DNA of 63,397 nucleotides. Source: Phormidesmis priestleyi BC1401. Its GTDB lineage: Bacteria; Cyanobacteriota; Cyanobacteriia; Leptolyngbyales; Leptolyngbyaceae. The stretch spans positions 1 to 63,397 of the forward strand of contig NZ_LXYR01000029.1 in NCBI RefSeq assembly GCF_001650195.1, given 5' to 3'. The notes under the pieces are model-generated. The model searched no databases and was not told the DNA's origin. It worked only from the letters and a program-made list of their open reading frames with translations. Below are positions 1 to 63,397 of the stretch, piece by piece (the first letter of the stretch is position 1; the number at the start of each line of letters is the position of its first letter). The position numbers and the translations under genes were made by a program.

Positions 1-317
1 GTCAACCGCCAGGGCATCCGGGCGAGCAAGCCGTTTCAAGAGGCGCAGTGCTACTTGAGCAACTTAACCCTCGATGCCCCTGAATTCCTAGAATTGATGG
101 CAAATTGAAAATGGGTTGCACTGGGTCAAAGATGTCACCTTACACGAAGATGATCCGCCTCGACGGGGTGGGTATGCCCCGATTAGTTGGGCGATCTTCA
201 ATTCGTTCCTGATTACCCTTGCCCGTCGTTTGGGTTGCCGTACTCTCCCAGATTGCATTCGTCATCTAGCCAATCAAGTCCATCAGGTTTTTCGCTGGCT
301 AACTTGAAACCACCCTG
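1..317 (+). pseudogene. ISAs1-family transposase, 3' remnant with the IS right end
   Basis: The left part reads YLSNL...APEFLEL and then hits a stop. From about position 98 the +1 frame continues as WQIENGLHWVKDVTLHEDD, the conserved ISAs1/H-repeat transposase C-terminal block, and ends at the TGA at 304-306. The expected residues between LEL and WQ (normally an RGH-type stretch) are missing, so a small out-of-frame deletion near 95-105 has broken the gene. The 5' part lies outside the window. The stop codon overlaps TTGAAACCACCCTG, whose reverse complement CAGGGTGGTTTCA looks like the terminal inverted repeat, placing the IS right end at about 317. Family call is from the motif; the exact IS is unknown. 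Confidence 0.8.
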
Positions 318-410
318 CTTCTCTGATGCAAACAAGGAGTATGGTGTTATTGTTATGCTCCTTGTTTTATGGCGATAATCCCCGACCTAGAGATCCCTAT
401 GTCAAAATAA

Positions 411-2105
<1,695 letters not shown>

Positions 2106-2116
2106 TGGGTTTAAAG

Positions 2117-2140
2117 CCCTTGAGCGATCGCCGCTCAAAC
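2117..2140. terminator. Hairpin between convergent genes
   Basis: TTGAGCG-ATCGC-CGCTCAA forms a perfect 7-bp stem between pyrG and the convergent glycosylase gene, just after a GGGTTTAAAGCCC palindrome. There is no T-run, so a terminator role is inferred from position only. The loop contains the HIP1 octamer, which may be the reason for the symmetry. Confidence 0.35.
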
Positions 2141-2749
2141 ATTCTCTAGACTGCGCCAGAGATACCAGGACGCGATCGTGCGATAGGGTTGCCAGACTTT
2201 TCCTAATTCCTCGATCGCGGCTTTGTTGGGAATATCTGAATATTGATAAGCTCGACGAATTCCCGTCCGAATGCCCAAGTCATCAACGGGCAACACATCC
2301 CACCGATGCAGCCGGAAGATCAGCATCATTTGCACGCTCCAGCGTCCGATGCCCTTCACTTGAGTCAGGGTTTGAATGATAGTTTCGTCGTCGATCGTCT
2401 CTAGGTCGGTCAGGGTAGGCAACCCATTGAGAACGTGGTTTGCTAAATCTCGCATATAGAGAACTTTAGACCGCGAAAGCCCGACTCCGCGCAGGTCTTC
2501 GTCTGCTGTGTCTAAAATTTCCTGAGCGGTTGGCATCCCCAAATAGAGTGTGAGAAAGCGACGATGAATGGCGCTGGCTGCTTTGGTTGAGAGTTGCTGT
2601 GAGATGATCGATCGGGACAGCGAATACAATAAGTCTCCAGGATGCTGCGTCTGATCTAACGTACATTCACCGACTCGATCGATGACCGCCGCCAAAATCG
2701 GGTCAGATTGTTTGAGGGCAGAGACAGCGATCGAGTAATCCAATTTCAT
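2135..2749 (-). CDS. HhH-GPD DNA glycosylase (3-methyladenine type, AlkA-like)
   Basis: Base-excision repair glycosylase removing alkylated purines. The protein has the helix-hairpin-helix signature VKGIGRWSVQMML around residues 130-145, followed about 15 residues later by PVDDLG, which carries the expected catalytic aspartate. It lacks the N-terminal extra domain of E. coli AlkA, as in compact AlkA2-like enzymes. A longer in-frame start exists at 2764. I prefer the ATG at 2749 because it overlaps the stop of the upstream gene as ATGA, a typical translational-coupling arrangement, and gives MKLDYSIAV. Why it is coupled to a secreted-type glycosidase is unclear. Confidence 0.85.
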   Translation of the reverse strand: MKLDYSIAVSALKQSDPILAAVIDRVGECTLDQTQHPGDLLYSLSRSIISQQLSTKAASAIHRRFLTLYLGMPTAQEILDTADEDLRGVGLSRSKVLYMRDLANHVLNGLPTLTDLETIDDETIIQTLTQVKGIGRWSVQMMLIFRLHRWDVLPVDDLGIRTGIRRAYQYSDIPNKAAIEELGKVWQPYRTIASWYLWRSLENV

Positions 2750-3630
2750 CGAGCTTTGACCCAAAAAACTGACTTTACAGGTCGCTGAATGGGGTTTCCA
2801 GTCTTGTCTAGTTTGCCATAAATCGTTTTGCCTTGATAATAGAGTGCCGAAGAACTGCCCCCATCGAGATTCATTGCCGTTTCAACGCCCAGGCCTTTCA
2901 TCAACTCTGCTAACTCTGATAGTGACGCTCCAGAGTTGGCGACATCAGGAGTTTGAGCCACCACTACCCAGATGATGGTGCCGTTATGGGTTAGTCCGAT
3001 CGCGGTTCTCGCGTTGGGCTGGTCGCTGCCTAGTGCGTCGCGTCCCTTGGTTCGATCAACAAATCCTTCTGTTTGATCCGTCCTGTCTGGCAATAAACGA
3101 GGACCGCCTCCCAAAGCACTCAGCGATCGACATCCTGCCGGAATCGGATCTTGATGTTGACGAATCCGATAGGCGATCGTGTCTCCACATTGATACGATC
3201 GGAACTCACTGCGGTTCAAAATCTTGTCTAAATAAGGCGACAAAGTGGGATTTTGCATCAAGCGATCGTTCTGGCGAGGGTCTGCGATCACTTGCTCGTT
3301 GAGAACCACAAAAGACGTGGACTGGTGATTTTCTGGATCAAAAAATCCGCCATTGATAGCAGCGATCGCGCCGTCTCGTTTTGCAAAATCTTCTAGCGGT
3401 TCGGTGCTGGCTGATAGGGCAGGAGTTACCCGAAATTGTCCTGCCGGAATCGATACAATATGGGCGGTTCCGTGAGATAGTTTGCGAGATTTGTAGCTGA
3501 TGACTGGCTTAGATTTAGTGATTGCTGATGAGCGATCGGCGAAGGCGGAATACCAAAAAGCGTGGGAACTGGAGACCAACAGCGATCCCAAGCCAATGAA
3601 TCCTAAAATAATTCGCCAAGGTTTTGCCAT
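2746..3630 (-). CDS. Phosphodiester glycosidase family protein (NAGPA domain), membrane-anchored
   Basis: 294 residues with an N-terminal hydrophobic segment (about 7-27), so probably exported or anchored facing the periplasm. The rest is one NAGPA domain, the family of the human mannose-6-phosphate uncovering enzyme: AAINGGFFD near residue 92, ALGGGPRLL near 170, and the C-terminal NLDGGSSSALYY with the conserved Asp-Gly-Gly. In bacteria these are thought to act on sugar phosphodiesters of the envelope, but substrates are mostly unknown. Its stop overlaps the start of the DNA glycosylase by 4 bp. A second copy of this domain is fused to a deacetylase at 18 kb. Confidence 0.85.
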   Translation of the reverse strand: MAKPWRIILGFIGLGSLLVSSSHAFWYSAFADRSSAITKSKPVISYKSRKLSHGTAHIVSIPAGQFRVTPALSASTEPLEDFAKRDGAIAAINGGFFDPENHQSTSFVVLNEQVIADPRQNDRLMQNPTLSPYLDKILNRSEFRSYQCGDTIAYRIRQHQDPIPAGCRSLSALGGGPRLLPDRTDQTEGFVDRTKGRDALGSDQPNARTAIGLTHNGTIIWVVVAQTPDVANSGASLSELAELMKGLGVETAMNLDGGSSSALYYQGKTIYGKLDKTGNPIQRPVKSVFWVKAR

Positions 3631-3710
3631 TTTGCAAGTCTAGTGCAAAAGGCGGAAATGGGTTGTCCCGATTTTGTGTTTGAATATGAGAGATGGTTGG
3701 TCGGGGCACG

Positions 3711-3752
3711 ATCGGCGAGACGTTCCACCGGAACGTCTCTACAGGATTGTTA
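3711..3752. repeat. Small palindromic intergenic repeat (GAGACGTTCC hairpin)
   Basis: GAGACGTTCC-ACC-GGAACGTCTC is a perfect 10-bp stem with a 3-nt loop followed by TACAGG. It lies between two minus-strand genes and has no T-run. A hairpin ending in the similar string CGTCCCTACAG occurs near 51335. It looks like a short REP-type repeat that may also limit readthrough from the glycosyltransferase gene. Confidence 0.5.
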
Positions 3753-3814
3753 AATCTATTATTTGTTGCAAGGGTGATTGCGATCGCGATCGTTATTTGC
3801 ACAGACTCTGACAT

Positions 3815-4957
3815 CTATAGATGCTTTTTTTGAGCGATGTCTATGTATAGCTGATCAAACCACTGATTTGCTTTTTCAGCATCGTGCAAGGCTTTCATGT
3901 GAGTCAATGCACCTTCACTCAATTGCTCATAAATCAAGGATGAGTTGGCATGATTGAAAAATTCTTGTAACTTGACTAATGCTTGATCTGCCAAGTTATT
4001 AAATGTGCTATCTAACACCTGCCAATATTCATCAGTTTGGCGCATAGAGCCGTGCATCCACTTTTTCCACTGCCTAGATTCATCCAATTCTAAATACAGA
4101 AGATAGCCATTGTCACTCGGATGAATAAGTTCTGGTAGTGCACAGACGTTAGTTGTTATGGCAGGTGTCCCTACCGAAAACCCTTCTATAACACTGTATC
4201 CATAGGTGTCGTGTAAGGTTGCCATTAGTTGAAAGTGGCTTTCTGCTAATAACTCTAGAACTTTAGAATTAGGAATTTGTTGATGAAAAACAACGTTGGG
4301 AAGATTGAGTAGTTCTAAATCTGGCTGATAGTTTGAGGGATCTAAATGATCTGTTGGGCTATCAAAACTGAGTTTAGAAATAATGTGAACTACGATCGGA
4401 AGCTTTAATTCATTTGCTTTTTTAGCTAATCTTAGGGCGACAATTCCTCCTTTACGAGCAAATTGATTGCCAACAAAAATCAGATTTAAGGGTTCTCCAT
4501 TTCTATAACGTTTGGCTCGATCTGCCCGAATTTGAAAGTTAGGATGAACAATGTCCAGTTTTTTTAGTAACTTTTTTTGTAGGCGATGATTCTTCAGTGC
4601 TTGAACTAGCTTAAGCTTGGCGTAATCTGAAATCGCAATCAATTTCACACAGTTGTCAGCCGCTAACCTTTGAGTTAGTAACGGTGTCAACCAGCTTTCT
4701 CGATCGTAAGGTAATGCCTGTTCAAAGGTGATCAACCAAGGCTGACGAGTTAAAGGAATTTGATTAAAACAATGAATCACTTGATGCGAGTTAAAAGTCG
4801 GTTGCCACGCAGCTAAATCACCAGAGCGAGGTAAGATATTTCGCAAAGGATATCTGCCGAAAGGAAATGCTTTTAAGCGCAAAAAAGTATGCTGAGATTG
4901 ACGGGGAAGATTGGGATAAGTCAGGTGTACATTTCCAGCAATTAAAACCGTTGCCAT
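3815..4957 (-). CDS. GT4-like glycosyltransferase
   Basis: 380 residues with a GT-B arrangement. The C-terminal half opens with the GNQFARKGG strand-loop near residue 160, and the donor-site block YSVIEGFSVGTPAI near 245 is the usual E-x7-E region of family 4 transferases. The N-terminal half is divergent and I do not recognise an acceptor specificity. The gene stands alone, away from the exopolysaccharide cluster at 39-50 kb, and is AT-richer than its neighbours, which could mean acquisition. Probable role: adding a sugar to a surface glycan or lipid. Confidence 0.75.
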   Translation of the reverse strand: MATVLIAGNVHLTYPNLPRQSQHTFLRLKAFPFGRYPLRNILPRSGDLAAWQPTFNSHQVIHCFNQIPLTRQPWLITFEQALPYDRESWLTPLLTQRLAADNCVKLIAISDYAKLKLVQALKNHRLQKKLLKKLDIVHPNFQIRADRAKRYRNGEPLNLIFVGNQFARKGGIVALRLAKKANELKLPIVVHIISKLSFDSPTDHLDPSNYQPDLELLNLPNVVFHQQIPNSKVLELLAESHFQLMATLHDTYGYSVIEGFSVGTPAITTNVCALPELIHPSDNGYLLYLELDESRQWKKWMHGSMRQTDEYWQVLDSTFNNLADQALVKLQEFFNHANSSLIYEQLSEGALTHMKALHDAEKANQWFDQLYIDIAQKKHL

Positions 4958-5122
4958 TGTTGAACAAGTCCTAAATAGCTAGTTTATTGTTGACCGAAAC
5001 TACAAATAAGCTCTCTGTGGAAACTCGGAGATTCTGCTGATAGGTTCAACAGGTTTATTGTCCAAATCTTTGAGAGGAAATTTCGGACTTACTGCCCCAA
5101 TCCTACACCTGTCACCTGATTG

Positions 5123-5968
5123 CTAGACTGCCATCAATTCATTTTCGACGATCGACACATTCCCATAAAGATGAGTCAAGATATCGCACCCCTGTCGAGT
5201 TAGCTTCAAATAGCGAATGCCGTCGCGAATATAGGGATAGACCACCTTGCGGTAAAAACTAGGATAGCCCGATCGCAGGTCTCTCGGATGGTGATAACCC
5301 AACGCCTGACTGGTTCCAGTTTCTTCCAACTCATAAAACAGATCAGGCAATTTCTCTAAATAATATGGGTCACTCAACTGCCCAATCAAATCAGCCGCTC
5401 TTACCAAACCTGGATAATTTGCCGTGTCTCGGCAAAGCGGCTCATCAGGAAACGGGAAGCGAGTCAGCTCAATGTTGAGCTTGATTGCCTCCACATCAAC
5501 TAATGGATGACCACCTAAGTGGTCTTCAATAAACTGCTTACCCCGATCGACGTGATAAGGTGCAAGGCTCGCATCGGTGGAATTTAGAGGCAGAAAGACA
5601 GTTTCATCTCCGATTCCGGTGGCATAGCGACAGCGATCGTCAACCTGATCGTGCTGACAAATCCCGCGCACATAGCCAATGTCATGACACACGAGCGCCA
5701 AAATCGTCTGCACCCAGTCTTGACACGAAATCATTCCCTCAAGGAGATACTTTCCGCGCAACATCTCTTGCCCGGTTGTCGTCACTAAAATCGTGTGCTC
5801 AAGATTGTGATAGGGCATATCACTCAGCGCGATCGCGTTCAGCGCCAAGGTTGCGGTTTGACCGATTAAATCGAGATAGCCCGGTTGACAGTCATCATAA
5901 ATGTGCTGACAGACCGCTTGCAGATGCTCAACACAATATCGAATTTTTGCAGATTGAGAATGAATCAT
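5123..5968 (-). CDS. HD-domain metal-dependent phosphohydrolase
   Basis: 281 residues. Metal-binding residues of an HD domain are visible: His in YHNLEHT near 56-60, the HD pair in LVCHDIGY near 94, and further His/Asp downstream (HDQ, DLIGQLSDP). Length and the LEHT...CHDIGY pattern resemble a cyanobacterial HD family known from structural genomics (Npun_R2479-like), whose substrate is not established. No sensor or GGDEF domain is fused, so I cannot say whether it acts on nucleotides or cyclic dinucleotides. Upstream lie about 370 bp with no recognisable gene. Confidence 0.75.
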   Translation of the reverse strand: MIHSQSAKIRYCVEHLQAVCQHIYDDCQPGYLDLIGQTATLALNAIALSDMPYHNLEHTILVTTTGQEMLRGKYLLEGMISCQDWVQTILALVCHDIGYVRGICQHDQVDDRCRYATGIGDETVFLPLNSTDASLAPYHVDRGKQFIEDHLGGHPLVDVEAIKLNIELTRFPFPDEPLCRDTANYPGLVRAADLIGQLSDPYYLEKLPDLFYELEETGTSQALGYHHPRDLRSGYPSFYRKVVYPYIRDGIRYLKLTRQGCDILTHLYGNVSIVENELMAV

Positions 5969-6340
5969 GATCTACGGCTCTTCACTAACTTGCTTGAATG
6001 GAGCGTTTTCAGACAACAGAAATACGAGGGAGCGAGGTTAGCTCACGTTGCCTCCGATCGAGAAGTGCCGTAGGATGCGACTTATCAAACAGAGACAAGG
6101 TGATTTATCAGGTTTGCTAGGCGTTGTAAATCAATTCAAGAATCAAAGGCATTACACCATCGACTAGGTACAAATACGACTTATGTCTACCTCAAGTTAG
6201 TCTCAAAATATGCAGAACTTGTGGAGTGATGCATATTAGGCGCATTAAATTGATGCAAAAATTACATCTATCTACAGGCAGATTTCTCTTGGCATCTAGC
6301 GTAGTCAAAAGCCGCTTGTCCCAGGTCAGGTAAACAAGAC
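5969..6340. other. Intergenic region without a recognised gene
   Basis: About 370 bp between two minus-strand genes. I see no coding pattern, hairpin with T-run or known RNA. It should contain the promoter of the HD protein gene, but no convincing -35/-10 pair can be singled out. Confidence 0.5.
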
Positions 6341-7933
6341 TCAATCGCTGCCTTCTGCCTTTGCCTGCTCAAGCGCCTGGGTTGCCGATCGATACAACGC
6401 TTGCAGGTCAGCACCGTCTTGGGGATATCCTGCAATACCCGCGCTAAACGCTACTTCAAACGAGTGAGAGCTTGCAGAAATCAGGGCTTGCTCGTGGAGA
6501 ACTTTTAATACGTCAGTCATCCGTTTGGTGGCGATCGAGTGAGACGTGTTTCCCATACCGATCACAAACGTTTCATCTCCCCAATAGTCAATCACATCAG
6601 TTGCCCGAAATCGAGTCCGCAGGAGTTCTCCACAGTGATGAATGACTTGATTCTTGATCTGAGAATGCTGGTGATCGAGTGTCTGCTGAGGAGACTCTAA
6701 ATTCAGAATGGCGAGAGAGAACGATCGGGCTTCTTGCTTGGCTAACGCTAAAGACTCATCCAAGTCTTGAAGCGACTGAGCACGATTTGCCACACAAAGT
6801 TCTGCAAAATTGCGAACGATCGAACTGGCGGCAGCATTTGAAAAAGACGGCTGCGCGTCAAGAACATCATCATCAGCTAACAGTTCGGGGGGCTGCTTTG
6901 CGTTCAGGATCTGCACTTCTTGTCTGAGTGCCTGCACGAGTTGGCAAAAGGTGTGAATCTGACTAGGCTGCACGTCTGACGTAAGTAGCGTTTCAATTTT
7001 TTGCGCCAACCGTGAGCCTTGTTCTGAGCCAAACATACCCAGTGACCCAGAGAGCTTGTGAGCATTTTGCTCGGCAGACAATCGCAGCACTGGACCCAGT
7101 TGGTTATTTTGCAAGGCAAGGCTAGCTTGCTCGATCGCGATGGCACGCTGATTGAGTTGGTCGCGAATATCTCGCCAAATCTCATCCACTTCGGCTTCAA
7201 CTTGGGCAGCAGAAGATTTGGGAAGCCCCTTGCGGTCTGCGGTTTGCGGTTTGAGTCTTTCAGCTTTTCGGAGACGATAGCCGATTCCATAAACGGTCTC
7301 GATCGGATCTCCAGCTACTCCAGCCGTTTTGAGTTTGTGTCGCAACCCCTTAACATGAGAGCGAATGGTTTCTTCGGCGGGGGGAGTTTCGAGTGACCAG
7401 AGATGATCGATTAAAGCACTCGAACTATAGACGCGCTGAGGGTTGCGAAGGAGCAGTTCAAGCAGGCTATATTCTTTGGGCGTGAGGCGGAGTTGCTGCG
7501 ATTCACAGGTGACTTCACAGGTGCTAGGGTCGAGATTCAAGTTTCCCCACGTCAGCAGAGGCGGTAGTGTAGATCCTCCCCGACGCAGTAAGGCGCGGAT
7601 GCGGGCTAATAGCTCTTGCAGATCAAACGGTTTAACCACATAGTCATCTGCCCCTGCGTCTAACCCTTGCACCTTTTTGGTGGTGGTGTCTTGAGCCGTC
7701 AACAATAGGATCAGCGTTTGGTTGCCCTGCGATCGCAAGCGCTGACAAAAACTAATCCCGTCGAGGTGAGGAAGCAAAACATCGAGCAAAATCAAATCGT
7801 AGCTAAACGATTCTGCGAGTCCCCATCCTTTTAAACCATCAATGGTATGGTCTACTACATAATGCTGGTCGTTTAGGGCTTCGATTAGGGGAGTTGCAAT
7901 GAGCCGATCGTCTTCGACTAAAAGAATCCGCAT
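6341..7933 (-). CDS. Multidomain response regulator: REC - winged helix - Hpt - degenerate GGDEF
   Basis: 530 residues with four modules in one chain. The receiver (1-120) has Asp8/Asp9, phospho-acceptor Asp51 and Lys101. An OmpR-type winged helix follows (about 125-222, VYGIGYRLR at its end). An Hpt domain (about 245-345) carries the phospho-histidine His292 in AHKLSGSLGMFG. The last 140 residues resemble a GGDEF domain, but the signature reads WGDET (451-455), with the first glycine lost, so cyclase activity is doubtful. A chain that can accept phosphate on both Asp51 and His292 suggests a branch point in a phosphorelay. No cognate kinase is adjacent. Confidence 0.88.
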   Translation of the reverse strand: MRILLVEDDRLIATPLIEALNDQHYVVDHTIDGLKGWGLAESFSYDLILLDVLLPHLDGISFCQRLRSQGNQTLILLLTAQDTTTKKVQGLDAGADDYVVKPFDLQELLARIRALLRRGGSTLPPLLTWGNLNLDPSTCEVTCESQQLRLTPKEYSLLELLLRNPQRVYSSSALIDHLWSLETPPAEETIRSHVKGLRHKLKTAGVAGDPIETVYGIGYRLRKAERLKPQTADRKGLPKSSAAQVEAEVDEIWRDIRDQLNQRAIAIEQASLALQNNQLGPVLRLSAEQNAHKLSGSLGMFGSEQGSRLAQKIETLLTSDVQPSQIHTFCQLVQALRQEVQILNAKQPPELLADDDVLDAQPSFSNAAASSIVRNFAELCVANRAQSLQDLDESLALAKQEARSFSLAILNLESPQQTLDHQHSQIKNQVIHHCGELLRTRFRATDVIDYWGDETFVIGMGNTSHSIATKRMTDVLKVLHEQALISASSHSFEVAFSAGIAGYPQDGADLQALYRSATQALEQAKAEGSD

Positions 7934-8071
7934 AGCGTGAATGATTCTGTAGGAAGATTACTGAGATGAATGTCTCTAAAAAACAGCTCAACGGGAACAC
8001 TAACCACCAGTGTAGGGGAAATTACTGAGTAAGTAAATCTTATCGTGAGAGAATGTCATTCTTATCCCCGC

Positions 8072-9418
8072 TCAAATCAGCAGCCGCGCTAAACTGGGCA
8101 AGGCTTCTCCGTAGGTCGGGTGAATGTGAACTGCTTGCTCTAACAGTTGCCAAGTTGCTCCCGCCTCCATGAGATCGAGGAACACATGGACAATTTCAGC
8201 CGCTTCATAGCCGACGAGCGTTGCGCCCAAGATTTTGTCGGTGTCTTGGTCAATCACCAGTTGATAAAATCCTAAGTCGTGTCCCCACTCGATCGCGCGT
8301 GCAATCTGAGACATCGGCAATTTTACAGATCGAGCGTTGATGCCTGCTTGCTGTGCTTTCTCAAGCGTCATGCCGACTCGCCCGATTTGAGGCTCGGTAT
8401 AAGCTGCATAGCCGAGAACTCGATCGTGGCGGGTGCGTTCTCCGCCCGACAAAATCGCTTTTAAGCGGCGATAGTCTTCCCATGAGACATGGGTAAAGGC
8501 AGGCTGGTTTGCCGCATCTCCGATCGCGTAGACTCCCTCACAGGCAGTATGAAAGTGGTCATCAATTTTGACGTAGCCGCGATCGTCTAGCTCGACTCCG
8601 GTTGCCGCCGTGTTGAGGGCTTGAGTGTTGGGTTTGCGTCCGGTCGCGACTAACAAGGCTTCTGCTTCGAGGCGATCGCCATTACTCAACGTCAGGGTGA
8701 ATAAGTCGTTTGCATACTCCACGTTCTCGACCGTGACCTTGAAATGAAGCTGCACTCCGTCTTGTTCCAATGCTGTGACCAGTACCTCACTGACTTCAGA
8801 TTCCTCACGATCGAGCACCCGATCGCCCCGCACAATAATCTGAGTCTGACTGCCTAACCGTGCGATTCCCTGTCCCAGTTCTAAGCCGATGTATCCACCG
8901 CCGATCACGAGCAAACGCGGGGGCAAGGTTTGCAAATCAAAGAAGTTGCGGTTCGTAAGATAGGGTGTGTTTGCCAACCCAGGAATGTCGGGAATCAAAG
9001 CAGAGGTGCCCGTGTTGATGACGACGATCGGAGCTTGCACCTCTAAATCGTCTCCTGCCACCGATCGGGGTGCGATAAACGAGGCTTCTGCACAGACGAT
9101 TCTTACACCCGCCGATTCCAATCGGGTTCTAACCCCTTGATGAAAGCTATCTCGAATACTGCGAACTCGCTGCATCACTGCCGGAAAGTCAACCGTGACT
9201 TGAGCATGAATTCCTAGCTTTTCTGCCTGCCGTGCCCGACCTGCTGCGTGAGCCGCCGCTAAAAATGCTTTTGAGGGAGTGCAACCATAGTTAATGCAGC
9301 TTCCTCCCAAAGCATCGCGTTCAAAGAGCACCACGTTACGTCCTTCTTTTGCAAAATCACTGGCAAGCGGAATTCCACCCTGACCACTGCCGATCACAAT
9401 CAAGTCTGCGGTTTCCAT
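8072..9418 (-). CDS. FAD/NAD(P)-dependent disulfide oxidoreductase (mercuric-reductase/lipoamide-dehydrogenase fold)
   Basis: 448 residues. FAD site GSGQGG at residues 12-17, redox-active disulfide in GGSCINYGCTPSK (Cys-x4-Cys), NAD(P)-binding GGGYIGLELG near 173, second FAD motif YAIGDA near 302, and the C-terminal His of the active site in HPTYGEALP. It lacks both the N-terminal HMA domain and the C-terminal vicinal cysteines of true MerA, so the common label mercuric reductase is probably wrong. Dihydrolipoamide-like or general disulfide reduction is more likely; substrate unknown. The ester-cyclase-like gene lies 49 bp upstream on the same strand, so the two may share a transcript. Confidence 0.85.
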   Translation of the reverse strand: METADLIVIGSGQGGIPLASDFAKEGRNVVLFERDALGGSCINYGCTPSKAFLAAAHAAGRARQAEKLGIHAQVTVDFPAVMQRVRSIRDSFHQGVRTRLESAGVRIVCAEASFIAPRSVAGDDLEVQAPIVVINTGTSALIPDIPGLANTPYLTNRNFFDLQTLPPRLLVIGGGYIGLELGQGIARLGSQTQIIVRGDRVLDREESEVSEVLVTALEQDGVQLHFKVTVENVEYANDLFTLTLSNGDRLEAEALLVATGRKPNTQALNTAATGVELDDRGYVKIDDHFHTACEGVYAIGDAANQPAFTHVSWEDYRRLKAILSGGERTRHDRVLGYAAYTEPQIGRVGMTLEKAQQAGINARSVKLPMSQIARAIEWGHDLGFYQLVIDQDTDKILGATLVGYEAAEIVHVFLDLMEAGATWQLLEQAVHIHPTYGEALPSLARLLI

Positions 9419-9466
9419 TGGGCACGCTCTCCTAATCGAATTTGGGATTTTAGACTTGACTCTTTG

Positions 9467-9883
9467 CTAGGCTGAAATCGCGCCTAGCTCTTGCAGCAAC
9501 GGCATCCAGTTAACGGCATTGCGAGTTTCTAGAATCTGTCCGTTGGCAACGCGATAAATACTGATGCCTGTTAGTGATAGTGACTTGTTAGTTGGAGAAA
9601 CGCCTTCAAATGTGCCTGTATGAGTCAGAGTCCCTGTCCAGCGAGCGACGACTTGATCTCCGATCGCAACTAAATCGTCGATCGTGAAGTGACCATTGGT
9701 AAATGCGGCACCCATCCCACGCATATCTTCCCGCACTCCTTCGCGCCCCCGTCCTGGCGGAGTATGACCGTAATCCAGATAGTCGGAAGCGATGATTTCG
9801 TCAATGACTTCTTCACGTCCCTGATTGAACACCTCTTCATAAAAGCGGCGCACGACTGCTTTATTATCTTCTTCGACTGGCAT
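9467..9883 (-). CDS. SnoaL-like ester cyclase/polyketide cyclase family protein
   Basis: 138 residues, a single SnoaL/NTF2-like alpha-plus-beta barrel: NKAVVRRFYEEVFNQG at the start, DYLDYGHTPPGRGREG, then VVARWTGTLTHTGTF and a final strand region ISIYRVANGQILETRN. Many members are annotated ester cyclase without known reactions. Start at ATG 9883 gives a normal family length. Probably co-transcribed with the downstream oxidoreductase. Function not established. Confidence 0.8.
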   Translation of the reverse strand: MPVEEDNKAVVRRFYEEVFNQGREEVIDEIIASDYLDYGHTPPGRGREGVREDMRGMGAAFTNGHFTIDDLVAIGDQVVARWTGTLTHTGTFEGVSPTNKSLSLTGISIYRVANGQILETRNAVNWMPLLQELGAISA

Positions 9884-9988
9884 TATTTAATTTTCTCCAT
9901 GATAGAAAAGTAGATTTTGGTTCTCCGTTTTAGATTGTATGCAGATTAAAATGGCGGCTCATCTTTCTGAAGGAGTGAGTTTGAGAAA

Positions 9989-11785
9989 TTAAAGGTTTGT
10001 CATCACATTCACCTCCGATCGCTGCCCTAGCTGAAGTGCGTACAGATTGGCATAAACGCCCTGTTGTGCAACGAGTTCGGCGTGAGTGCCATGCTCTACG
10101 ATCTCGCCCTGCTGGACAACCAACACCTGATCGGCTTGAGTCACGGTGCTGAGACGGTGAGCAATCACAAAACTGGTGCGCCCTTCGAGCAGTCGAGCGA
10201 TCGCAGATTGCACCAACGCTTCGGTGCGCGTATCAATGCTGCTAGTGGCTTCGTCGAGAATCAGAATGCGCGGATCGATCAACACAGCGCGGGCGATGCT
10301 CATCAACTGTCGTTGCCCCTGGCTGAGGCTGGCTCCTCGTTCACCCAACAGCGTTGCATATCCTTGAGGAAGCGTGGTGATAAACTCGTGGACGTTTGCC
10401 ACTTGAGCCGCCGCTTCAATGTCGGCTTGCGTCGCGTGAGGATTGCCAAACGCAATGTTTTCGGCAACGCTACCGCTAAATAAAACGGTGTCTTGTAAAA
10501 CGATGCCGATCGGACGACGTAAACTGGCTTGAGTCACAGTGCGAACGTCAATGCCATCGATTTTGACGGCTCCCCCAGTCACGTCATAAAAGCGCAAAAT
10601 CAGGTTGATGATCGTGCTTTTTCCGGCTCCGGTCGGTCCGACGAGGGCGATCATTTGTCCGGGTTTGGCATGGAGAGAAACGCCATTCAAAACGCACTGA
10701 CTAGAGGTGTAGCCAAATGTCACCGTCTCGAAGGTGACTTCTCCACGCATGGGGGGCATCTCGATCGCGTCGATCGCGTCTTGAAGCTTTGATGGCTCAT
10801 CCAACAGCAGAAAGATGCGCTCTAATCCCGCAAAGGCAGACTGAGCTTGCGTATAGAACTGACTGAGAATCTGAATCGGTCGAAAAAACTGCTGAACGTA
10901 GAGCAAAAATGCGGTGACAACGCCAACGGTTGCGGCACCTGTCACTGCTAGATAGCCACCATACGCCAACACGCCCGCAGTGGCTAGAGTATTTAGAAAA
11001 TCGATCGAGGGGAGAAACGCTGCGGTGATTGCAACCGCTTCAATATTTGCATCGCGATTGGCAGCGTTAAGTTGTTCAAATTCTTCAATGTTTAGAGACA
11101 CCCGATTAAATGCCTGTGCCTCTCGAACGCTACCAATATCTTCTTCTAACTTAGTGGATAGCTCTCCGATCGTTTGTCGCGTCACCCGAAATCGCGTTCT
11201 CGCCCATCGTGCAAACAACCCAGTTGTGAAAATCATTAACGGGACGACTAAATTACTTAACAGCCCCAGTTGCAGATTGATGAACAACATCGCAATGATA
11301 ATACCAACGATGCTAAACAAGTTGCCCAACATCTGAGCGATCGTTTGTCCAAATGCTTGATTAACGGTGCTGACATCATTCAGCAAACGGCTCATCAAAT
11401 CTCCCGCTTCACTCTGATCAAAAAAGCTCAACGGCAAACTTTGAATTTTGACAAAAATATCTTGCCGCAGTTGAGCTAGCAATCGCTGCATAATCCAACC
11501 GACGCGCAAAATCTGACCCCGAATCGCTTGGACTCCCAGTAAATAGATCAGTGCCAAGATGCCCAGCATCATCAGCAGTCCGGGCAGGTTGCCTCGAACG
11601 ATCAGATTGTCGATCGACCAACCGATTAAAAAAGGTCCGATCGCTTGAGTGGCTGCCCCGATCGACACCAGAATTAGCGCAGTTGGCACCTCTTTTCGAT
11701 AGGGTCGCAAATAGCGCAAAAAGCGTTTCAGCGTCGAGATCTGCTGACGTGGTTTTTCGTCAGGCGCAGCGATGGAACCTCTCAT
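9989..11785 (-). CDS. ABC exporter, fused permease-ATPase (MsbA/MDR type)
   Basis: About 598 residues: six membrane segments (about 40-320) followed by a nucleotide-binding domain with Walker A GPTGAGKST, signature LSQGQRQLMSIARA and Walker B ILILDEATSSID, i.e. with the catalytic glutamate present. A longer reading frame begins at 11887. I choose the ATG at 11785 (MRGSIAAPDEK) because AGGA lies 8 nt upstream and the extra 34 residues look non-coding. Works as a dimer exporting lipids or drugs. The second exporter at 21.7-23.4 kb has a degenerate Walker B, so the two could pair as a heterodimer (inference). Confidence 0.88.
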   Translation of the reverse strand: MRGSIAAPDEKPRQQISTLKRFLRYLRPYRKEVPTALILVSIGAATQAIGPFLIGWSIDNLIVRGNLPGLLMMLGILALIYLLGVQAIRGQILRVGWIMQRLLAQLRQDIFVKIQSLPLSFFDQSEAGDLMSRLLNDVSTVNQAFGQTIAQMLGNLFSIVGIIIAMLFINLQLGLLSNLVVPLMIFTTGLFARWARTRFRVTRQTIGELSTKLEEDIGSVREAQAFNRVSLNIEEFEQLNAANRDANIEAVAITAAFLPSIDFLNTLATAGVLAYGGYLAVTGAATVGVVTAFLLYVQQFFRPIQILSQFYTQAQSAFAGLERIFLLLDEPSKLQDAIDAIEMPPMRGEVTFETVTFGYTSSQCVLNGVSLHAKPGQMIALVGPTGAGKSTIINLILRFYDVTGGAVKIDGIDVRTVTQASLRRPIGIVLQDTVLFSGSVAENIAFGNPHATQADIEAAAQVANVHEFITTLPQGYATLLGERGASLSQGQRQLMSIARAVLIDPRILILDEATSSIDTRTEALVQSAIARLLEGRTSFVIAHRLSTVTQADQVLVVQQGEIVEHGTHAELVAQQGVYANLYALQLGQRSEVNVMTNL

Positions 11786-11959
11786 GTGTTTTCCTCGATC
11801 GGTCGTTGATTTCTCTAAGAATAATGCCAAACCTGGTTTAGAGAGCACGATCGAGAGGCTGCTGAATGAATGACTAGATAGCGTCAAACAGCTCTGTAGA
11901 AAGCTTTCTCAGATATGACCGTCGCCAACGGAACTAAGTTTCTAAGATGAATATAAACA

Positions 11960-11987
11960 TTGATTAACTTTTATAAAGATTTATGAT
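11960..11987 (+). promoter_or_regulatory. Candidate sigma-70 promoter of ocp
   Basis: TTGATT (11960-11965) and TATGAT (11982-11987) are separated by 16 bp in an AT-rich stretch about 90 bp before the ocp start, which would give a leader of about 80 nt. Proposed from sequence only. Confidence 0.35.
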
Positions 11988-12076
11988 AACTTAATCACTA
12001 GGGAACAGAAACGTAACCCACGAACATTCTGCTTTATTCTTAAGTCAGTTGAAAACTTAGTGAGGCAACCCTCCGC

Positions 12077-13036
12077 ATGGCAATTACTATTGATTCTGCC
12101 CGTGGTATTTTTCCCGGAACCCTCTCGGCTGGTGCAGTGCCAGCATTGACCGCGCGATTTAACCAACTCAGCGCTGAAGATCAGCTAGCGTGGACGTGGT
12201 TTGCCTTCTTAGAAATGGGCAAAACCGTCACCGTTGCGGCTCCAGGTGCAGCCAATATGCAGTTTGCTGAAGGAACCCTGAACCAAGTCAAGAAAATGAC
12301 CTTTGAGGAGCAAACTCAGGCTATGTGCGACTTGGCAAACAATGCAGACGCTCCGATCTGCCGCACCTATGCCACCTGGTCGCCTAACATCAAGCTAGGC
12401 TTTTGGAATCAGCTTGGAGAATGGATGGAGCAAGGTGCGGTCGCGCCCATCCCGGCTGGCTACAAGCTCTCAGCTAACGCAAACGCGGTGCTAGAAACTC
12501 TCAAATCCCTGGATCAAGGACAACAGATCACCGTCCTGCGGAACTCGGTTGTAAACATGGGCTTTGATGCAGGGAAACTCGACAGCTACACCCGAATCTC
12601 TGAGCCTGTAGTTGCGCCTAGAGAGATGTCTCAGCGCACTCAAGTTGCCATTGAAGGTCTCGACAACCCAACGGTGTTGAGCTACATGGACAACTTGAAT
12701 GCCAATGACTTTGACGAACTGATCAAGCTCTTTGTCCCGGATGGTGCATTGCAGCCTCCCTTCCAGAAACCGATCGTCGGCAAAGATGCGATCATGCGGT
12801 TCTTCCGAGAAGAATGTCAGAACCTCAGTTTGCTCCCAGAGCGCGGTGTTGCTGAACCCGCAGAAGATGGCTACACCCAGGTAAAAGTCACGGGCAAGGT
12901 TCAGACTCCGTGGTTTGGCGCGGCTGTGGGCATGAATATGGCGTGGCGTTTCTTGATCAACCCTGAAGGCAAGATCTTTTTCGTCGCCATTGACTTGTTA
13001 GCGTCTCCTAAAGAGCTTTTGAACCTGGTTCGCTAG
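12077..13036 (+). CDS. ocp: Orange carotenoid protein (OCP1 type)
   Basis: Blue-light-activated carotenoid protein that binds the phycobilisome and dissipates excess energy as heat. 319 residues with the all-helical carotenoid N-terminal domain (about 1-165; SARGIFP, LSANANAVL) and the NTF2-like C-terminal domain (about 195-317; ending ASPKELLNLVR). Conserved functional residues include the Trp in KLGFW, the linker-facing Arg in TVLRN, and the ketocarotenoid-holding Tyr and Trp of SYMDNL and MAWRF. Position 44 is Phe (WFAFLEMGK), whereas the Synechocystis protein as I remember it has Tyr44. frp lies 111 bp downstream, the arrangement of OCP1 rather than OCPX or OCP2. Confidence 0.96.
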   Translation: MAITIDSARGIFPGTLSAGAVPALTARFNQLSAEDQLAWTWFAFLEMGKTVTVAAPGAANMQFAEGTLNQVKKMTFEEQTQAMCDLANNADAPICRTYATWSPNIKLGFWNQLGEWMEQGAVAPIPAGYKLSANANAVLETLKSLDQGQQITVLRNSVVNMGFDAGKLDSYTRISEPVVAPREMSQRTQVAIEGLDNPTVLSYMDNLNANDFDELIKLFVPDGALQPPFQKPIVGKDAIMRFFREECQNLSLLPERGVAEPAEDGYTQVKVTGKVQTPWFGAAVGMNMAWRFLINPEGKIFFVAIDLLASPKELLNLVR

Positions 13037-13147
13037 GAAGCGGACGAGTCGATCGGGTGGGCGCTCTCTTAGCCAAGGGCGCTCAATCATCCTGAGCAGA
13101 CGCAACAAATTTAACCCATTAACGCGGAACGGATTTTAGATTGAATT

Positions 13148-13474
13148 ATGCAAGTGAGTGACCCTGAGTGGACTGATATTGAGAAAAACATAGCTCGAAC
13201 TGCCTTTGATAAAGCTCATAAACGAGAAGTTGAGGCGCTGCTAATACACGTTCGAGAGGAGGCAAGCACGATCGTAGAGTTGGGGAATCTCTGGCAGTTA
13301 CACGATTTTTTAAGCGCCAAACGATTTGGAATTGAGGGCAAGTACGACTACCAATATTCGGGTCTGCTTTTTGTCTTTGCGGGATTAATTAAGGAGGGTT
13401 GGCTTCATATCAACGAGCTAGAAGGGCTGGATAAAGACAAACTGTCAAAGGTCGCTGTTTTATCACGGATGTAG
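13148..13474 (+). CDS. frp: Fluorescence recovery protein (FRP)
   Basis: Small soluble dimer that binds the C-terminal domain of activated OCP and speeds its return to the orange form, detaching it from the phycobilisome. 108 residues, normal for the shorter form. The signature block runs LWQLHDFLSAKR (48-59), containing Trp49, His52, Asp53 and Arg59, which correspond to the functional Trp50/His53/Asp54/Arg60 of the Synechocystis protein. It follows ocp in the same direction, so co-transcription or a short internal promoter is likely. Confidence 0.93.
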   Translation: MQVSDPEWTDIEKNIARTAFDKAHKREVEALLIHVREEASTIVELGNLWQLHDFLSAKRFGIEGKYDYQYSGLLFVFAGLIKEGWLHINELEGLDKDKLSKVAVLSRM

Positions 13475-13608
13475 TTTGATGTGGCTCACGTTTACGGCTT
13501 GACTCTGCAACGTTATTTGGGCATCGATCGCCGAGGTGCTGCCATCCAAAACTAAGCGGGTTCTAGTGAAGAGCGTAAAATTTTAGTATCGTTGCTCAAG
13601 CAAATCTC

Positions 13609-14298
13609 ATGCGCGTCTCTCGAATCCGAGACCTTTTCATCGTGATCCTGTTGGCTAGCAGTTTCCTAAACGTCAAACCTCTGCTCGCGCTCACCTCGGC
13701 TCAATATCGTGAGCGCGGCATCCAATATCGAGATCAAGGGCAGCTTGAGGCGGCGATCGTGGCACTTCAAAAAGCGGTTGAGCTTGAGCCGACAAATATC
13801 AAGGGTCGCGTAAGTTTAGGATGGACGCTGCATCTGGCAAAGCAAGACCCGTTAGCGGCAGAAACTCTAGAACAGGCAACGTTCCTCAATCCCTTTGACA
13901 TAGCGACCTTCAACGCACTGGGAATTGTCTATTTGGTCAGCGATCGCCTAACCGATGCCGTGATGGTGCACACCTGGGCAACTTTGCTTGCTCCAGAGAA
14001 TGAGATTGCTCACTACAATCTTAGTCTGGAATTTTGGCGATTAGCTGCCTACGATTCGGCGATCGCGTCTGCAAAGTGGGCAGCCAAACTAGAGCCGAAT
14101 AATCCTCATCCTTGGGTGGCACTGGCGATCGCGCATTGGAATAACAAAGAACAATCGTTGGCTAAACAGGCTTATCAGCAGGCAATTGTTGAGGATGGCA
14201 GATATCGCGATCGCGCTTTTTTAGCTAACCTGGACGAAGCGGGATTCAGCTTGAGTCAAATTAAAGTAGCTGGGCAAGTTCTTGAAGCATTGCAGTAA
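13609..14298 (+). CDS. Exported TPR-repeat protein
   Basis: 229 residues. A cleavable signal peptide is visible at 1-29 (hydrophobic FIVILLASSFL, ending near LLALTS). The rest is four to five tetratricopeptide repeats, for example YRERGIQYRDQGQLEAAI, FNALGIVYLVSDRLTDAV and PWVALAIAHWNNKEQ. It probably scaffolds envelope or periplasmic proteins; partner unknown. Starts 134 bp after frp but no link to photoprotection can be shown. Its 3' end is only 43 bp from the first attC-like site, so it marks the edge of the foreign-looking region. Confidence 0.8.
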   Translation: MRVSRIRDLFIVILLASSFLNVKPLLALTSAQYRERGIQYRDQGQLEAAIVALQKAVELEPTNIKGRVSLGWTLHLAKQDPLAAETLEQATFLNPFDIATFNALGIVYLVSDRLTDAVMVHTWATLLAPENEIAHYNLSLEFWRLAAYDSAIASAKWAAKLEPNNPHPWVALAIAHWNNKEQSLAKQAYQQAIVEDGRYRDRAFLANLDEAGFSLSQIKVAGQVLEALQ

Positions 14299-14340
14299 GG
14301 CGATCGTATCTAAAGATTAACTTTGGCGATCGGGTTCAAC

Positions 14341-14430
14341 AAACTAACGTTCATAATCACCCGACGCAGATGACCCCTGCATCATAACCGAATCGCTCTC
14401 AACGATCGGTGTGCATGGGCATTGTTATGC
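14341..14430 (-). repeat. attC-like integron recombination site (site 2)
   Basis: On the minus strand it begins GCATAAC (R'' box), continues AATGCCCAT, then L'' CACACCGA. About 45 nt later come the complementary L' TCGGGTG and finally GTTAG (R' box). L'' and L' pair over 7 bp with a single extrahelical A, the hallmark that orients attC sites. It lies just beyond the 3' end of the broken membrane-protein gene, where a cassette attC belongs. About 90 bp, within the usual range. No integrase gene is in the window. Confidence 0.6.
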
Positions 14431-14469
14431 GGTGCTGAACCGTCACTACTTTACGTCCAAGCATATCTT

Positions 14470-15126
14470 TCAATCTGGATGATGCCGAAATTTTATTCCT
14501 TTCCAAGTGAGCAGTAAGCCAAATCCACAGAACCTGAGTAGAATTATTGTCTCTTGAATGCCATCGCCTTCTCGCGTGCTCAATACTTTAGCCTTGGAAT
14601 TGCCGAGAAAAGAATTGATCTGGCTTGCGGGCTGACGAGCATTTTCAAAATACTCTGATTTGTGAAGTAAAAAGCTGGGTGAAGCATTGCGCGATCGAAG
14701 AACAACAGTATAACTATCGATGCCAATCTAGACGGATTCAGCTTTCTGGATGTCGTTTAGTTGAAAACTTGTAACTTGTTTGTTCCAAGGGAGAAATAAG
14801 GTTGATTGCTTCAATCGACATATTCCTTGCTGCTCCATTTCATGGCGAATGCATGTGAATGTCGAAACGTGAGTGGCAAAATAGCCTATTACCAGCCCCA
14901 TTGCTGTGAAGGCGATCCCAAGTACGAAAGGAGTGCGGGAAAATTGCAACATAGGGTTAAGGTAACTGTTCGCTCGCCCTGCCAAAAAGATCGAAGCCCC
15001 TGCTTTCTCGCTGAAAGATAGGGAGGAGTGTGAACGGTTATAATTTAACCAAGAGAGCTTAACTGGATAAATTACTTCCAATATTCCCTCTTTGCTGAAT
15101 TCCTTAACCGTTAACTTAAGCTGCAT
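14470..15126 (-). pseudogene. Membrane protein gene interrupted by one in-frame amber codon
   Basis: Starting at ATG 15126 (MQLKLTVKEF) the frame codes for a protein with an N-terminal soluble part, one clear membrane segment (PFVLGIAFTAMGLVIGYFA) and the CxR...CRLKQS...LNDIQKAESV block. A TAG at 14728-14730 then stops it. The same frame stays open for another 85 codons (IGIDSYTVVLRSR ... GFGLLLTWKGIKF) to a TGA at 14470, including a second hydrophobic segment. The two halves together resemble a two-TM cyanobacterial membrane family of about 220 residues. So this is a nonsense-mutated gene, or one needing amber readthrough. It sits between two attC-like sites as a cassette would. Confidence 0.75.
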
Positions 15127-15212
15127 AATGGTATAGCTCACTCGCCGCCGGAAGCGTAGCGATGAAATGAGGAGCGGAGCTGTATGCGGTCGAGTGCAAC
15201 GCCTTGTTATGT
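15121..15212 (-). repeat. attC-like integron recombination site (site 1)
   Basis: On the minus strand: ACATAAC (R''), AAGGCGTT, then L'' CACTCGACCGC. A variable stem of about 40 nt is followed by L' GCGGCGAGTG, a 6-nt spacer and ATTATGC (R'). L'' and L' pair over 10 bp with exactly one unpaired A. The R' box has ATT instead of the GTT needed for recombination, so the site may be dead. The methyltransferase stop codon lies inside R'' and the next gene starts at the R' edge, both typical of gene cassettes. It shares the ATAACAA...TGCAC framework with site 2. Confidence 0.68.
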
Positions 15213-15935
15213 GCTTCTTGAGAATTTACGACATCTATCGATTATTGGATTGTGGCATTCATAGTACCGATAAATGGAGATTGACTTAGATAGCCCAAAT
15301 ACCTTGCACTTAATTCGCTTAAAAAAGTAATGCAACACCTCCTCAATTTCCTTCGCCGTGTTTACGTGTTCATGTTTCATTAGCAGGCTGTAATCGAGTC
15401 CATGCCTTAGCTTGAACTCCAACCCAGTGGTCAATTTCCAACCTAGTGTCCATAGCAATGTACCTTCGCTTGGCACGCTTGCACGCAACACGCCATTTTC
15501 TGCCAACAAGAGTCCACTCCGCGCTATCACTTCCGGCAAGTTACAGATATGTTCAAGTGTCGCTATTGAAGTGATTCGGTCGTAGCGGCAACTGTTCGGT
15601 ACTTCAGAAATATCCGAGTAGATGTTTCTAACCTTTCCGAGAAGAGGTGAGCTTTTATAGAGGTCAGTGAAAGGCTCAATTATGTCATACGAGTGAACTG
15701 TGGATTCGTACTGAAGTTGATTAAGGGTGCCAGCGCCTAACTCCAACGTTACCTTTGCTGAATCTTGTAGGTTGGCAACATCACTTGCAACTTGCCTATG
15801 CAACCATGATTCCATCCTTTGTGCTAACGACGAAGCAGTTGTCTGACCCTCACGATTTGACTTGTAATGCGCCGAGTAGATGTCTTGGATTTCTTTTGGC
15901 AGAGGAGGTCGCGTCTTTGGAAAGTTGTCAAACAT
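15207..15935 (-). CDS. SAM-dependent class I methyltransferase, integron-cassette-like
   Basis: 242 residues from ATG 15935, chosen because AAGGAG lies 6 nt upstream; a longer frame to 15992 lacks this. SAM-binding motif I is LELGAGTLNQL near residue 66, followed by the acidic strand end IIEPF and motif TSIATLEHICNLPEV near 140, all of the Methyltransf_11/23 kind. Substrate unknown; small-molecule or lipid methylation is most usual for this architecture. The TAA stop is inside attC-like site 1, so gene and site together look like one cassette, with the broken membrane gene as the next. Codon use is less HIP1-rich than neighbouring genes. Confidence 0.82.
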   Translation of the reverse strand: MFDNFPKTRPPLPKEIQDIYSAHYKSNREGQTTASSLAQRMESWLHRQVASDVANLQDSAKVTLELGAGTLNQLQYESTVHSYDIIEPFTDLYKSSPLLGKVRNIYSDISEVPNSCRYDRITSIATLEHICNLPEVIARSGLLLAENGVLRASVPSEGTLLWTLGWKLTTGLEFKLRHGLDYSLLMKHEHVNTAKEIEEVLHYFFKRIKCKVFGLSKSISIYRYYECHNPIIDRCRKFSRST

Positions 15936-16079
15936 CGAAACTCCTTTTGTTCGGTGCATAGCTATTATTTCTGCGGCTTGGACTCTTGCCAATCATCATA
16001 ATACGCTCCACGAGGAAATTACTTTGTGTAGAGACCGGACAACTTCTTTCTTTTAAGGTTTTATACCGAGTCTTCACAG

Positions 16080-16198
16080 GATAACTCCTCCATTTCGGCA
16101 GTTATACTGAGCGATTTTCAGATTTTTTGCTTCTAGGCTAGAGAAAATCTGCTTCTCTACTGCTGATTTAGTAAGCAAAGTAGCAATTTGCTTTCTCT
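16080..16198. other. Intergenic stretch with local inverted repeats
   Basis: No gene is visible. There is a loose hairpin ATAACT...AGTTAT near 16081-16106 and a run of TTTGCTTCT/TTTGCTTTC motifs leading into the tandem repeat that follows. Confidence 0.4.
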
Positions 16199-16365
16199 TT
16201 TTGGTGTTTTCCGTAAGCAATCAGACAAATTGCTTTCCCATTTCAACCATTTGCTTTCTCATTTCAGTAGATCGCATATTCATTTTGGCGTTTTCCGCAA
16301 GCGAAAAGACAAATTGTGTTCTCAAACGGTGGTTTACTGACTCGTTTCAGTAGATCGCGCATTCA
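16199..16365. repeat. Tandem direct repeat, two copies of about 84 bp
   Basis: Copy A (16199-16282) and copy B (16283-16365) are head-to-tail. Both start TTTTGG(T/C)GTTTTCCG(T/C)AAGC, share AGACAAATTG at the same offset, and end TTTCAGTAGATCGC followed by ATTCA. Their middle parts have diverged. Extra partial units (TTTGCTTTCTC) lie just upstream. Non-coding by appearance; origin unknown. Confidence 0.7.
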
Positions 16366-16854
16366 CGTCAGCGATCGCCCTCTTACTGTAGGTTAAGTTA
16401 GGTGAAAGCGCGTTCGTGCGGCACTTGCGCCTCCCTACAGCATTCTGTCTATTACCGCTCCGCACTGCTAAGGCAGCGATCACTATCTCAGGAACAGGCA
16501 AGAGGATGAGTGGAGGGTTATGCTGGACTTCATAACATCCAAACCAATTTGTGAGGTTGGTGATCGTACTCACAACACCTTTTTGGAGAGAAGGCTTCCT
16601 TGTATCACTCTAAATTAGGTGGATCGGTCAAAACTTTCCGCATTTTTTCAAACTGAGTCTGACTGGCAGCACACAGATTTACTGAATGGGAGAAGTTCGC
16701 CCTAGCATTGCCTATGCTTTGATTGCTACACTCGATTTTTGATGCGATCGTCCCAAACGTTACAGCAGCTAGACAGCGTTTTTCTCAGCCTGAGCATCTT
16801 ACAGTTAGGAGATTCTGACTGACGATCGTCCAGCAATCAGAATGAGGAGTTTTA
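16366..16854. other. Intergenic region without a convincing gene
   Basis: About 490 bp before the acetyltransferase. A 79-codon minus frame is open here but has no family resemblance or good start. A short palindrome GTTATG...CATAAC occurs near 16518-16537. GAGGAG lies close before the acetyltransferase ATG and is its likely ribosome-binding site. Confidence 0.45.
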
Positions 16855-18036
16855 ATGCCTTCGGGTCAATTTGACTATCGAGTTCCAGCCAATGCGACTG
16901 AGGTGCAGCAGCTTGGGCAAATTTTGGCACAATGCTTCAACAGTCCGCCATCTGATGAATCGGTCTATTTAACTCGCATCGGCAGCGAGAACGTTCGCAT
17001 TCTCTGCGATCGAGAGCGGGTGATTGGAGGGTTGGGGCTGCTACAACTGGGGCAGTGGTATGGCTCGGCGTGTGTGCCCATGATCGGCATTGCAGCCGTG
17101 GGAATTGCGCCCGACTATCGAGGTAAAGGGGCAGCGATCGCCCTCATGCAAAACGTCCTGAAAGAGCTTCACGCCCAAAGAACCCCGCTTTCAGTCTTGT
17201 ATTCGGCGGCTCAGCCTCTCTACCGGAAAGCCGGATATGAACAAGCCGGAACTCTGTGCACCTGGGAGATTTCAACCAGCAGCATTGAGCTTCGAGACGA
17301 TTCACTGCCGATCGAGCCAGTCTCGCTTGACTCAAGTGAATTTGCCGCCCTCTATCAACGGCAAGCCCAGCAGATCAATGGCTATCTCGATCGCAATTCG
17401 GTGATTTGGCAAGGGCTGCTAGAATCTCAAAAAAACACGCCTCCCTATGCTTATCGCCTGGGGACGGCAGCCCAGCCACAAGGCTATATCATTCTTCGGC
17501 AGCAGGGCGAAGGCGAGCAGTCTCGGCTTGTGGTAAAAGATTGGGTGTTGCTCACTCCGGCGGCGACCCGGCGATTTTGGTCTTTTTTGGCGGCTCACCG
17601 TTCCCAAATGGAGACGATTGAGTGGCGAAGCGCTCCGATCGATGCGTTGACCCTGTTTCTATCAGAGCAAAAGAACGCCAGAATTCAATCTCTGACTCGC
17701 TGGATGCTGCGAATCGTCGATGTCCGGCACGCCCTTGAAGCCCGCAAATATCCAGCAGGCATCACGGCAGACTTGCATTTTGAGATTCAAGATCCGTTAC
17801 TGACCGCCAATCAGGGCAAGCTAATTTTGAGTGTCACCGACGGTGCTGGAACGGTCACCCCTGGAGGGCGAGGAGACTTGCAGCTTGAGGTCAGCAGTTT
17901 GGCACCGCTCTACACGGGGCTGTTTTCTCCTCACCAGTTGCAGAGGTGCGATCGCTTAACGGCAACTGACTCTGCCCTGACGATCGCCACCCAACTTTTT
18001 GCTGGGTCGCCTCCCTGGATGCCGGATGCTTTTTAG
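16855..18036 (+). CDS. Eis-like GNAT N-acetyltransferase
   Basis: 393 residues, the length of the Eis (enhanced intracellular survival) group. The N-terminal GNAT domain has the acetyl-CoA loop APDYRGKGAA near residue 88 and continues with ALMQNVLKEL; a second degenerate GNAT-like domain lies in the middle. The C-terminal part (about 290-390) resembles the SCP2-like fold, ending near the protein C-terminus as in Eis, where the terminal carboxylate takes part in catalysis. Known relatives acetylate aminoglycosides or lysines; the native substrate here is unknown. Stop overlaps the stop of the convergent gene at 18033 by 4 bp. Confidence 0.85.
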   Translation: MPSGQFDYRVPANATEVQQLGQILAQCFNSPPSDESVYLTRIGSENVRILCDRERVIGGLGLLQLGQWYGSACVPMIGIAAVGIAPDYRGKGAAIALMQNVLKELHAQRTPLSVLYSAAQPLYRKAGYEQAGTLCTWEISTSSIELRDDSLPIEPVSLDSSEFAALYQRQAQQINGYLDRNSVIWQGLLESQKNTPPYAYRLGTAAQPQGYIILRQQGEGEQSRLVVKDWVLLTPAATRRFWSFLAAHRSQMETIEWRSAPIDALTLFLSEQKNARIQSLTRWMLRIVDVRHALEARKYPAGITADLHFEIQDPLLTANQGKLILSVTDGAGTVTPGGRGDLQLEVSSLAPLYTGLFSPHQLQRCDRLTATDSALTIATQLFAGSPPWMPDAF

Positions 18037-19898
18037 GGGTTGGGTTTGCTAACCGATGCCACGCTGCAAGCAACCTCTGCTCCTGACTCAGGCGGCAACA
18101 GCGCGACGACATGAGGCACGGGGCGAGGCGTGTAGCTCATCATCGACTCACCTTGGTAGGCTAAGGAGGCGCTAGCTCCCGAATCGAGCATGACCGCATC
18201 CCGCAATCCAGCCCGACTGAGAACTTCCCCAAACTTTACTGAGTTGACATAATCGCCCGACACGCCTACTACCGGGCGGTTTGCCCAATCGATGCCCCAA
18301 AAAGCCCGATCGCGATCAGCATCAAATCCATACAGCTTACCAAAGCTTTGAGCGTCTTGAGGCTGACCCTCTTTGACGAGCCAAGCCGCCGCGACAAACC
18401 CATCGGTCAGCCCCGGTAGATCACTTTCCATGCCCGCTTGGGTGTTGTGCCGACTCGGATCAAAAGGCACAAACCGAACGGTGCTGGCGTTGATTAGAAC
18501 CAAGGGTCGTCCTTTGAGCAGAGGTAATTCTCCGCGATTTCCTGGAATGAATGTGCCTGTCGTTTGACTGAAAACTGGACCAATCATTTGATTGGAATCG
18601 AGAGATTTGAGCGAGAAAAAAGCGCCGTCAACTGCTGCGATCGCCGTCGTTTTAGCCATAATTTCAGGAACCTGATAACGGCTGTCGGCATGAATGGTGA
18701 TGGGTTTGCCGCCAGACGCAAAAATTAGCGGCACCTGGCTGATTTTCGTGTGGGTGAGTTGAACGGGCGCATAAAAGTTTGACGAATTGCCCAAAAAGCT
18801 CAGAGAGGGTCCGCCATCGGCTTTCTCTATTACCTCTGCTAATTGAGATTGACCAATGCGATCGATCGTCAGCAGATTTTCTGAATCTTGAGCAAATCGG
18901 GTTTCTTCGTCGTTCATCGTCCAGGCAGCCTCATATCCGGCTTGCTGAATGCCCTGCTGAACGCGCTCGTCATTTTTGCCAGACGGATACACAAAATATT
19001 TAATCGATTGACTGAGTTCTTTTTCTAAAATCCGCTTCGACTCGACAAACTCCTGCTGAAGCTGCGCGTCTGTGGACTCTCTCAAATCGGCGGGATGGGT
19101 GAGACTATGAGACGCGATCGTCACGAGCGGATCGGCTGTCATTTCTCTCAGTTGTGCCCATGTAAGGCTCGATCGCCCTTTTGTCGTGCCCACTTTAGCG
19201 GGGTAAATGGCAAACGCACCGGGGTATCCATACTTCTTTAAGAGGGGATACACAAACTGATAGTGCCCTTGATAGCCATCGTCAAAGGTCAGCACGATCG
19301 GCTTTTTGGGCAATGGAATTCCGGTCTTGAGATGCTCGACCAACTGATCCAAACTGATGGGTGTGAGACCGTTTTTCTGAATCGATTGCAGCGCTGCCTC
19401 AAACTCGGTGGGCGTAACATCAAAGAAAACTTGTTTCTCGGCAATAATGTCGTGGTACATGATCACCGGAGCTTTTGCCAATCGTGCCCGCCCGTGAATT
19501 TGAGGAAAGGGCGGTGCCGCGATCGTGTCTTTCCAGGCTGGGGCGATCTCTTCTAGCAGCCCACTCACGTTCGCATCTCGAACTGCACGATTTGCGGCAC
19601 TAAGCGCTGGGTTGCTTACAGAGGTCGAAGCTTGATAGCCGACTGAGTTGCCTTGACGACACAAAGGGGTCAGAGAAATATCAAAATTGGAGAGCATCGG
19701 CGAAAATTTCTTCGCAGCTAACAGCCCCATCCCTGTGGGATTGAGCAGCGATAGTTTGGGCAGCATCCCATTGGACGTAGAGACCACGATTAAAAGCGTC
19801 AAAACAAATAAAGGTAGGCTGACCCACACAACTCGGTTAAGCCTGGACTTTAAACGTCCGCATTTCAATAGACTGAGAATCCGGTGGGATAGCTTCAT
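18033..19898 (-). CDS. Polysaccharide deacetylase fused to a phosphodiester glycosidase domain
   Basis: About 621 residues from ATG 19898; an upstream extension to 20090 overlaps the next gene and looks spurious. An N-terminal membrane anchor (VVWVSLPLFVLTLLIVV) places it outside the cytoplasm. A NodB deacetylase domain follows with VIMYHDI, the metal-site LTFDDG and SHSLTHP. The C-terminal third is a NAGPA-type domain with VAAVDGAFFS, WGIDW and LDSGASASLAYQG, where Asp-Ser-Gly replaces the usual Asp-Gly-Gly. Two envelope-glycan activities in one chain suggest combined removal of acetyl groups and sugar phosphodiesters, which is inference. Downstream partner of the secreted protein at 20-21 kb. 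Confidence 0.85.
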   Translation of the reverse strand: MKLSHRILSLLKCGRLKSRLNRVVWVSLPLFVLTLLIVVSTSNGMLPKLSLLNPTGMGLLAAKKFSPMLSNFDISLTPLCRQGNSVGYQASTSVSNPALSAANRAVRDANVSGLLEEIAPAWKDTIAAPPFPQIHGRARLAKAPVIMYHDIIAEKQVFFDVTPTEFEAALQSIQKNGLTPISLDQLVEHLKTGIPLPKKPIVLTFDDGYQGHYQFVYPLLKKYGYPGAFAIYPAKVGTTKGRSSLTWAQLREMTADPLVTIASHSLTHPADLRESTDAQLQQEFVESKRILEKELSQSIKYFVYPSGKNDERVQQGIQQAGYEAAWTMNDEETRFAQDSENLLTIDRIGQSQLAEVIEKADGGPSLSFLGNSSNFYAPVQLTHTKISQVPLIFASGGKPITIHADSRYQVPEIMAKTTAIAAVDGAFFSLKSLDSNQMIGPVFSQTTGTFIPGNRGELPLLKGRPLVLINASTVRFVPFDPSRHNTQAGMESDLPGLTDGFVAAAWLVKEGQPQDAQSFGKLYGFDADRDRAFWGIDWANRPVVGVSGDYVNSVKFGEVLSRAGLRDAVMLDSGASASLAYQGESMMSYTPRPVPHVVALLPPESGAEVACSVASVSKPNP

Positions 19899-20016
19899 GG
19901 TTGGCTTTAACAGCAACTCCGTTGCTAGATCTAACTGATTCTGAAGACATTTTAAGGTGTTATGGATCACATCTCCTAAATCTCTCGATACTGAATCAAG
20001 CGATTTAGAGGAAAAT

Positions 20017-21384
20017 TTATTCTCTAAGCATTGCCTCAATCTCCTGCATAGAGATGGGTGTGTTGACTCGATCGGGGATCTCGACCACAATCAAATAGCC
20101 CGAAAAGTTCTGTCCACCAACGGCGGTTAGAGCCGTCAAAATCTTGGGCATATCTGCTTTCTGAAGTCGTCCAGCTTGATCATAGAGTTCTAGGGCAGAA
20201 AGACAGCCGATCGTGGGGTTCCACCCTGCGCTATCTGGGTAGCGGCTGTTGTTTGTAAAAAAAGCTGGAGCTTCCCCGCTCCCATGAACTCGGAATAGCC
20301 CTCGACCTGCCTTTCCTGCCCAATAGCTCTGCTGCATCGAAAAATCGTTGCGCCAAGCAGGAGGCAGCAGTGATTGATAGGCAGACAGCCCAACGATTTG
20401 ACCGGGGCGATTGGGCAAAAATGCTTTCACCCCAGGCTCAAAAGGCGTAAACAGCTTGACTAACGAAAAGGTGCCGTAGGCTCTAAAAAACTCGGTATCT
20501 GGTTGAGGAACGCTGCCCTCTAAGCGGTAGATTCCCTGCGGAGTTTGCCCACGAGTAAAGACGCTAGACAAGCTGTGCAGCGATCGCGTCAACAAGGGCA
20601 CCGACCACAACTGACCGTTTTGGCGCACAAATTGACCCTGACGATCTTTTAAAATTGACTGACAGAGAACGCCGCGATCGGATCGGCAAATCACATACAT
20701 CTGAAGTTGACCAGGGGCAATCGTCCAAGTCAACAGATCTTTTAAGGGAGGGGTGGGGCGAGGGCGATCGAGCGTCTCGATTGCTTGAATCGTCGTGATC
20801 AGAGCCGGATGAGTTTGCCAGCTAGGAAAGCGTTGCTGAATAAGAGTGCGCCACTGCGATCGCTGCCCCGCGTCAGCACCGCCCTGCACCAGTGCCGAAA
20901 CCGACATCGCTACCCACTCTGCATCAGCGCTACGCTCAAGGGTTTGTAAAAACTGCTGCTTTACGCCGCCATATTGAGCCGGATTGCTGAGATAAAGCTG
21001 TGTGCCTACCTGCATTGCCATTTCAAGGGTTCGTCCTTGAGCTGGGGAGAGACTGCGGCGAGAAGTCAACGAGAGAATTTGAGCGATCGCGCCATCGACT
21101 GACGCAGACTGCGGTTCTGTGACTGCCGTTGACCAAAGCAAGTTGCGCCAATAGCGCTCGTTAGCGTCGGTGATGGGATAGCGGCTCAAATCGTAGCGAT
21201 CGGGGCGAGTTTGGTGCATCTGTTGTTCGCGCTGCTTAATTCTGGCGGCAGCGGTAGCTTGAGGCACGATCGTTTGAGATTGAGCAGGAAGGATGAGAAG
21301 AACTCCCCCAATGACCAGTAGGTTGGTCGCCCACAGCAGTGGTTTCCAGCTTTTTTGCAATAACAGTTTTAACGGCGCGTTCAT
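20017..21384 (-). CDS. Exported protein with an L,D-transpeptidase-like C-terminal region
   Basis: 455 residues with a signal peptide (LLWATNLLVIGGVLLILPAQSQ). The middle is alpha-helical and unrecognised. The C-terminal 220 residues contain TPQGIYRLEG near 290, RVHGSGEAP near 370 and IGCLSALEL near 395. This spacing of a Thr-Pro-x-Gly strand, a His-Gly and a Gly-Cys resembles the YkuD/L,D-transpeptidase active site, but the His-Gly-Cys block is split by an unusual 20-residue insert, so the assignment is tentative. Same strand as the deacetylase fusion 118 bp downstream; a shared role in peptidoglycan or envelope-glycan processing is plausible. Confidence 0.6.
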   Translation of the reverse strand: MNAPLKLLLQKSWKPLLWATNLLVIGGVLLILPAQSQTIVPQATAAARIKQREQQMHQTRPDRYDLSRYPITDANERYWRNLLWSTAVTEPQSASVDGAIAQILSLTSRRSLSPAQGRTLEMAMQVGTQLYLSNPAQYGGVKQQFLQTLERSADAEWVAMSVSALVQGGADAGQRSQWRTLIQQRFPSWQTHPALITTIQAIETLDRPRPTPPLKDLLTWTIAPGQLQMYVICRSDRGVLCQSILKDRQGQFVRQNGQLWSVPLLTRSLHSLSSVFTRGQTPQGIYRLEGSVPQPDTEFFRAYGTFSLVKLFTPFEPGVKAFLPNRPGQIVGLSAYQSLLPPAWRNDFSMQQSYWAGKAGRGLFRVHGSGEAPAFFTNNSRYPDSAGWNPTIGCLSALELYDQAGRLQKADMPKILTALTAVGGQNFSGYLIVVEIPDRVNTPISMQEIEAMLRE

Positions 21385-21469
21385 AGTGGTGTCGAATCTT
21401 CTTGCCCTCTGCGTCTAATGTCTCACACTCTAGGCAGTGTTTCAAAGCTCTGGTCTTCGTTGCTATCCC

Positions 21470-21590
21470 GCCCTGAACTGAAGTTCGGGCTAGTGGTCGA
21501 AAGTCCGTTAAAACGGACTGAACGCGAGTCCGGTCAAATCCTGAGTCCGTTTCAACGGATCCCACGTTAGCCCGAACTTCAGTTCAGGGC
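21470..21590. repeat. MITE-like element with perfect 23-bp terminal inverted repeats
   Basis: Left arm 21470-21492 is GCCCTGAACTGAAGTTCGGG plus CTA; the right arm 21568-21590 is its exact reverse complement. Inside is a second palindrome AGTCCGTT-AA-AACGGACT and a degenerate copy of it. The same CCCTGAACTGAAGTTCGGG string occurs at 55672-55690, and an AGTCCATT/AATGGACT version at 60419-60436. No coding capacity; transcribed, it would fold into a strong cruciform-type hairpin. Confidence 0.8.
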
Positions 21591-21656
21591 AAGCAGAATC
21601 GCAGCGCGAGAGTTTTGACACACGCCCTAGCGCCCTGCAAGAAACGTGCTAGACGA

Positions 21657-23447
21657 TCAACCGTCAAATGTACTAACGTTCGATCGCTTCACCTGTGATT
21701 CTAAAATTGCTCCATAAAGCGGACTCGTTGCCATTAACTCGTCGTGGGTGCCTTGGGCGACTAATTGCCCTTTGTCCATTAACAGGATGCGATCGGCGTT
21801 TTGCACCGTGCTAATGCGTTGGGCGATTACAAACGCTGTGCAGGTTTTGCGTCGCATCAAATCATCTAACGCAGCTTGAATTTGAGATGCCGTTTGAGCA
21901 TCGACCGCCGAAGTGCTGTCGTCGAGAATTAAAATTCGATAATCGGTTAAGAGGGTTCGGGCGATCGCGATGCGTTGTTTTTGTCCGCCCGACAGTCCGA
22001 CTCCGCGCTCTCCAACTGAGGTGTCATAGCCATCGGGCAAACTGCTGATGAAGTCGTGAATTTGGGCAGTCTTTGCCGCCTCAATCACTTGATCGAGAGG
22101 TGCATCGGGCGCAGCGTAGGCGATATTTTCGCGAATGGTGCCTGCAAAGAGAGTAGTGGACTGAAAAACAATGCCGATGCGCGATCGCAAACTCGCCAAC
22201 GTAAAATCTCGCACGTCTCGCCCATCAATTCTCACTGACCCCGATCTCACATCATAAAAGCGCGGAATCAAATTCATGATCGTGCTTTTTCCTGAACCTG
22301 TCATGCCCAAAATGGCGATCAGCTCGTTCGGTTTGGTTTCAAAAGAGACTCTTTTAAGAGCTTCGGTTGTTGCACCCGGATAGCGAAATGAGACGTGCTC
22401 GAAGGTGATTCTGCCGCCACAGCGATCAAACGGGACAGCACCAGGACGATCGCGGATGTCAATTTCAGCATCGACGACTTCATAAACCCGCTCGGCAGAC
22501 GCGGCAGCTTGAGCGATCGCCGGAGCCGCAAATCCGATCAGCAAAATGGGCTGGAGAATAAACAGTAAATAGGAGTTAAACGCGACTAACTCTCCGATCG
22601 AAAACCGTTTGCCAATCACTTCTGCGCCGCCATATCCGACGACTGCCAGCGTGATTAAATTGCTCAACAAAAAGATGATCGGAAACGTGCCGCGAATCGC
22701 ACGAATCGTTTTCATATTTATGGCGACTAATTCATCGTTGAGCGTGGTGTAACGCGATAGCTCTGCCGATTCTCGCACAAACGCTTTGACGACTCGCACC
22801 CCAATCAAGTTCTCTTGCAGCACCGCGTTCAAGTCACCTAATTGTTCTTGCACCTGTCCAAACAAGCTGCTGTTTTTGGTGAAAAATCGTGCTAGTAGCC
22901 AACCCGCGATCGGCACGACGGTTAACGTGATCAAAGCTAATCGCCAATTCATGATCAGCAGAATCGTGGAGATCGTCACCAGCGTTACAACCGAACCCAA
23001 AACCTGAATAAAACTGGTGCCCACAAACGTCCGAATTTGTTCGACATCGCTAGTAACGCGAGTCAACAGTTGCGAGGTTTGCGCCTGGTCGTGATAGCTA
23101 AAGCTGAGATTCTGAATCTTGCTAAAAATCTGATTGCGTAACCGATAGGCGACTCCCTGTGAGGCGGCTTCTGCCCAAAAACTTTGCCCAAAGTTAAACA
23201 ACCCTCGTGCGATCGCCGCCACCACCATCCACCCCGCACTTTGCAGCGAGATCGACAGGTTTTTGGGCGTGATGCCCTGATCGATGCCCCAGCGAAAGAG
23301 TTGCGGCGTAATGGCGTTAGCGACGGTCAGCAGCAGCAAGCTGACAAAGGCTCCGATCGCTGCAAATCGATACGACTTTAAGCTAGTCAAAACGCGCCGA
23401 AGCGAGATCATGGGCGAGGCATCGTCAGATGAGTGGGAAGGATTCAT
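21657..23447 (-). CDS. ABC exporter, fused permease-ATPase with degenerate Walker B
   Basis: 596 residues: six membrane segments in the first 320, then the nucleotide-binding domain with Walker A GMTGSGKST, signature LSGGQKQRIAIART and Walker B ILILDDSTSAVD. The residue after Walker B aspartate is Asp instead of the catalytic Glu. This is the pattern of the degenerate half in heterodimeric exporters (YheI or TM287 type), so it may not form an active homodimer. The exporter at 9989-11785, with intact DE, is a candidate partner, although 10 kb away. Exported substrate unknown. Confidence 0.88.
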   Translation of the reverse strand: MNPSHSSDDASPMISLRRVLTSLKSYRFAAIGAFVSLLLLTVANAITPQLFRWGIDQGITPKNLSISLQSAGWMVVAAIARGLFNFGQSFWAEAASQGVAYRLRNQIFSKIQNLSFSYHDQAQTSQLLTRVTSDVEQIRTFVGTSFIQVLGSVVTLVTISTILLIMNWRLALITLTVVPIAGWLLARFFTKNSSLFGQVQEQLGDLNAVLQENLIGVRVVKAFVRESAELSRYTTLNDELVAINMKTIRAIRGTFPIIFLLSNLITLAVVGYGGAEVIGKRFSIGELVAFNSYLLFILQPILLIGFAAPAIAQAAASAERVYEVVDAEIDIRDRPGAVPFDRCGGRITFEHVSFRYPGATTEALKRVSFETKPNELIAILGMTGSGKSTIMNLIPRFYDVRSGSVRIDGRDVRDFTLASLRSRIGIVFQSTTLFAGTIRENIAYAAPDAPLDQVIEAAKTAQIHDFISSLPDGYDTSVGERGVGLSGGQKQRIAIARTLLTDYRILILDDSTSAVDAQTASQIQAALDDLMRRKTCTAFVIAQRISTVQNADRILLMDKGQLVAQGTHDELMATSPLYGAILESQVKRSNVSTFDG

Positions 23448-23540
23448 AGCAAGGTTTGGGGGCGGGGCTTCAGCGTTAACGAATCATCCTGCATTTCAGC
23501 AAGGCTGGATAATTTTTGACATTAGATAACGTTGATTGTC

Positions 23541-24437
23541 TCACTCAGCGCGCCTGATGAACCGCAGTTTTCGCAGCAATCGAGCCGATCGACTAGCGGG
23601 TTCTGGGCGGGTGAGAATGCCTTGAGTGGGGCTGAAAAGAAACGTGAATAGAAATAACGTTGAAGAGACGAGCACGATCGCGGGTCCTGATGGCACATTT
23701 TGGTAATAGCTCAAATAGACTCCCGCAAAACTTACGATCACGCCAATCATCGAGCCTAGCAACATCATCTGATGCAGCTCTTTCACCAGCAAATAAGCGG
23801 TAAGGGCAGGTCCGACGAGTAGCGAAATGACTAAAATCACGCCAACCGCTTTCATACTCGCAATCACAGTTAGCGTAATGGCTGCCATAAAACCAAAATG
23901 AATCGCGTTGATTGGCAACCCGATCGCTTGGGCACCTGTGCGATCGAAGGTGTAGAACAAGAGTTCTTTATAAAAGAGCCGAACGACAATCAGAATAACC
24001 AGTGAAATAATTAACGTCCGATAAATATCAGTTGATGTAACGCCTAGGACATCACCAAACAAAAAACTATCTAAATCTATTTTATTTTTTAGTACTGTAA
24101 TCAGAGTAATTCCCAACGCGAAGAAGGTCGAAAACGTTAACGCCATTGCTGCATCAACTTTAACGCGGGACTGAGACCGAATCCAACCAATTAAAAATGA
24201 GCCGAGAATACCAGATCCAAAAGCACCGATTAGAATATCAATCCCAAAAAAGAATGATAGAGACATTCCTGGTAATACACAGTGGGCAATCACGTCTCCT
24301 AATAGTGCCATTCGTTGTACGATCAGATAGCTGCCAACCACAGGACAGAGAATTCCAACCAAAGTGCTAATCGCCAGCGCATTTTGCATAAACCCGTAGG
24401 TTAACGGCTCAGTTAATAGGTTTAACATCGTTACCAA
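23541..24437 (-). CDS. Metal ABC transporter permease (Zn/Mn type, ABC-3 family)
   Basis: 298 residues with eight or so membrane segments and the ABC-3 family pattern: VVGSYLIVQRMALLGDVIAHC near residue 35, VDAAMALTFSTFFALG near 93 and the coupling region around LLVGPALTAYLL near 205. Forms the inner-membrane channel with the ATPase encoded just upstream (13 bp gap) and the binding protein encoded divergently. The operon is read away from the Fur-type box at 25210-25229. Confidence 0.88.
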   Translation of the reverse strand: MVTMLNLLTEPLTYGFMQNALAISTLVGILCPVVGSYLIVQRMALLGDVIAHCVLPGMSLSFFFGIDILIGAFGSGILGSFLIGWIRSQSRVKVDAAMALTFSTFFALGITLITVLKNKIDLDSFLFGDVLGVTSTDIYRTLIISLVILIVVRLFYKELLFYTFDRTGAQAIGLPINAIHFGFMAAITLTVIASMKAVGVILVISLLVGPALTAYLLVKELHQMMLLGSMIGVIVSFAGVYLSYYQNVPSGPAIVLVSSTLFLFTFLFSPTQGILTRPEPASRSARLLRKLRFIRRAE

Positions 24438-24449
24438 TGATTGATTAGT

Positions 24450-25196
24450 TTAACAAAATAGATTTGTATCTACATCTTGATATAACGGAGTCTGTAAACT
24501 TCCGCCATAGGCTGACTGTAAGTTTTCGGGAGTCATCACCTCTTGCGGCGAACCGTCGGCAATGAGTCGCTGATTTAACAACAGCAAGCGATCGAGGCGG
24601 GTCAATGATTGCCCCCAATCGTGATTACTTACCAACAAAATTTTACCCTGCGATCGCAGTTCCTCGAACACCTCTAAAATGATCGCCTCTGTCTTTTTGT
24701 CAACGCCTGCAAATGGCTCATCAAACAAAAAAATATCCGCCTGTTGCGCCAAAGCACGAGCCAGAAAAACGCGCTGCTGTTGCCCCCCCGAAAGCTCTCC
24801 GATTCGACGCTGTTTTAGGTGAGTCATCTCAACTCGATCGAGCGCCGTTTTGACAATTTCTTGTGCCGCTCGTCCGGGTCTGCGAAACCAGCCTAGCTGT
24901 CGAGTTCGCGCCATCATCACGACGTTCCAAACGGTGATCGGATAATCCCAATCAATCTGCGATCGCTGGGGCACATACGCCACTCGCTCTAGCTGCTGAT
25001 GTAGCGGACCCGTACAGTAGTTCACCAACCCACTCGACACCGGAACTAACCCCAGCATCGCTTTGAGCATCGTGCTTTTTCCGGCTCCATTGGGACCCAA
25101 AATTCCGACCAGTTGCCCCGGCTCAATCTTAAAGCTGACGTGATCTAACCCGCAAACGCCCCGGTAGTTGACAGCCAGATTGCGAACCTCTAACAT
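24450..25196 (-). CDS. Metal ABC transporter ATP-binding protein (Zn/Mn type)
   Basis: 248 residues, one complete nucleotide-binding domain: Walker A GPNGAGKST near 36-44, signature LSGGQQQRVFLARALAQ near 137, Walker B IFLFDEPFAGVD and the switch His in LVSNHDWG. The stretch YVPQRSQIDWDYP after the Q-loop is typical of the ZnuC/MntA/SitB group of metal importers. First gene of the minus-strand transcript; the start at 25196 is 67 bp from the divergent binding-protein gene. Confidence 0.9.
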   Translation of the reverse strand: MLEVRNLAVNYRGVCGLDHVSFKIEPGQLVGILGPNGAGKSTMLKAMLGLVPVSSGLVNYCTGPLHQQLERVAYVPQRSQIDWDYPITVWNVVMMARTRQLGWFRRPGRAAQEIVKTALDRVEMTHLKQRRIGELSGGQQQRVFLARALAQQADIFLFDEPFAGVDKKTEAIILEVFEELRSQGKILLVSNHDWGQSLTRLDRLLLLNQRLIADGSPQEVMTPENLQSAYGGSLQTPLYQDVDTNLFC

Positions 25197-25209
25197 ACAA
25201 ACTCAGCTA

Positions 25210-25229
25210 TGAAAATGATTCTCATTATA
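25210..25229. promoter_or_regulatory. Fur/Zur-family box between divergent metal-transport genes
   Basis: TGAAAATGATTCTCATTATA matches the classic 19-bp Fur consensus at 15 positions and has the inner palindrome AATGA-TTC-TCATT. It lies in the 66-bp intergenic space and could repress both directions at once. Which Fur paralogue binds (Zur or Fur) cannot be told from sequence alone; the transporter type favours Zur. Confidence 0.72.
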
Positions 25230-25262
25230 GAACACTATCGCGTCCTGAGCCGTTAAAAAACC

Positions 25263-26246
25263 ATGAATTCCTTCCTTCGTCAAACTTGTCTTGCGGTTGT
25301 CGCCCTCTCGATCGGAGTCACAGGCTGTAGTGCTCCCTCTGCAAATCAAGCTAGCCCAGTTGCGAGTTCTGCTGCGACTCCGACGATCGCAAGCGACGCT
25401 CCAAAAGTCGTTGCCACCAACTCGGTGCTGTGTGATTTAGTCAAACAAATTGCAGCCAACACGGTTAATTTGACGTGTTTGATTAAGCCTGGAACTGACC
25501 CGCATCTCTATCAAGCTACGCCAGACGATCGTAAAGCGATCGAGACTGCCAATCTCGTTTTATATGGCGGCTATAATTTTGAACCTGGTTTGGTCAAACT
25601 CATCCAAGCTGACTCAAATGCCACTAAAGTTGCGGTCGATGAAGTGGCAGTTCCGACTCCCCAGACCTTTGAGGAAGACGGTAAAACCGAACCTGATCCG
25701 CACGTTTGGCACAATGCTCAAAACGGGGTGCAGATTACTCAAGTGATTCAAAATAACTTAGCAAAGATTGCCCCGACGAATGCTGATCTGTATGCCAAAA
25801 ACGCTGGAGCGATCGCCGTCCAACTCACGCAAATCGATGGCTGGATTAAGTCACAAATCGCCACGATTCCACCCGCTACTCGCAAGTTAGTCACTACTCA
25901 CGACGCGTTGGGATACTATGCGAAAGCCTACAACGTTCCGATTGAAGGAGCCTTAGAGGGCATCAGCACCGAAGAAAAGCCAACTGCCGCACGAGTCAAA
26001 GAATTAGTCACCACCATTACGGCTGCCAAAGTCCCCACGATTTTTGCAGAAGTCAGCATCAATCCGCAGTTAATTGAAACGGTCGCTAAAGAAGCCAATG
26101 TAAAAGTCTCTGATCAAGAACTCTTTACGGATGGGTTGGGTGAACCGGGGAGCAGTGGCGAGACCTATCAAAAAATGTTGACGGCAAATACGAAAGCGAT
26201 CGTGCAGGGTTTGGGCGGAAAGTTCACGGCTTTTCAAGCAAAGTAA
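25263..26246 (+). CDS. Metal-binding lipoprotein of a Zn/Mn ABC importer
   Basis: 327 residues, cluster A-I binding protein. Lipoprotein signal with lipobox TGCS (cysteine near residue 22). Metal ligands can be placed: His in GTDPHLYQ, His in DPHVWHNAQ, a third His in VTTHDALGYY, and Asp in LFTDGLGEP. A His at the third site is the ZnuA pattern, while MntC/PsaA proteins have Glu there. The His-rich loop common in ZnuA is missing (EEDGKTEPDPHVW instead). On balance zinc is more likely than manganese, supported by the Fur/Zur box in its promoter, but the metal is not settled. Confidence 0.85.
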   Translation: MNSFLRQTCLAVVALSIGVTGCSAPSANQASPVASSAATPTIASDAPKVVATNSVLCDLVKQIAANTVNLTCLIKPGTDPHLYQATPDDRKAIETANLVLYGGYNFEPGLVKLIQADSNATKVAVDEVAVPTPQTFEEDGKTEPDPHVWHNAQNGVQITQVIQNNLAKIAPTNADLYAKNAGAIAVQLTQIDGWIKSQIATIPPATRKLVTTHDALGYYAKAYNVPIEGALEGISTEEKPTAARVKELVTTITAAKVPTIFAEVSINPQLIETVAKEANVKVSDQELFTDGLGEPGSSGETYQKMLTANTKAIVQGLGGKFTAFQAK

Positions 26247-26369
26247 ACTCGTTAGTAGGTCGGGTGAAGTTTGAGGGTCGCACCTCTCCTGTAAATGCTG
26301 GAGGTTTTCCACGTCGTCTGTTCCACCCTCAGCAACAAGTATTATAGGGTGGGCTTCGATTTCTTCTCC

Positions 26370-26755
26370 GTTGGGTGAGGGTTCGCTGTGTTCTGGACAT
26401 TTCCAGGCTTTGCTTTCTACTATCTCAAAAAGCTTGGAGCCTCCCAGACTGTATCTATAGCCATTAAACAACACAAAGGGCGGTGTGCTGAATGTGGACT
26501 ACACTTCAACCCGGAAGACCTGATAGAAATCCATCGTTTGGATGGCAACTACAGAAATAACCGAGGAGGAAACTTGACAGCTACGCACCGTCACTGCCAC
26601 GACCTAGTACACGGTGGAAGTAGCAATCTAGCAACGCAATTGAGTACCTATAACAAGGGTCAATTTGGAGAGGAGCCGAATGAAAGCAACCTTTCACGTC
26701 CGGTTCTAAAGCCGAGTCGGGTGGGCGATCACCTGACTTAGGTCAACGGAATTCC
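26370..26755 (+). pseudogene. Truncated group II intron: HNH end of the intron-encoded protein plus domains V-VI
   Basis: Reading from about 26370 the frame gives YLKKLGASQ, then the HNH endonuclease domain (CAECGLHF ... IHRLDG ... THRHCHDLVHGG) and ends GEEPNESNLSRPVLKPSRVGD at 26741, the usual tail of LtrA-type proteins. The reverse transcriptase and maturase domains and all 5' intron RNA are absent, so it is a dead 3' fragment. The last part of the frame is also ribozyme domain V: 26674-26707 begins GAGCCGAA and ends ACGTCCGGTTC, 34 nt with the catalytic pairing intact. A domain VI-like stem follows (GTCGGGTG/CACCTGAC). It lies between the metal-binding protein and the amino-acid transporter. 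Confidence 0.82.
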
Positions 26756-26817
26756 GCTCGGCTCGTTAAAATGTCAGACCCACTTTCACACTTATATGCA
26801 CTAAGTTTTATATCATC

Positions 26818-28326
26818 ATGATCCAGCTTCGAGGAACCAGATTTCTACGATCGCTATTGCTCAGTCTGCTGTGTGTCTTATTAGTTGGGGGCATTGGCAA
26901 GGCGCAAGAGAAGTCAGTTCTGACGGTTGCAGTCGAGCCTGTATTTGCGCCGTTTGAGTTTAGAGCACCGAGCGGCGAGATTCAGGGATTCGATGTGGAT
27001 TTGATTCGGGCGGTGGGTCAAGCAGCAGGGTTTGGGGTTGAGTTCCGAAACATCACCTTTGATGGCATTATTCCGTCGCTGCAAGCGGGCACTGTGGATG
27101 CAGCCGTTGCAGCCATGACGATTACAGAAGCCCGATCGCAGGCGGTTTCCTTTTCGCGACCTTATTTTAGAGCCGGACTCGCGATCGCCGTTCGGTCAGG
27201 AACTCAAGGGATTAAGACCCTAGATGATTTGAAGGGGAAGTCGATCGCGGTTCACATTGGCACAACGGGAGCAACGACGGCTAAAGGGATTCCTGGCGCT
27301 AAAATTCGCACATTTGATGCCGCAGTTCTGGCACTTCAAGAGTTGAGAAATGGCAATGTCGATGCGGTGATCGAAGATTCGCCTGTGACGCTATATGCCA
27401 TCAAAACCGGGAGCCTCAAAGGGATCGAAGTCGTTGGAAACCTCTTGACCGAAGAGTTTTATGGAATTCCGTTACCGCTTAATTCTGCAAACTTGCCGCG
27501 AGTCAATCAAGGACTCACCACCATTTTGCAAAACGGGACGTATGCTCAGATTTATCAAAAATGGTTTGCTGCCCAACCGCCTCAACTGCCAGACTCTGCG
27601 TTTGCCAATGCTCAAAAGACTCAAACAACGCCAGCGGGATCGCTGAGTGTGATTCTCAACGCGCTGCCAACCTTGCTCAAAGGAACGCTGATTACGCTGC
27701 AACTCGCTGTCGTTTCGGTGTTTCTAGGATTGATTGGAGGTTCACTGATTGGAGTTGCTCGCCTGTCTGCCATCAAACCTGTGCAGTGGGCTGCGCGAGC
27801 CTACATCGACTTCTTTCGAGGAACGCCTCTGCTCGTGCAGATTTTTATGATTTACTTTGGTCTTCCCCCTCTGTTTCAGGCGATCGGGCTGAGTTTTACG
27901 TTTGATCGGTTTATAGCGGCGATCGTGGCTCTGAGCTGCAATAGTGCGGCTTATGTTGCAGAAATTGTCCGGGGGGGAATTCAGTCGATCGAGACGGGTC
28001 AGTTTGAAGCCGCGCAGTCTTTGGGGTTAAACCCTGTGCAAACGCTGCGATATGTGATTCTTCCTCAAGCCTTTAGACGGATGTTGCCGCCATTAGGCAA
28101 CCAATTTATCACGTTGCTCAAAGATACAAGCTTGGTCGCTGTGATTGGTTTTGAGGAATTATTCCGACAAGGGCAGCTAATTCAGGCTGAAAACTATCGA
28201 CCGTTTGAATTATATGCAACGGTCTCGCTGATTTATCTGGCGTTAACGCTGCTTTCATCCCAAGGATTCGGCTTTTTAGAACGCAAAATGAACCCTGCAC
28301 GGAGAGATAAAGCTAAAAAAGTCTAA
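26818..28326 (+). CDS. Polar amino-acid ABC transporter: binding protein fused to permease (BgtB-like)
   Basis: 502 residues joining two subunits. After a signal segment, residues 30-255 are a periplasmic amino-acid binding domain (VEPVFAPFEFR, GFDVDLIRAVG, AAVAAMTITEARSQ, IAVHIGTTG). Residues about 275-495 are a His/Glu/Gln-type permease (GTLITLQLAVVSVF, RGTPLLVQIFMIYFGLPP, EIVRGGIQSIETGQ with the EAA loop nearby). This fusion is known in cyanobacteria as BgtB, which works with the ATPase BgtA in uptake of basic amino acids and glutamine. No ATPase gene is adjacent, so it must use one encoded elsewhere. Confidence 0.88.
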   Translation: MIQLRGTRFLRSLLLSLLCVLLVGGIGKAQEKSVLTVAVEPVFAPFEFRAPSGEIQGFDVDLIRAVGQAAGFGVEFRNITFDGIIPSLQAGTVDAAVAAMTITEARSQAVSFSRPYFRAGLAIAVRSGTQGIKTLDDLKGKSIAVHIGTTGATTAKGIPGAKIRTFDAAVLALQELRNGNVDAVIEDSPVTLYAIKTGSLKGIEVVGNLLTEEFYGIPLPLNSANLPRVNQGLTTILQNGTYAQIYQKWFAAQPPQLPDSAFANAQKTQTTPAGSLSVILNALPTLLKGTLITLQLAVVSVFLGLIGGSLIGVARLSAIKPVQWAARAYIDFFRGTPLLVQIFMIYFGLPPLFQAIGLSFTFDRFIAAIVALSCNSAAYVAEIVRGGIQSIETGQFEAAQSLGLNPVQTLRYVILPQAFRRMLPPLGNQFITLLKDTSLVAVIGFEELFRQGQLIQAENYRPFELYATVSLIYLALTLLSSQGFGFLERKMNPARRDKAKKV

Positions 28327-28362
28327 TGCCGTCGCGATCGTGAATGAGAACGCGACAGCAAC
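28327..28362. terminator. Hairpin between convergent genes
   Basis: TGCCGTCGCG...CGCGACAGCA pairs over 10 bp with one mismatch and a 14-nt loop, followed by ACTTTGTCT. It sits in the 41-bp gap between two convergent genes and may stop transcription from both sides. T-run is weak. Confidence 0.4.
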
Positions 28363-28367
28363 TTTGT

Positions 28368-30008
28368 CTAGTTATTTCTGAAGCTAGGGACTGCTTGCCC
28401 TTGTAGAGAAGACCGATCGCGCCACAAAGTAATTGAGTTGCTGATCGGCTGTAGCTGTGCGCCCGGAAAATAGAAGCCCAGAATTCGATCGCTAGTCCAG
28501 CCGAGTTTGCCCAAGTTGTAGGAACCGACTTGACTTAACCCAACACCGTGCCCCAAACCACCGCCCACAAACGCGTAGCCTTTGAGCATTTTATTTTTGT
28601 CTACCAGTGCATCCACATAAAACAGCAGGCTAGCAGGTGCCTCAAACGCATTTAATACATCGTCTTTTTCTAGCTCGATCGTGCCTTGATCGGTCGTGAC
28701 CGCGAGTTTCAAAACTCGTCCCCCTAGCGATCGCTGCGTCACCTGCAATTTCTGAATCGTCTTAAAGTTTGCGAGAGGATGCTGAATGCTCTTTAAGTAG
28801 GATTGAAAATCTTTGTTCAACTGAGCCAGCGTATTTTCGTAGCGCCAGCGAAACATCTCGGTGCTGTCTTCGTTGAAGCCTTTCTTTTGAGCGATGAAAG
28901 TCCGCAAGTTCTGCTCATTTGATAAGCTGCGGTTCTTCAAATCCCAGACCGGATTCACCGAGTCAATCACGGCTTGTAGGTAAGGACGATCCCAGCCTCT
29001 CCAGACATCATTAAAGGCAGCCGTCACTCCGCCCGTCGTCGAAGAGTAGAGCGCATCGACCAACTCATTTTGATAGGTGAGAACCTGACCGCGTGTAGCG
29101 GCGATCGCTTGGTCAGTCGCCGGAACGGTTCCATCAATTCCCCAATAAACCTGGCATTGAGTTGTAGCACACAGTTGATAGTCGTCGATCGCAAATCGGC
29201 GTAAATTTCTTAACACATAGGTGCGGGCAAGAATCGCCTGAGCTTCTAACACAGGTTGAGGTGCCCATCCGCCAATTTCGTGAGGAACTACGCCCCGCAG
29301 ATACGTTTCTAATGGAACGACGTTTACAAGCGTCGAGTTGCCATAGGCGTTTGGTTGAAGTCGCAGAGTTCCTGCATAGGTGCGATTGGGCTGATCGTCT
29401 TTCTCTCGATCGACTTGAATCTGCCCATTTGCAGCCGTGATCTCTAGCTGATCTCGCGTGTAGCGATAGCCATTTAGCTCAAAAGACGGTCGCGGCACTT
29501 GTTTGAGAATTTTGGTATCGATTCGGGCAGTTTGAATGCCTCTAGCTTGCAGACTTTGCACTAACAACCGTCTCAATAGCGGCGTATTGTAGGTGCTGCG
29601 TTTTGCCCAAACCTGCCAGCGATCGGGCTGAGCGAGTTCGACCTCGATTCCCTGAGCGCGCCACTGTTCAGCCTGAGCTTCTGCGGTTTCAAAGCTGCGA
29701 TGGGTGCTGAAGACGACTCGTTCATCTGCCTGTGACTCTTTTAAAGGCTGCATCACCGTCTCTAGCTTCATGCTGGGTGTGGTAAGGATTTGTGGCTTGC
29801 CGTTGGTGGTGAAACGCAGCGTCAGACGATCGCCTGACAAAGCCTTCAACGTCATCACATCCTTGGCTTTGTCTCCAAATCGCTGCACTACGCCAATCTG
29901 TAGCTCTACATCAGTGGCGGCTTTGACGGGACGAGTTGCAACGGTCAGACAGAGAGCAGTCAGCGCAGCGATCGACAGCCGATTAAAGGTAATTAAAGTC
30001 CTGATCAC
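28368..30008 (-). CDS. SpoIID/LytB-domain exported protein
   Basis: 546 residues with a signal peptide (LSIAALTALCLTVATRPVKA). The C-terminal two thirds are a SpoIID domain: LRGVVPHEIGGWAPQPVLEAQ near 240, ARTYVLRNL, the conserved STTGGVTA near 310 and the HGVGLSQVGSYNLGKLGW signature near 500. In sporulators SpoIID is a lytic transglycosylase acting on denuded peptidoglycan; cyanobacterial versions are common and presumably remodel cell-wall glycan. The N-terminal part (60-170) looks like a SPOR-type or amidase-enhancer region. Upstream are about 140 bp to the DUF2283 gene. Confidence 0.87.
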   Translation of the reverse strand: MIRTLITFNRLSIAALTALCLTVATRPVKAATDVELQIGVVQRFGDKAKDVMTLKALSGDRLTLRFTTNGKPQILTTPSMKLETVMQPLKESQADERVVFSTHRSFETAEAQAEQWRAQGIEVELAQPDRWQVWAKRSTYNTPLLRRLLVQSLQARGIQTARIDTKILKQVPRPSFELNGYRYTRDQLEITAANGQIQVDREKDDQPNRTYAGTLRLQPNAYGNSTLVNVVPLETYLRGVVPHEIGGWAPQPVLEAQAILARTYVLRNLRRFAIDDYQLCATTQCQVYWGIDGTVPATDQAIAATRGQVLTYQNELVDALYSSTTGGVTAAFNDVWRGWDRPYLQAVIDSVNPVWDLKNRSLSNEQNLRTFIAQKKGFNEDSTEMFRWRYENTLAQLNKDFQSYLKSIQHPLANFKTIQKLQVTQRSLGGRVLKLAVTTDQGTIELEKDDVLNAFEAPASLLFYVDALVDKNKMLKGYAFVGGGLGHGVGLSQVGSYNLGKLGWTSDRILGFYFPGAQLQPISNSITLWRDRSSLQGQAVPSFRNN

Positions 30009-30148
30009 GGTAGTTCCTCGCCTGTGCAGAAGTGGTAAGCGGTTCTCTGTCTAAAGATATACGTTTTTGATTGTAATCGCCTTAGCGTGTGATCAATTAA
30101 GCGTTTACAGAAATCAGAAGTTCAAGGATCAACTCGACGAGGTAGCGC

Positions 30149-30391
30149 TCATTGCTTACTGGCATTCAAGATAGTGAGTCCGACAATTTCATCATCATCG
30201 TCATAGCGAATCACAATGTCACTATCTGTCAACTCGCTATCACTAGCAGATTTTGGTGGGCTGTAGAAGTCAATGTAGAGAACATCAGCTTCTGAGTCGT
30301 AAAGCAAAAGAAACGGGCGTTTGGGCAAGCCTTGTAATACAGGCAAAAACTTGAGATAGTCTTGCGCTTCTTGAAAATTGGCTATGGACAT
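30149..30391 (-). CDS. DUF2283 family protein, likely antitoxin-like partner
   Basis: 80 residues. The core LYDSEADVLYIDFYSPP ... DSDIVIRYDDDDEIVGLTILNASK is the DUF2283 pattern (acidic, two strands around D-x-LYI). Such genes usually follow a DUF4258-like gene in a two-gene unit with toxin-antitoxin character, though function is unproven. Here the start overlaps by 10 bp the remnant of such a partner, so the unit is probably broken and this protein may be an orphan. Confidence 0.8.
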   Translation of the reverse strand: MSIANFQEAQDYLKFLPVLQGLPKRPFLLLYDSEADVLYIDFYSPPKSASDSELTDSDIVIRYDDDDEIVGLTILNASKQ

Positions 30392-30597
30392 AGTTGCTGC
30401 CTTCTGTTGAGAGAATTGATTCTTCGAGTTGGAAACGCAGTGATCACAAAACCATCCTCATTTTCCTCTCGATAAACGACAACCAACCATCGACTGTGAA
30501 TGTTCCAGAGTCGAATTTCTCTATCTCCGCTACCACTAACTAGAGTTTCTTCTGGTGGGCTAAAGGCAACTGAGCGATCGCTTTGTTCTAATCGCTC
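30382..30597 (-). pseudogene. 5'-truncated DUF4258-like gene upstream of DUF2283
   Basis: A frame without a start codon is open from 30597 to the stop at 30382. It reads RLEQSDRSVAFSPPEETL, then SGSGDREIRLWN and WLVVVYREENEDGFVITAFPTRRI. The last block is the typical C-terminal strand and helix of DUF4258-like proteins that precede DUF2283 genes. A TAA at 30598-30600 blocks the frame and no ATG, GTG or TTG follows it in a sensible place, so the N-terminal third is lost. Its 3' end overlaps the DUF2283 start by 10 bp, as in intact pairs. Confidence 0.65.
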
Positions 30598-30600
30598 TTA

Positions 30601-30892
30601 TTTCAACGGAGGGCTGCGATCGTCCCGGTGCTGTCTGAAACTTCAGAATAATGAACTTGGAGAGCGATCGCCTTGTGGAGTGGATTCTGGAACAGCGATC
30701 GCCGTTTGATTCACTGTATTTTTATGGGGGCGATCGACTATCCACATCAGCTATGGTTCTCAGCACAAACGAGATATTTGGGCATTCACTGAAAATAAAG
30801 TGCCTGTCAGGTTAAATATTTTTCATCCTTCTGTTTCAGACTCAAGGAAGTACAGCAACTAAAGCAACAGGAATAGGCAAGAAGTATGTTTG
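30601..30892. other. Intergenic region without a recognised gene
   Basis: About 290 bp with several HIP1-like GAGCGATCGC sites in the first half and AT-rich sequence in the second. It holds the 3' flank of the helicase gene. No hairpin with a T-run, RNA or coding pattern was found. Confidence 0.4.
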
Positions 30893-33800
30893 TCATCCAA
30901 GTCCAGGTAATATCCTAGAACTCCGCAACCATTCTGAAACTCTAGAACTTGCTTCTCGTGCATTCTTAAGCAAGGTAGAGTTTATCAATTCAAAATCTAA
31001 GTTCTGCACTTCATCTTCCAAAAGTGAAATAACCTTGTGAACTTGGTCAGCAGAGTGTCCTTGAGAATGTATTGGTGCATTGGATTCATCCTTGAATGCA
31101 TAAAACGTCAGGTACGATATATTCTCTGACGGGTGTGCCTCTACTTCAAGCATGGGATGAGTTGCGAATAGTAGATAGCGAGCTTCATGTAAATCTGGCA
31201 GCGCCTCGCGTAATTTGCTAGCAGAGATTGTAGTAAAATCTGCCCCGCGTTGCCGAGCTAGAGAACATGCAAGGTCTCCAATAGGGTCAACATCTTTAAG
31301 CGGACGATGCTTCCAAACTTCCGCTGCACTACTGGGTTTTACTCGCTTTGTCCAAGGACGAAGACCTGCTAGGGAATAGTTTCCTCCAAGCGAGCCAAAG
31401 AGATTGAATTCTGGATCAAAAGTCACCTTAATTGATCTTGCATGGCTACCTGCCTTCTTGATTTCCGCAACTGTTGCGCTTGCAGTTTCATTTCCAGTTT
31501 TTTCTCCGATCGTGAAAACTGGGCGTTGCCATACTACAGTGTCAAACTTGAACGTGAAATCATTTTGCATTCGGGGTGGCAGTCCAAGCTTAAGCCAGCA
31601 TGATAATCTCTCAGAAAGCATCTTTCGATCAATTACTGAGTGCGCATCAAGCTTCTTCTGAAGGTCTCCCAGTTTTTGATTCATTTCTTTGTTCTGTTGG
31701 CTGGCATTCTCTAAAATCTGGTTAACTACCAGCGGTTTGTTCTCTTCAACAGCAATTAAGATCTCTTTCTCTCTCTCTTCACTCAGTCCTCCTAAGATTC
31801 TGAGACGTAACTGCTCATCTTTTATTCCTAGCTCTTCAAATCTTTCGTGCAGTGCCAACTCTCTTCTTTCTTCGTGCGTACCTGTCATGATCAGGTAGTG
31901 TGCAGTCACATCAGCAACTTGCCCAAGCCTTGCAACTCTGCCATTTCTTTGCATTAATACCGCTGGCGATGAGCTTAAATCCCAATGCACAACCTGATTT
32001 GCGACTTGAAAATCAAAGCCCTCATCTGCTGCTGAAGTTGCGACCAGAACGCGGACGGGCGATCGATCTACACCGCGAAATTTGCGAACAGCCTTCTCTC
32101 GTTCTGCATCACCCATGCTTCCCGTAATTTTTTCACAGATTCCAGGAAGGGCTTTAGTGATAATCTCACAAGTCTGTAGAACCTCAGTAAAAACTAAGAA
32201 GCGAGAATCAGGATACTGTTCGAGTTTCTCTTTCAACCAATTCAACTTTGCGTTTTCTACCCCATTGCTTTCAGTGACCGCAGAGAAGTTTAATAAGCGC
32301 AATGCAAGATTAGTTAACTCTAGAATTTCACGTCTCTCAGCAGTAAAGCTTCGGTTTTCATCATCTTTTTGATGTAGAACCTCGCTGAATTTATAGATTT
32401 CGTTGATTTTTCCTTCTCTCTGTGACAAGATTTTTGCCTTAAATTCATTAAAATTATCGCTAGGAAATAGCACATCTGCATGTCTTGTCGTACTTGCTAT
32501 ACTTTTATCGAATTCGGCTAGTCGCTGTGAGAGCGTCACAATCAGTTTACGAAGATTCTCAGTGCTTTCAGATGTATCTCGTCTATATATTTCCTGAGTT
32601 TTCCACCTTTGATGTCGCACACACCAGCGAAAGAGCCACATTGCGCCAGAAATCGAGCTACTGGTTAGCCTCATTTCAAGTTGCCTGGTTGCGAATCCAC
32701 CAAAGCTTTCACCGTGAGCTTCGCAAATTCGTGCTACTTTCCCACAAATTTCTTTCATAATCTCAAGGTATTCAGGACTGGTTTCAAGCTTCACTCGCTC
32801 TACGTTGAGCATAGGGAATAGAGGTTGACCAGACCAACTACGCACATCATTTTGCTGCCGCCAAATAACTGCGGCAGTAGACTCGTTCTGACTTAGTTTC
32901 TCGACAAGTTCACTCTCTGTAATATCTGAAAAGGCGTTTTCAACAGCGCTTTGGTGGGTTAAGAGGCGAAGTAAGTTAACAAACTGAACCTTGGAGCGGA
33001 AAGGAGTCGCACTCATTAAAACAACGAGTTTCGGTGGGCTGGAATTTTGCCAGTATTGCCCTGTGGTCATCTGATAGACAGCTTTATAAGTTTGAGTTGC
33101 AGATTTAATTCTTTCAAGACTGCTAAGGTCTTCATTACTTCCACAGTGATGACATTCATCAATAATGAGAATGTCAGGGCTAATTGGACAATCGTTAGAC
33201 AAACTCTCTTTGTCACGCTCTTCTACATAACATCTTGCAGCATCGATACTTGCAACGTGAATACCACTAATACTGTTTTTACCATAGTCCCTAAAAGAGC
33301 TTACAACCTGAACAATGTTTTGTCCGTCGATAGCTCCTTTCATAACTGCTTGGAGCTTTATACAGGCATCTTCTAAAAGTCCGGCTTTTGTTAGATAAAG
33401 ACAGCGAAATTGAGCAAGATCTCCACCTGCAATGAGCAAGTCTCGTAATACTAAACCAATTTCAATTGTTTTTCCTAGCCCAACCTCATCTGCAATCAGC
33501 AACCGCTTGACTCTAGTTGAGTTTGACCTCACATACTGTTGCAGTGCAAGTTGATGCGGAAATGGGTCTTTGTCATTGGCAGTAATACGACCCGAAAAAA
33601 TGTTGGCAAGCACTTCAAGTGCACCGAGGCGCATAACGGTGTTTATACTGAAATCTGGATATCTATCTGCGGAGCTAAGGACGCTCTCTCCTGGCAAATA
33701 TTCTCTTGAGCTAGATAGCTGTTCTTCAATTTCTGGAAACTCCTTGATGAACCAGTCCCAACTTCGGAAGTTGTCTAGCGGAATGCCTCGTCGCTGTCTA

Positions 33801-33937
33801 ATTTCATTGTTGTTGGCAGTAGATCCCCTTGTAAACGCATAGTGAGTGTAAACAGGATCATTTGGATTCTCTTGATCTCTGACAAAAACTATATCTGCGT
33901 CATAACCATCTGCGGAAGGGATTTCAAATAGTGGCAT
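30893..33937 (-). CDS. SNF2/RapA-type DEAD-like helicase (orphan, possible defence gene)
   Basis: 1014 residues. Helicase motifs: Q-region near 128 (PFPHQLAL), motif I DEVGLGKT ending at Thr157, motif II DECH at 260-263, motif III SATP at 309-312, then the second RecA lobe with RFLVFTEV, VATSAADEGFDFQ and the arginine-finger motif QRNGRVARLGQ. Large N- and C-terminal extensions are unrecognised. The layout fits standalone SNF2-type ATPases found in restriction-like and DISARM-like loci, but no methylase, nuclease or phospholipase is beside it. The gene is noticeably AT-richer and poorer in HIP1 than its neighbours, a sign of transfer. Target unknown. Confidence 0.82.
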   Translation of the reverse strand: MPLFEIPSADGYDADIVFVRDQENPNDPVYTHYAFTRGSTANNNEIRQRRGIPLDNFRSWDWFIKEFPEIEEQLSSSREYLPGESVLSSADRYPDFSINTVMRLGALEVLANIFSGRITANDKDPFPHQLALQQYVRSNSTRVKRLLIADEVGLGKTIEIGLVLRDLLIAGGDLAQFRCLYLTKAGLLEDACIKLQAVMKGAIDGQNIVQVVSSFRDYGKNSISGIHVASIDAARCYVEERDKESLSNDCPISPDILIIDECHHCGSNEDLSSLERIKSATQTYKAVYQMTTGQYWQNSSPPKLVVLMSATPFRSKVQFVNLLRLLTHQSAVENAFSDITESELVEKLSQNESTAAVIWRQQNDVRSWSGQPLFPMLNVERVKLETSPEYLEIMKEICGKVARICEAHGESFGGFATRQLEMRLTSSSISGAMWLFRWCVRHQRWKTQEIYRRDTSESTENLRKLIVTLSQRLAEFDKSIASTTRHADVLFPSDNFNEFKAKILSQREGKINEIYKFSEVLHQKDDENRSFTAERREILELTNLALRLLNFSAVTESNGVENAKLNWLKEKLEQYPDSRFLVFTEVLQTCEIITKALPGICEKITGSMGDAEREKAVRKFRGVDRSPVRVLVATSAADEGFDFQVANQVVHWDLSSSPAVLMQRNGRVARLGQVADVTAHYLIMTGTHEERRELALHERFEELGIKDEQLRLRILGGLSEEREKEILIAVEENKPLVVNQILENASQQNKEMNQKLGDLQKKLDAHSVIDRKMLSERLSCWLKLGLPPRMQNDFTFKFDTVVWQRPVFTIGEKTGNETASATVAEIKKAGSHARSIKVTFDPEFNLFGSLGGNYSLAGLRPWTKRVKPSSAAEVWKHRPLKDVDPIGDLACSLARQRGADFTTISASKLREALPDLHEARYLLFATHPMLEVEAHPSENISYLTFYAFKDESNAPIHSQGHSADQVHKVISLLEDEVQNLDFELINSTLLKNAREASSRVSEWLRSSRILPGLG

Positions 33938-34235
33938 GGGCTGTATTCTAATAATTCTTTATTGCTTAAACTAACGCTAGTGTGCCCACTTGCAATACAT
34001 TAGCGACGCTTAAAATCTTGTTTGTATCTTTATTCTCTGACGACGCGCAGCCTACATCAACTTCACCCGATAAGGGTCAGCATCATTCTGCACACCACTC
34101 GATACCCCTTCAACTCAGTACAGTGGTCTTCCAGGCATTTCAACCAACCTTTGCGATCGCGAATCTTCTCCCAATTTCCCTCGATCGCGCTTGACCACAA
34201 CTTGCTGCCCTCTCCTTAACCCGAACTCACATTAT
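33938..34235. other. Intergenic region without a recognised gene
   Basis: About 300 bp between the divergent helicase and sulfiredoxin genes. Short open frames on the plus strand overlap each other and have no family resemblance. It should contain the helicase promoter; nothing specific can be named. Confidence 0.4.
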
Positions 34236-34267
34236 AGTTGCAACTCATAATCATAACGAGTATGATT
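34236..34267 (+). promoter_or_regulatory. Two adjacent palindromes upstream of sulfiredoxin, operator-like
   Basis: AGTTGCAACT (34236-34245) is a perfect 10-bp palindrome. AATCATA-ACGAG-TATGATT (34249-34267) is a perfect 7-5-7 inverted repeat ending 28 bp before the sulfiredoxin ATG. The AT-rich 7-bp half-sites and spacing suit a dimeric repressor; PerR or another Fur-family protein is the natural guess for a peroxide gene, but the match to a PerR consensus is only partial. Confidence 0.55.
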
Positions 34268-34295
34268 TAGAAGCAAGGAAACTGAGAAGAACCCG

Positions 34296-34559
34296 ATGGT
34301 TAGAGTTCAGGAAATCCCGATTAACCAGATTCGCCGTCCGCTCTTTCGACAAAACGACCAGGCAAAAGTCGCAGCCTTGATGGACTCGATCGCAGAAGTC
34401 GGCTTACAAGAACCGATCGATGTCTTAGAAGTAGACGGACAGTATTATGGGTTTTCTGGCTGTCACCGCTATGAGGCATGTAGCCGTTTGGGGCATGAAA
34501 TGATCTTGTGTCGGGTTCGCCGTGCCCCTCGATCGATTTTGCAAAACCATTTAGCGTGA
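34296..34559 (+). CDS. srx: Sulfiredoxin
   Basis: 87 residues. ATP-dependent reductase that rescues 2-Cys peroxiredoxins over-oxidised to sulfinic acid. The hallmark is FSGCHRYEA with the catalytic Cys56; the preceding SIAEVGLQEPIDVLEVDGQYYGF is the ParB/sulfiredoxin nucleotide-binding fold. Small size and the Gly-Cys-His-Arg motif separate it from ParB itself. Starts at ATG 34296 behind a purine-rich GAGAAG. It heads a run of oxidative-stress genes (two Dps ferritins), although a MITE now separates it from the first dps. Confidence 0.9.
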   Translation: MVRVQEIPINQIRRPLFRQNDQAKVAALMDSIAEVGLQEPIDVLEVDGQYYGFSGCHRYEACSRLGHEMILCRVRRAPRSILQNHLA

Positions 34560-34570
34560 AGAGGAAATTC

Positions 34571-34700
34571 TGGCGTTGCTGAGTACAAGTATGAACCGCC
34601 CCAAGGAGAAGGGATCTGAAGATCTTGTCCCCTCTCCTCCTGGGAGAGGGCTAGGGTGAGGGTCAATCTGAAAACTCACACACCGATTCAGCAACACCAG
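34571..34700. repeat. MITE with GGCGTTGCTGA ends (copy 1)
   Basis: Ends TGGCGTTGCTGA and TTCAGCAACACCA form an inverted repeat. The interior contains GGGAGAGGGCTAGGGTGAGGG and an inexact complement of it. Related copies lie at 51064-51236 and 57502-57762. Sits between srx and dps and could interrupt their co-transcription. Confidence 0.75.
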
Positions 34701-34788
34701 AGTTTTTCTTTACGCTACTCTTTTCAAAGACGATTAATCACGATTCTGACTTGTTTTTCATCACACATTCATTAGTTAAGGAAACCTT

Positions 34789-35277
34789 ATGCCAACTCAA
34801 ACATCTGGGATGCCCATTGATCTCGGTATTGATCTCCAAAAGCGCCAAGAGATTGCTGAAGGTCTATCGCGCTTGCTGGCTGACACCTACTCGCTCTATC
34901 TCAAAACTCACAACTTTCACTGGAACGTGACCGGACCGATGTTCAACACGCTTCACCTGATGTTTGAAGCACAATACACCGAGTTAGCGCTGGCAGTCGA
35001 TCTGATCGCAGAACGCATTCGATCGCTCGGTTTTCCAGCTCCGGGCACCTACAGCGAATATGCCAAACTTAGCTCGATCGACGAGACTCCTGGCGTTCCC
35101 AAAGCTGAAGAAATGATTCGTCTGCTTGTGCAAGGGCAAGAATCAGTTGTGCGGACGGCGCGATCAATTTTCCCAATCGTAGACGCTGCCAACGACGAAC
35201 CCAGCGCAGATTTGCTCACTCAACGGATGCAAATTCACGAAAAGACAGCCTGGATGCTGCGAAGTCTACTCGAATAG
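34789..35277 (+). CDS. Dps-family DNA-protection/mini-ferritin protein (first copy)
   Basis: 162 residues. Dodecameric iron-storage protein that oxidises Fe2+ with peroxide. The ferroxidase region is visible as [24 protein letters not shown] near 40-65 and the fourth helix ends [12 protein letters not shown]. Nothing marks extra DNA-binding tails. 512 bp after srx start and 50 bp before the HTH-GrpE gene, in the same direction. A second, clearly different Dps lies 1.3 kb downstream, so the cell keeps two isoforms in one locus. Confidence 0.92.
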
Positions 35278-35287
35278 TGACCCGTTT

Positions 35288-35325
35288 TGAGGTATGAGTG
35301 AGATCGGCTTCTTACTCATACCTCA
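35288..35325 (+). promoter_or_regulatory. Perfect 12-bp hairpin just before the HTH-GrpE start codon
   Basis: TGAGGTATGAGT (35288-35299) and ACTCATACCTCA (35314-35325) are exact complements with a 14-nt loop. There is no following T-run; the next gene's ATG (35327) comes 1 nt after the stem. It could be an operator for that gene's own HTH, an mRNA element hiding the ribosome site, or a weak dps terminator. An upstream ATG at 35294 lies inside the stem and would add 11 residues. Confidence 0.6.
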
Positions 35326-35326
35326 T

Positions 35327-35944
35327 ATGAATCGCCCTTTAGATCACACCCCTCAACTGCAGACTTTGATGCGATCGAGGGGTGTGTCTACGTTTAAAGA
35401 ACTCAGCCAAAAAGCGGGCATTTCTGAACAACAAATTAGGCGGCTGCGTCGAGGTCAGATCGGGCAGATGCGGCTAGAAACCCTTCAAAAACTCAGTCAA
35501 GCGTTGCGGATAACGATCGCGGATTTGCTCAAAATGTTCTCAGAAGAAACCCCTGAAACTGCGTCTCTTCAGCACGAATATCAAAGACTCCAATCTCAAC
35601 TGAGCCAGCAGCGAGACGATCTTTGGCAAGAATTTCAACAAACGAGTCTGCAAACTTTAGAGCCGTGGCTGTTGCAGTGGTCAGCCGCCGCTTATGCTGC
35701 TCAACAAAATCCCCAACTGACGGCTGTAAAACTATTGCCGCTCGTGCGCCCGATCGAGCAATTAATTCAGCAGTGGGGCATTGAAGCGATCGGCACCGTG
35801 GGCAGCGAAATTCCCTACGATCCCCAGGTTCATCAACTGATGAGCGGCACGGCTGAACCGGGAGAATTAGTTAAAGTGCGCTATGCAGGCTATCAGCAGC
35901 CCGATCGCTTACTCCATCGCGTTAAAGTCAGTCTCGTGGCGTAG
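35327..35944 (+). CDS. Helix-turn-helix protein with coiled coil and GrpE-like C-terminal domain
   Basis: 205 residues from ATG 35327. N-terminal XRE/HTH domain (about 8-70): LMRSRGVSTFKELSQKAGISEQQIRRLRRGQ. A coiled coil follows (about 80-115, SLQHEYQRLQSQLSQQRDDL). The last 60 residues, IGTVGSEIPYDPQVHQLM ... VRYAGYQQPDRLLHRVKVSL, match the beta-domain of GrpE, including Asp-Pro-x-x-His-Gln and the late Gly-Tyr. GrpE releases ADP from DnaK; in this context the domain might couple DNA binding to chaperone state, which is inference. I chose this start because the upstream ATG is inside the hairpin. Lies between two dps genes. Confidence 0.78.
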   Translation: MNRPLDHTPQLQTLMRSRGVSTFKELSQKAGISEQQIRRLRRGQIGQMRLETLQKLSQALRITIADLLKMFSEETPETASLQHEYQRLQSQLSQQRDDLWQEFQQTSLQTLEPWLLQWSAAAYAAQQNPQLTAVKLLPLVRPIEQLIQQWGIEAIGTVGSEIPYDPQVHQLMSGTAEPGELVKVRYAGYQQPDRLLHRVKVSLVA

Positions 35945-35992
35945 CTGTAGCGATATAATCCTGTTAACCTTCCCATTGCAAATCTTTAAACA

Positions 35993-36460
35993 ATGTCTAT
36001 GCTGCAACACTTTCGCCTGTGGAGTCTGACCATTGCTTTAGGCGGTCTAACCCTTACGTCAACGATGAGTGCCGCTTCAGCAAGCAGCTTAACGGCTGAG
36101 ATTGGTGGATTGCGAAATCGTAATGGGCAACTGTGCTTTAGCGTGTTCTCAACCAGTCAAGGCTTTCCAACGAACGGGGATAACGCAGTGCAAAATAAGT
36201 GTGTAAAAATCACGAATGTCTCAATGAGAGTCACCTTCAAATCGCTGTCACCCGGAAACTATGCGATCGCCGTCTTACACGATGAAAACAACGATCGGCA
36301 GGCAAACCGAAACTTCTTAGGGTTGCCCACCGAAGGCTTCGGGTTTTCAAGAAATCCAGCGATCCTTACAGGTGCACCCAAGTTTGCTGATGCAGCCGTC
36401 TCAGTTGCAGGTGAAAATACTACGACTCAGATTCAACTGAGATACTTACTAGGGAAGTGA
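35993..36460 (+). CDS. DUF2141 exported protein
   Basis: 155 residues with a signal peptide ending near SAASASS. The mature part is a DUF2141 domain: LTAEIGGLRNRNGQLCFSVF, a conserved pair of cysteines (Cys in QLCFS and NKCVK), then LSPGNYAIAVLHDENNDRQ and GLPTEGFGFSRN. Predicted periplasmic beta-sandwich of unknown role. Member of the oxidative-island run by position only. Confidence 0.85.
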   Translation: MSMLQHFRLWSLTIALGGLTLTSTMSAASASSLTAEIGGLRNRNGQLCFSVFSTSQGFPTNGDNAVQNKCVKITNVSMRVTFKSLSPGNYAIAVLHDENNDRQANRNFLGLPTEGFGFSRNPAILTGAPKFADAAVSVAGENTTTQIQLRYLLGK

Positions 36461-36607
36461 ATTGCTCCACAGTACTTTTTAACTAAAAAATATAGATTCC
36501 ATTAGATCAATAAGACTTTGGCGATTCTTCATCCTTGCGAGTGATGCTATCCCTATGTCGATTTGTTGCAATGGTATATAGCAAACTAGCGCTTGAGAGT
36601 GAATAAG

Positions 36608-37153
36608 ATGCGTAAATTGAACATCGGACTAACGGATGAGCAACGCAAGGGTGTTACCGAACTGTTGAACAAAGACTTGTCTAACACCTATCTGTTAATC
36701 ATCAAAACCAAGAAATATCACTGGGATGTCACCGGACCAGAGTTCCGCTCACTTCACCAAATGTGGGATGAACAGTACCAAATCTTGAGCACAAACGTTG
36801 ACGCGATCGCTGAACGGGTTCGGATGTTGGGCGGCTTTCCGATCGGAACGGCTGAAGAGTTCTTGAAGTATTCCTCTATCAAAGAACACTCAGGCGACGT
36901 GCCCCCTTCTGACCACATGGTGTCAAACTTAGTCGATGACCACGAACAAATCATCCGCGGCTTGCGTGAGCACATTGACCAATGCTCCGAAAAGTTTCAC
37001 GATGAAGGAACCGCAGACTTCTTGACAGGGCTGATGGAAGGACACGAGGAAATGGCTTGGATGCTCCGCTCATTTATTGAAGGCAAAGCGATTAAGCCTG
37101 ACGGTCAACAAGCTCCTGCAAACCTCAAGTTTCCCGCAGGTGTTGGCAGCTAA
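36608..37153 (+). CDS. Dps-family DNA-protection/mini-ferritin protein (second copy)
   Basis: 181 residues from ATG 36608; TTG and GTG codons further upstream are in frame but add only five residues. Ferroxidase region TKKYHWDVTGPEFRSLHQMWDEQY near 37-60, and the end of the bundle GHEEMAWMLRSFIEG. A C-terminal tail (KPDGQQAPANLKFPAGVGS) is absent from the first copy. Sequence differs strongly from the 34.8-kb Dps, so this is not a recent duplication; it resembles the DpsA-type group. Followed by a clear terminator at 37299-37339. Confidence 0.92.
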   Translation: MRKLNIGLTDEQRKGVTELLNKDLSNTYLLIIKTKKYHWDVTGPEFRSLHQMWDEQYQILSTNVDAIAERVRMLGGFPIGTAEEFLKYSSIKEHSGDVPPSDHMVSNLVDDHEQIIRGLREHIDQCSEKFHDEGTADFLTGLMEGHEEMAWMLRSFIEGKAIKPDGQQAPANLKFPAGVGS

Positions 37154-37169
37154 CTCGCTTAGTTTGATG

Positions 37170-37298
37170 ACTAAGTAGGTAGACAGAATCAACGGTAAGA
37201 CACATTTCGGCTCTGCTTAAAGCTAGAATTCCCAGCAGGTTGAGCAGAGTCGAAACCCATCGACACGAGTGACTCTAACCGAGCCTGTCTATCCAGTA
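37170..37298. repeat. Degenerate MITE with TAAGTAGGTAGACAG-type ends
   Basis: Left end TAAGTAGGTAGACAGAATCAAC and right end CTGTCTATCCAGTAGA are inverted relatives. Similar ends bound the repeat at 50647-50805 (AAGTAGGTAGGCA...TGTCTACTTA). The interior CAGGTTGAGCAGAGTCGAAACC...ACACGAGTGAC recurs at 55773-55806 in altered form. Confidence 0.55.
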
Positions 37299-37339
37299 GA
37301 TAAGAGATGAGCATATTAACCGCTCATCTCTTATTTTTT
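37299..37339 (+). terminator. Rho-independent terminator of the second dps
   Basis: GATAAGAGATGAGC and GCTCATCTCTTAT form a 13-bp stem with a 9-nt loop followed by TTTTTT. It lies 145 bp after dps and just before the convergent hydrolase gene end. Strong by sequence in the plus direction. Confidence 0.85.
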
Positions 37340-38999
37340 AAAGGAGCGCCGCAAACGTAAGCAAACGAGTTAAATTACTGGGAAGCTGATTGTTCAAGCG
37401 CAGAGGCAAATCTGAGGTAGACAGCGACTGAGCGTAAGCAGAAGTCAAAAAAGGTGCATAAGTCTTTGCGTCTGAGGTTGTCTGCTCGATAAAGGCAAGG
37501 CTGACTCCTTGCAGCAATCGACGTAGCGGTGCAACATCTTGACCCCGCCGCTCTTTAACGAGAGTTCCTTGAGCGATCGCGCCTCCAAAACTTGCGGGAT
37601 CACTGACGCTGAGATGAGTGCCACCGATCGCGGTCAACAAATATTTTGGGTTAGGCAACTGCGTAAAGGGCTGAAGCTGTTGACTAAAGGCAGGAGCCAG
37701 CGTGTCATCGGTTCCAGTCAAAATTAAGGTAGGGGTCGCGACTTGAGACAATCCAGATTTACCAAAGATTTGTCCGATCGCTGGGTTGAGCGCGATCGCC
37801 TGCACCACTCGCCGATCTCGCAGGCTGAAACGATTTTCTGACAGCCCAGTTGCGGCACATTGCAGCCAGTCTGCCGGAACTCGCTGTAGCAGATTGCCGC
37901 CTCGACAAAATTGACGCAACTCATCCAGGTTCAGTTCTGCACCCGCCAATGCCAACGCCTCATAGCCGCCGAGAGAATGCCCAATTACCGTTACCTGCCG
38001 AGTGTTGAGCTTGCCTTGCAGGAAACCCGATTCTTGGTTGAGTCGCGTCAGTTCATCCAAAATAAACTGAATGTCTTTAGGGCGATCGATAAATTCTTTT
38101 GCTGGAATAAGCTGGTCAAGATTGAGCGAGACTGGCAGCCCGTTTTGAGCGGTAGAGGGATGCTCGATCGCTGCCACCGTCAAACCATGAGACGCTAAAT
38201 GACGAGCAAGATAGGCTAAAAAGCCTCGATTTGCCTCAAATCCTGGGACGAGAACCACGAGAGGACCGCGGGTTTTGCCACTCCAATACACATCGACGGG
38301 CAGGTTGCGACTTCTGGCATGATCGTAGAGTGGAAGCGTCTGTTGCTGCACCGATTCAGAACCCGGATTAGACGGGTCAAAGCTCGATCGAAAGTCAGAA
38401 TCGGTCTTAAGGCTCCGCTCTAATAAGGAACTAACGGCTTGACTCTTCCAGTAAGAGAAATTGAGCTGAGAGGCGATATCGATCGCTTTTGTGACATCCA
38501 CCGTCACTGTTTCTTGCGGGATCGCTTTGAGCACTGCGATCGCATCTAACCCATTTGCCTGTCGCGCCGCTAACCAAAAACTTGCCTGAAGTTGCTCGAT
38601 CGTTAGCCCAGGTACGGCTTGCTGCAACGATGACAAAAGCTGCTTTCCCGAAGGCGACTTCAAAAGTTCATCAACGATTTGACCCCCAAAATTAGGGTCT
38701 AACTGCAAACGGCTGGTCAGTGATTTCCGCACCTGTGGAGTCAACACAGGTGCATAGAGCTGTAGCGCTGAAGGAACTTCGCCAGTTTTGGCGAAGCGTT
38801 CTAAATCTCCAACCGCAACAGACTGCTCAAACGGACCCAGCCGCAGATTTAGTCGCTCTGCCGCCAAACCCGGTAGAGCGGCTCCGATCGTCAGAGCGAT
38901 CGAGAGACTGCCAAACAAACCACGAAAAACAGGGTTTAAACACTGAGGCAATCGTTTCTGTCTTTTTATCAGTTGTAATTGTCGCTTCACGATCGCCAT
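37338..38999 (-). CDS. Exported alpha/beta hydrolase with DUF1400 N-terminal domain
   Basis: 553 residues. Signal peptide (LFGSLSIALTIGAALPGLAA), then a DUF1400 domain (about 48-190: LRLGPFEQSVAVGDLERFAKTG, LLSSLQQAVPGLTIEQLQASF) typical of cyanobacterial exported hydrolases. The alpha/beta hydrolase part has LVVLVPGFEANRGFL, the nucleophile in GHSLGGYEAL near 340 and an acid/His late in the chain (LTGTDDTLAP, GGTHLSVSD). Probably an extracytoplasmic esterase or lipase; substrate unknown. Converges on dps. Confidence 0.86.
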   Translation of the reverse strand: MAIVKRQLQLIKRQKRLPQCLNPVFRGLFGSLSIALTIGAALPGLAAERLNLRLGPFEQSVAVGDLERFAKTGEVPSALQLYAPVLTPQVRKSLTSRLQLDPNFGGQIVDELLKSPSGKQLLSSLQQAVPGLTIEQLQASFWLAARQANGLDAIAVLKAIPQETVTVDVTKAIDIASQLNFSYWKSQAVSSLLERSLKTDSDFRSSFDPSNPGSESVQQQTLPLYDHARSRNLPVDVYWSGKTRGPLVVLVPGFEANRGFLAYLARHLASHGLTVAAIEHPSTAQNGLPVSLNLDQLIPAKEFIDRPKDIQFILDELTRLNQESGFLQGKLNTRQVTVIGHSLGGYEALALAGAELNLDELRQFCRGGNLLQRVPADWLQCAATGLSENRFSLRDRRVVQAIALNPAIGQIFGKSGLSQVATPTLILTGTDDTLAPAFSQQLQPFTQLPNPKYLLTAIGGTHLSVSDPASFGGAIAQGTLVKERRGQDVAPLRRLLQGVSLAFIEQTTSDAKTYAPFLTSAYAQSLSTSDLPLRLNNQLPSNLTRLLTFAALL

Positions 39000-39123
39000 C
39001 CTCTGCCCGTTGTGTCAATCAACCCCTTGATTGTAGAACTGACACAAATTCTTTCCCCAGGTTCCCACAAGATTAAAAGCGTTCGTCATCGTTCAGAAGG
39101 TTTCCACTCGTCTGGACGCTACG

Positions 39124-40341
39124 TCAGTTTGACTTGACCTCATCTCGTTCAGTTCTCACCCACGCTTTTTGAGGACGAATCAAAAACTTGAGGTAGAGCG
39201 GAACTTTCCACAGAATGTAGAAAGGAACCGCAAGCAACTCGCGCAACGGCAGGTCAACTCGTCCAAACTTTGCCCAAGCTGCCAAGACTGCACTCATGAG
39301 CACTAACCCGGCGATCGCCAAAACACCCACGGGTATCCACGATGCGCCTAAGAAAACCGCCGCTAGAGAACTTAGCGTGCAGCCTATCCACAAAACAACT
39401 AAGAGAGAGAGCGGGGGAACGCACAGATCTAAGGCAAGGGCTAACAAATCAACTCGCCTCTTCTGCAATGAAGCTTTCACCAGAACCGGAACGTAAGTCA
39501 AGATTGACTGAAGATGCCCATGCTCCCAGCGAGTTCTTTGAGTCTCAGCCGCTCGATCGTGCTGAGGTAGACAGCCCGTTACAGTCGCATCTGGGCAAAA
39601 AACAGGAGGATAGCCAGCGATCGTCAAATCTAAGCCGAGTTTCATATCCTCAACAATATGACCAGTTGCCAAATCCGCCGATCGAATGACCGACCACGGA
39701 AAAGCCATCCCCGTCCCCGTTAACAAGCAAGGCAACCCAAAGCGCAAAAGCCCACTGGGACGAACCAAATTTTTCACCTTAAAAGCAAAAGCAGAGATAG
39801 CGTGCTTGGGAGTAGCCTGAGAAGGCTTTTCCATTAGATAGGTTGCCTGCATCGGGCGTTCCAGTAAGATCGCTCGTTGGCTTAGGGTTGCGATCGCTCC
39901 CAGCTCAACTTGACAATCGGCATCGACAATGACCACCACATCAGGCGGGTCAGTTTCAAGGAAGCGCAATCCAAAGTCCAATGCATACCCTTTGCCTGTG
40001 TGGGCTAGATCGTGGCGCTCAATGACGATCGCGCCTCCTCCACGGGCGACTTCAGCGGTTGCATCACTACAGTTGTCTGCAATCACTATGAGGCGATCCT
40101 GCTGTTTTAAAACAGATGACAGCCCAATTAATGTAGACGAGATGCCCCTCTCTTCATTATGAGCGGGCACTAACACAGCAACTCTAATATCTTGCCAATG
40201 ATGTTGACTTGCGATCGAAGACGTTGGAAACAGGGCAGCAGCGCACTCGGTCAAAAGAATCAGGCTTAAAAACAGAATGCTAGAGGCACCAAAGCACAGA
40301 ACGGTGTCGATCCCCAAGAGCAAAAGCTGACTGATCGACAT
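39124..40341 (-). CDS. Membrane family 2 glycosyltransferase (processive-type)
   Basis: 405 residues. An N-terminal membrane segment, a cytoplasmic GT2 catalytic domain with VLVPAHNEERG, VDADCQ and EDMKLGL, and QRTRWEHGH, the QxxRW motif typical of processive enzymes. It ends with two or three C-terminal membrane segments. Last gene of the exopolysaccharide cluster in the direction of transcription, separated from it by 390 bp. Likely extends or modifies the polymer, or makes a glycolipid; donor unknown. Confidence 0.85.
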   Translation of the reverse strand: MSISQLLLLGIDTVLCFGASSILFLSLILLTECAAALFPTSSIASQHHWQDIRVAVLVPAHNEERGISSTLIGLSSVLKQQDRLIVIADNCSDATAEVARGGGAIVIERHDLAHTGKGYALDFGLRFLETDPPDVVVIVDADCQVELGAIATLSQRAILLERPMQATYLMEKPSQATPKHAISAFAFKVKNLVRPSGLLRFGLPCLLTGTGMAFPWSVIRSADLATGHIVEDMKLGLDLTIAGYPPVFCPDATVTGCLPQHDRAAETQRTRWEHGHLQSILTYVPVLVKASLQKRRVDLLALALDLCVPPLSLLVVLWIGCTLSSLAAVFLGASWIPVGVLAIAGLVLMSAVLAAWAKFGRVDLPLRELLAVPFYILWKVPLYLKFLIRPQKAWVRTERDEVKSN

Positions 40342-40733
40342 TTAGCTACCACCTTGCTCGATTCTTGTAGAAATAGATTTAGAGCGTAGAATCCACAGAC
40401 TCATGAGCAAATTGACCTTACTAGAGGTTTGCACAAACTTTGTTTCATTAGAGTGGACGACCTCAAGGGAAAAACTACCTACCTTAGACAATAGGCTGGA
40501 CAATTTTAAACCGCCAACGGCAGAATGAGGTTTCCAGCATCATCACTGAGGCAAACGCCAACGGTGGAATACGGGTTTCAGTATCCATCTCAAAAAATGT
40601 CCAGAGTATTGAAGGTAGAGTGTAATACTTGATCAGTAAAAAGTAAGACACTCGTAGATTACTTTCATACGAGGAACCAATTTCAATATCTCTATCTTTA
40701 GAGACATCCCACAGCGTAAGCTTTTATGTTTCT
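40342..40733. repeat. Intergenic region with a short imperfect direct repeat
   Basis: About 390 bp between two minus-strand genes. The stretch 40508-40540 (AAACCGCCAACGGCAGAATG...TTTCCAGCAT) recurs as 40553-40584 (AAACGCCAACGGTGGAATAC...TTTCAGTAT), an offset of 45 bp. No gene, known RNA or terminator is recognised. Confidence 0.5.
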
Positions 40734-41630
40734 TCAACTAGACCTAAACCCATAGGTTTGAGAACTCTTTACAAAAGTCTCATATCGTCCTGGAGGAATA
40801 TCTGCCTTAGCTGATATCATGATGGCTTTCGCTCTTGATGGCATCTCTGATAAAAACTTTTGCAGTTGCTGGTCTGACAGTGTTTGGTCTCCCCAATATT
40901 CGTAACAGATGCCTTCCGTATCGTAGAAGTGACCAGATTGCTGTTGAAGAACTTGATCAACAAAAGTGCCATACAACAAGTATTCAGACAGATGCCATGA
41001 ATTACAGACCGCTTCTACCCATCCTCGTCCAGAAACCTTCTCAAGGTGCCGATGCAACTTTAGAGCGTTATCTCGCCTCCACGTGATGACTTGCCCAACA
41101 TATCCTGGTTTTGGGAGAGGAGTTGCAGGTAGCCCAAGTAATTGGCCTGTCGCATTAAGCCATTTATCCTGTATTGGAAATTCTGCTGCAAATTCTGGGG
41201 TTAACTGGTTAGGAATATGTAAAAGTCGAACTCGATCTCCATCCACAAAACTTTCTAGATCCATTGGGCGGATAAACGTCACATCCGAATCAATGTAGAC
41301 CAAGATATCTTCACTCACCTGTTGAGGAACGGCAAGCTTAACAACTTGCTGCAACAGCCAATTGCGAACAAACCCAGTCTTAAAGTTCAACCAGCCGTTT
41401 TTAACGATCGGAAGACGCTGAACCCACCAGGGTAATATTGACTCGACGGTGACTATTTCTGTATTTGGCTTTTTTAATTGACTGAAAAGAGAAAGATCTT
41501 TAGCTGGAACGATGATGTAGTGGGTAGCTGAAGGAGTTACAAACTGTTCAATGCTCCAGGATAGTAGTCGGCATCGCTCAAAATCTGGAGCATAGCTAGG
41601 AGTAATAATCGCGGAACTAAAGGGATTCAT
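40734..41630 (-). CDS. DUF6492-type protein, probable glycosyltransferase
   Basis: 298 residues. An N-terminal Rossmann-like start (SAIITPSYAPDFERCRLL), a central acidic motif YIDSDVTFIRP near 122 that looks like the DxD of GT-A enzymes, and an aromatic C-terminal half (CYEYWGDQTLSDQQL). DUF6492 proteins are found in polysaccharide loci. Only 5 bp after the GT14-type gene, so it is part of the same transcript. Specific linkage unknown. Confidence 0.7.
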   Translation of the reverse strand: MNPFSSAIITPSYAPDFERCRLLSWSIEQFVTPSATHYIIVPAKDLSLFSQLKKPNTEIVTVESILPWWVQRLPIVKNGWLNFKTGFVRNWLLQQVVKLAVPQQVSEDILVYIDSDVTFIRPMDLESFVDGDRVRLLHIPNQLTPEFAAEFPIQDKWLNATGQLLGLPATPLPKPGYVGQVITWRRDNALKLHRHLEKVSGRGWVEAVCNSWHLSEYLLYGTFVDQVLQQQSGHFYDTEGICYEYWGDQTLSDQQLQKFLSEMPSRAKAIMISAKADIPPGRYETFVKSSQTYGFRSS

Positions 41631-41635
41631 GGTTA

Positions 41636-42631
41636 TTATGAATGTAAAAGATCAATTGAAGTCTTCAAACTTTGTGGATTTTGAAGTATTTTTGCATCTA
41701 ACAAGTCCAAAATTTCGCTATCTTGGGCTGGCTCAAACTTTCTCGCAAAGTGAATGTTGTCCTGAATTAACACTGGATAATCTTTAGCTCTAAGCGTGCG
41801 AGGGCGGCTGCTATCCTCTTCGCTGGCAAAATCAAGATAACGTTTGCAGTCATTGCAAAAATTGAACAGCCCACTGTTGATTAAGATAGTTTGGATGAAC
41901 GACTCATTAGGGCACACTGTTCTGCGATAATATTCAACTACCTGCGGGCTTTGTTGAGAAAAATCATATAGATATCTGACGCATTTGCTGGAAAGAGCGT
42001 GATAGTAAGAGCCGCCGTAGCATAAGAATTTTTCGTCAAATATGGGTGAATGAGCATTAGCACCCACCATCAAACAGTCATAGATTGAAAAAACTCTTAG
42101 GAAAGGCTGAACTTTCTCGATCGCAAGTTCCAATCGACCAAGCGCTCTGCTTTGAAGTGTCTGCTTAGGAATGACAAGCCCCGATCGCCAATACTGATAC
42201 AAGTAGCGATTACGCCCTTCCCGGCTTCCCCAAGGATTTTCTTTAGTATCAGAAAAAGCTTCAAAATAGCTGAGAAAACCGTCGTAGTGAGTCAGTTCTA
42301 AAAACTGCTCAATCATTAAAAGTGGCTGAGTTGGATAATCTTGACCAGAAAGATTGATCACCCAATCAAATTGAATCTGATGATCATAAGCCCACTCGAT
42401 CGCATCTAGATAACCCTGAAGCATTGAGAAGTCTCCGCGCCCTCCTTTACCGTTGAGCTTCAGGACTTGAGCGCCCAAAGCTTGCAGTGGCTCCACGTCT
42501 AGATGACTGACCGTGTAGTCGTGACTGATGATGATTTCAGAACTTGCACTCGATCGCTTGATGATTTGCACCAATCGCTGGATTTGCTCTGGAGCTTTAA
42601 AGGTTTGAATAATATAAAGGATTTTAATCAT
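41636..42631 (-). CDS. Core-2/I-branching (GT14-type) N-acetylglucosaminyltransferase-like protein
   Basis: 331 residues. The family pattern is clear: ILYIIQTFKAPEQIQRLVQ at the start, DWVINLSGQDYPTQP near 92, YGGSYYHALSSKCVRYLYDF near 195 and NESFIQTILINS near 230. Bacterial members add branching sugars such as GlcNAc or xylose to surface polysaccharides and need no metal. Its start overlaps the end of the preceding GT2 gene by 4 bp (coupled translation). Confidence 0.85.
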   Translation of the reverse strand: MIKILYIIQTFKAPEQIQRLVQIIKRSSASSEIIISHDYTVSHLDVEPLQALGAQVLKLNGKGGRGDFSMLQGYLDAIEWAYDHQIQFDWVINLSGQDYPTQPLLMIEQFLELTHYDGFLSYFEAFSDTKENPWGSREGRNRYLYQYWRSGLVIPKQTLQSRALGRLELAIEKVQPFLRVFSIYDCLMVGANAHSPIFDEKFLCYGGSYYHALSSKCVRYLYDFSQQSPQVVEYYRRTVCPNESFIQTILINSGLFNFCNDCKRYLDFASEEDSSRPRTLRAKDYPVLIQDNIHFARKFEPAQDSEILDLLDAKILQNPQSLKTSIDLLHS

Positions 42632-43632
42632 AGCTTTGCTTCAGTCAGTGAACGAGTTCGTTTAGCTGTGAGTCTCTCAATCTGTTGATAAATAGAGCGG
42701 GGTAAAAGCTTGAGTAGATAGGCAGCAGCCAAAGTCATTAGAGTCCGTCGGGGTTGCTCTAAAACGATCTGCCAGTGACTCATTAAAGCGCGATGCATCA
42801 GACTAACTGCCATCGAACTGGATTTCATTCGCACTGCACTTCGAGCTAAATATCGGAACAGATAAGCTCTGGCTGTGTCTTCCCATTCAGCAATAAGGTC
42901 AGGCGCGTAGGTACGAGTTTTCTCAAGCACCTTTTCTAGAAAATCAAACTGCTTGAGCAGGTTGGCAGACAATCCTCCTGAGTTAACTCGATAGAGGGTC
43001 AAAGCATCAGAAATACCCTCAAGTCGCCACTCGGTTTGAATCGCAATGCGTAACCAGCATTCAAGGTCTTCGGCTTGCCGGAAGTGTTCGTCAAAGTAGA
43101 CCGTTTCTTCACTTCCCAAGCGGTTGTCCTGAAATGCGATCGCATCCAATACTTCTCGCCTCAACACCGCTGCCGAACCATTTCCGATCGGGTTATCTCG
43201 CAGTAGGTCAGGGGGCGTAATTTCTATTAGTTTAGGCATTGTGTAAGTGCCTGAACGATTTCCAGATTCGTCAATAAATTCAGAACGGCTAAAACTAAGT
43301 CCTACGTTTGGAGAATTTTTTAAGTGGTGAACGTGCTTTTCTAATTTATCTGGAAGCCAGAGGTCATCACCATCTAAAAAAGCTATATAAGCTCCTTGTG
43401 CATGACGAATTCCTGTGTTTCTAGCTCCTGCTAAACCACGATTGGCTTGACGAATTAATGTCAGCCGGGGATCAGTAAATCGCTGGCAAATTTCGGCACT
43501 GCGATCGGGAGAGCCATCATCAATCATGAGGAGTTCAAAGTTCTGATAAGTCTGATTCAAGACTGACTGAACTGTAGACTCAACGTAGCTCTCAACATTG
43601 TAAATGGGGACGATAACAGAGACTTTTTTCAT
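42628..43632 (-). CDS. Family 2 glycosyltransferase (EpsE/WcaA-type)
   Basis: 334 residues, a GT-A fold. VSVIVPIYNVESYVESTVQSVL, the nucleotide-sugar motif LDGDDLWLPDKLEKH near 85 and DEHFRQAEDLECWLRI near 185 mark the family. It is cytosolic, adding one sugar to a lipid-linked repeat unit; donor cannot be told. Overlaps the next gene by 4 bp and lies 35 bp after the flippase gene. Clearly related to the GT2 at 46570-47529 (same LDxDDLWLPDKL motif), so the two may be duplicates. Confidence 0.9.
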   Translation of the reverse strand: MKKVSVIVPIYNVESYVESTVQSVLNQTYQNFELLMIDDGSPDRSAEICQRFTDPRLTLIRQANRGLAGARNTGIRHAQGAYIAFLDGDDLWLPDKLEKHVHHLKNSPNVGLSFSRSEFIDESGNRSGTYTMPKLIEITPPDLLRDNPIGNGSAAVLRREVLDAIAFQDNRLGSEETVYFDEHFRQAEDLECWLRIAIQTEWRLEGISDALTLYRVNSGGLSANLLKQFDFLEKVLEKTRTYAPDLIAEWEDTARAYLFRYLARSAVRMKSSSMAVSLMHRALMSHWQIVLEQPRRTLMTLAAAYLLKLLPRSIYQQIERLTAKRTRSLTEAKL

Positions 43633-43667
43633 CGCTCAGTTGCTGTAACTCTTAATGAACAGGTTGC

Positions 43668-44972
43668 TTAATGTTTGAGCCTAGGAAAAATGGAGTAAGT
43701 TGCCCAGAGGGTAAACAAGGGCATCGCCATCAGATGGATGATAAGAACGGCAGCCGCAACGCCAACCGCCTGCCACTGCACCCCAATCAACAGCGCAGCT
43801 AGAAACAATGTGCTGAACAACACATCCCACCGCAATACTAAGTGAGGCTTGCCGACCGCCACCAATAGCTGAGAGGCGGCATCTGCGAAAGGTCGAGGAA
43901 TTGCAGACAAACAGATCAGCATCAGCACCGGAACAGCCACAACCCATTTAGGGCTGAAGAGAATAGGCACATAGATGGGAGCCAAACTTACTTGCAATAA
44001 AACGAGAGGAATGATCACGAATGAAATAGTTTTGAGACCGTTAAAATAACGCTGCTTAAACTTCGCAGGCTCTGAGCGCGCTTCGCAAAGATAGGGAAAA
44101 ATTGCTGTTCCCAAGGCGCTGATAATACTCAGACTGATTCCTAGCCCTGCATTAAAGCCAAAGAAATAAATGCCTAATTGCTCTATACCCAAGAATCGAC
44201 CAACAATTAAATAGTCTAAGTTGTTTCTTACCGCTTTGAGAAGTTGTCCGCCTAAGATATTTTTGCCAAAGCTAACAATTTCATTCCAGCGATGGGTTGT
44301 GAATCCGGAGGTAGGCTTCCAGTCATAATTAACGTTATAAATTATCACACCAACCGGAGCTACTAGCACCCCTGGTAATACGATCGACCACAAGCCAAAA
44401 TGTTGGGAAGCAAGAAGCGCTGAGAGAAGATAGCTGAGGGAGTTTTGCACCGTATTGTGAAGTGCTGTGATCTTCAGTCGATTTTCTCGTTGAATTAAAG
44501 CATTTTGAACAGCGGATAAAGGCCAGATTAGATAAGGGATTCCAGCGGCACAAATTGGTAAGATCAACTGGTTATCGTGGTAAAACCAGGAAACTGGGAA
44601 AGCAACCAGACTCTGAATAATAAATAGGCTGACAAAAATGACCCAGTTTAACCAGTAGCCAGAGTTGCTCAGTTCTTCCACGTTCGCGTCGTCAGCTTGA
44701 ATGATCTTTGCGTTTACGCCAAAATCCATAAATACACGCGTGAATTCTGACACTGCTAGCACGATCGCTGCTAAACCATAGTCATAAGAGTTTAGAAAGC
44801 GTGCCAGAATCACCACGACTCCTAGGCGGCAAATTCGAGGAATCAATTCCGAAAGCCCTAACCAGCTAATATTGCGAACAAACTGGCTAGAAAACTTTTT
44901 CCTGACTTTGCTACTGAGTTGCTCTATAAAGCCCATAATTTGATGTGATTGGATGGAATTGATGCTCGGCAC
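43668..44972 (-). CDS. Polysaccharide flippase (Wzx/MATE-like)
   Basis: 434 residues with 12-14 membrane segments. The opening FVRNISWLGLSELIPRICRLGVVVILARFL is the standard start of Wzx/RfbX-type flippases (PST family, group of WzxC). Moves undecaprenyl-linked repeat units to the outer face of the inner membrane for polymerisation. The ATG at 44972 gives a 22-residue lead before the first conserved segment; MGFIEQLSSKV (44936) is an alternative. Lies beside the Wzy-like gene. Confidence 0.88.
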   Translation of the reverse strand: MPSINSIQSHQIMGFIEQLSSKVRKKFSSQFVRNISWLGLSELIPRICRLGVVVILARFLNSYDYGLAAIVLAVSEFTRVFMDFGVNAKIIQADDANVEELSNSGYWLNWVIFVSLFIIQSLVAFPVSWFYHDNQLILPICAAGIPYLIWPLSAVQNALIQRENRLKITALHNTVQNSLSYLLSALLASQHFGLWSIVLPGVLVAPVGVIIYNVNYDWKPTSGFTTHRWNEIVSFGKNILGGQLLKAVRNNLDYLIVGRFLGIEQLGIYFFGFNAGLGISLSIISALGTAIFPYLCEARSEPAKFKQRYFNGLKTISFVIIPLVLLQVSLAPIYVPILFSPKWVVAVPVLMLICLSAIPRPFADAASQLLVAVGKPHLVLRWDVLFSTLFLAALLIGVQWQAVGVAAAVLIIHLMAMPLFTLWATYSIFPRLKH

Positions 44973-45101
44973 TCAGAAGAATAGAGCAACTAGCCATTGC
45001 TGAAGCTTGATGAACAGAATATAGAGATTTCCGAATCTTTGGAAACTAACCTCTTACCCATCACTATGTCAGTAATCCCCATATCTTCGAGAAAGCAACC
45101 C

Positions 45102-46469
45102 TCATTCCTTCGCCTGAAATGCCATTCCTAGAATGAGCAAGCCGGGCCAGTAGAGATAAGTTGCCGCCTCGACGTTTGCACCACTCGTACAAACCACAAG
45201 GAGAACAACGATGGTCAATCCTACTTTGGCAGTTTGGCTCTTTTGAGCTTTAATCAACAGATCTGCAAATGTCCACAGCAAAGGAACTAGGAATGCAAAG
45301 AACCCGATCGTGCCCCTTAAATAAAGAAGGTCAGGCCATTGATTATGAGTTCCGATCGGAATTCCTTCTGTTGTTTCAGGTCCTCGTTCAGTCACAAAAC
45401 CATGTCCCCACGTTTGAGCTTCAGTCTCCCATTTATAGAGCGCGATCTCTGCAAGCTTACTTCTAACCTTCTCTGAACCTTGTCGAAAGTTCACAAAGGT
45501 TGCTTCATAGAAAGTTCGGGCAGAATCTAGAGCTAGTGTGCCGAATAGACCCAGCAAGAAACTAGCCAATCCCCCTACGAGACGCATATGCCAGGTAAAG
45601 TTGGTAAGCAACCAAGTTAGGGCAGGAACAATGACTAGACAAAGGGTTGTCATTCGAGAGAAGGAGAAAATAACCATGATTGCTGCGCCGATCGCACCTG
45701 CCCATTTCCACCGTTTATCAGATTCTTGAATTGCTAGAAAGAAAAAGACAGCTCCTACAATTCCCAGGGTATTAGCGAAGGGAGTGAACAAATTGAGACG
45801 GAACTCAGCATCCAAGCCGTCACCCGGCGGTAGCCCGAATATCGCAACCGTGTAGACTTGCGGATCTCCTCGGAAGAGATACCACCAAGGGGTCAAATAG
45901 GCAGGATAAAAGCTGGCTTTGAAAGCCAAAAAAGCAAGCAGCGCAAAAACAATACTTTGTGCACAGACGATACAAATCGCTCGATACACTAAACGGGGGC
46001 GAATAGATGGAAGACAACCTGCGATCGGAAACAGTGCCATTAGTGCCCATGATCTTGACCAGACGATCGTGCTAGAAGCAATCTTTGTCCATCCCAGATC
46101 AAAGTCAATATGAGACATGACTACAGTCAGTTCCATGAATAACATACTGATAACCCACACCCAGATTGATAATGGGATGGTGATTCTCTCTTGAGGAGGA
46201 GAGTCTTCAGGTTGCTGCCAAAGTTTTACCCCTAAGCGCCCTGCCAATAGCCAGGCAAGTACAGGTATCCAAACATATAGTGCCCCCAGAAAGTTAATTC
46301 CATAGGTGCCAATGATGGAGTACCAGACTAGCTTTTCTTCAAGATTCTGAGGTTTAAGCACTTCTAGACTCACTACATACGAAGTTAATTGAAGATAAAC
46401 GTTACTTTGGAGAACCGTGAGAGCTATAGTTATTAACCAGACATAAATCCGTTCAGTTTGAGCGTCCAA
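45102..46469 (-). CDS. O-antigen ligase/Wzy-type polymerase
   Basis: 455 residues with 11-12 membrane segments and a long outside loop containing the family motif GTHNQWPDLLYLRGTIGFFAFLVPL near 375 (His-Asn then a Gly-rich segment). Such proteins join repeat units (Wzy) or ligate polymers (WaaL). Position between flippase and export genes favours polymerase. Few other residues are conserved in this family, so subtype is inference. Confidence 0.8.
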   Translation of the reverse strand: MDAQTERIYVWLITIALTVLQSNVYLQLTSYVVSLEVLKPQNLEEKLVWYSIIGTYGINFLGALYVWIPVLAWLLAGRLGVKLWQQPEDSPPQERITIPLSIWVWVISMLFMELTVVMSHIDFDLGWTKIASSTIVWSRSWALMALFPIAGCLPSIRPRLVYRAICIVCAQSIVFALLAFLAFKASFYPAYLTPWWYLFRGDPQVYTVAIFGLPPGDGLDAEFRLNLFTPFANTLGIVGAVFFFLAIQESDKRWKWAGAIGAAIMVIFSFSRMTTLCLVIVPALTWLLTNFTWHMRLVGGLASFLLGLFGTLALDSARTFYEATFVNFRQGSEKVRSKLAEIALYKWETEAQTWGHGFVTERGPETTEGIPIGTHNQWPDLLYLRGTIGFFAFLVPLLWTFADLLIKAQKSQTAKVGLTIVVLLVVCTSGANVEAATYLYWPGLLILGMAFQAKE

Positions 46470-46569
46470 GTACCTAGAGAACCATAATTTCTAACGCTTT
46501 AAAGGACAATGAAGCTCCCACTTAATTACATTTCACCAGGTCAAAAGTTTAGTTAAGAGATTTAAGTTG

Positions 46570-47529
46570 TTAGGAATGAGAATTTAGTGAAGGTTTGCGT
46601 ATTGATTTTTTAAGGTTGCTGACAAACTCATAGGGCAAAATCTGCATCAAAAACAGCTTAATTGCTAACTTTTGAGTGTGCTTATCCAAGAGAATTTTGG
46701 GTTCAAGACGAACTGCTTGCCTCAGCTTTTGACCAGCTTGGCTCACAGCAGCAGCAGTCAGTTCATAGCTGATATATTGTTGAGCAAGATATCGATAAGC
46801 ACAAGCCAAGCTGAGGTTTTTAAGAGATTGAAACTTTGATGGAACTGTTTGAAAAACTTTCGTGATGTGAGCTATGAGGTCTCTCTCCATTTCGTCCACA
46901 TTAGACGTTGCTGACTGCGATGAACGTAAGTAGATAATTTGATGCTTTGGCACCACAACAAACGTGCACAGATTCGCTAGCCGTATGTAAAACTCCCAGT
47001 CTTCTGCATATCTTAGAGAAGCATGAAAGTTTCCTACAGCCTCGACAAACCGCCTGCGAATCAGAACGTTAGAGCCATTGAGAATGAAGTTTTCAACAAG
47101 CAATTGAGGATAGACGTTGCCTTCGTGAAAAACGGGTTCTTGTGTGTATAAAACAGTGCCTTTCTCGTCTACAAAAGTAGTCCAACTATAAGCGACTCCT
47201 GCTTCTGGATTCTTTTGTAGAGATTCTAGCTGAAGCTGTAATTTGTCTGGCAGCCATAGATCATCTGCATCAATGAATGAAATGAAATCTCCGCTTGCGT
47301 GCTGGATCCCTCGATTGCGAGCGACTGAAACGCCCCCGTTCTGATAGGAGAAAACCTTGAGCCGTGAATCTTGCAGCGTGTTTGCTAAATCAACGGTACG
47401 ATCGGTTGAGCCATCATCAATCACAATCAGCTCGAAGTCAGAAAAAGTTTGCCCTTGCACTGATTCGAGCGTTGCTAGGATAGTCTTCTCAGAGTTGTAT
47501 GCGGGAATGATCACAGATACGATCGACAT
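46570..47529 (-). CDS. Family 2 glycosyltransferase
   Basis: 319 residues. VSVIIPAYNSEKTILATLESV, DDGSTDRTVDLANTL, the DxD region IDADDLWLPDKL near 90 and YAEDWEFYIRLANL near 175. Cytosolic enzyme adding one sugar to the repeat unit. Shares its key motifs with the GT2 at 42628-43632. Upstream is a 226-bp gap to the chain-length gene containing a possible small reading frame. Confidence 0.9.
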   Translation of the reverse strand: MSIVSVIIPAYNSEKTILATLESVQGQTFSDFELIVIDDGSTDRTVDLANTLQDSRLKVFSYQNGGVSVARNRGIQHASGDFISFIDADDLWLPDKLQLQLESLQKNPEAGVAYSWTTFVDEKGTVLYTQEPVFHEGNVYPQLLVENFILNGSNVLIRRRFVEAVGNFHASLRYAEDWEFYIRLANLCTFVVVPKHQIIYLRSSQSATSNVDEMERDLIAHITKVFQTVPSKFQSLKNLSLACAYRYLAQQYISYELTAAAVSQAGQKLRQAVRLEPKILLDKHTQKLAIKLFLMQILPYEFVSNLKKSIRKPSLNSHS

Positions 47530-47619
47530 AAATCTTGCCTTCTATTGCGAACGAACTTGCTTATGACGATTGAGTAATGCAGAATTTTATAAGCTTTTAA
47601 TGAACCTTCATGAAGGTTT

Positions 47620-47724
47620 CTAACAGGTAATCAAAGGGCTTAGTTTAACGCCTTGATCTCGGACGGAGACAGGACGAGCCGGACACAAAGGAAAGGAAGA
47701 TTGCCCGAAAGCAGTATTCGTCAT
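47620..47724 (-). CDS. Possible small peptide (34 residues) in the exopolysaccharide operon
   Basis: ATG 47724 is preceded at good spacing by AAGGAAG and opens a 34-codon frame (MTNTAFGQSS ... GVKLSPLITC) between the chain-length gene and a glycosyltransferase gene. No family is recognised and no membrane segment is seen. The ribosome-binding site is the only support, so this may be chance. Confidence 0.25.
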   Translation of the reverse strand: MTNTAFGQSSFPLCPARPVSVRDQGVKLSPLITC

Positions 47725-47755
47725 CAGTGACTTCCTTTCTAGCTGCAAGTGTAGG

Positions 47756-49279
47756 CTAGAGCTTAGAAGGATTAGCCTCTGCATCTGGATAAGACCCCAA
47801 GTCAATTGCTCTGTTAGACTTTGAATCTCCGATCGGAGATCTAGGGTCTGAATAAGCATTTAATTCCAGGGCTGAAGCTTGTCTAGACATTCCCTTCTTG
47901 CGCTTGCGAAACCACAAGCCCAGAATCCCAGTCGATAGGAGAATAGAGCCTAGTGCTGTGCCTACTAACACAAATGTTTTCTTGGGTGAGCTAGGGGTTT
48001 CAGGCAAGCTAGGGTCTGAAATGAGTTGAACTTGGGGATAGGAGCCAAATAGCTCTGCCTTACCAAGGTTTAAGCTACCCAACGTTGAAGAGAAAACCGC
48101 CTCAGAGATCTGCATGTCTCGCTTCAACCCATCTAGCGCAGAACCATATTGACCCAGCGTCTTAAGCTTTGCTTCTAGTTGAGCGATCTGCCGCTCTAAG
48201 GTTGCAGCGCTAGCGCGAAACCCTTGTTCGGCGACTTGGGCAGTGATCACTTCTTGAAAGAGGGTATCGCGTGCGCTGCCCGTCCTCACGTCGTTGGTGC
48301 TGGTGCCAAGGTTCAGTTGATCTAAAGTCGCTGGGTTGACCGACCTTCCCAAAAGCGATTGACTACGATCGAGCATCGCGGCTCTAGCGGCTTCTTGCTT
48401 TATTCGTTGTTGAACGATCGCTGGGTGGTTGGGTCCTAGTCTAGCGCTCAGAAGATCAGTCTCAGCCGTCGCTGTGCTGTAGTCTTGGAGATTACGGAGA
48501 AACAGTTGATCTGAATTTAAGGTAAACGCTTCGGCGGCTTGGGGCGCAGAAATATTTAAATTAGCAGATAGCTGTTTTAACCGGGCACCCGCTTGCTGCT
48601 GGTCTGCTAGAACTACGGCTCTTTGCTTACGCAAATCTTCGATCGCGCTAGATAGCTGATCAATCTGGCTATTAGACACTAACCCCGAACGAGCTTTATA
48701 GCTAGAAAGACGCTCTTGGGTTGATTCAAGGTTTTGCTGCGAATCTTTTAAGGCTGCCTTGATGCCTTGATTCTTCTCAATCGCCTCTTGCTGTCTCAGT
48801 TGAACGAGCCTTGCCTCAAATGCTTGATAGAGCGCGATCGACTTATCTTTAGATTCTTGAGGAGTGCTGCCCTTGACCTCAAACGTCATGAGGGTAGAGC
48901 TATCAACAATCTTAACGCGAGGCTCACCAAACTTCTGAACCGTCATGTTCAACTGTTTAGCCGCTTCTGCTAAAACAGACTCGCTTGTCACGATGTACTT
49001 ATAGTTTTCGCGCGGGTCTTGAGTCTTGATGTCAAAGGGAGAACTGACTTGCGAACTTCCTCCACCGATTTGAGGCAGGTTGACGCTGCTGCTAGAGCGA
49101 CTAGAAGGCAAAGTGAGCGCCCATTGACTGGTATAAATAGGTTTGGCAACGTTCAGGAACAGAAGAGACAACCCCCAGATAGAAGCATTTGCAACCAGAC
49201 CTAAGAGCAGATAGCCCTGCCAGTCATTGCGCTCTAGAGAAGGCTCGGAAGGATAGGAGGCTTTTGTTAGCTCATTCAT
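47756..49279 (-). CDS. Polysaccharide chain-length/co-polymerase protein (Wzc-type without kinase)
   Basis: 507 residues. Two membrane segments (about 22-45 and 460-480) enclose a large periplasmic domain: Wzz at the start and a long coiled coil (ALKDSQQNLESTQERLSSY and others) with the family motif SDPSLPETPSSPKKTFVLVG before TM2. The cytoplasmic tail is only about 40 residues and has no tyrosine-kinase Walker motifs, so the BY-kinase half of Wzc is absent. It controls polymer length and links the inner-membrane machinery to the export protein encoded 5 bp upstream. Confidence 0.88.
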   Translation of the reverse strand: MNELTKASYPSEPSLERNDWQGYLLLGLVANASIWGLSLLFLNVAKPIYTSQWALTLPSSRSSSSVNLPQIGGGSSQVSSPFDIKTQDPRENYKYIVTSESVLAEAAKQLNMTVQKFGEPRVKIVDSSTLMTFEVKGSTPQESKDKSIALYQAFEARLVQLRQQEAIEKNQGIKAALKDSQQNLESTQERLSSYKARSGLVSNSQIDQLSSAIEDLRKQRAVVLADQQQAGARLKQLSANLNISAPQAAEAFTLNSDQLFLRNLQDYSTATAETDLLSARLGPNHPAIVQQRIKQEAARAAMLDRSQSLLGRSVNPATLDQLNLGTSTNDVRTGSARDTLFQEVITAQVAEQGFRASAATLERQIAQLEAKLKTLGQYGSALDGLKRDMQISEAVFSSTLGSLNLGKAELFGSYPQVQLISDPSLPETPSSPKKTFVLVGTALGSILLSTGILGLWFRKRKKGMSRQASALELNAYSDPRSPIGDSKSNRAIDLGSYPDAEANPSKL

Positions 49280-49284
49280 AAGCT

Positions 49285-50367
49285 TTAACGGAATAACCCT
49301 CTTATTATGTTGAAGGGATTAAGGATGTCAGAGATAAAGCGAACAATCCCTGATGTATTCTCGGTTTTAGAGTCGTAGCAGACGATTCCATCTCGCGGCA
49401 TGAGAAAAGGATTGTTGATATTATCAGTAGAATTTCTTAGAAGGGTCTCGACAGGTTGATCGATGACGGTTGTTTTCCCGGTTGTACGATCGGTCTGCAT
49501 TAGAGTGACTCGGCGCTTTGCATTGGTGGAGATGTTTCCACCCACACACCCTGCCGAAACGACAGCATTTGAGAAGCGCGTTCCATAGGCTAACTCGGTA
49601 GCGCGATTTATCCCCCCGGTTGGGTTGGGGGTCGTCGAGTTTGAGACAAAGATTGGAACAATTAAAGGAGTTAACTGCGAAGGGCGCACCAGATCATTTT
49701 GAATCTTCTCTAAACGAGGAACGACCACCTGATCGCCTGCAATCAAAGGAACATCTTGCTCTGACTCGCCAGAAAGCACACCTGATAAATCAACCACTTG
49801 GGTTCGACTATTGCGAATCAGGCGAATGTTTTTAATGTCAGCATCTGGCTTAACTCCCCCTGCGGCGCGAATTGCGGCGGTTAGGTAGCGCTCAGGAGGA
49901 TAGTTGCCCGAAACGGGAATAGTGCCCGCGATCGGAGTCGGGATGCTCACTAGGTTGCCACTCGTGGAGTTAGTTGGCTGGCTGTTAATCAACACTCGAC
50001 CGGGTTCAAACGTGGCACCTGACACCGTGACCTGAACGGGTGCCCATTGAAAGACCTTGATACTGACTCGCAGTCCGTTTGCTCTAAATAAACCTTTTTC
50101 GATGAGGATGCGGCTTAATTGCTGCTCGACTTGAGGAAGCTCTAATCCAGCAGCCGGAACGGGGTCGAGAAAGGGGAATTGCAGAGTTCCGTCAAGGTTG
50201 ACTTCATATAGACCGCTAATCCGCTGAGATTCTGGGAGATCAGCATCAGCAGGGATGAATAGGCGAAGGCGATCGCCCGGTGAGAGTGGCAGTGCAGATG
50301 CAGGGGTCACTTTTAGCAGTGTGACACCGACAGCAAGTAGGAGAATAGCAGACTTATTAAATGACAT
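49285..50367 (-). CDS. Polysaccharide export protein (Wza-like, SLBB domain)
   Basis: 360 residues, signal peptide (ILLLAVGVTLLKVTPASA). The poly-export domain starts LSPGDRLRLFI, followed by SLBB-like segments (VSGATFEPGRV; ILTAAIRAAGG-type stretch near 170 and VPLIAGDQVVVPRL). Forms the outer-membrane or periplasmic channel for exopolysaccharide. First gene of the cluster in the direction of transcription, with about 1 kb of gene-free DNA upstream that must hold the operon promoter. Confidence 0.87.
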   Translation of the reverse strand: MSFNKSAILLLAVGVTLLKVTPASALPLSPGDRLRLFIPADADLPESQRISGLYEVNLDGTLQFPFLDPVPAAGLELPQVEQQLSRILIEKGLFRANGLRVSIKVFQWAPVQVTVSGATFEPGRVLINSQPTNSTSGNLVSIPTPIAGTIPVSGNYPPERYLTAAIRAAGGVKPDADIKNIRLIRNSRTQVVDLSGVLSGESEQDVPLIAGDQVVVPRLEKIQNDLVRPSQLTPLIVPIFVSNSTTPNPTGGINRATELAYGTRFSNAVVSAGCVGGNISTNAKRRVTLMQTDRTTGKTTVIDQPVETLLRNSTDNINNPFLMPRDGIVCYDSKTENTSGIVRFISDILNPFNIIRGLFR

Positions 50368-50646
50368 AGGTCAATCTGACTTGTTGAACCCAACTTTGTT
50401 TCATTTCGCTACAGAACTAATCTGTATGCGTCTAAAGTCTACCCATTGGTTGGCTGAAAATATCGGGGCAAATACGTCTATTATTTAGAACTTTTATGCA
50501 CTCTAACTGGCTTTCTGTGATCTTGCTACAACTCTGGCGTTGAGCTGAAGCCATTCATAGGTAGCAATCATCATTTCTTGCAACATCATGACTGAGCGGG
50601 TTCTCGACCAGCTTACCTCTGCTTTTCGCTTTGTGTACAAGGTATA
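50368..50646. other. Upstream region of the exopolysaccharide cluster
   Basis: About 280 bp. A minus-strand frame with amino-acid-like composition (SWSRTRSVMMLQEMM ...) ends near 50506 but lacks a start and a recognisable family; it may be a gene remnant. The cluster promoter should be in the left part, though I cannot pick out one. Confidence 0.35.
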
Positions 50647-50805
50647 AGTAGGTAGGCACAATTAAACTGAAGACCCTCATTCCCTAACCCCTTCTCCCCA
50701 AGGAGAAGGGGAACTAGATTCTGGCTCCCTCTCCTGCGGGAGAGGGCTGGGGTGAGGGCATCTCCCGCATTTTATGTTTAATCAAGTCTGTCTACTTACC
50801 AACCC
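50647..50805. repeat. MITE with AAGTAGGTAGGCA / TGTCTACTTA ends
   Basis: Imperfect inverted ends of about 22 bp (AAGTAGGTAGGCACAATTAAAC; GTTTAATCAAGTCTGTCTACTT). The interior carries CCCCTTCTCCCCAAGGAGAAGGGG and CCCTCTCCTGCGGGAGAGGG hairpins and ends GGGGTGAGGG. Same core as the GTTGCTGA family, different ends. Confidence 0.7.
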
Positions 50806-51063
50806 TGGCGCGAGAACAACTGCTGTTCACTGTATATTCGTCTCTGTACATCTGCTGCCTCTTATCACAACAGAATGCCCTTAAAAACACAATTGATTGA
50901 AGTTTTCCTCATTAGTTTTTTCCATTCGTAAGAATTTGATAGAAAAGCGATCAAGAGTAGCTTCACGAAAGAAAATCTTCTAGACAGTATTACTTAGAAG
51001 AAGATACACACCGTTAAGTATGAGAAGAGGTTAAGGATTATTGCTTAAGAAGGAATGGAAACT

Positions 51064-51236
51064 GCGGCGTTGCTGAATGCAGATGTGAAATGCCCTCCTC
51101 ACGAAGTGGGGCGAGAGCTTTGCTCAACCCTTCTCCCTAGGGAGAAAAGAGTCAGAACTCTTGTCCTCTCTCCTTTTGGGAGAGGGCTAGGATGAGGGTA
51201 AAATCTGTGCTTCAGCGATCGATTCAGCAGCGCCAA
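51064..51236. repeat. MITE with GGCGTTGCTGA ends (copy 2)
   Basis: GCGGCGTTGCTGAA at the left and TTCAGCAGCGCC at the right are inverted repeats. Interior: CTTCTCCCTAGGGAGAA and CCTTTTGGGAGAGGGCTAGGATGAGGG. Homologous to 34571-34700 and 57502-57762. Confidence 0.75.
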
Positions 51237-51305
51237 AACTGCTTGTAAATTCTGATGTTAACGATTAGACGACCATCGCGAGCCAGCGCTGAGTCATAAC
51301 TTTTC

Positions 51306-51335
51306 AAAAAAAAGGGACGTGAAAAACAACGTCCC
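51306..51335 (-). terminator. Rho-independent terminator of the DUF2267 gene
   Basis: On the minus strand GGGACGT and ACGTCCC make a 7-bp stem with an 8-nt loop followed by TTTTTTTT. It begins 31 bp after the DUF2267 stop codon. Strong. Confidence 0.85.
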
Positions 51336-51365
51336 TACAGCAATCATTTGGGTGTTAGAAGCGAG

Positions 51366-51758
51366 TTAATGCAGGCTAGCAGGAGTTATAAAAAGCTCGT
51401 CGTAGTCTTCAGAAAGGTTGACCTTAACGTCTGCAAACTCACCTGGGCTAACGGCTGATTCAAGAACAGCAAAGACCCCTCTTGCATAGATTGCGGCTGT
51501 CTCCGGCTCAACGTTTCCTCGATCGCAGATGCGCTGGTAAAACTCTTCGATTTTGAAATGACCTCCCCCTTGTCCTTCGCGCCCCCTAAGATATTTCGCA
51601 ATCTTTTCAGGAAGTTGAGCCGCTAGCTGACTCGCCTCATCACCCACAATTCTTTCTTTCAATGTTTCTAGCGTGATTTGGGTTGCTTTTTCAGCGTCTT
51701 CGCGAGAGTCAGTTTGTGTCAAACTTTGCACATATTTGATAAATTCGTCGTATTTCAC
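51366..51758 (-). CDS. DUF2267 protein
   Basis: 130 residues: MKYDEFIKYVQSLT, AEKATQITLETLKERI, AAQLPEKIAKYL, then RICDRGNVEPETAAIYARGVFAVL and GEFADVKVNLSEDYDELF. This is the DUF2267 repeat pair, two helical half-units predicted to bind a ligand or partner. Function unknown; often stress-inducible in other bacteria. AGGAGAT lies shortly before the ATG. Own terminator follows, so it is probably monocistronic. Confidence 0.88.
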   Translation of the reverse strand: MKYDEFIKYVQSLTQTDSREDAEKATQITLETLKERIVGDEASQLAAQLPEKIAKYLRGREGQGGGHFKIEEFYQRICDRGNVEPETAAIYARGVFAVLESAVSPGEFADVKVNLSEDYDELFITPASLH

Positions 51759-52174
51759 GTCTTATCTCCTGAATGTTGCAGTTGGTGTTAACGAACACGC
51801 TTCTCAATTGTGTAGAGCGGCGAAGCTAATTGTCTCTACCTTGTGTCAGAGAACAGGGGTCAAGAAACTTCTATTTTGGGTTTGACCTGTAATTGGACGG
51901 CAATGTCCATCCTGCACACTAAACTCAATATCATTCATTGAACTAGGTCTCAACTAGATAAAATCTGTCTAAAGGCATTAGTAGGAGTGCAAAGGTTAGG
52001 AGTTGAAAAGAGCATTCTTGCCAAATCTTGAACTATCTATAGAGGTTGTTTCGCCGAAATTGAGCGAATGTGTACTTATGTGAATAGTAGGGTTTTATCC
52101 TGTTAGCTCTTTTAACAGCAGCGACTTGAGACTTCTATTTTTCCAGAAGAAGCAGATTTTAGCGGCAATGCAAT
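51759..52174. other. Divergent intergenic region
   Basis: About 415 bp between the DUF2267 and hydrolase genes, which are read in opposite directions. No RNA, repeat or gene is recognised; it should hold both promoters. Confidence 0.4.
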
Positions 52175-53371
52175 ATGAATTACGATCGCAGCATTTCGCC
52201 CGAATTTTCTAACCAACTGAGAGATGATTTTTGGCAGTTTGGAAATCTTGCCTGGCTGGTTGCGATTGGCGATCGAGTTATCAACAGCGCTGCTGATGGA
52301 GTCCTCTCAGCAACTGACATCACTCAACTGTTTACGATCGTCTTTTTGGCAGTCTGTTGGCTAGTTCTAAATCCTAACCTGACAAATGAAGAAGCCCTTT
52401 ATGAGGCGCTAGAGACGTTTATTCCTCGGTCTGCCCTTCCTAAAATTCAGGTTTCTGTGCCTTCTGCAAAAGAGCTAATTCAAAAATATGGGTATCAGCA
52501 GAGTTCACTGTGGCGAGGCTGGAAGACTCATCATGCCGTGATGCCAAACCCTCGAAGTCAGGTGCCTATCATTTTGGTGCATGGGTTTGGCGGCTCGATC
52601 GGGCACTGGCGACAAAATATCTCTGAGTTGGCAAAGCATCACAGCGTCTACACGATCGATTTGCTGGGCTTTGGCGCATCTGATAAACCTGATATTGCCT
52701 ACTCGATCGATCTGTGGGTTGATCAACTTCACGAGTTTTGGCAAACATTTATCGGAACTCCGGTGATTTTAGTCGGCAACTCGATCGGATCACTCACCTG
52801 TTTAGCGACCGCCGCTAATCACCCCGATATGGTGCGCGGAGTGGCGATGATCAGTCTGCCTGATACTGCCAGTCACGAAGAGGCGATTCCGTCTGCTCTA
52901 CGTCCTCTTGTGCGATCGCTGCAAAGAATTTTTGCATCTCCGATCGTGCTCTATCCCCTCTTTTATATTCTCAAACAGCCGTGGATCACGCGTCACTGGG
53001 CAAGTCTTGCTTACGCGGGTAGAGATGCTATCAGCGATGAGTTGTTAGAGATTTTGACAAAGCCGACACGAGAGCAAGGATCGGCTCAAGCATTCTGTGC
53101 AATCTTAAAAGGAATGATGAGTCCGCAGTTTAGTCCGAGCGTTCAGTCGATTCTCACTCGCATTAACATTCCGTCTCTTTTGCTGTGGGGAAAGCAAGAT
53201 CGGATGATTCCGTCAGCGTCTGCTCAACAGTTTTTGAGCTATGACGCAGACCTGCAACTCGTCGAACTTGATGCAGCCGGACATTGTGCTCACGATGAAT
53301 GTCCAGAGCGAGTCAACACTGAATTAATTCAATGGATTCAGACCCAAGTGTTAGGAGACGATCGCGGCTAG
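52175..53371 (+). CDS. Alpha/beta-fold hydrolase with N-terminal extension
   Basis: 398 residues. About 110 N-terminal residues include one hydrophobic segment (LFTIVFLAVCWLVLNPN) and are not part of the hydrolase fold. Then VPIILVHGFGGSIGHWRQN (oxyanion loop), the nucleophile Ser in VGNSIGSLTC near 200, the acid in GKQDRMIP near 350 and His in AAGHCAHDE near 375. Substrate unknown; similar cyanobacterial proteins are membrane-attached esterases or haloperoxidase-like enzymes. Confidence 0.85.
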   Translation: MNYDRSISPEFSNQLRDDFWQFGNLAWLVAIGDRVINSAADGVLSATDITQLFTIVFLAVCWLVLNPNLTNEEALYEALETFIPRSALPKIQVSVPSAKELIQKYGYQQSSLWRGWKTHHAVMPNPRSQVPIILVHGFGGSIGHWRQNISELAKHHSVYTIDLLGFGASDKPDIAYSIDLWVDQLHEFWQTFIGTPVILVGNSIGSLTCLATAANHPDMVRGVAMISLPDTASHEEAIPSALRPLVRSLQRIFASPIVLYPLFYILKQPWITRHWASLAYAGRDAISDELLEILTKPTREQGSAQAFCAILKGMMSPQFSPSVQSILTRINIPSLLLWGKQDRMIPSASAQQFLSYDADLQLVELDAAGHCAHDECPERVNTELIQWIQTQVLGDDRG

Positions 53372-53380
53372 ACCGCCTGC

Positions 53381-53501
53381 AAAAGTTTCTGCCCTCACCC
53401 CTCTCTCAAGTTTGGGAGAGGGACTTTGAAATCTGGCTCCTCTGCTCCCAAATTTGGGAGAAGGGGTTGGGGGATGAGGGCATCTTCGGGCTTTTGCAAG
53501 A
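53381..53501. repeat. MITE with GCAAAAG ends
   Basis: CTGCAAAAGTTTCTGCCCTCA and TGAGGGCATC...GCTTTTGCAAG are inverted ends. Interior hairpins CTCTCAAGTTTGGGAGAGGG and CTCCCAAATTTGGGAGAAGGGG resemble the other GGGAGAGGG repeats. Directly follows the hydrolase stop. Confidence 0.7.
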
Positions 53502-53566
53502 AGTTTACTCATGGGGTGAGCGACTCTAGAAGAAGTTTAAGAGACAGAACCCGAAGTGAATGGTAA

Positions 53567-54742
<1,176 letters not shown>

Positions 54743-54747
54743 ACGTT

Positions 54748-55587
54748 ATGAAACTTCTAAATGAAAGTCTTTGTTTCGGCGGCAAAGTTGGCTTCTATAG
54801 CCACTCATCCGCCGTTTGCAATAGCGAAATGAGATTTGCAGTCTATCAGCCACCCCAAGCAAAATTACACCCCGTTCCTGTGCTTTACTTTCTCTCTGGT
54901 CTCACCTGCACCGAAGAGAACTTTATGGTCAAAGCTGGCGCACAGCAGTTTGCCGCCCAACATGGACTGATGATCGTCGCTCCTGATACGAGTCCTCGCA
55001 AGACTGGAGCGCCCGACGAAGATAAAGACTGGGATTTGGGCACCGGGGCAGGATTTTATGTGGACGCGATCGAGCAACCCTGGCGCGATCACTACCAAAT
55101 GTACAGTTATGTTATCGATGAATTACCCGCACTGATCCACCAAAACTTTCCGGTGAACCCTGACAAGCAGGGAATCTTGGGTCACTCAATGGGCGGACAT
55201 GGGGCGTTAGTTTGTGCGCTGCGAAACCCCGATCTCTATCAGTCTGTCTCGGCGTTTGCTCCGATCGTGGCTCCGATGCAGTGTGCGTGGGGTCAAAAAG
55301 CGTTTTCCAACTATCTCGGCTCCGACCAAACGCGATGGCGTGATTATGATGCGACTGAGCTGATTCAGAAAGCTAAGTTTCACTCATCAATCCTGATTGA
55401 TCAGGGAACGAGTGATCCATTTCTCACCACTCAACTCTTTCCAGAAAGGTTTGAAAAAGCCTGTGCTGAAATGGGACAAGCGCTAAGTCTGAGAATGCAA
55501 CCGGGTTATGACCACAGTTATTATTTCATTGCCACGTTTATCGAAGATCACATTCGTCATCATGCCAGCATTTTGTGCAGCCAATAA
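54748..55587 (+). CDS. fghA: S-formylglutathione hydrolase
   Basis: Hydrolyses S-formylglutathione to formate and glutathione, completing the pathway of the preceding gene. 279 residues, usual length. LYFLSGLTCTEENFMVKAG is the oxyanion region, GHSMGGHGALVCAL holds the nucleophile Ser near 150, and the Asp and His of the triad lie late (LIDQGTSDPFL, PGYDHSYYFI). Start is 5 bp after the frmA stop, so they form one operon. Confidence 0.96.
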   Translation: MKLLNESLCFGGKVGFYSHSSAVCNSEMRFAVYQPPQAKLHPVPVLYFLSGLTCTEENFMVKAGAQQFAAQHGLMIVAPDTSPRKTGAPDEDKDWDLGTGAGFYVDAIEQPWRDHYQMYSYVIDELPALIHQNFPVNPDKQGILGHSMGGHGALVCALRNPDLYQSVSAFAPIVAPMQCAWGQKAFSNYLGSDQTRWRDYDATELIQKAKFHSSILIDQGTSDPFLTTQLFPERFEKACAEMGQALSLRMQPGYDHSYYFIATFIEDHIRHHASILCSQ

Positions 55588-55623
55588 TTAGCCCAACGGC
55601 AAAAGAGTTAAGTTTAGCCATAA

Positions 55624-55730
55624 CTGAGATCCTGCACCTGATCAAAACCTCCCGTTCATAGCATCTAATCACCCTGAACTGAAGTTCGGGGCGGGTTGTC
55701 GGGCTGACTGAGAATGCTGCAAGATCTCAG
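55624..55730. repeat. MITE with CTGAGATC(C/T)TGCAC ends (copy A)
   Basis: CTGAGATCCTGCAC and GCTGCAAGATCTCAG are inverted ends. Interior contains CCCTGAACTGAAGTTCGGGG, the arm of the 21470-21590 element. Related to 60298-60510. Confidence 0.7.
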
Positions 55731-56057
55731 ATAAACCCTCTAATTACGACACCGCCCAAAGTCAGAACTTCTAGCGGGTTGAGCAAAATCCACCTACACG
55801 AGTTAACTTTAAATTGCGCCTACTGAGTAGTGCCTGGAAGATTGTTATCAACTATCCTAAATCGCTCATCCTCTCTCTACTGTTTTTCTCTGAGAGATGC
55901 CGATATCTCTATTCTTTTCAGTCAAGAGCAGTCGCTGATTTTAGGGCAGAATTAACAGCAGTGTTTGACAGTTTTAGCGGAATTTTCCCTGATGCTAGAC
56001 CTTTTCAGAGCATTCTTAGCGTCGCATAGCTTTTTCTCGGCAATAGTGCGCCGATTT

Positions 56058-57443
56058 ATGACGAAGAGAGGCGATTCCTCTCTACTCAAATCTAGCAGCG
56101 CAACGTGTTCTGACTCTGACGATCGGACTAGCAAACAGGCTCACGATCGCAGACTGGCTGAAGACTCTAAGCATCGATATTCGGCTCAACTCCGGCAGGC
56201 GCTAGAATTTGAATCTTTGCTGAAGCGAATCACAGACAAGGTGCGCGATAGCTTAGATGAGACGCAGATTCTTCAGACGACGGTTGAAGAAGTGGGTTTG
56301 GGCTTGGGCGTGAAGCGCTGTCAGGTTGTCCTTTATCAGTTGGAGCAAGACACCGCCACCCTTCAATATGAATATTCCGAGTCCTTTTTGTCTTTGCAGG
56401 GGACGGTTTTGCCCATGTCTGCATCCCCGATTCTCTATCGTCAGTTGTTGCAGGGAGAGCACTTTCAACTGGGTCTCGTTTCTCCTGACCCAATTCAAGG
56501 GCGAGTGACGACGCTATTTTGCCCGATCGCTGACGAGCAGGGAGTATTGGGAGATCTGCGTCTGGTGATTGACCGAGACTATGTGTTTGGAGAACTAGAG
56601 CTGCGATTATCTCAACAGATTACCAATCAGTGTGCAACCGCCATTCGTCAGGCACGGTTATATCGCACGTCTCGATCGCAGGTAGAAGAACTAGAGCGGC
56701 TGAATCGACTCAAAGACGACTTTCTCAGCACGGTTTCTCACGAGTTGCGAAGCCCGATGGCGACGATGAAGATGGCAATTCAGATGTTAGAGATCATGCT
56801 GCCGCAAGCCCAAATGCTGCCCATTCATGAAAAGCTGGGTCAGTATGTGCAGATTCTGCAAACAGAATGTAACCGTGAGATTGAGCTAATCAACGATTTG
56901 CTGGATCTCGCTCGACTAGACGCGACGATTCAGCCTCTAAACCAAGACTCGATCGCTCTTTCCCACTGGATTCCAGCGGTTGCTCACAGCTTTGAGTTGC
57001 AGATACGCGCACAGGGGCAGGTGCTGATCGTTGACGTGCCGCCCAACCTGCCGACGATAATGACGGATGAGTCTTGCTTAAAGCGAATTTTGACAGAGCT
57101 ACTAAACAACGCCTATAAATACACTCCTCTCGGCGGCACCATTCTTGTCAGGGTTCTAACGATCGGTGCCATGATTCACATCAGCGTCTGCAACACGGGA
57201 ATCATGATCTCAGACGCTGAACTGCCATACATCTTTGACAAATTTTATCGCATCCCTAATCAGAATCCCTGGAAACACGCCGGGACAGGATTGGGGTTGG
57301 CACTCGTTAAAAAGCTAGTGCAGCGGCTCGATGGAACGATTGAAGTAAGAAGCTGCACTAATCAAACGCAGTTCATCCTTCAGTTTCCTCTGCAAGGTGA
57401 CGAACAGGCAACTATGGAATTTCCAGCAAACTCAGGAACCTGA
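56058..57443 (+). CDS. GAF-domain sensor histidine kinase
   Basis: About 461 residues from ATG 56058; in-frame starts upstream (to 55965) add 31 residues of unclear status. A GAF domain spans about 65-210 (LLKRITDKVRDSLDETQILQTT, LGVKRCQVVLYQ). A short linker and HisKA with FLSTVSHELRSP (phospho-His) follow, then the ATPase domain with N box ELLNNAYKYT, G1 and GTGLGLALVKKLV. Cytosolic, sensing a small ligand or chromophore. No bilin Cys motif is obvious in the GAF domain. The NblR-like regulator next door is convergent, a possible but unproven partner. Confidence 0.88.
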   Translation: MTKRGDSSLLKSSSATCSDSDDRTSKQAHDRRLAEDSKHRYSAQLRQALEFESLLKRITDKVRDSLDETQILQTTVEEVGLGLGVKRCQVVLYQLEQDTATLQYEYSESFLSLQGTVLPMSASPILYRQLLQGEHFQLGLVSPDPIQGRVTTLFCPIADEQGVLGDLRLVIDRDYVFGELELRLSQQITNQCATAIRQARLYRTSRSQVEELERLNRLKDDFLSTVSHELRSPMATMKMAIQMLEIMLPQAQMLPIHEKLGQYVQILQTECNREIELINDLLDLARLDATIQPLNQDSIALSHWIPAVAHSFELQIRAQGQVLIVDVPPNLPTIMTDESCLKRILTELLNNAYKYTPLGGTILVRVLTIGAMIHISVCNTGIMISDAELPYIFDKFYRIPNQNPWKHAGTGLGLALVKKLVQRLDGTIEVRSCTNQTQFILQFPLQGDEQATMEFPANSGT

Positions 57444-57501
57444 GAACTGAGCCAGAGTAGAATGTTTTGAGTTGAAAGCTGCTCCTATCGCACTACGAAA
57501 C

Positions 57502-57762
57502 TGGGCGTTGCTGAAGGTATGAATTGCCCTCGCCCCCAATCCCTCTCTCCAAGGAGAGGCAGGGTGGTTTCATTGTCATTGAAGAAAACTCAAAAGTATT
57601 GAAAACTCGTTCCCTCTTGTCACAGCGTTGCTCCAATGGGAACGAAGCGATAAGCCTTTCAGAATTCCTCCGGCGACAATGAAACCACCTTGCCTCTCCT
57701 TTTGGGAGAGGGCTAGGGTGAGGGTAAAATCTTTGCTTCATTGATCGATGAAGCAATGCCCA
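57502..57762. repeat. MITE with GGCGTTGCTGA ends (copy 3), carrying a nested element
   Basis: TGGGCGTTGCTGAAG and GAAGCAATGCCCA are the ends; the interior CCTCTCCTTTTGGGAGAGGGCTAGGGTGAGGG matches the other copies. It is longer because a 133-bp second element (57560-57692) has inserted in the middle. Confidence 0.75.
57560..57692. mobile_element. Nested MITE with ISAs1-type terminal repeats
   Basis: Ends CAGGGTGGTTTCATTGTC and GACAATGAAACCACCTTG are inverted repeats of 18 bp with one mismatch. The outer 13 bp CAGGGTGGTTTCA equal the end of the transposase remnant at 304-317. No coding capacity. No target duplication can be seen because the flanks are themselves palindromic (GGAGAGG / CCTCTCC). 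Confidence 0.75.
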
Positions 57763-57776
57763 ATTTAGACCTTAGA

Positions 57777-58562
57777 TTAAATTCTACGATCGCTCATCAC
57801 CATTCGCTCACCCACACGAGCCGCCGCCTTGCGTTGGCTACCGTTGGTCTGCCCATTTTGAGGAGGCAGAGAGGCGTTGAGAATTTCTAAATTGAGTCGA
57901 TAGCCGACATTCCGCACCGTTTGAATGAGATTGGGCTGTCGAGGGTCTAACTCTACTTTCTTGCGAAGAGAGAGGACGTGAGTGTCAACCGTGCGAGGAT
58001 TGTCGATCGCGTCGGGCCATGCTCGCTGCAACAAGTCTTGACGGCTCAGCGGTGCACCTCCTGTCTGTGCCAAAACATAGAGCAAGCTGAACTCTTGAGG
58101 AGTCAACTCAATCAACTCTCCCTTAAATCTGACGCGACGATGCACCAGATCGATTTTGAGGTCACCATAGTCGAGATAAGCCGGGGGAGACGCTAGACGA
58201 GTTCGCCGCGTTAGTGCCTCGACTCTCGCTAAAAATTCCTGCATCCCAAATGGCTTGGTCAGATAATCATCTGCGCCAGCCCTCAACCCCTCAACGATAT
58301 CGGGTTCCGTCGTCCGAGCAGAAAGCATGAGAATCATTGCCTGCTGCTGTTGACGCAGCCAGCGACAAAACTCAACGCCATCTCCATCAGGCAATTCTGA
58401 ATCGAGGATCACCAGGTTAGGTTGTCGGACTAAAAAGACCTCTCGCGCTTGATGCAGATCTGCCGACTGGTGTACGTGGTGTCCTGCCTGCTGTAAGTGC
58501 CACCCAAGTAGCGATCGCAGGTGCGGGTTTCCTTCAATGATTTGAACGTTTACGGCTCCCAC
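57777..58562 (-). CDS. OmpR-type response regulator, NblR-like
   Basis: 261 residues. The receiver has Asp53 (VILDSELPDGDG) and Lys105 (KPFG), but the usual acidic pair is Glu-Gly (IIEGN), so phosphorylation chemistry may be altered. The winged helix includes LDYGDLKIDLVHRRV, LTPQEFSLLYVL and WPDAIDNPRTVDTHVLSLRKKVE, phrases I associate with NblR, the non-bleaching regulator of phycobilisome degradation and stress survival. NblR is known for weak dependence on phosphorylation, which fits. A C-terminal Gln/Asn/Arg tail of 35 residues is extra. Assignment from memory of family wording, so moderately sure. Confidence 0.72.
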   Translation of the reverse strand: MGAVNVQIIEGNPHLRSLLGWHLQQAGHHVHQSADLHQAREVFLVRQPNLVILDSELPDGDGVEFCRWLRQQQQAMILMLSARTTEPDIVEGLRAGADDYLTKPFGMQEFLARVEALTRRTRLASPPAYLDYGDLKIDLVHRRVRFKGELIELTPQEFSLLYVLAQTGGAPLSRQDLLQRAWPDAIDNPRTVDTHVLSLRKKVELDPRQPNLIQTVRNVGYRLNLEILNASLPPQNGQTNGSQRKAAARVGERMVMSDRRI

Positions 58563-58859
58563 GGGGGCTGGCTTTCCTGAGACTGCTTACACCTAACAAT
58601 ACCAAACCCCTTGGAATGGGTTTGTAACGACTGCTACCCCAAGTTCTCTGGCTTTCGATCAGCCAAAATTAGACTTTGAATAGGGACGATCGTGCCCAAC
58701 CCTCATCCAGAGATATCAACACAAAGATAGGGAGGGATGCAGAGGGTTGATGTTAAGATCGTTTACATAGTTCAGTGTAGTTAAACTACGCCTGTGTATC
58801 AAGCTGTCCACCTTGTAACGTTTCTACTCATAAGGCTGTTCACGATTTAGCGAGACACT
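58563..58859. other. Divergent intergenic region
   Basis: About 300 bp between the NblR-like gene and the small DUF6761 gene. The stretch GTTCAGTGTAGTTAAACTACGCC near 58771 has a short palindrome (GTAGTT-AAACTAC). No RNA or repeat is recognised; promoters for both sides are expected. Confidence 0.4.
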
Positions 58860-59105
58860 ATGCTTCAAGATACGCTCACGATTCGCTACTACCAGAGACT
58901 CACAGACGGTTTGGTGGGTTTATGGAACCGGGGATACCGTTTCGACGATATGCGCCTCTATCTCGATGGCTACCTCTCCGCACTGAGACACACTAACGGC
59001 TTAGAGCCTTATCAGGTTAATCGCCTTGAAGAAGAAATGACTCGCTTCCTCTACGACTCCTCTAACTTTGAGAGTCCGGTTGAGCCTGAACGAGATTATC
59101 GCTAA
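58860..59105 (+). CDS. DUF6761 small cyanobacterial protein
   Basis: 81 residues: MLQDTLTIRYYQRLTDGLVGLWNRGYRFDD, then LYLDGYLSALRHTNGLEPYQVNRLEEEMTRFLYD. All helical and acidic; the family is restricted to cyanobacteria as far as I know and has no established function. Too long and too different to be NblA despite lying beside an NblR-like gene. Start at ATG 58860. Confidence 0.85.
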   Translation: MLQDTLTIRYYQRLTDGLVGLWNRGYRFDDMRLYLDGYLSALRHTNGLEPYQVNRLEEEMTRFLYDSSNFESPVEPERDYR

Positions 59106-59157
59106 ATTAAAGTAAGGGTGCGTTGCTAGACGTGCCCTTCTTGCGTTTAGAGCGGTC

Positions 59158-59189
59158 AAAAAAAGGGCAGCAGGTCTTTCTGTTGCCCT
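59158..59189 (-). terminator. Rho-independent terminator of the BolA-glutaredoxin operon
   Basis: On the minus strand AGGGCAACAG and CTGCTGCCCT pair over 10 bp (one G-T pair) with a 6-nt loop, followed by TTTTTTT. Starts 25 bp after the glutaredoxin stop. Confidence 0.78.
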
Positions 59190-59213
59190 CAAACGATGAA
59201 GCTAGCGCTAGAT

Positions 59214-59537
59214 TCAGGAAGCCATCACCACTTCAACCATTTGCTGAAGTTCGCCTTTTTGATATAGCTCGATCAGAATGTCAGAGCCACCCAAAAATTC
59301 GCCGTTGATATAAACCTGGGGAATAGTGGGCCAGCTTGAATATTCTTTGATGCCCTGACGGACTTCAGGATCTGCCAAAACATCAACGGTTTCGTAGGGC
59401 ACGCCCAACGTGTTGAGAATCTGCACCACGTTGTTAGAAAACCCGCACTGGGGCATGAGTTTGGTGCCCTTCATGAAGACCATAATTTTGTTGTCGTTGA
59501 TCAGACTGCCGATACGATCGTGGGTTGCTTCTGTCAT
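59214..59537 (-). CDS. grxD: Monothiol glutaredoxin (Grx4/GrxD type)
   Basis: 107 residues. The CGFS active site is at Cys31 (QCGFSNNVV), followed by the TIPQVYINGEFLGG glutathione-binding region and DILIELYQKGEL. CGFS glutaredoxins carry [2Fe-2S] clusters and deliver them, often in complex with BolA, rather than reducing disulfides. The ATG at 59537 (MTEATHDRIG) gives the standard length; longer frames overlap the bolA gene. 37 bp after bolA, so cotranscribed. Confidence 0.95.
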   Translation of the reverse strand: MTEATHDRIGSLINDNKIMVFMKGTKLMPQCGFSNNVVQILNTLGVPYETVDVLADPEVRQGIKEYSSWPTIPQVYINGEFLGGSDILIELYQKGELQQMVEVVMAS

Positions 59538-59574
59538 GATGTGCTCTCTAACGAATTTATAAACAACTAAACGG

Positions 59575-59826
59575 TTACTGAGTGGTTGCCCACTCTTCAG
59601 GGGTGTAAGTGTTGAGCGCCAAGGCGTGAATGGCTTCTGATGCCATCGCTTGCTGCACGGCACCATAGACGAGTTGATGCTGTTGCACCCGCCGCTTTCC
59701 TTCAAACAAAGACGAGACGACTGTTACCTGATAGTGATCTCCACCCCCGGTAAGGTCTTGAACCTGCACCTGGGCATCAGGCAATCCAGCCTTGATCAAT
59801 CCTTCAACCTGATCCGGGCTAATCAT
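59575..59826 (-). CDS. BolA family protein
   Basis: 83 residues: [32 protein letters not shown], then the conserved [17 protein letters not shown] with the His that can ligand a cluster shared with CGFS glutaredoxin. Short form like YrbA/IbaG. Lies directly upstream of the CGFS glutaredoxin gene, the most frequent genomic pairing of these two families, and probably works with it in iron-sulfur handling. Confidence 0.94.
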
Positions 59827-59888
59827 CCGTTCTCCTGTGAGTATTGCAAACTCTATTCTTTCATTCTAGCGGTCGTTGGTTATTCCTC

Positions 59889-60173
59889 TCAAGGAGTGCT
59901 TACCACGCGCCTTGCAAAGTCTCGAATTACCTGCAAATTTTCTGGCTTGTCAAACTCAGGATCTCTATGATTGTGCCCCGCATGGGGGATCAGCAGCAGT
60001 TGCCTGGGCTGGGGTACGGCTTCATAGAGGGCTTTGCCGATCGAGACCGGGATCAATTTATCCTCCACGCCATGAATAAAGAGAGACGGCATTTTCAGCG
60101 ATCGGACTTTCTCAACGGAGTCGAATTTTTGAGTGAGGATTAACTCGATCGGAAACAGCCGAAACTTCCAATC
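59889..60173 (-). pseudogene. Alpha/beta hydrolase, 3'-terminal fragment
   Basis: An open frame of 94 codons without a start: WKFRLFPIELILTQKFDSVEK, then PSLFIHGVEDKLIPVSIG (acid of the triad) and LLLIPHAGHNHRDPE (catalytic His), ending at 59889. It is the last third of a hydrolase of the alpha/beta type with about 280 residues. A TAA at 60174 closes the frame and the nucleophile half is missing. The repeat-rich DNA just upstream (60298-60510) may mark the truncating event. Non-functional by sequence. Confidence 0.75.
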
Positions 60174-60612
60174 TTACTCTGCCACTTGCTGAATAGGGTG
60201 ACTTCTAAGAAACACACTCTGAATGACAAGGATAATAGAAGAGATGAAACGGGGTGTTTCTTACTTTTCCCAGGAGTGGAGTACCGTTCCTTAGAAACTG
60301 AGATCTTGCACCAGATGAAAACTTCCTCGTTTCTAGCATTCACCCGACCGTGATTTTCAATCACGGTCTAACGGTGCGAAGTCTCCTCAAGGGACTGAAA
60401 GAAGGATTGAGGCAATTCAGTCCATTTCAATGGACTTCGCAAGGCTAGCCCGGAATTCCATTCACGGGCGGGAGACAATCGTAGTGGAGAGGCTGGTGCA
60501 AAGATCTTAGGAGACAAATCGTGAGATAGGCGATCGCCAAGAATTTCCCAACAGTCCACAGCAATCGAAACCCTCGTGAGCGTGGGATTTTCAACTCTTA
60601 ATAATATCCTGA
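60174..60612. repeat. Repeat-rich intergenic region including MITE copy B (60298-60510)
   Basis: CTGAGATCTTGCACCAG (60298-60314) and CTGGTGCAAAGATCTTAG (60493-60510) are inverted ends, about 213 bp apart. Interior contains AGTCCATTTCAATGGACT and a CCGTGATTTTCAATCACGG hairpin. Related to 55624-55730 and to the core of 21470-21590. No gene is seen. Confidence 0.7.
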
Positions 60613-62187
60613 TTAACGGAGTCGCTTTTGCCAGTCGGCGATCGCTTTTTGCGCCTCGGCAGACACTTGAGCGCGACCTTCAGGAACCAGTTGAGCCGCC
60701 GCGATCGCTTGCTTATAAGACTTATCTGCTGCCCGTGTTTTAGCAATCTCTAATATGTTGCGGCTCCAGCGATCGATATCCACTTGAGCTTGAGCATAGA
60801 GCGGATCACTTGCCGGAATCTGACTGGCACGCTCGATCGCTTTACTCGCCTCAGACGCGGAAGTCGGCTTAATCAATCCTCTGGCTTCGTTGAGAATCGT
60901 TTGACTGTCTTTAGGAACTGGAGTCGTCGGAGATGGCTTGGTCGTGGGTAGCTTGGTTGAGTTGGGCACGATCGCCTGATTGGGTTTAGGGGTTGTCACC
61001 ATCTCAGAAGGAGGAACGACCGGCTGAGAATTGGTTGCCGATTTCTGTCCCCAAAATGCTGACCAATTGCGAACAAACACCCCGCCCAAAAGCAGCAGCA
61101 AAATCGCTCCGCCGCCCAATAAAAGCCGTTCCCAAAACATTTGATCCTCTGCGTCTGTCTTTGGTGCAGGACGGGCGATCGGAGGCGAGACAGGTTTTGG
61201 AATTTGCGGAACTGGCGCAGCGCTGGGTTCGGCGTAATCAACGGGCACTTCTGGTTTTGACTCATTGAACGGTGGCTCAACCCCTATTGAGGGGGCGACG
61301 GGCTGCGAATAGTCAGGAGGCAAGTCACAAAGGTTGGGCTGCAAGTCTGGTAAGAGGTCAGTCTCATGATCTGCCACGTCAAACAAGTCATCCTCCATCT
61401 CAAACGGATTTGCCTCGCCCTGAGTCCACGAGTCTGCCTTTGTCCAATTAACTGAAGTGATCACCAAGTTGAGTTGGTCTAGAGACGCAAGGGCGATCAC
61501 AGGGTCTTGAACGGGGCGATCGTTATGCTCACACAATTCTGGCAGACGGCTTTTGAGAAACTCTTCCAAATTCGCCAGCGTTGAGCATCGGTGAGCGCGC
61601 AATCCTTCTAGCAGGGCGGCTGTAAACAAGCCGTGACCCAGCTCTACTGCCTCATGAGAAAACTGTTCAGGTTTGCTTGCCAAAATGGTTGAGATGCGAG
61701 TTTCACGGGCAAGCTCTGCAATGTGAATTCCTACCTTCTCGCCCAAAAAAGCGGCTTGGCTGTGGTTAATATCCATCAGCACCAAAATGTCTTGGGTCGG
61801 CAGCGCTTTGAGACTGTCAAACAGCGATCGTACAGGCACTCCCATAGTCGCGATGTCTGCGGGATTAGCTTCGATCGGCAGCAGATAATCCTGCCCCTTC
61901 CAGCAGACTCCATAGCCGCTAAAAAACACCCAAACCAAATCTCCCGGCTGAATCAGTTCTCGACCAAAGTAGTCAAACCAGCCCTCAAGATTGCCGCGAC
62001 TGGGGTAGGTCGATCGTCCGGTCACTGACGGAGAGGTGTCTGTGAAAAGAATGCAGCGATTGGGCAAAAACCCGGCTTCAGTGACCAAACATTCACACAG
62101 CGCCTGGGCATCTTGCTGGGCAAATTTTAAGGGCTGAAGAAATTGATAGTAGTTAATTCCGACTGCGATCGCCCAGTGGTTGACCAT
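60613..62187 (-). CDS. Caspase-like (orthocaspase) protein without the catalytic dyad, membrane-anchored
   Basis: 524 residues from ATG 62187, preferred over GTG 62196 because GAGGTG lies 9 nt upstream. The N-terminal C14 p20-type domain (1-240) begins HWAIAVGINYY. The His motif reads FFSGYGV (Tyr95 by the longer numbering) where SGHG is expected, and the Cys motif reads MDINHS (Asn144) where DxC is expected, so both catalytic residues are replaced. A Pro-rich linker, one membrane segment (LLLGGGAILLLLLGGVFV) and a C-terminal helical region with repeats follow. Probably a regulatory or scaffolding pseudo-enzyme with the caspase domain in the cytosol. Confidence 0.85.
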   Translation of the reverse strand: MVNHWAIAVGINYYQFLQPLKFAQQDAQALCECLVTEAGFLPNRCILFTDTSPSVTGRSTYPSRGNLEGWFDYFGRELIQPGDLVWVFFSGYGVCWKGQDYLLPIEANPADIATMGVPVRSLFDSLKALPTQDILVLMDINHSQAAFLGEKVGIHIAELARETRISTILASKPEQFSHEAVELGHGLFTAALLEGLRAHRCSTLANLEEFLKSRLPELCEHNDRPVQDPVIALASLDQLNLVITSVNWTKADSWTQGEANPFEMEDDLFDVADHETDLLPDLQPNLCDLPPDYSQPVAPSIGVEPPFNESKPEVPVDYAEPSAAPVPQIPKPVSPPIARPAPKTDAEDQMFWERLLLGGGAILLLLLGGVFVRNWSAFWGQKSATNSQPVVPPSEMVTTPKPNQAIVPNSTKLPTTKPSPTTPVPKDSQTILNEARGLIKPTSASEASKAIERASQIPASDPLYAQAQVDIDRWSRNILEIAKTRAADKSYKQAIAAAQLVPEGRAQVSAEAQKAIADWQKRLR

Positions 62188-62390
62188 TCCAGACACCTCA
62201 AATGAATTAAATCGATAGGATTAACTTTAAACAGTTTGATTTACCTCTATAAAAAGAGTGAGCCGAACTGCATAACTGCTGACATGATAGAAAAAATCTC
62301 TTTTCTAGAACTAACATTAAAGACCAAGTTATCAATTTTGGATTAGAGGATGTTTGAGCGTTTCATCCAGCAAAATTAGAGGAAATTAGA

Positions 62391-62981
62391 ATGTCTACCG
62401 GTCGCCACCTACCACAGCCTCATCGATTTGTCAAGCCAAGACTCACCGCGATCGGATTTGCTGCGGTGCTAGGAATAGCCGGTGGCATTTGGGTTTCTGA
62501 AGGGGCGATCGCGCCGCAAGTCGTTCAAGCTTACACGACTAGGGTGGATGTGGCACTCGATCGCTTGCCCAATGAGAGCTATGATGCTCTGATTCGGAGA
62601 GCCGATATTGTCGCTAGAGCGGCGGCGCAACGCAGCTTCGATCGAGACATTCTCACCAGCGAAGTGTCGGTGATCGTGATCGGGCGCAATCAGGGATCTG
62701 AGACTCCTATTTTGACTCTGGATGTCAGCCGAGTGCAGTGGAGCAGCCGCCCAGATACGAGACGTTGGGCAACTTATTACAAAACGTCGGCGGCGCTGTT
62801 GGGGTTTGAGCAACTGTCTCCAGTTCCGGTGACGGTGGCTGCTCCACCCACTCCAGTTCCGGTTGTGACTCCGGCTCCCGTACAGCCTTCTAATAACACG
62901 CCCAGCCAGACCACGCCTAACCCCCCAACGCAGCAACCAAGCCAACAAAATGAGGCTGACCCTCAAGATCAGCAGCGATAA
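62391..62981 (+). CDS. Anchored or exported hypothetical protein with Pro/Gln-rich tail
   Basis: 196 residues. N-terminal hydrophobic segment (IGFAAVLGIAGGIWV). The folded part (about 45-145) reads LPNESYDALIRRADIVARAAAQRSF ... EVSVIVIGRNQGSETPILTLDVSR, a short alpha-beta domain I do not recognise. The last 50 residues are rich in Pro, Gln, Thr and Asn and look disordered. Probably periplasmic. Divergent from the caspase-like gene; function unknown. Confidence 0.72.
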   Translation: MSTGRHLPQPHRFVKPRLTAIGFAAVLGIAGGIWVSEGAIAPQVVQAYTTRVDVALDRLPNESYDALIRRADIVARAAAQRSFDRDILTSEVSVIVIGRNQGSETPILTLDVSRVQWSSRPDTRRWATYYKTSAALLGFEQLSPVPVTVAAPPTPVPVVTPAPVQPSNNTPSQTTPNPPTQQPSQQNEADPQDQQR

Positions 62982-63047
62982 ATCTTGCGGCGATCGGCTT
63001 AGCGATCTGTCGTAAAGATGACCAAAATCCCGATCGCTTGTCTGCGT

Positions 63048-63360
63048 TTAAGCCGTTTTCTGGGTGTCACCTTGCTCAATATGATGGCGCAAGACTGAAT
63101 TAATCAGTGTCTTGTATTCTTCGTCTTGCGATTGAAACCATGCCATCACATCCGAGTCAAGCTGAACTAAATTCCTCGCTTGCGTCGCCGGAACTCTCAG
63201 CACTGCCTTCTCAAAAAACTCATCGTCAAAGGCGGAATATTAGAATAATCAATGCCTTCATCTAATGTCGATTCCAATGCTGCCCAGTTAGTACGAGAGG
63301 TATAGCCGTTGCCAGTTAGGTTAGGACATACTATAGAAGTTGAGACCCTCAAATGAGCGA
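63048..63360 (-). pseudogene. BrnA-type antitoxin gene with a one-base frameshift
   Basis: Reading leftward from about 63340: SRTNWAALESTLDEGIDYSNIPPL, then after a missing base near 63224-63227 the next frame gives DEFFEKAVLRVP, QLDSDVMAWFQSQDEEYKTLINSVLRHHIEQ, ending at 63048. Together this is a normal BrnA-like antitoxin (ribbon-helix-helix, about 100 residues). Restoring one G (ACGATGAG to ACGGATGAG) repairs it. The N-terminal start is uncertain and no BrnT gene is seen before the window edge. Confidence 0.72.
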
Positions 63361-63397
63361 TGCCAGCCCCCTACAGCGATGACCTCCGACAAAAAGT

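Follow-up and report, generated by a model that had tools for sequence, protein, structure and literature searches.

The DNA analysed here (hereafter the window) is a 63,397-nucleotide stretch of the draft genome of the cyanobacterium Phormidesmis priestleyi BC1401 (5.55 Mb, 213 contigs), in which two minus-strand ORFs lie between two plus-strand genes, one with TPR repeats (positions 13609-14298) and the other for a GNAT/SCP2 acetyltransferase (16855-18036), with an attC-like site downstream of each ORF. Both flanking genes are found in P. priestleyi ULC007 (87 and 84% amino acid identity, respectively), as is the chromosomal flank upstream of the GNAT gene (16577-16853), which holds no attC match. 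On the far side of the TPR gene, positions 11826-13574 carry the genes for the orange carotenoid protein (OCP) and its recovery protein (FRP), a stretch missing from ULC007 at the corresponding position, where about 70 bp are found.

The first minus-strand ORF (15207-15992; 261 aa from a TTG, with an in-frame ATG at 15935) matches Pfam Methyltransf_23 with 24 bits (E 3.5e-5), below the curated cut-off of 27, and from its sequence we call the gene class I methyltransferase-like and nothing more specific. An assignment as BioC was rejected (NCBIfam BioC, only 19.3 bits vs. a cut-off of 184.95). The gene was found in one of 42 genomes of the family, namely the window's own (E <= 1e-6), and matches with 29% identity occur on three plasmid records. 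The second ORF (ORF2; 14470-15126, minus strand) is an apparent pseudogene, its frame being broken by an in-frame TAG (14730-14728), and its first 137 aa have no Pfam match. The leader of the methyltransferase gene includes two imperfect copies of a ~85-bp unit (16187-16366, 73% alike), and sequence like this unit also adjoins the intI genes of genomes G034 and G033 (L050, L047).

The initial annotation had described two sites on the same strand at these positions, both in R''/L''...L'/R' order and with a common ATAACAA...TGCAC framework, and both the sequence and our covariance matches bear this out (the strand is the minus strand, and the spacing within the framework is 5 or 6 nt). As also described, the methyltransferase stop codon (TAA, 15209-15207) falls within the R'' box of site A (15125-15211), and the next gene starts at the R' edge (ATG at 15126). 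The claim of exactly one extrahelical base did not hold. Site B (14344-14429) has two unpaired bases in L'' (a G and an A), four non-standard pairs in the outer arm and partly worn L arms, together with a good R' (CGTTAG). The worn site A keeps its R'' and inner L arms, and the inner arm pairs well; its outer L' and R' are altered, the outer arm pairing poorly (three or four non-standard pairs and a gap) and R' reading ATTA instead of GTTA, with the G missing. In terms of attC anatomy (a GTTRRRY-type R', folded L''/L' arms and an extrahelical base), site B conforms, with worn arms, and site A conforms in part. Judged by their sequences, both sites and ORF2 look eroded.

To score these sites, the genome was searched for the motif ATAACAA-N6-TGCAC with up to one mismatch, which gave 32 matches vs. 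10 for the reversed pattern. A first alignment (A1) comprised 13 sites, eight of which were kept (alignment A2) for a covariance model, R1, with a stem of 17 pairs and the extrahelical G unpaired; both window sites were left out, together with L009, L023 and L025 (extra base in L''). A second model, R2, rests on 82 matches, all from outside the window, that were found in this genome and in others of the family; one place (L117) is included on both strands in alignment A4. On the minus strand, site B scored 44.8 bits with R1 (E 3.7e-11) and 54.0 bits with R2 (E 1.7e-13); for site A, R1 gave 16.0 bits (E 0.03) and R2 24.0 bits (E 2.2e-4). The covariance check proposed for the locus was thereby positive with our own models, clearly for site B and weakly for site A, which is missing from the 42 matches that R1 yields across the genome at E <= 1. 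A third attC match was found in the 63-kb window with neither R1 nor R2, both of which are free of window sequence. A cruder scan (TAACAA, TGCA and a 6-of-7 complementary arm) returned site A and one other place (4158), whereas 60 shuffles gave 0.1 on average; site B escaped it, probably due to its extra bulged base. In the R2 stem (82 rows, 81 distinct), 217 cells were changed on both sides vs. 63.6 in shuffles, and 92.1% of cells were paired vs. 25-40% when the stem was slid, these pairing counts being biased towards structure because a structure model had served to select the rows and the seed sites of R1 and R2 were picked by motif and shape. Against Rfam, the window had no match at the gathering threshold; a Dicty_Class_I_RNA hit at 14.0-16.6 kb (22.7 bits vs. 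a gathering threshold of 41.5) was taken as chance.

The two sites are 695 bp apart (site A being weak), within the 4 kb that serves as the distance limit between the attC sites of a CALIN, and 16 IntI queries gave no match in the window at E <= 1, so that an intI beside the array, as in a complete integron, is lacking. We infer the absence of attI from that of IntI, attI having no searchable signature here.

Evidence on how these cassettes came to lie where they do is independent of the R2 pairing count and comes from their junctions. Another contig of the genome, C21, holds sequence similar to the 5' leader of this methyltransferase cassette (85% over 393 aligned positions, minus strand), and the similarity begins at the GTT of a C21 attC R' box: around that GTT, window and C21 are identical at 17 of 60 positions before it and at 52 of 60 from the GTT on. 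In the other direction from this GTT, the window sequence aligns with the chromosome of ULC007 (window 16571-16853 vs. L137 8813-9105, 74.6% identical over 295 aligned positions), and this homology ends at the same GTT. Because the two matches meet there, the cassette can be said to start at 16575 and to be joined to chromosomal DNA at G^TT (16576/16575), as in an attG-type insertion, and beside this junction there is no attC match (R1, R2) and no IntI trace (16 IntI queries, E <= 1).

The left edge (14348/14347) is placed from the R' of site B and rests on attC anatomy, since the 33 bp between this R' and the homology on the TPR side (14347-14315) have no ULC007 match by BLAST. So bounded by G^TT at both ends, the insert would span 14348-16575 (2,228 bp, minus strand) and hold two cassettes: cassette 1 (15129-16575), with the 5' leader, the methyltransferase-like gene and site A, whose lower edge we place at the altered R' of site A, and cassette 2 (14348-15128), with the broken ORF and site B, whose upper edge is likewise a placement. 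The segment delimited in the initial annotation takes in the second cassette only.

Crossovers at the same motif are seen elsewhere in the genome. Contigs C28 and C50 are identical over 97 bases up to GTT and diverge thereafter (same attC, different downstream), and C50 and C118 are identical at 22 of 60 positions left of GTT and at 58 of 60 right of it (different attC, same downstream); on C12, homology to ULC007 resumes 13 bp beyond the end of the last attC. These R' crossover junctions, together with an association with IntI and with stop codons that many cassettes have at R'' or close to it, speak against the sites being an unrelated, MITE-like palindromic repeat rather than attC. Such a repeat would account for the one subfamily of sites that are alike in sequence (window site B, C11, C8 and C21), as well as for the common tail beyond R' in the window and C11 copies (the stretch 14347-14315 after site B resembles that following the C11 site), and we consider it extremely improbable.

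The close-relative comparison rests on one same-genus genome, ULC007, in which the slot between the TPR and GNAT genes is occupied by different content. This content starts at G|TTGTG like that of the window, comprises three minus-strand ORFs of 159-264 aa (8622-7828, 7946-7467 and 7446-6853), and has a worn attC (L137 6831-6747, 24.5 bits, E 2.9e-5) at its end near the TPR gene; a further attC lies at L137 9210-9127 (64.5 bits). The content of the slot thus differs between the two genomes, as expected for cassettes, and we infer that the ULC007 content consists of cassettes as well. The slot being occupied, ULC007 offers no empty site for the window insert, and the pre-insertion sequence was not seen. 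In L137 8813-10458, the GNAT upstream region of ULC007 is partly duplicated around a two-gene pair with an attC, which we take to be a UPF0175/PIN-like pair.

This duplication indicates that the region does rearrange, as would be needed if a piece of an array had been brought in by some other recombination, e.g., homologous recombination or a transposon. It is, however, at the R' crossover point, inside the shared GTT, that the right edge of the insert lies. Random breakage would seldom end there, and we find an origin by such other recombination very unlikely.

For an empty-site search beyond the window, end stretches of 15 of the genome's own loci were searched in ULC007, and 11 loci aligned. 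Both flanks lay on one ULC007 contig for the loci on C8, on C11 and at C17:82.5-86.5 kb, among which only C8 was nearly empty; for the others, one or no flank was placed in ULC007, or the flanks were on different contigs. Also on C17, a ~170-bp stretch (C17:68831-69000, L147 4832-5001) has 19 ULC007 matches, with a copy about 0.2 kb past each of two full ULC007 intI genes (C58:3342 and C38:8142) and some copies within 1.5 kb of attC sites (C69, C62). L055 and L147, the latter including this stretch, had no Rfam match.

Across the BC1401 genome, R1 gave 31 matches at E <= 4.9e-4 on 18 contigs. Several of these lie at the ends of ORFs, with the stop codon inside R'' or a short distance ahead of it; a GmrSD-like restriction gene and a further methyltransferase are among these ORFs. 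Ten cassette ORFs were compared with Pfam: seven remained without a match at E <= 0.001, and for one more there was only a weak match, below its cut-off. No intact IntI over the curated cut-off was found in the whole genome: 11 IntI-like matches were obtained at E <= 1, the best with 36.3 bits vs. a cut-off of 265, and only the curated cut-off was used for IntI, 14 control genomes also having matches at such E-values. Frames on C76 and C92 were rejected as IntI: they match positions 98-174 and 243-300 and not the stretch between, where (between 174 and 243) we assume the IntI-specific insertion should sit, and we read them as probable other tyrosine recombinases. An IntI relic does occur at C8:50293-50519 (63% over 35 residues with E 6.3e-8, and 46% over 46 residues with E 2.1e-5, both E-values applying to a 6-kb search). 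The relic is part of a 2.2-kb insert that is absent in ULC007 (about 70 bp there), and an attC on the other strand is ~1.8 kb away from it. By its sequence this insert, which has inexact edges, resembles a decayed integron. The genome-wide search thus turned out as the initial reading of the locus as a CALIN would have it, with many other attC matches and an integrase present over the cut-off nowhere. The window sites scored above background (site A weakly), and the methyltransferase turned up in no other family genome (E <= 1e-6, 42 genomes). Of the three outcomes named as speaking against that reading, i.e., background scores, no other attC in the genome and conservation of the two genes at this locus in distant relatives without such sites, none was observed.

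If instead an IntI gene were hidden in an assembly gap, the system would be active and the locus no remnant. With 213 contigs, of which C28 and C50 begin inside arrays, and with the 97-base identical copies on these two suggesting recent movement, the assembly leaves some room for this, but completeness is given as 99.99%, no IntI exceeds the cut-off, and the window sites and ORF2 are worn, which together make a hidden integrase quite unlikely.

Among the 42 genomes of the family, 29 have an IntI over the cut-off (some with internal stop codons) and every one has R1 matches at E <= 0.001, with 3 to 82 each. Integrons are therefore the rule in this family and not an oddity, and the initial remark that such a layout is not a usual expectation for a cyanobacterial chromosome finds no support here. 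In a sample of 292 genomes from the phylum, IntI was found in 15, and R1 matches in at least 64 (with up to 15 candidates scored per genome). R1 matches were present in at least 12 of the 15 genomes with IntI vs. at least 52 of the 277 others (Fisher p 1.3e-6, not corrected for kinship); the IntI genomes G073, G260 and G309 had no R1 match among the up to 15 candidates scored in each. In one single-contig genome with an unbroken IntI (G025), 23 sites matched, of which 21 are listed and 2 are not; for 16 of the 21, the nearest other listed site is over 10 kb away. Such scattering is not general, since arrays account for most listed sites of G012 and G016, several next to intI genes or relics.

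We propose, with a probability of roughly 70%, that 14348-16575 is a two-cassette CALIN placed off-target by an IntI from elsewhere into a chromosomal G^TT, and now eroding. Under this proposal, an integrase acting in trans from elsewhere in the genome would have joined two cassettes, the methyltransferase with site A and an ORF, later broken, with site B, to the chromosomal G^TT between the TPR and GNAT genes; IntI would afterwards have been lost, or at least is not found, and the attC sites and their cargo would have eroded. The cassettes are probably fixed in place, because no intact IntI was found in the genome.

The term integron remnant, as first applied to the locus, holds for attC sites without an integrase; that a local platform lost its integrase seems less likely than an off-target insertion. 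In such a local decay, the locus would once have had its own attI and intI, both then deleted, with the last cassettes remaining. Across the family, intI genes, intact or broken, are indeed common, and a unit decayed in this way seems present on C8. The window, however, holds no IntI trace (16 queries, E <= 1), and the start of cassette 1 abuts chromosomal sequence shared with ULC007 that has no attC match. We favor off-target insertion over local integrase loss for this reason, and hold the latter to be unlikely.

CALINs are defined as clusters of attC sites lacking an integron integrase, for which two sites suffice (PMC9024848), and off-target insertion, loss of intI and rearrangement are among their proposed routes (PMC8618304), the first being favored here because of the right junction. 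Like other CALINs, the locus has two same-strand attC sites, gene cassettes and no integrase nearby; it differs in that one site is badly worn and that cassette 1 starts at a readable chromosomal junction. In Cyanobacteria, intI is already known (PMC2426708) and a phylum-specific attC model has been published (PMC8352920), so that neither CALINs nor cyanobacterial integrons are new in themselves (PMC9024848, PMC8352920, PMC2426708). With the chromosomal integrons of the phylum the locus shares an attC family with common internal sequence and IntI in relatives, whereas in this genome no intact IntI was found and the sites are scattered over many contigs. The integron crossover motif is given as GNT, extendable to GTTRRRY (PMC10127599), and cassette insertion at attG or secondary sites is attributed to Loot et al. 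(2024) in citing papers (PMC12901181, PMC12444791). The window cassette is likewise joined to ordinary chromosomal DNA at G^TT, the difference being that this case is natural, cyanobacterial and seen by comparison instead of experiment.

In the literature covered, what is on record for off-target insertion of cassettes comes mainly from experiments and from plasmids (PMC10127599; Loot et al., 2024, via citations). The present locus adds one closely readable junction and a sister species whose slot contains other DNA, and across the family there are many loci at which off-target insertions in natural chromosomes could be counted. A search for literature on cyanobacterial integrons under that phrase found none, most subscription journals lying outside its range, and as far as the literature was searched, this locus, its readable chromosomal junction and the family counts are new.

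Given the family-wide picture, it is tempting to speculate, at somewhat less than even odds, that in part of this family the integron serves as a chromosome-wide distributor, whose IntI would drop single cassettes at G^TT so that much of the pool consists of lone, scattered units, and that lineages losing IntI would keep permanent acquisitions at shared slots such as that between the TPR and GNAT genes. Finally, on contig C62, the end of a housekeeping-type gene falls within the R'' of a weak attC match (L156 1877-1959, 32.4 bits). This gene, presumably pyruvate dehydrogenase E1 beta-like, thus seems to carry an attC at its stop.
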